Position numbers and translations under genes: made by a program. This document shows positions 1 through 11,954 of a DNA stretch of 11,954 nt, in pieces. Each line of letters opens with the position of its first letter. Within the stretch, counting starts at the first letter, position 1. The notes beneath the pieces were generated by a model that saw nothing but the letters and a program-made list of their open reading frames with translations, was not told the DNA's origin and did no database searches. The stretch comes from Deltaproteobacteria bacterium (GTDB lineage Bacteria; Desulfobacterota_E; Deferrimicrobia; Deferrimicrobiales; Deferrimicrobiaceae). The stretch is from assembly GCA_023489025.1 (NCBI GenBank), contig JAMDCN010000021.1:1-11954 (forward strand). The letters run 5' to 3'.

Positions 1-1
1 C

Positions 2-571
2 GACGAGCCGACGAACCACCTCGACCAGGAGTCGGTGGACGCCTTCGTCGAGGCGGTCAACGCGTTCGAGGGGGCGGTGATCCTCGTCACGCACATCGAG
101 CGGGTCCTCTCCGCCCTGGCGACGAAGCTGGTCGTCTTCGACGGCGGGGCGGTCAAGGTGTTCGACGGCGGATACGGCGATTTTCTCGACCGCGTCGGCT
201 GGCAGGCGGAGGCGGCGGAGGAAGGAAAGGCCCGGCATTCCGGGTCACGGCCGCCGAAGGGACGCGATGCGCGGAGGGAGCGTGCCCGGATCGTGGCCCT
301 CCGGTCGAAGGAGATCGGCGCCTTGCGGAAAGCCGTCGAGGCGATCGAGGCGGAGATCCTGCTGCTGGAGAGCCGCCTGCCCGGGGAGGAGGAGGCGCTG
401 ATCGAGGCGTCGAGGAGGAACGACGGCGCCGCAGTCCGGACCCTGAAATCGACCACCTTCGCGGCCCGCATCCGGATCGAGGGGCTCTACCGGGAGATGG
501 TCGCGCTCGGCGAGCGGCTGCAGGAGAAGGAGCGGGCCTACGCTTCGGTCCTCGGGGAAGAGGGCGGGTGA
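2..571 (+). CDS. ABC-F family ATPase, C-terminal part (5' truncated)
   Basis: The window opens inside the second nucleotide-binding domain of a duplicated-ATPase ABC-F protein (soluble, ribosome-associated ATPases such as Uup, EttA and YdiF). The first visible codons spell DEPTNHLD, the Walker B/D-loop signature of this family, in frame from base 2. The H-loop follows (LVTHIERVLS), then the usual strand pair LVVFDGGAVKVFDGGYGDFL. From about visible residue 70 the chain is charged and helical (REKs and leucines, residues about 85-185), like the C-terminal coiled-coil extension of Uup/YdiF-type members. The stop is TGA at 569-571. Everything before the Walker B motif lies outside the window, so the exact subfamily and any role in translation or DNA maintenance cannot be decided. 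A GTG at 35 is internal and not the real start. Confidence 0.9.
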   Translation, partial: DEPTNHLDQESVDAFVEAVNAFEGAVILVTHIERVLSALATKLVVFDGGAVKVFDGGYGDFLDRVGWQAEAAEEGKARHSGSRPPKGRDARRERARIVALRSKEIGALRKAVEAIEAEILLLESRLPGEEEALIEASRRNDGAAVRTLKSTTFAARIRIEGLYREMVALGERLQEKERAYASVLGEEGG

Positions 572-645
572 GGTGTCGGACGCCACGGGCTCACATCATC
601 GGCTGCGTGATACGATACCTTCCAATCGATGCTTGCGGAGCGCCC

Positions 646-744
646 GTGAAACCTGACATCGATCAGATCGAAAAAGTAGTCGAGGCACTCGATGCGGCCG
701 GGGCGGATTGTCTAAGGGGGAGGGAAGAGGATGCCGTCGTTTGA
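646..744 (+). CDS. Possible 32-residue ORF upstream of and overlapping yajQ
   Basis: A GTG-started frame of 32 codons runs into the first codons of yajQ and stops at 742-744, overlapping it by 14 nt. It has a fair Shine-Dalgarno (GGAG at 637-640, five bases before GTG). The product would be acidic and helix-like (begins [15 protein letters not shown]) with one cysteine. I do not recognise it. The arrangement would allow translational coupling to yajQ. It could equally be chance reading through an untranslated leader, because the end of the frame (RGREEDAVV) is dictated by the yajQ Shine-Dalgarno and start. Confidence 0.25.
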
Positions 745-1216
745 CGTCGTATCGGTCGTGAATATGCAGGAGGTCGACAACGCGGTCAACCAGGCGGTCA
801 AGGAGATCGGCCAGCGGTACGACTTCAAGGGATCGAAGACCGAAGTCACGCTGGACAAGGACGGCATCAAGGTGCTGACCGACGACGAGTTCCGGCTCAA
901 GGCGGTCGTCGACGTCCTTCAGTCGAAGTTCGTGAAGCGGGGGGTCTCCCTCAAGGCCCTCCAGTACGGGAAGGTGGAGCCCGCCTCCGGGGGGCTCGTC
1001 CGCCAGATGATCGCCATCCAGCAGGGGATCTCCAAGGAGAAGGGGAGGGAGATCGTCGCGCTCGTCAAACAGACGAAGCGCAAGGTCCAGTCCCAGATCC
1101 AGGACGAGCAAGTCCGGGTGACCGGGAAGAACATCGACGACCTCCAGGAGGTCATCCAACTGCTGAAGGGGAAGGACCTCGGCGTGGAGATGCAGTTCGT
1201 CAATCTCCGCTCGTAG
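731..1216 (+). CDS. yajQ: YajQ family nucleotide/cyclic di-GMP-binding protein
   Basis: This 161-residue protein has the YajQ/UPF0234 family length and opening ([20 protein letters not shown]) and the conserved [12 protein letters not shown] block at about residues 28-39. Later landmarks are the central [21 protein letters not shown] segment and the closing [13 protein letters not shown] strand ending in QFVNLR. Family members fold as two linked ferredoxin-like domains. Some bind cyclic di-GMP and act with a transcription factor, while others are reported only as nucleotide- or tRNA-binding, so the role here is a family inference. A purine-rich Shine-Dalgarno (about 717-729) precedes the ATG. 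The gene converges with the sulfur operon: its last 17 bp (1200-1216) are shared with the 3' end of the opposite-strand PLP enzyme gene, leaving no room for a separate terminator. Confidence 0.93.
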
Positions 1217-2372
1217 GACCCCCCGCTTTTCGCAAGGCCCGGGAGAGGTCGGCCTGCAGTTCCCCCCGGTTTTCGATTCCCACGGAGAGGCGGACCAGGG
1301 AGGGGGTGAGCCCGACCGCGGCCTGCTCTTCGAGGGGAATGTCCGCGTGGGTCATCGTCGAAGGATGCGTGATGAGCGATTCGACCCCGCCGAGGCTCTC
1401 CGCCAGAAGGATGATTTTCAACGCGCTCAGGAAGGCCGGGACCGCTTTCTCCCGCTTCAGGTCGAACGAGACGATCGAGCCGGCCCCCGAAGCCTGGGAG
1501 AAATGCATCTCTCTCCGGGGGTGGTCCGGCAGGCCCGGGTAATGGATTTTCCCGACGGCGGGGTGTCCCGACAGGAACCTTGCCAGGGCTTCGGCGTTCT
1601 CCTGGGCGCGCGTCACCCGGACGGACAGGGTCTTGATCCCCCGCAGGAGGAGCCAGCAGTCGAACGGGGAGGGGATCGCCCCGATCGCCTTCTGGGCGAA
1701 GGCGATCTTTTCGCCGATCGCCGCGTCCGTCGTGACGACCGCTCCGCCGATCAGGTCGTTGTGCCCTCCCAGGAACTTGGTGGCGCTGTGGACGACCACG
1801 TCGATCCCCAGGCCGAGCGGCCGCTGGAGCAGGGGAGACATGAAGGTGTTGTCCACGACGGTGAGGACCCCTTTTTCCCGGCCGATCCTCGCGGCCCCTT
1901 TCAGGTCGGCGATCTTCATCAGGGGATTCGTCGGCGTCTCGATGAACAGCGCCTTCGTCTTCCCCCGCATCTTTTTCCTCACGGCGATCGGATTACCCAT
2001 GTCCACGTAATCGAAGGAGAGGCCGTAGGGGCGCAGGAGCGTTTCGAACAGGCGGTACGTCCCGCCGTAGAGATCGTCGGAACAGAGAATGTGGTCTCCC
2101 GTCCGGAAGAGGGTCATCAAGGCGGAGATCGCCGCCATCCCGGAGGAAAAGGCGACGGCGCGGGAGCCCCCCTCGAGATCCGCGAGGGCCTTCTCCGCCG
2201 CCTGGCGCGTCGGGTTCTCTCCCCGCGAGTAGTCGAATCCCCGATGCTTCCCGAAGCGCTCGTAACGGTAGATGGCGGCCGTATAGATCGGCACGCTGAC
2301 GGCGCCGTACGCCTTGTCCGCCCCCACTCCCGCCTGCGCGGCGATCGTTTCGACCGTTCGATTCTTTTTCAA
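1200..2372 (-). CDS. Cys/Met-metabolism PLP enzyme (cystathionine gamma-synthase / gamma-lyase type)
   Basis: A full-length (390 aa) fold-type I trans-sulfuration enzyme. Landmarks: YSRGENPTR (residues 48-56, with the Tyr/Arg that reach PLP of the neighbouring subunit), SSGMAAISA (76-84), [11 protein letters not shown] with the stacking Tyr102, [12 protein letters not shown] (145-156), VVDNTF with Asp174 that pairs with the PLP nitrogen, [11 protein letters not shown] with the PLP Lys199, and the C-terminal [12 protein letters not shown] and RLSVGIE blocks. Members may be cystathionine gamma-synthase (MetB), gamma-lyase, beta-lyase (MetC) or O-acyl-homoserine sulfhydrylase, and sequence alone does not decide. 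Position as the last gene of a sulfide-to-cysteine operon favours making cystathionine or homocysteine for methionine. The start is TTG at 2370-2372 with a G-rich ribosome site just upstream, 28 nt after the tusA-like stop. The 3' end overlaps yajQ by 17 bp. Confidence 0.92.
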
Positions 2373-2400
2373 GGGGACCCCCGTATCCGTTTCCGGGACG

Positions 2401-2637
2401 TTACTTTGTCGCTCCAGAGGTTTTTTCCACTTCCAGGAGGAAGATCGTGCCTTCCCGCGACACGTTCGTCACGCGGTGCCCTTCGGTTTTCAGGGAGGAG
2501 ATCACGTTCTTCAGCGCCTCCTCTTTCAGGCGGACGGTGAGCGTCCCCAGCGGGGGGAGCCGTTGCACCCCCATCTTGACCTTCACGAACGTCATGGGGC
2601 AAACGTCCCCGGTGATGTCGAGCAGCGTCGTCGTCAT
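2401..2637 (-). CDS. TusA-like sulfur carrier protein (CPMT variant)
   Basis: A 78-residue protein of the TusA/SirA/YeeD fold. The family active-site Cys13 lies in DVCPMTFVKVK, followed by a helix and the GTLTVRL strand. In TusA proteins this cysteine carries a persulfide that is passed to partners. The canonical motif is CPxP; here the second proline is Thr16 (CPMT), as in TusA-like proteins found beside sulfur-assimilation genes, so tRNA thiolation should not be assumed. The start ATG (2635-2637) overlaps the stop of the sulfite reductase gene by 4 nt (ATGA), so translation is probably coupled. A longer frame running upstream to about 3732 is a shadow of the reductase gene. Inference: it carries sulfane sulfur or receives sulfide near the reductase. 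Confidence 0.88.
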   Translation of the reverse strand: MTTTLLDITGDVCPMTFVKVKMGVQRLPPLGTLTVRLKEEALKNVISSLKTEGHRVTNVSREGTIFLLEVEKTSGATK

Positions 2638-3509
2638 GGCAGCCCCGTCTTCTCCTTCACGCAGGTTTCCAGCGGGGGGAACCCGGTCCTTTGCAGCGTG
2701 TCCCCGAACCGCTCCCCCGGTTTCCCGTGCGCACGGAAGAAATCGAGGACGGCCGTGACCGACGCAACCGCGTCTTCCTGCGATCGCATGACTCCGAGGA
2801 TCCGCTTCCCGAGGGAGGGTCTCCTGCCGAACTTCCCGCCGGCGAAAAGCCGGTACCCCCGGCTCTTTTCCCGCATCCCGCCGGAGGGGCAGGAGGTGAC
2901 GCAGTCTCCGCACCCGATGCAGAGAGCCGGATCGATGACCAGCCTGCCGTCCCCCGCCGACAGCACGATCGCCTTGGTGGGGCATATGGCCTCGCAGATC
3001 CCGCAGAAGTTGCAGCAGGATTCCTCCCACCGCGGCTCGATCCACCCCTTGATCCCCGCGTCGTTTTCCTCGGCCTTCATGCAATTGTTGACGCACCCCG
3101 AGATGCCGACCTTGAACTTGTGCGGCACCGGTTTGCCGTAGAACTTCCGATCGATCTCCTCGGCCAGCGCCGGGGAATCGATCACCCCGGTTGGGCAAAC
3201 GCGGCATCCCTGGCACGCGGTCACGGTGCGGACCGTGGGGCCGCAGACCCCCACGCCGACGCCGGAGGGTGCGAGGAACTCCTTCAGCGCCGCGAGCGAG
3301 TTTTGGGGGACAAACGGGATCTCCACTCCCTGCCGACTGGTCAGGTGGACCTGCCCTCTTCCGTACCGGTCGGCCCCTTCCCGGATCGCCTGGAGCTGCG
3401 GCGTGGCGAGGCGTCCGCCCACCACGTGGAGACGGACCGAGAAGAGCCCGGCCTCCGCCTGGCGCATCATCCCGCCTTTTTTCAGCTCCTTGTAGCCGGC
3501 TTCGTTCAC
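2634..3509 (-). CDS. Small sirohaem/[4Fe-4S] sulfite reductase with two ferredoxin clusters
   Basis: A 291-residue nitrite/sulfite reductase-type protein. Residues 1-75 form the N-terminal half-domain with LTSRQGVEIPFV (56-67), the sirohaem-contacting segment. The catalytic cysteines are C99-x5-C105 (TACQGCRVCPTG) and C139-x3-C143 (GISGCVNNCMKA), which bind the [4Fe-4S] cluster bridged to sirohaem. Two ferredoxin motifs follow: C166xxC169xxC172xxxC176P and C197xxC200xxC203xxxC207P. The chain is about half the length of CysI or DsrA and resembles low-molecular-weight and AsrC-like reductases. Predicted reaction: six-electron reduction of sulfite to sulfide in the cytoplasm; nitrite is a possible alternative substrate. 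The start GTG (3507-3509) overlaps the preceding gene's stop (GTGA). An internal ATG at 3470 also has a purine-rich site but would remove conserved N-terminal residues. Sirohaem would come from the first gene of this operon. Confidence 0.9.
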   Translation of the reverse strand: MNEAGYKELKKGGMMRQAEAGLFSVRLHVVGGRLATPQLQAIREGADRYGRGQVHLTSRQGVEIPFVPQNSLAALKEFLAPSGVGVGVCGPTVRTVTACQGCRVCPTGVIDSPALAEEIDRKFYGKPVPHKFKVGISGCVNNCMKAEENDAGIKGWIEPRWEESCCNFCGICEAICPTKAIVLSAGDGRLVIDPALCIGCGDCVTSCPSGGMREKSRGYRLFAGGKFGRRPSLGKRILGVMRSQEDAVASVTAVLDFFRAHGKPGERFGDTLQRTGFPPLETCVKEKTGLP

Positions 3510-4480
3510 ACCGCGACCTCCACGGCCGGGATGCCGGAATCGGCCACGCGAAGAGCGTACTGGCTGGCATACTTGAAGGCGCTGTCGGGCGAAATGCACA
3601 CCGCCATGGCGTCCGCGGGAAGTCTCTCCTGCAACGCCGCCCAGACGATCGCGCCGGTGGAAGGACCGGCGAGGAGGCTCTCCTCGCGGGCCAGGCGAAT
3701 GGCGGTCTCGTAGGCGGGGGCGTCGGGGACACGCACCGTCTTGTCGATCAACGATTCGTCGAGGATCGAGGGTTTTTTGCTCTCCTCGAAGTTTTTCAGC
3801 CCCGACAGATGGTGCCCCTTTTCGGGTTCGATCGCGATGACGCGGACGTCCGGGTTCTTCTCTTTCAGGCACATCGCGACACCGGTGATCGTTCCGCACG
3901 TCCCGTACCCGGCGAAGAAGTGGGTGACTTTCCCTCCCGTCTGGTCCCAGATCTCCGCGCCGGTCGTCTCGTAATGGGCCCGCACGTTGTCCGGATTTTC
4001 GTACTGGTTCGGCATCACGTAGTGATCCTTCGTCGCCTCTCCGGTGACGAAGCTGCGTGCGAGCGCGATGGCGCCGTCCTTCGGGTGGTCGATCGGGCAC
4101 AGGTCGTCCGGCGTGGGCCAAACCTCCGCGCCGAGGAGCCGAAGCAGGATGATCTTCTCCTCGGGAGCCCCGGAGGGGATCGTGATCGTGCACGGGACGC
4201 CGAGAAGGTTGGAAAGCGCGACGAGGGCGATCCCCGTGTTGCCCGAGGTCGGTTCGACGATCTTCTTCCCCGAAAGCTTCCCGTTCCGCCGCAATCCCTC
4301 CAGGAGGTAACGCGCCGTGCGATCCTTGATCGATCCGAAGGGGTTCATCCATTCGAGCTTGGCGAAGATCTCCCCGCCGCCCGGTTGCGGCAACCGGTTG
4401 AGGCGAACCAGCGGCGTGGGGTTCTCGCGGCTTCCGATCAGTTGCGATATGTCGTCAAACACCCTGCGCGACAGGTTCAT
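3506..4480 (-). CDS. cysM: Cysteine synthase / CysM-CBS family PLP enzyme
   Basis: A 324-residue fold-type II PLP enzyme. Key parts: NPTPLVRLNRL (20-30), MNPFGSIKDR with the PLP Lys52, the EPTSGNTG substrate loop (76-83), the GYGTCGTITG phosphate-binding loop (191-200) and AGPSTGA with Ser274 near the pyridine nitrogen. The family condenses sulfide or thiosulfate with O-acetylserine or O-phosphoserine to give cysteine; cystathionine beta-synthase activity cannot be excluded from sequence. Immediately downstream is the sulfite reductase that would supply sulfide. The ATG at 4478-4480 is preceded by a strong Shine-Dalgarno (GAGGAG) and lies 26 nt inside the end of cysG. Frames reaching further upstream in the same phase lack homology and are cysG shadow. 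Acceptor choice (acetyl versus phosphoserine) is unknown. Confidence 0.9.
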   Translation of the reverse strand: MNLSRRVFDDISQLIGSRENPTPLVRLNRLPQPGGGEIFAKLEWMNPFGSIKDRTARYLLEGLRRNGKLSGKKIVEPTSGNTGIALVALSNLLGVPCTITIPSGAPEEKIILLRLLGAEVWPTPDDLCPIDHPKDGAIALARSFVTGEATKDHYVMPNQYENPDNVRAHYETTGAEIWDQTGGKVTHFFAGYGTCGTITGVAMCLKEKNPDVRVIAIEPEKGHHLSGLKNFEESKKPSILDESLIDKTVRVPDAPAYETAIRLAREESLLAGPSTGAIVWAALQERLPADAMAVCISPDSAFKYASQYALRVADSGIPAVEVAV

Positions 4481-5744
4481 CGGATATCTCCTCGGTGTTT
4501 TCGCATGGAAATAACGCGGCGGTGCGCCCCACGAAGAGGATCGCCGGGGAGCGGATACCCGAATCCAGGGCGATCCGGGACAGGCCGGACAGGATGCCGC
4601 GAACGACCCGCTGCTCCGGCCGGCTCCCGTTCTCCACGATGGCGAACGGGGTTTCCGGCGGGAACCCTGCACCCGCAAGTTCCCTTGCGATGGCCGCGAC
4701 CCGTCCGACACCCATGTAGATGGCGAGGGTCCCGTCCTTCGGCAGGAGGCTCCAGTCGACGGCGCTTCCCCCCTTTTCGTCGGCCTCGTGGCCGGCGATG
4801 AAGGTGACGGAAGAGGATCTGTCGCGGTGCGTCAACGGAACGGCCGCCGCCGCGGCGCAACCCATCGCGGCGGTGATCCCCGGGACGATCTCGAAGGGAA
4901 CCCCCTCGCTTGCGAGGTATTCCGCCTCCTCACCGCCGCGCCCGAATACGAGCGGGTCGCCGGACTTCAACCGGACAACCGATTTTCCTTCCCGCGCCAG
5001 GCGGACCATCGCCTCGTGAATCGCCTTCTGCTTCATCGCCGCCCCGTGGCCGGCGGTTCTTCCCCGCCGGGCGTAGCAGATCTTCGCCGCTTTTGCGGAC
5101 GCCAGGGACAGGATCTCCCCCGGGATCAGGTAGTCGTAAATGACGGCGTCCGCGCTACGCAGCAGTCCCAGCGCGCGCACGGTGAGCAGGTCGGGGTCGC
5201 CCGGCCCGGCGCCGACGATGTAGACCTTCCCCGGCCTCGCCGCGATCCGCTTCCGGCGTCGCCCCCTCTCCAGGCGGACCGAGATCTCCCCCCGGTGATC
5301 CTCGAGGAACTCCCGCAACGCTTTTGCCGCCCCAGGGTGCCTCCCCCCCGTGGAGATCGCCGCCGTGAATTCGGCTCCCCGGGCCACGGCGGGGAGGAGG
5401 AAGGTGCACTCCTCGGGAGAGTCCGCCACGTTGACGGGAATACGGCGCCGGCGGGCCTCGGCCGACACGGTGCGGTTCAGCGCCCGGTCGTGCGTGGCAA
5501 CGAAGACGAGTTCCGCCTTCCGCATCTGGTCGGGGTGGAACGCACCACGGAGGACCGTGAGATCCCCGCGTGCCGCCCGATCCTCCACGGCTGTGGAAAA
5601 CTCCTTTGCGACCACCGTGACCCGGGCCCCGGCGTCCAGCAGCGCATCGATCTTCCGTGCACCCACCGCGCCGGCGCCGACCACGAGGATGCGGGCGTTA
5701 CGGATGTCGTGAAAGACCGGCAGAAACCCTTTTGTCACGTCCAT
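4455..5744 (-). CDS. cysG: Sirohaem synthase: precorrin-2 dehydrogenase/ferrochelatase fused to uroporphyrinogen-III methyltransferase
   Basis: A two-domain protein of 429 aa. Residues about 5-165 are the NAD-dependent precorrin-2 oxidase/ferrochelatase, with the Rossmann loop VVGAGAVGARK (21-31), VNVADSPEECTF (104-115; Asp108 aligns with the catalytic Asp of CysG) and STGGRHPGAAK (131-141; Ser131 corresponds to the regulatory serine). Residues about 173-415 are the SAM-dependent C-methyltransferase: VYIVGAGPGDPDLLTVRA, LKSGDPLVFGRGGEE (259-273) and EIVPGITAA (285-293). Together they turn uroporphyrinogen III into sirohaem, the cofactor of the reductase two genes downstream. I prefer the ATG at 5744, preceded by GAAAGG and beginning just before FLPVFHDIRN, over an ATG at 5810 that would add 22 unconserved residues without a ribosome site. 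First gene of the operon, with promoter and operator candidates upstream. Confidence 0.92.
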   Translation of the reverse strand: MDVTKGFLPVFHDIRNARILVVGAGAVGARKIDALLDAGARVTVVAKEFSTAVEDRAARGDLTVLRGAFHPDQMRKAELVFVATHDRALNRTVSAEARRRRIPVNVADSPEECTFLLPAVARGAEFTAAISTGGRHPGAAKALREFLEDHRGEISVRLERGRRRKRIAARPGKVYIVGAGPGDPDLLTVRALGLLRSADAVIYDYLIPGEILSLASAKAAKICYARRGRTAGHGAAMKQKAIHEAMVRLAREGKSVVRLKSGDPLVFGRGGEEAEYLASEGVPFEIVPGITAAMGCAAAAAVPLTHRDRSSSVTFIAGHEADEKGGSAVDWSLLPKDGTLAIYMGVGRVAAIARELAGAGFPPETPFAIVENGSRPEQRVVRGILSGLSRIALDSGIRSPAILFVGRTAALFPCENTEEISDEPVAQGV

Positions 5745-5821
5745 CGGGAACCTTTCAGGGGGTGCATCCCGTGCCATCCTTCCAGCCTTCCCGTTCATAG
5801 GCATTCCCATTGGTTGATATA

Positions 5822-5845
5822 ATACCTATGGAAATAGTAGGGTAT
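5822..5845. promoter_or_regulatory. Inverted repeat ATACC-N14-GGTAT, candidate operator
   Basis: ATACC at 5822-5826 and GGTAT at 5841-5845 form a perfect 5-bp dyad. It covers the predicted -10 and start site of the sulfur operon, a position suited to repression. AT-rich dyads of this general kind are bound by Rrf2-family regulators (IscR, CymR), some of which control cysteine and Fe-S metabolism. The link to that family is inference. Confidence 0.4.
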
Positions 5846-5867
5846 AATTCCTGCCTTGTGAAGTCAA
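5839..5867 (-). promoter_or_regulatory. Putative sigma-70 promoter of the sulfur operon
   Basis: On the minus strand TTGACT (5862-5867) and TACCCT (5839-5844) are separated by 17 bp, a good -35/-10 pair in a locally AT-rich patch. Transcription would begin near 5832, giving a leader of about 85 nt before the preferred cysG start at 5744. Prediction from consensus only. Confidence 0.5.
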
Positions 5868-5899
5868 GGAGAATTTCCCTTCCGCAGGGCTATGGATGA

Positions 5900-5929
5900 A
5901 GAATAGTCTCTCCGGCTCGATAATATTCT
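5900..5929. promoter_or_regulatory. Tandem palindromes, enhancer site 1 for the sigma-54 activator
   Basis: Two 10-bp near-palindromes: AGAATAGTCT (5900-5909) and ATAATATTCT (5920-5929), 20 bp apart centre to centre. The first is identical to one of the pair at 8216-8247, and the second differs by one base from the other. They lie about 118 and 138 bp upstream of the start predicted from the sigma-54 promoter at 6017-6032, the usual place for enhancer-binding-protein sites. Confidence 0.6.
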
Positions 5930-5984
5930 CCGGTCTCCGCATTCAAAGGGGGGTTCCTCTCTGTTGGTGAGTACGTAACTTGCT

Positions 5985-6000
5985 GATATCATAGGATATC
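5985..6000. repeat. Duplicated GATATC hexamer
   Basis: GATATC occurs at 5985-5990 and 5995-6000, separated by ATAG, between the enhancer site and the sigma-54 promoter. Each copy is itself a palindrome. It could be a binding site for another regulator or simply chance. No IHF consensus is evident here. Confidence 0.25.
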
Positions 6001-6016
6001 CATCCATCCCTCGTAT

Positions 6017-6032
6017 CGGCACATCCGTTGCT
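6017..6032 (+). promoter_or_regulatory. Sigma-54 promoter of the lipoprotein-regulator operon
   Basis: CGGCAC-N5-TTGCT matches the sigma-54 consensus TGGCAC-N5-TTGCW with only the first T changed. GG (6018-6019) and GC (6030-6031) have the required 12-bp offset. Transcription would start near 6043, giving a leader of roughly 219 nt before the gene at 6262. Confidence 0.65.
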
Positions 6033-6043
6033 TATCCGTCCAC

Positions 6044-6100
6044 ATGAATCCGGACATCCTCTTCATCGACGATGACCGCCGGAGCGTGGAGTTGCGCTGA
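6044..6100 (+). pseudogene. Possible relic of a response-regulator N-terminus
   Basis: ATG at 6044 opens an 18-codon frame reading MNPDILFIDDDRRSVELR, then TGA. It resembles the first residues of the regulator encoded at 6807 (MTGRILFIDDDKAGREVAL): ILFIDDD is identical and a VxL follows at similar spacing. There is no ribosome site, and the predicted transcript begins at this ATG, so translation is unlikely. It may be a decayed duplicate of the regulator start, or coincidence. Confidence 0.3.
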
Positions 6101-6261
6101 TCGGCAGATCGGGTGTGGCAGACGCCCAAAGGTGAACGGCGCGTTCACCGTGATGCGGTTCGAACCGGTGAAGTGAATGGGAACGGGAACCGACGTGGCC
6201 ATGGAAAGCGCCGGGTCACGCTGGAGAAGAATGAAGGGCACGCGATAGGAAGGACCGCGCA

Positions 6262-6810
6262 ATGAACAAGACGGAAGTGGAAACGAACCGTAAATGGGCC
6301 CTCTCGCTGATGGTTTATTTTCTGGTCCTGTCATTGGAAGCGTGTGCCCGAGACGGCAGAGTTTCTTTCCCGTTTGATGCCCAGGTCTCCGATCTCGAGG
6401 GGAGGGTGTTGAAACTGGAGACCCTCCGCGGCCGCCCCTTCGTGGCTGTAACGTACGTCCCCTCGATGCCCGATTGTCGTAAGCGGATCGAAAGGTTCGT
6501 CGCCTTGTCGGATTTCTTCAAGGAGGGGGATATCCGGTTTGTCGCGGTGGACATTCGTCCCTCGGAAGCGGAGATGTTTCCCGGGGCGTTTCCGGAATAC
6601 AAGGGAAGCGTCCGGTTTTACAAGGACCGCACCGGGACCGTTGCCCGCATCCTGAAAGTGGATCTTGTCCCTTCGACGTTCTTCGTTTCCTCCGGAGGGA
6701 AGATCATCGAAAGGATCGATTCACTCCGTTCATGGGATTCGGAGGATTTCCGGAACCGGGTAAATAAATTCATTAATAAGGTGAAGGTGCCGGAATGGGA
6801 AAGACGATGA
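6262..6810 (+). CDS. Sco/thioredoxin-fold lipoprotein with a single core cysteine
   Basis: A 182-residue exported protein. Residues 11-27 form a hydrophobic signal ending in a plausible lipobox (LEAC, Cys28), so it is probably anchored to a membrane facing the periplasm. Residues about 35-170 have the redoxin order of strands and helices seen in SCO1/SenC and peroxiredoxin-like proteins: VSDLEGRVLKLETLRGRPFVAVTYV, a helix after PDCRKRIERF, FVAVDIRPSE and the cis-proline segment VPSTFFV (Pro137). In Sco proteins the first helix begins with CxxxC; here it is S68-MPD-C72, so a redox disulfide cannot form within this motif. It may bind a ligand or sense rather than reduce. It has a good Shine-Dalgarno (AGGAAGGA, 6247-6254). 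It overlaps the regulator start by 4 nt, suggesting joint function. Confidence 0.7.
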   Translation: MNKTEVETNRKWALSLMVYFLVLSLEACARDGRVSFPFDAQVSDLEGRVLKLETLRGRPFVAVTYVPSMPDCRKRIERFVALSDFFKEGDIRFVAVDIRPSEAEMFPGAFPEYKGSVRFYKDRTGTVARILKVDLVPSTFFVSSGGKIIERIDSLRSWDSEDFRNRVNKFINKVKVPEWERR

Positions 6811-8177
6811 CGGGACGCATTCTCTTCATCGACGACGACAAGGCGGGCCGTGAGGTGGCTCTCTTCAACCTCCGCCGGGCCGGTTACGAGATTACGCCGG
6901 CTGGGGACGGGCAGGAGGGGCTCTCTTTTTTCTCTCCGGAGAAGTTCGACCTCGTCATCACGGACGTCAAGATGCCGGGGATCCCGGGGATCGAGGTCTT
7001 ACGGCGCATCAAGAAGCAGGCTCCCGAGATCCCGGTCCTCGTCATCACGGCCTTCGGCAACGTGGAGACGGCCGTCGAGGCGATGAAGAATGGCGCGTAC
7101 GACTTCATCGGGAAACCCTTCCAGCGGGACCAGCTTCTCCTCACGGTCGAAAGGGCCCTCGAACGCCGCCGACTGACCACAGAGGTGCGGGAACTTCGGA
7201 TCCGGGCCAGCGGCGTGGAGCGGGAGATCGTCGGGTCCTCCACCGCCATGAAGCGGCTGCTCGAGATTGCCGACAGGGTATCCAGGACCGACGCCGGCGT
7301 CCTCATCACCGGCGAGAGCGGCACAGGAAAAGAAGTGATCGCCCGGCGGATTCATGTCCACTCCCACAGGGCCGAAGGCCCCTTCGTGGCGGTGAATTGC
7401 GCCGCCATCCCGGGGGAGCTCCTGGAGTCCGAGCTCTTCGGCCACGCCAAGGGCGCCTTCACGGGGGCGGTCAAGGATCGGCTCGGCCGGTTTCGGCAGG
7501 CGCAGGGCGGTACGCTGTTTCTCGACGAAATCGGGGAGATCCCGCTCTCCCTACAGGCCAAACTCCTTCGGGCCCTCCAGGAGAAGGTGGTGGATGCGGT
7601 AGGCGGGGACGCGCCCATTCCTGTGGCTGTGCGGATCGTCGCCGCGACGAACAAGGACCTGCAGAGCCGGATCCGGGCAGGAAGTTTTCGGGAGGACCTC
7701 TACTATCGCCTCAACGTGGTCGAGGTCCACGTCCCCTCGTTGCGGGAACGGCCGGAAGACATTCCCGAACTTGTCTTGCACTTCATCGGGGAACTGGCGG
7801 AGGGCCGGGATCTCACGGTGCCGCCCCGCGTGATGGAGGAACTGAATCGCCGCCCTTGGCCCGGCAACGTCCGGGAACTGAAAAACGCGTGCGAGCGGAT
7901 GGTGATCCTCTGCCAAGGCAATGAAATTTCCCTGGAGGATCTCCCGGCTCCTTCCGACAGGTTGCGGCCGGCAAAAGCGCCGTTTTTCGGCAACGGCGGG
8001 GGTCTCCCGTCTCTTCCGCCGGAGGGGCTCTCACTGGTGGACCTGGAGAAGAAGGTGATCGAGAGCGTCTTGAGGATGAAGAACGGGAACATGACGCAGG
8101 CGGCCGCCTTCCTGCGCATCCCCAGACATGTCCTGATCTACCGGCTCGAAAAGTACGGGATCCGCCGCGAGACGTAA
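6807..8177 (+). CDS. NtrC-family sigma-54-dependent response regulator (orphan)
   Basis: The 456-residue protein has three domains. The receiver (1-120) carries the acidic cluster D9-D11, phosphoacceptor Asp53 (LVITDVKMPG), Thr81 and Lys103. The AAA+ domain (about 140-380) has Walker A GESGTGKE (169-176), the sigma-54-contacting GAFTGA loop (216-221), Walker B GGTLFLDE (234-241), REDLYYRLNV and WPGNVREL (351-358). The Fis-type helix-turn-helix is at about 427-449 (MTQAAAFLRIPRHVLIYRLEKY). All residues needed for phosphorylation, ATP hydrolysis and sigma-54 activation are present. The preferred ATG at 6807 forms an ATGA overlap with the upstream lipoprotein gene and has GGGAAAG before it; an ATG at 6795 would add four residues. 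No histidine kinase lies in the window. The same tandem palindrome plus sigma-54 promoter lies upstream of its own operon and of the next one, so autoregulation and control of the cytochrome operon are inferred. Confidence 0.95.
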   Translation: MTGRILFIDDDKAGREVALFNLRRAGYEITPAGDGQEGLSFFSPEKFDLVITDVKMPGIPGIEVLRRIKKQAPEIPVLVITAFGNVETAVEAMKNGAYDFIGKPFQRDQLLLTVERALERRRLTTEVRELRIRASGVEREIVGSSTAMKRLLEIADRVSRTDAGVLITGESGTGKEVIARRIHVHSHRAEGPFVAVNCAAIPGELLESELFGHAKGAFTGAVKDRLGRFRQAQGGTLFLDEIGEIPLSLQAKLLRALQEKVVDAVGGDAPIPVAVRIVAATNKDLQSRIRAGSFREDLYYRLNVVEVHVPSLRERPEDIPELVLHFIGELAEGRDLTVPPRVMEELNRRPWPGNVRELKNACERMVILCQGNEISLEDLPAPSDRLRPAKAPFFGNGGGLPSLPPEGLSLVDLEKKVIESVLRMKNGNMTQAAAFLRIPRHVLIYRLEKYGIRRET

Positions 8178-8215
8178 ATGGGGATTTCCGGACGTTCGAT
8201 TGTTTTAAAACTTGG

Positions 8216-8247
8216 AGAATAGTCTTTGCTGCCTTAAAGAATATTCT
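8216..8247. promoter_or_regulatory. Tandem palindromes, enhancer site 2 for the sigma-54 activator
   Basis: AGAATAGTCT (8216-8225) and the perfect palindrome AGAATATTCT (8238-8247, extending to AAGAATATTCTT at 8237-8248), 22 bp apart centre to centre. The first copy is identical to the one at 5900. The sites lie about 107 and 130 bp upstream of the start predicted from the promoter at 8324-8339, the same geometry as site 1. Confidence 0.62.
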
Positions 8248-8323
8248 TCATCCCTCCTTGATCGTCAGGCGTATCCAAAGCTTAACTATCCGAAATTACA
8301 GGTCAAATAGAAAGTTGTTGCGA

Positions 8324-8339
8324 TGGCATGCGTTGTGCT
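8324..8339 (+). promoter_or_regulatory. Sigma-54 promoter of the ferredoxin-porin-cytochrome operon
   Basis: TGGCAT-N5-GTGCT differs from consensus TGGCAC-N5-TTGCW at two positions and keeps the invariant GG (8325-8326) and GC (8337-8338) with 12-bp offset. Predicted start is near 8350. This excludes an ATG at 8323 as the start of the ferredoxin gene. A weaker alternative (GG 8268, GC 8280) fits poorly elsewhere. Confidence 0.55.
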
Positions 8340-8442
8340 GTGTTTTTCCGCCGAGAGGTTCGCAGGCGAAACGCGAAGGCGGACCCAACCGGGAATGCAC
8401 TCGCTTCGTCCCCGGAAGGCCAATTCGGCGCGGGGTGTCTGC

Positions 8443-9078
8443 ATGTCAGCGGTCAACGCACGAACCGATGCAACAAACGCGCATGTTGAAGAAGTCCCGC
8501 AGATCCTCATTGAAAAATGCGAAAGCATACTCGTCGGCGATGCCCGGCAATGCCTCGGTTGCAGGGCATGCGTCAAGGCTTGCAGAAAGGCGGGCGGATC
8601 CATGCTCGCGGGCCGCTGGCTTACGTGCGGCACCGTCAAGATAGCGCCCACCTGTCGCACCTGTGAACGTCCGAAGTGCCTCGTTGCCTGCAAGCGGAAC
8701 GCCATCCGAAAAGCGAACAGGCGGGTCCTCATCGACGAGAAAGCGTGCGTCAAGTGCGGACGGTGCGTCAAGGCGTGCCCCTTCGGGCTGATACACATGT
8801 TCGCAACGGGCGAGAGCGGGGCGAAATCCTCCTTCCCATGCGAACCGGGAAAGCCGGCTGCGGGGCGTCTTCCAAAAGAAATCTCAAAATGCGACCAGTG
8901 CGCCGATCGCGGATCTCCCGCGTGCGTCCACGAGTGTCCGACCGGAACGCTACGTTTTATTGATTATGAGAAGTTCCAACTACTGGTGGAAGCCCAGCGC
9001 GTGCGGATGCGGGAGACGACCGGCGGTCACGGACACCCTATCCCGAGCGGAGAGGTTGCCCTTTGCAGATTCCCATAA
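8443..9078 (+). CDS. Four-cluster [4Fe-4S] ferredoxin-type electron-transfer protein
   Basis: The 211-residue protein has 16 cysteines in the pattern of CooF/HycB/DmsB-type electron-transfer subunits: C37xxC40xxC43xxxC47, C71xxC74x4C79xxxC83, C102xxC105xxC108xxxC112P and C150xxC153x7C161xxxC165P, enough for four [4Fe-4S] clusters. There is no signal peptide, so it probably works in the cytoplasm or at its membrane face, passing electrons between a soluble donor and a membrane partner not seen here. I chose ATG 8443 (GGGG at 8432-8435 upstream) because the predicted transcript starts near 8350. ATG 8395 is possible; ATG 8323 would lie upstream of the transcript. The residues before 8443 lack family similarity. 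Cys26, Cys62, Cys133 and Cys208 are extra. First gene of the operon that continues with the barrel and cytochrome. Confidence 0.85.
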   Translation: MSAVNARTDATNAHVEEVPQILIEKCESILVGDARQCLGCRACVKACRKAGGSMLAGRWLTCGTVKIAPTCRTCERPKCLVACKRNAIRKANRRVLIDEKACVKCGRCVKACPFGLIHMFATGESGAKSSFPCEPGKPAAGRLPKEISKCDQCADRGSPACVHECPTGTLRFIDYEKFQLLVEAQRVRMRETTGGHGHPIPSGEVALCRFP

Positions 9079-9172
9079 GCGAGATCACTCCCGATCACGA
9101 TGTTTCCTTGCGGATGGACACGAATTCAGGGCCTGTCTTCGGCAACACAATATACTTGGACCTGGGCACGGG

Positions 9173-10480
9173 ATGTTGCCGGTACTGAGCGCACTATTGA
9201 TCGCCACGACTCTGAACAGCGCTGCCATTATTGATCCGGCCGCCCCCCGATTCGATACCAGGGGGTCGTTGACTTTGTCGCTGGACTCGTCGAAGGGGGT
9301 TTTCTCGGATCGTTCTTTTACGAGTATCGGTTCCTCCCTGTCGTACGAAGGTTCCGCGGGGATCGAGGGATTCGCTCTCAGGGGGCGGTGGCGTTACACT
9401 CCCGATCAGGATCTTGCCCGGAATATTCCCTCCTATTACTTCACCGACGCCTGGTACAGATGGAGCATCTCCCCGCGAGGCGACACTCTCACGGGGGGAA
9501 GACAGCGGCTTGCCGAGGCCGCGGGAGAGTTGTTCGACGGCGTCGCGGTCGATGTACGCCCGAGCGCAGGAGTCGTTTTGGGCGCCTTCTTGGGGTTCCG
9601 GCCGGACCCGTTCGATTTCCGGTTCCGGGAGGATGCGTGGTCGACGGGGGTTTATTCTTCCTGGGCGGGAACCGGAAGCCGGGCGTCTTTTTCCCGGCAA
9701 GCCCTCGTCTTCAATTCGCTCCATGGGAGCCCGGACCGGACCTTTTTGACATGGGACGCGGGGGGCTCCTTATCGGATACGGCCTTCTGGCGTCAATTCG
9801 TGATCCTGGACCTCGACTCCAAGGACCGCCCCTTCACCCTTACGAATTACTCCCTGCAGGCGGGAGGCCAGCCCGCGAGGGACCTCCGCGCCACATGGCA
9901 GGCCAACGTCTACCGCAACATCTTCTACAACGTGGGGTCGGCAGGCATTCCCACGGACACGTCGGCGCTCCACTCGACGTCCGTGACTCTCGCCTACACG
10001 TTCATAAGAAGCCTGATCAACACGGGTTCCGCGGCGTTCAGCCATCGGGATCTCGATCACCGGAAATCCTTCTCCTATTCGGACGCGGTGGATTTCCTCG
10101 ATCTGCTGGGAAGCGGGGTGAACGCAAACCTCACCTATTCCGGCGCCGACTACTACAACGCGTATCTGGACTCTTTTTCGGCGGCCCTTTCACGCCAGAT
10201 TGGGGGGCGCGCCCAGATGACGCTCTCTTCGAGTTACCAGAGAAATATCGCGGATACCTTCGGCGACAAGAGCAAGTCCACCTTTTGGTTGTCCTCCCTG
10301 GGAGGGAGCTACATCGTGAACGACAGATACGACGTCGCCTGCAATTTCCAGTACCAGGAGGCGCATCTGAACAACGGCCCGACCGAGGGTCTGGGCTTTA
10401 TCCGGGATCCCCAGCTTGTCGGGTCCTCCAGGCACGGAGCGGGATACAACCTGTTCCTTTCTCTACTGCGCAGATTTTAG
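9173..10480 (+). CDS. Outer-membrane beta-barrel protein (porin of a putative electron conduit)
   Basis: A 435-residue protein beginning with a short hydrophobic segment (MLPVLSALLIATTLNSA) that can serve as a signal peptide, though it lacks the usual basic start. The rest alternates polar and hydrophobic residues with many Tyr, Phe, Trp, Ser and Gly. It has repeated strand-turn patterns and ends in LFLSLLRRF, with the C-terminal Phe recognised by the barrel-assembly machinery. No haem or Cys motif is present. I cannot assign a named porin family. Setting between a ferredoxin and a multihaem cytochrome suggests the barrel of a porin-cytochrome complex that moves electrons across the outer membrane; a transport porin is the alternative. 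The start is uncertain: the frame is open upstream to 8960 but overlaps the ferredoxin gene, and the ribosome site before 9173 is weak. It ends 9 nt before the next gene. Confidence 0.7.
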   Translation: MLPVLSALLIATTLNSAAIIDPAAPRFDTRGSLTLSLDSSKGVFSDRSFTSIGSSLSYEGSAGIEGFALRGRWRYTPDQDLARNIPSYYFTDAWYRWSISPRGDTLTGGRQRLAEAAGELFDGVAVDVRPSAGVVLGAFLGFRPDPFDFRFREDAWSTGVYSSWAGTGSRASFSRQALVFNSLHGSPDRTFLTWDAGGSLSDTAFWRQFVILDLDSKDRPFTLTNYSLQAGGQPARDLRATWQANVYRNIFYNVGSAGIPTDTSALHSTSVTLAYTFIRSLINTGSAAFSHRDLDHRKSFSYSDAVDFLDLLGSGVNANLTYSGADYYNAYLDSFSAALSRQIGGRAQMTLSSSYQRNIADTFGDKSKSTFWLSSLGGSYIVNDRYDVACNFQYQEAHLNNGPTEGLGFIRDPQLVGSSRHGAGYNLFLSLLRRF

Positions 10481-10489
10481 GGAGGACGC

Positions 10490-11050
10490 ATGGAAAAACC
10501 GTACCGCGCAAGATATCTCAACCTGTGGGTTTTCCCTTTCCTGCTTCTCTTCGCCGCCAGCGCATTCGGCCGAAGCTACGTCGGAGGCGTGGCGTACACC
10601 CGCGACGGGCAGCGCATCGAGGTGCAGCAATTCCTCGATCCTCTGAAGAAAGACAATTTCATCATCGGCCAGTCGGAAAACAAACAGGTCAGAGTTCCTG
10701 TCGGGGAGCTCAAGGAGCTGAACCTCCTGACATCGGGGGTCAATTACATCTTCCAGCATTCGAAACTGGTCCAGGAGACCGGGACCGTTTCGCTGGTGTA
10801 CCGCGACGGCAGGGCCGCCATCCTGACGAACGCCTATTTCGAAAAGGGATCGCTTCTCTACGTCGTCTTGACGGCCAAAGGAAAACGAGAGGAAAGGAAG
10901 GCCCCTTTCAAGAGTCTGTTGAAAATACAGTTCGAAACAACCGTCGGCACCGTCCGGGTATGTCCTCTCGATAAGGCCGTGTTTCCTGATGATTTCGTCT
11001 TTTGCCCTTACCATGGCGTACCGCTCGTCTGGGGGTCTCCAAAACCATGA
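10490..11050 (+). CDS. Exported protein of unknown function with a C-terminal two-cysteine motif
   Basis: A 186-residue protein with a basic start (MEKPYRARYLN) and a hydrophobic stretch (about 11-25) ending near ASAFG, a likely cleaved signal peptide, placing it in the periplasm. The body is rich in short strands of the form IEVQQFLDPLKKDNFIIGQ and VRVPVGELKELNLL. Near the end, VCPLDKAVFPDDFVFCPYHG (157-176) has Cys158 and Cys172 in a context resembling half of a zinc-ribbon motif (CPxC...FCPxxGxPL), but the second cysteine of each pair is missing. Function is unknown. A strong ribosome site (GGGAGG) follows the barrel stop by a few bases, and its TGA overlaps the Shine-Dalgarno of the cytochrome gene, so it is translated with its neighbours. 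It may be an assembly or accessory factor of the barrel-cytochrome complex (inference). Confidence 0.7.
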   Translation: MEKPYRARYLNLWVFPFLLLFAASAFGRSYVGGVAYTRDGQRIEVQQFLDPLKKDNFIIGQSENKQVRVPVGELKELNLLTSGVNYIFQHSKLVQETGTVSLVYRDGRAAILTNAYFEKGSLLYVVLTAKGKREERKAPFKSLLKIQFETTVGTVRVCPLDKAVFPDDFVFCPYHGVPLVWGSPKP

Positions 11051-11060
11051 GGAGGAGCAA

Positions 11061-11939
11061 ATGACCCTTTTCCACCGGATCCTTGCGTCCCTGTTCATCT
11101 TCCTGGTCTCGGCGGTTCCCTCGCCGGTCCGTTCGGAAACCTTATCCCCCACCTCCCTGATCAGCCCCGGCCCGCTGACCGCGCTTCACGCGAAGTATGA
11201 CGATACCTGCCTGGCCTGTCATGAGCTGGGGAAAGGGGTGCCGGACCGGAAATGCCTGGATTGTCACAAGGAGATCGAGGAAAGGCGCCTTGCGAAAAAA
11301 GGGTTCCACGCGCAGGTGAAGGGGAAATGCTTCGAATGTCACACCGACCATAAAGGGAAAGGATATGACATCGTAAAAAGGGAGCAGCTGAAGCCGCCCG
11401 TCTTCGACCATCAAGCCACAGGATTCCCACGCGCAGGCAAACACGCCCAACTGGAGTGCCGGACCTGCCATACGACCAGAAGTTACCTGAAACTCCAGCC
11501 TGCTTGCGCTTCCTGTCACCAGGATCCCCACAACAAGGCTTTTAAAGACGCCCCCTGCACCGATTGTCACTCCTTCGAGGCGTGGAAGCCGCCTGTCGCT
11601 TTCCGTCACGAGAAGGCGAAGTTCCGGCTGGAGGGTCCGCACAAGGACGCTCCCTGCAGCGCCTGCCACGCGGCGGGGGTCTACCGGGGCCGCAAGCACG
11701 GCACGTGCGCCGAGTGCCACAAGGACCCGCACGACAAGCAGTTCGAGCCGACGGCCTGCTCGGAGTGCCACACCGTGAACGGGGAGTGGACTCCGGACGC
11801 CTTCCGTCACGAGAAGGCGAAGTTCCGGCGGGAGGGTCCGCACAAGGACGCGCCCTGCAGCGCCTGCCACGCGGCGGGGATCTACCGGGGCCGCAAGCAC
11901 GACACGTGCGCCGAGTGCCACAAGGAACCGCACGACAAG
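11061..11939 (+). CDS. Multihaem c-type cytochrome, at least 11 haems (3' truncated)
   Basis: ATG at 11061, preceded by GGAGGAG, opens a frame with no stop before the window end. Residues 1-25 are a signal peptide (MTLFHRILASLFIFLVSAVP...). Of 293 genuine residues, eleven CXXCH haem sites are present, beginning at Cys50, 65, 90, 133, 149, 166, 199, 216, 233, 266 and 283. Several extra histidines (for example the FRH and GPH repeats) can be distal ligands. From about residue 114 the protein consists of units of about 67 residues with three haems each: one diverged (114-179) and two nearly identical (180-246 and 247 onward). It would lie in the periplasm or on the cell surface as an electron wire paired with the barrel; no lipobox is seen. 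The minus-strand frame over this region is a shadow. Codons after 11939 are adapter sequence. Confidence 0.93.
11598..11939 (+). repeat. 201-bp tandem repeat in the cytochrome gene
   Basis: Segment 11598-11738 (141 bp) recurs at 11799-11939 with six mismatches by my count, a period of 201 bp (67 codons, three haem sites). The DNA is visibly GC-richer than the start of the gene. The contig ends within the second copy, so the true copy number is unknown. Confidence 0.9.
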
Positions 11940-11954
11940 AGATCGGAAGAGCGT
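11940..11954 (+). other. Sequencing-adapter remnant (not genomic)
   Basis: The last 15 bases read AGATCGGAAGAGCGT, the start of the common Illumina adapter. The first repeat copy continues after CACGACAAG with CAGTTCGAGCCG, whereas here the sequence switches abruptly to the adapter. It should be trimmed, and the five codons it would add to the cytochrome (RSEER) are artefactual. Confidence 0.92.

Follow-up and report, generated by a model that had tools for sequence, protein, structure and literature searches.

A probable metal-response sigma-54 circuit that also faces a ferredoxin-barrel-cytochrome operon

We analysed a stretch of 11,954 nucleotides of DNA (the window) of an uncultured bacterium, in which two operator pairs, each followed by a sigma-54 promoter, lie on either side of the gene for an NtrC-family regulator. 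The best reading, which we regard as probable, is a CorR-like metal-response sigma-54 circuit, one of whose promoters here leads into a ferredoxin-barrel-cytochrome operon as well. At the level of sequence, comparison with relatives shows the site sequence and its geometry, their recurrence, and the linkage and co-occurrence of sites and regulator; it also shows that many targets in the relatives are of metal-efflux type. The arrangement supports one predicted circuit with the regulator in its middle.

Results

Operators, promoters and regulator in the window

The features of the window are as follows (coordinates, strand, description).

5900..5929, no strand assigned: operator pair 1, AGAATAGTCT (5900-5909) and ATAATATTCT (5920-5929), gap 10, start-to-start 20 bp
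6017..6032, plus: sigma-54 promoter 1, CGGCACATCCGTTGCT, CGGCAC-N5-TTGCT, -24 element 88 bp after the end of pair 1
6044..6100, plus: regulator-gene stump, MNPDILFIDDDRRSVELR, an 18-codon frame with stop, like the start of a regulator gene
6262..6810, plus: thioredoxin-fold (AhpC/Redoxin-like) protein, E about 2.5e-5, just under curated cut-offs
6795..8177, plus: NtrC-family response regulator; receiver, AAA+ with GAFTGA, HTH_8
8216..8247, no strand assigned: operator pair 2, AGAATAGTCT (8216-8225) and AGAATATTCT (8238-8247), gap 12, start-to-start 22 bp
8324..8339, plus: sigma-54 promoter 2, TGGCATGCGTTGTGCT, TGGCAT-N5-GTGCT, -24 element 77 bp after the end of pair 2
8443..9078, plus: polyferredoxin-type Fe-S protein, start at 8443 or, in frame, 8395
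9173..10480, plus: predicted beta-barrel protein, no Pfam or NCBIfam match
10490..11050, plus: 186-aa protein of no family, apparently exported
11061..11954, plus: multihaem c-type cytochrome, 11 CxxCH in 298 residues, cut by the contig end

Pair 2 begins 38 bp past the stop codon of the regulator. The sequence-only reading had described both pairs as 10-bp palindromes; their positions and their 20- and 22-bp spacing stand, whereas perfect palindromy holds for AGAATATTCT only, AGAATAGTCT and ATAATATTCT being palindromic at 8/10 positions as read from the sequence. With at most one mismatch, the pattern AGAATANTCT matches the four operator sites and nothing else in the whole window (8 matches counting both strands), while shuffled windows gave a mean of 0.68 and a largest count of 6, with none of 200 shuffles reaching 8. 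The complete gap-12 pair has 1 match in the window, where shuffled sequences averaged 0.01. No Rfam family matched anywhere in the window.

GG and GC are 12 bp apart in both promoters, exactly as had been claimed. The two are among three equal-best sigma-54 matches on both strands of the window, the third being at 8704 on the minus strand within a gene; one weaker match lies at 9870. Transcription would be expected to start near 6043 and near 8350, respectively. Together, the paired sites and the sigma-54 promoters on this contig exceed chance. Behind promoter 1, 13 nt past its -12 C, begins a short frame that resembles what remains of a regulator gene; complete regulators in two relatives (L107, L109) begin at 14 nt.

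The regulator carries receiver, Sigma54_activat and HTH_8 domains, bearing out the earlier call of a GAFTGA-positive enhancer-binding protein encoded between the two sites. NtrC-family membership is indicated by a receiver with phospho-acceptor Asp (Asp57), an AAA+ domain with GAFTGA (at 220) and a Fis-type HTH, together with upstream operators and a -24/-12 promoter whose GG and GC lie 12 bp apart. It is an orphan as far as this contig goes, where no histidine kinase occurs among the nameable genes of the window. The thioredoxin-fold protein encoded upstream contains no CxxC or CxxxC pair.

The architecture recurs in relatives and follows the regulator

A search of related genomes for paired sites upstream of sigma-54 promoters, as the sequence-only reading had proposed, found the same architecture again. 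Across the 26 genomes of a single class, pair matches with gaps of 10-12 bp numbered 61, versus 1 match for the pattern read backward and only 3 at a control gap of 17. A sigma-54 element lay 66-92 bp downstream in 50/57 distinct pairs from fetched relatives, with the distance falling at 74-79 or 87-92 bp in 48 of the 57; the background for the pair-to-element distance, taken from 21,790 intergenic positions drawn at random, was 3.3%. In one relative (G024), 7 pairs share a single spacing, and the earlier description of a two-promoter regulon is not borne out as a statement of size.

The relatives' pairs sit upstream of, or just past the stop codon of, window-like regulator genes, with a pair immediately past the stop in the window and in L107, L108 and L169. 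At L227 (G215), a pair right after the stop of a regulator (53%) is followed by CusC-CusB-CusA-CusF; at L002, a pair right after the stop of a 48%-identical regulator stands ahead of FtrD- and MacB-like genes. Genes in fetched loci were called with a home-made codon score, and those in L211 and L223-L227 as longest open frames, which are unreliable for the 70% G+C loci L225 and L226.

The class was reached through L001, which came from a regulator scan of genome contigs that gave 80 loci among the matches listed, nearly all other NtrC proteins. These 80 listed NtrC loci (1.29 Mb) formed a control set with 8 pair-like matches scoring at least 18, all 8 lacking a sigma-54 element at 60-105 bp. 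Only L002 scored at least 26; it has no sigma-54 match at threshold, and its genome (G406) yields as many backward-control matches as real ones.

Co-occurrence of sites and regulator, earlier proposed as a check, holds in a 395-genome sample of the phylum: outside the class, sites occur in 8/26 genomes with the regulator versus 7/352 without (Fisher p 8e-7). Among these 15 outside-class sites, an element scoring at least 11 at 60-105 bp accompanies 5/8 with the regulator and 0/7 without. Inside the class, sites and regulator are weakly associated (p 0.028), with three genomes having the regulator and no site (G006, G014, G019) and two a site and no regulator found (G003, G013). That the regulator would control both its own operon and the ferredoxin-barrel-cytochrome operon is well supported by comparison.

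Many relatives' targets are of metal-efflux type

Behind 24/50 of the relatives' promoters we found copper/silver-type efflux or detoxification operons, with families including CusCBA, CopA, multicopper oxidase, cupredoxin-CusF and FtrD-like proteins. Curated matches comprise CusF, HlyD_D23, HMBD, FtrD-like, multicopper oxidase, CusA/CzcA and copper P-type ATPase; the assignment to copper or silver is tentative, because the P-type ATPase passes the cadmium-family cut-off too. Another 23/50 promoters precede genes that fall in no core efflux family; for 3/50, no gene was called up to 400 nt away.

On this contig, no copper-handling genes stand under the operators. The operon after promoter 2 instead appears suited to carrying electrons through the cell envelope. 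The listed start of its polyferredoxin-type gene (8323) overlaps promoter 2. The AlphaFold model of the barrel is all-beta with ~20 strands, but has a mean pLDDT of only 47.5. A barrel profile gave 0 matches in the 26 class genomes at E<=1e-5, in a search without a positive control, and 4 matches, all distant, in the 395 phylum genomes. Among the genomes searched, a set that leaves out the closest kin (regulators ~88-93% identical to that of the window), no relative had the electron-transfer operon under this operator; so far this target is known from this contig alone.

Discussion

We propose that the regulator belongs to a metal-stress (copper/silver-type) subfamily of the NtrC family and runs a sigma-54 enhancer circuit. 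Once activated, it would bind as a dimer to each 10-bp palindrome; two dimers, separated by roughly two turns of the helix, would nucleate an AAA+ ring, which would open sigma-54 polymerase at the promoter ~75-92 bp downstream. On this contig the regulator would thereby drive its own gene, giving positive feedback, as well as the adjacent operon of ferredoxin, barrel, 186-aa protein and multihaem cytochrome. The protein presumably contacts this DNA directly and is phosphorylated by a kinase encoded elsewhere; likewise, the signal would be copper or silver, and the role given to the electron-transfer operon is a prediction. If the circuit controls that operon, a soft-metal signal would turn on a cell-envelope electron-transfer unit. 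A copper/silver-stress operator would then have been set before an envelope electron conduit. Rather than pumping toxic soft metals out, or in addition to doing so, the cell would respond to them with an export of electrons, which would reduce the metal externally or relieve an Fe-S electron flow that has been poisoned. We hold this extension to be speculative and rather unlikely.

Which regulator serves the sites is a separate matter. A sister-type regulator has a recognition-helix region nearly like that of the window type and may bind the same sites; a histidine kinase gene follows it in 5/5 loci examined (L111, L168, L171, L173, L114), as one also follows a window-type regulator at L184. 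In G004, a 2.32-Mb contig, sites are present and the sister type is the sole regulator type at E<=1e-125. The sites could accordingly be served mainly by the sister type, the window type acting as a secondary, amplifying or modulating copy. We consider this possible and somewhat doubtful, since a pair lies upstream of 0/18 sister-type genes whereas window-type genes adjoin pairs; service by the sister type and the window-regulator circuit can both hold.

More improbable is a regulator dedicated to electron export with no tie to metal stress, as the sequence-only reading had it. The content of the promoter 2 operon favours such a role, as do two of the four distant barrels, the two inspected, each preceded by a multi-CxxCH protein (47 CxxCH in L223, 24 in L224). 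As a general role, however, a control circuit for electron export is not supported: 24/50 relatives' promoters lead into metal-efflux-type operons, and the barrel profile gave 0 matches in the 26 class genomes, in a search without a positive control. A likeness by chance, or some unrelated AT-rich repeat, has some appeal in that sigma-54-like matches are common, with one within ~245 bp on one or other side of 45% of random intergenic positions. The backward and gap-17 controls, the fixed pair-promoter distances, the co-occurrence with the regulator and the 80 listed NtrC loci together make it practically negligible; shuffle counts and recurrence in relatives agree with the earlier judgement that sites and geometry are unlikely to be accidental.

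For the metal-response circuit that we favour, operator sequence, fixed promoter geometry and regulator family are available for a whole regulon, so that sequence alone suffices to list targets; the class concerned seems to be known mainly from draft genomes. We found no published description of this operator in listings of open-licence papers. The regulon would also make small exported proteins that belong to no known family part of the metal response. Should the operon indeed answer metal stress, a single switch would govern metal detoxification together with extracellular electron transfer.

Metal-responsive NtrC-family/sigma-54 systems are exemplified by ZraSR of Escherichia coli. ZraSR is autoregulated (PMC12316311). 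Unlike the case of ZraSR, the relatives' targets under this operator are of Cus/Cop type, and the window regulator was rejected as ZraR (score 388 against the NCBIfam ZraR cut-off of 760). In E. coli CusSR, CusR is an OmpR-family regulator acting at sigma-70 promoters. The relatives' targets resemble CusSR-CusCFBA in including CusC, CusB, CusA and CusF, whereas the contig regulator is of the NtrC family with sigma-54 promoters.

In metal-reducing bacteria, porin-cytochrome electron conduits have a barrel encoded with a multihaem cytochrome. The contig likewise has its predicted barrel gene alongside a multihaem cytochrome gene (11 CxxCH before the contig end); it differs in that its barrel matches neither Pfam nor NCBIfam, its cytochrome is cut short, and any electron transfer by the unit is a prediction from its genes.

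The closest parallel is the Myxococcus xanthus CorSR/curA operon, in which a sigma-54-dependent NtrC-type response regulator controls its own operon as well as copper genes for a cupredoxin, a multicopper oxidase and CopA, with four putative sigma-54 promoters described (PMC3707914). The M. xanthus operon contains its kinase gene (PMC3707914), unlike our contig. The gap-12 operator, allowing up to 3 mismatches, was absent at that gap from 4 myxobacterial genomes including M. xanthus. The likeness to CorR is one of description: an NtrC-type sigma-54 regulator with, in relatives though not on this contig, copper-handling genes under the same operators.

Layout of the window

The window, an 11,954-base contig, holds two copies of a candidate operator, each a pair of 10-bp (near-)palindromic sites, together with two sigma-54 promoters and an NtrC-family response regulator gene:

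1200-5810, minus strand: sulfur-assimilation-like block, bounded on either end by PF01053 and siroheme-synthase-type domains
5900-5929, plus-strand block: operator pair 1
6017-6032, plus strand: sigma-54 promoter 1
6262-6810, plus strand: thioredoxin-fold protein
6795-8177, plus strand: response regulator
8216-8247, plus-strand block: operator pair 2
8324-8339, plus strand: sigma-54 promoter 2
after promoter 2, plus strand: ferredoxin-type protein, beta-barrel protein, 186-aa protein and multihaem cytochrome, in that order, the last cut by the contig end

The coordinates assigned to pairs and promoters in the sequence-only reading were all correct on re-check. Allowing one mismatch, AGAATANTCT occurs at no further place in the window, and its count was reached by none of 200 shuffles. 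At the left end, the sequence resembles a fragment of an ABC ATPase, then a gene of YajQ type; genes inside the 1200-5810 block were named by eye and are presumptive.

Recurrence and promoter geometry of the pair

Named relatives of the regulator, among 120 listed, were mostly Deltaproteobacteria MAGs, with one Candidatus Deferrimicrobiaceae. The MAG behind stretch L001 (G001) led to 26 genomes of one class, and a regulator at E<=1e-180 is present in 18. We searched this class for the pair, tolerating as many as 3 mismatches, and at each gap for the same pattern read backwards. A 12-bp gap gave 40 matches in 18 of the 26 genomes (backward control 0), a gap of 11 gave 12 in 6 (control 0), a gap of 10 gave 9 in 9 (control 1) and a gap of 17 gave 3 in 3 (control 0).

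Stricter criteria (no more than 2 mismatches in the left arm and 3 over the whole pair, with same-flank copies merged), applied to the window and 55 fetched stretches of relatives (L106-L115, L158-L202), left 59 pairs, the window's two included. A sigma-54 element scoring at least 11 lies 66-92 bp downstream of 52. With the window left out, 50 of 57 pairs have such an element, at 74-79 or 87-92 bp in 48, against a background of 3.3% of random intergenic positions in the same stretches (725/21,790). The window's promoters, at 88 and 77 bp, represent one distance class each. Because stretches were fetched for holding a site or regulator, site density is biased, while the sigma-54 fraction was not so selected; scores from the pair weight matrix are circular on the 52 pairs from which it was derived. 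Seven pairs have no qualifying element (L107:5919, L168:6099, L173:5818, L188:5431, L191:1095, L193:6061, L194:5772); L191:1095 has one at 101 bp, within a gene, and L107:5919 and L168:6099 have lower-scoring ones at 90 and 88 bp, respectively. L181:5535, among the 50 promoter-bearing pairs, sits within a called gene.

Across all site-bearing loci the promoter distances form two classes, 74-79 and 87-92 bp, whose offset of about 13 bp is not a whole helical turn.

Co-occurrence of operator and regulator

In a phylum sample of 395 genomes, 17 of them from the class, the regulator was found at E<=1e-130 in 40 (scoring confined to the 4 top first-look candidates of each genome) and the gap-12 pair, with at most 2 mismatches, in 24 (backward control 3 genomes). 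Both were present in 16 (p 2e-12, uncorrected for kinship). Outside the class, the pair was present in 8 of 26 genomes with the regulator versus 7 of 352 without it (p 8e-7, kinship likewise uncorrected). At these 15 outside-class sites, an element scoring at least 11 lies at 60-105 bp in 5 of the 8 whose genomes carry the regulator (L205, L206, L208, L211, L214) and in 0 of the 7 whose genomes do not. Inside the class there is a weak association (counts 17, 3, 2, 4; p 0.028; draft genomes, kinship uncorrected): G006, G014 and G019 have the regulator and no counted site, and G003 and G013 a site with no regulator found, all being drafts. G015 and G017 were scored positive on partial regulators (including L179), and a G026 match was left out because it sits within a gene.

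Two regulator types

In a tree of 144 rows (quick method, midpoint root), the window's regulator groups with L106, L107 and L108, with L184 joining them weakly at support 70; the sister group has about one member per genome. Both the window and L107 have a pair on each side of the window-type gene, one upstream and one immediately past the stop codon; L106 and L184 have the upstream pair and L108 the one past the stop. The partial regulator gene at L171:492-4 has the pair upstream and the partial one in L169 has it downstream; both are 77-78% identical and absent from the tree. L109, which also has an upstream pair, sits on a long branch in another part of the tree.

No pair occurs within 1500 bp upstream of any of 18 sister-type genes, some near a contig end. 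A histidine kinase follows the sister-type gene in all five loci examined, succeeded by an Nramp transporter in L111 (by Pfam), L168 and L171 (by like starts), and by a ZnuA-like set in L173 (by Pfam) and L114 (by like gene order). The sister type probably serves the same operators as the window type, because G004, a genome with a 2.32-Mb contig, has the sites and at E<=1e-125 a regulator only of the sister type.

Two 171-aa proteins that lie beside operators, L168:1008-1523 and L109:2040-2555, are about 56-61% like the regulator N-terminus, the former a receiver domain alone by Pfam; they are perhaps phosphate sinks or decoys.

Promoter 1 and its surroundings

In L107 and L109 the regulator ATG lies 14 nt downstream of the -12 C. 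In the window, an 18-codon frame (MNPDILFIDDD...) followed by a stop lies 13 nt downstream of promoter 1's -12 C. The other loci printed have, at the same place, a GTG in L171 (partial gene) and no start in L106 or L168. The window's frame resembles a stump of the regulator gene. It seems that the regulator was formerly transcribed straight from promoter 1 and that the thioredoxin-fold gene came to separate them later.

That intervening thioredoxin-fold protein has neither of the usual cysteine pairs, CxxC or CxxxC, and is perhaps a lipoprotein. Separately, TAGGGTAT occurs at 5838-5845, upstream of the sulfur-assimilation block on the minus strand, and as two consecutive copies at L106:2500-2516, upstream of a solute-binding-protein transporter; it is perhaps a second, sulfur-linked operator.

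Predicted target genes

Efflux or detoxification families, counted when at least one was present (FtrD-like, MacB-type permease/ATPase, TolC/CusC, CusB, CusA, CopA, multicopper oxidase, cupredoxin-CusF), occur in 24 of the 50 relatives' promoter-headed operons. Of the remainder, 23 promoters precede genes of other kinds (regulators, kinases, small proteins, unknowns) and 3 lack a called gene within 400 nt. For each family one representative scored above curated cut-offs, with matches to FtrD-like, MacB, FtsX, HlyD_D23, HMBD, CusF, plastocyanin, multicopper oxidase, CusA/CzcA and copper P-type ATPase; the last representative also passes the cadmium model. Outside the class, G215 has, in order, a kinase, the regulator (53%), the pair and CusC-, CusB-, CusA- and CusF-like genes, with its promoter 102 bp from the pair. 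In L002 the pair lies after a 48%-identical regulator and before FtrD- and MacB-like genes, with no sigma-54 element at threshold. These families make a copper/silver-type metal response the best reading of the regulon, with the metal itself suggested by gene family.

Short, apparently exported proteins of one family (12 members, including L183:5796-6146 and L106:2819-3106) often stand first after the operator and share an ending motif like GGVVYR-GID; one tested member gave no Pfam match.

The window's own operon has no efflux gene among its genes. Its cytochrome carries 11 CxxCH in the 298 residues before the contig end. The window closes (11940-11954) in agatcggaagagcgt, which we take to be an Illumina adapter start, and the final bases of this frame probably do not come from the genome. 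Scoring of 7,995 candidates gave the barrel 13 relatives, itself excluded, with no match in the 26 class genomes and 4 distant ones in the 395 phylum genomes. The two distant barrels examined both follow multi-CxxCH proteins (47 in L223, 24 in L224), consistent with a barrel-cytochrome unit. The L223 protein (6192-9467, from G371) is a 1091-aa frame.

Comparison with known systems

Comparison across genomes strongly supports the earlier prediction that the regulator would control its own operon and the ferredoxin-barrel-cytochrome operon. The nearest published system encountered is CorSR (PMC3707914). The gap-12 pair is absent from the 4 myxobacterial genomes searched. We conclude that the proposed label 'electron export' is better replaced by a predicted metal-response circuit of CorR-like type, whose electron-transfer target on the window contig is unusual.
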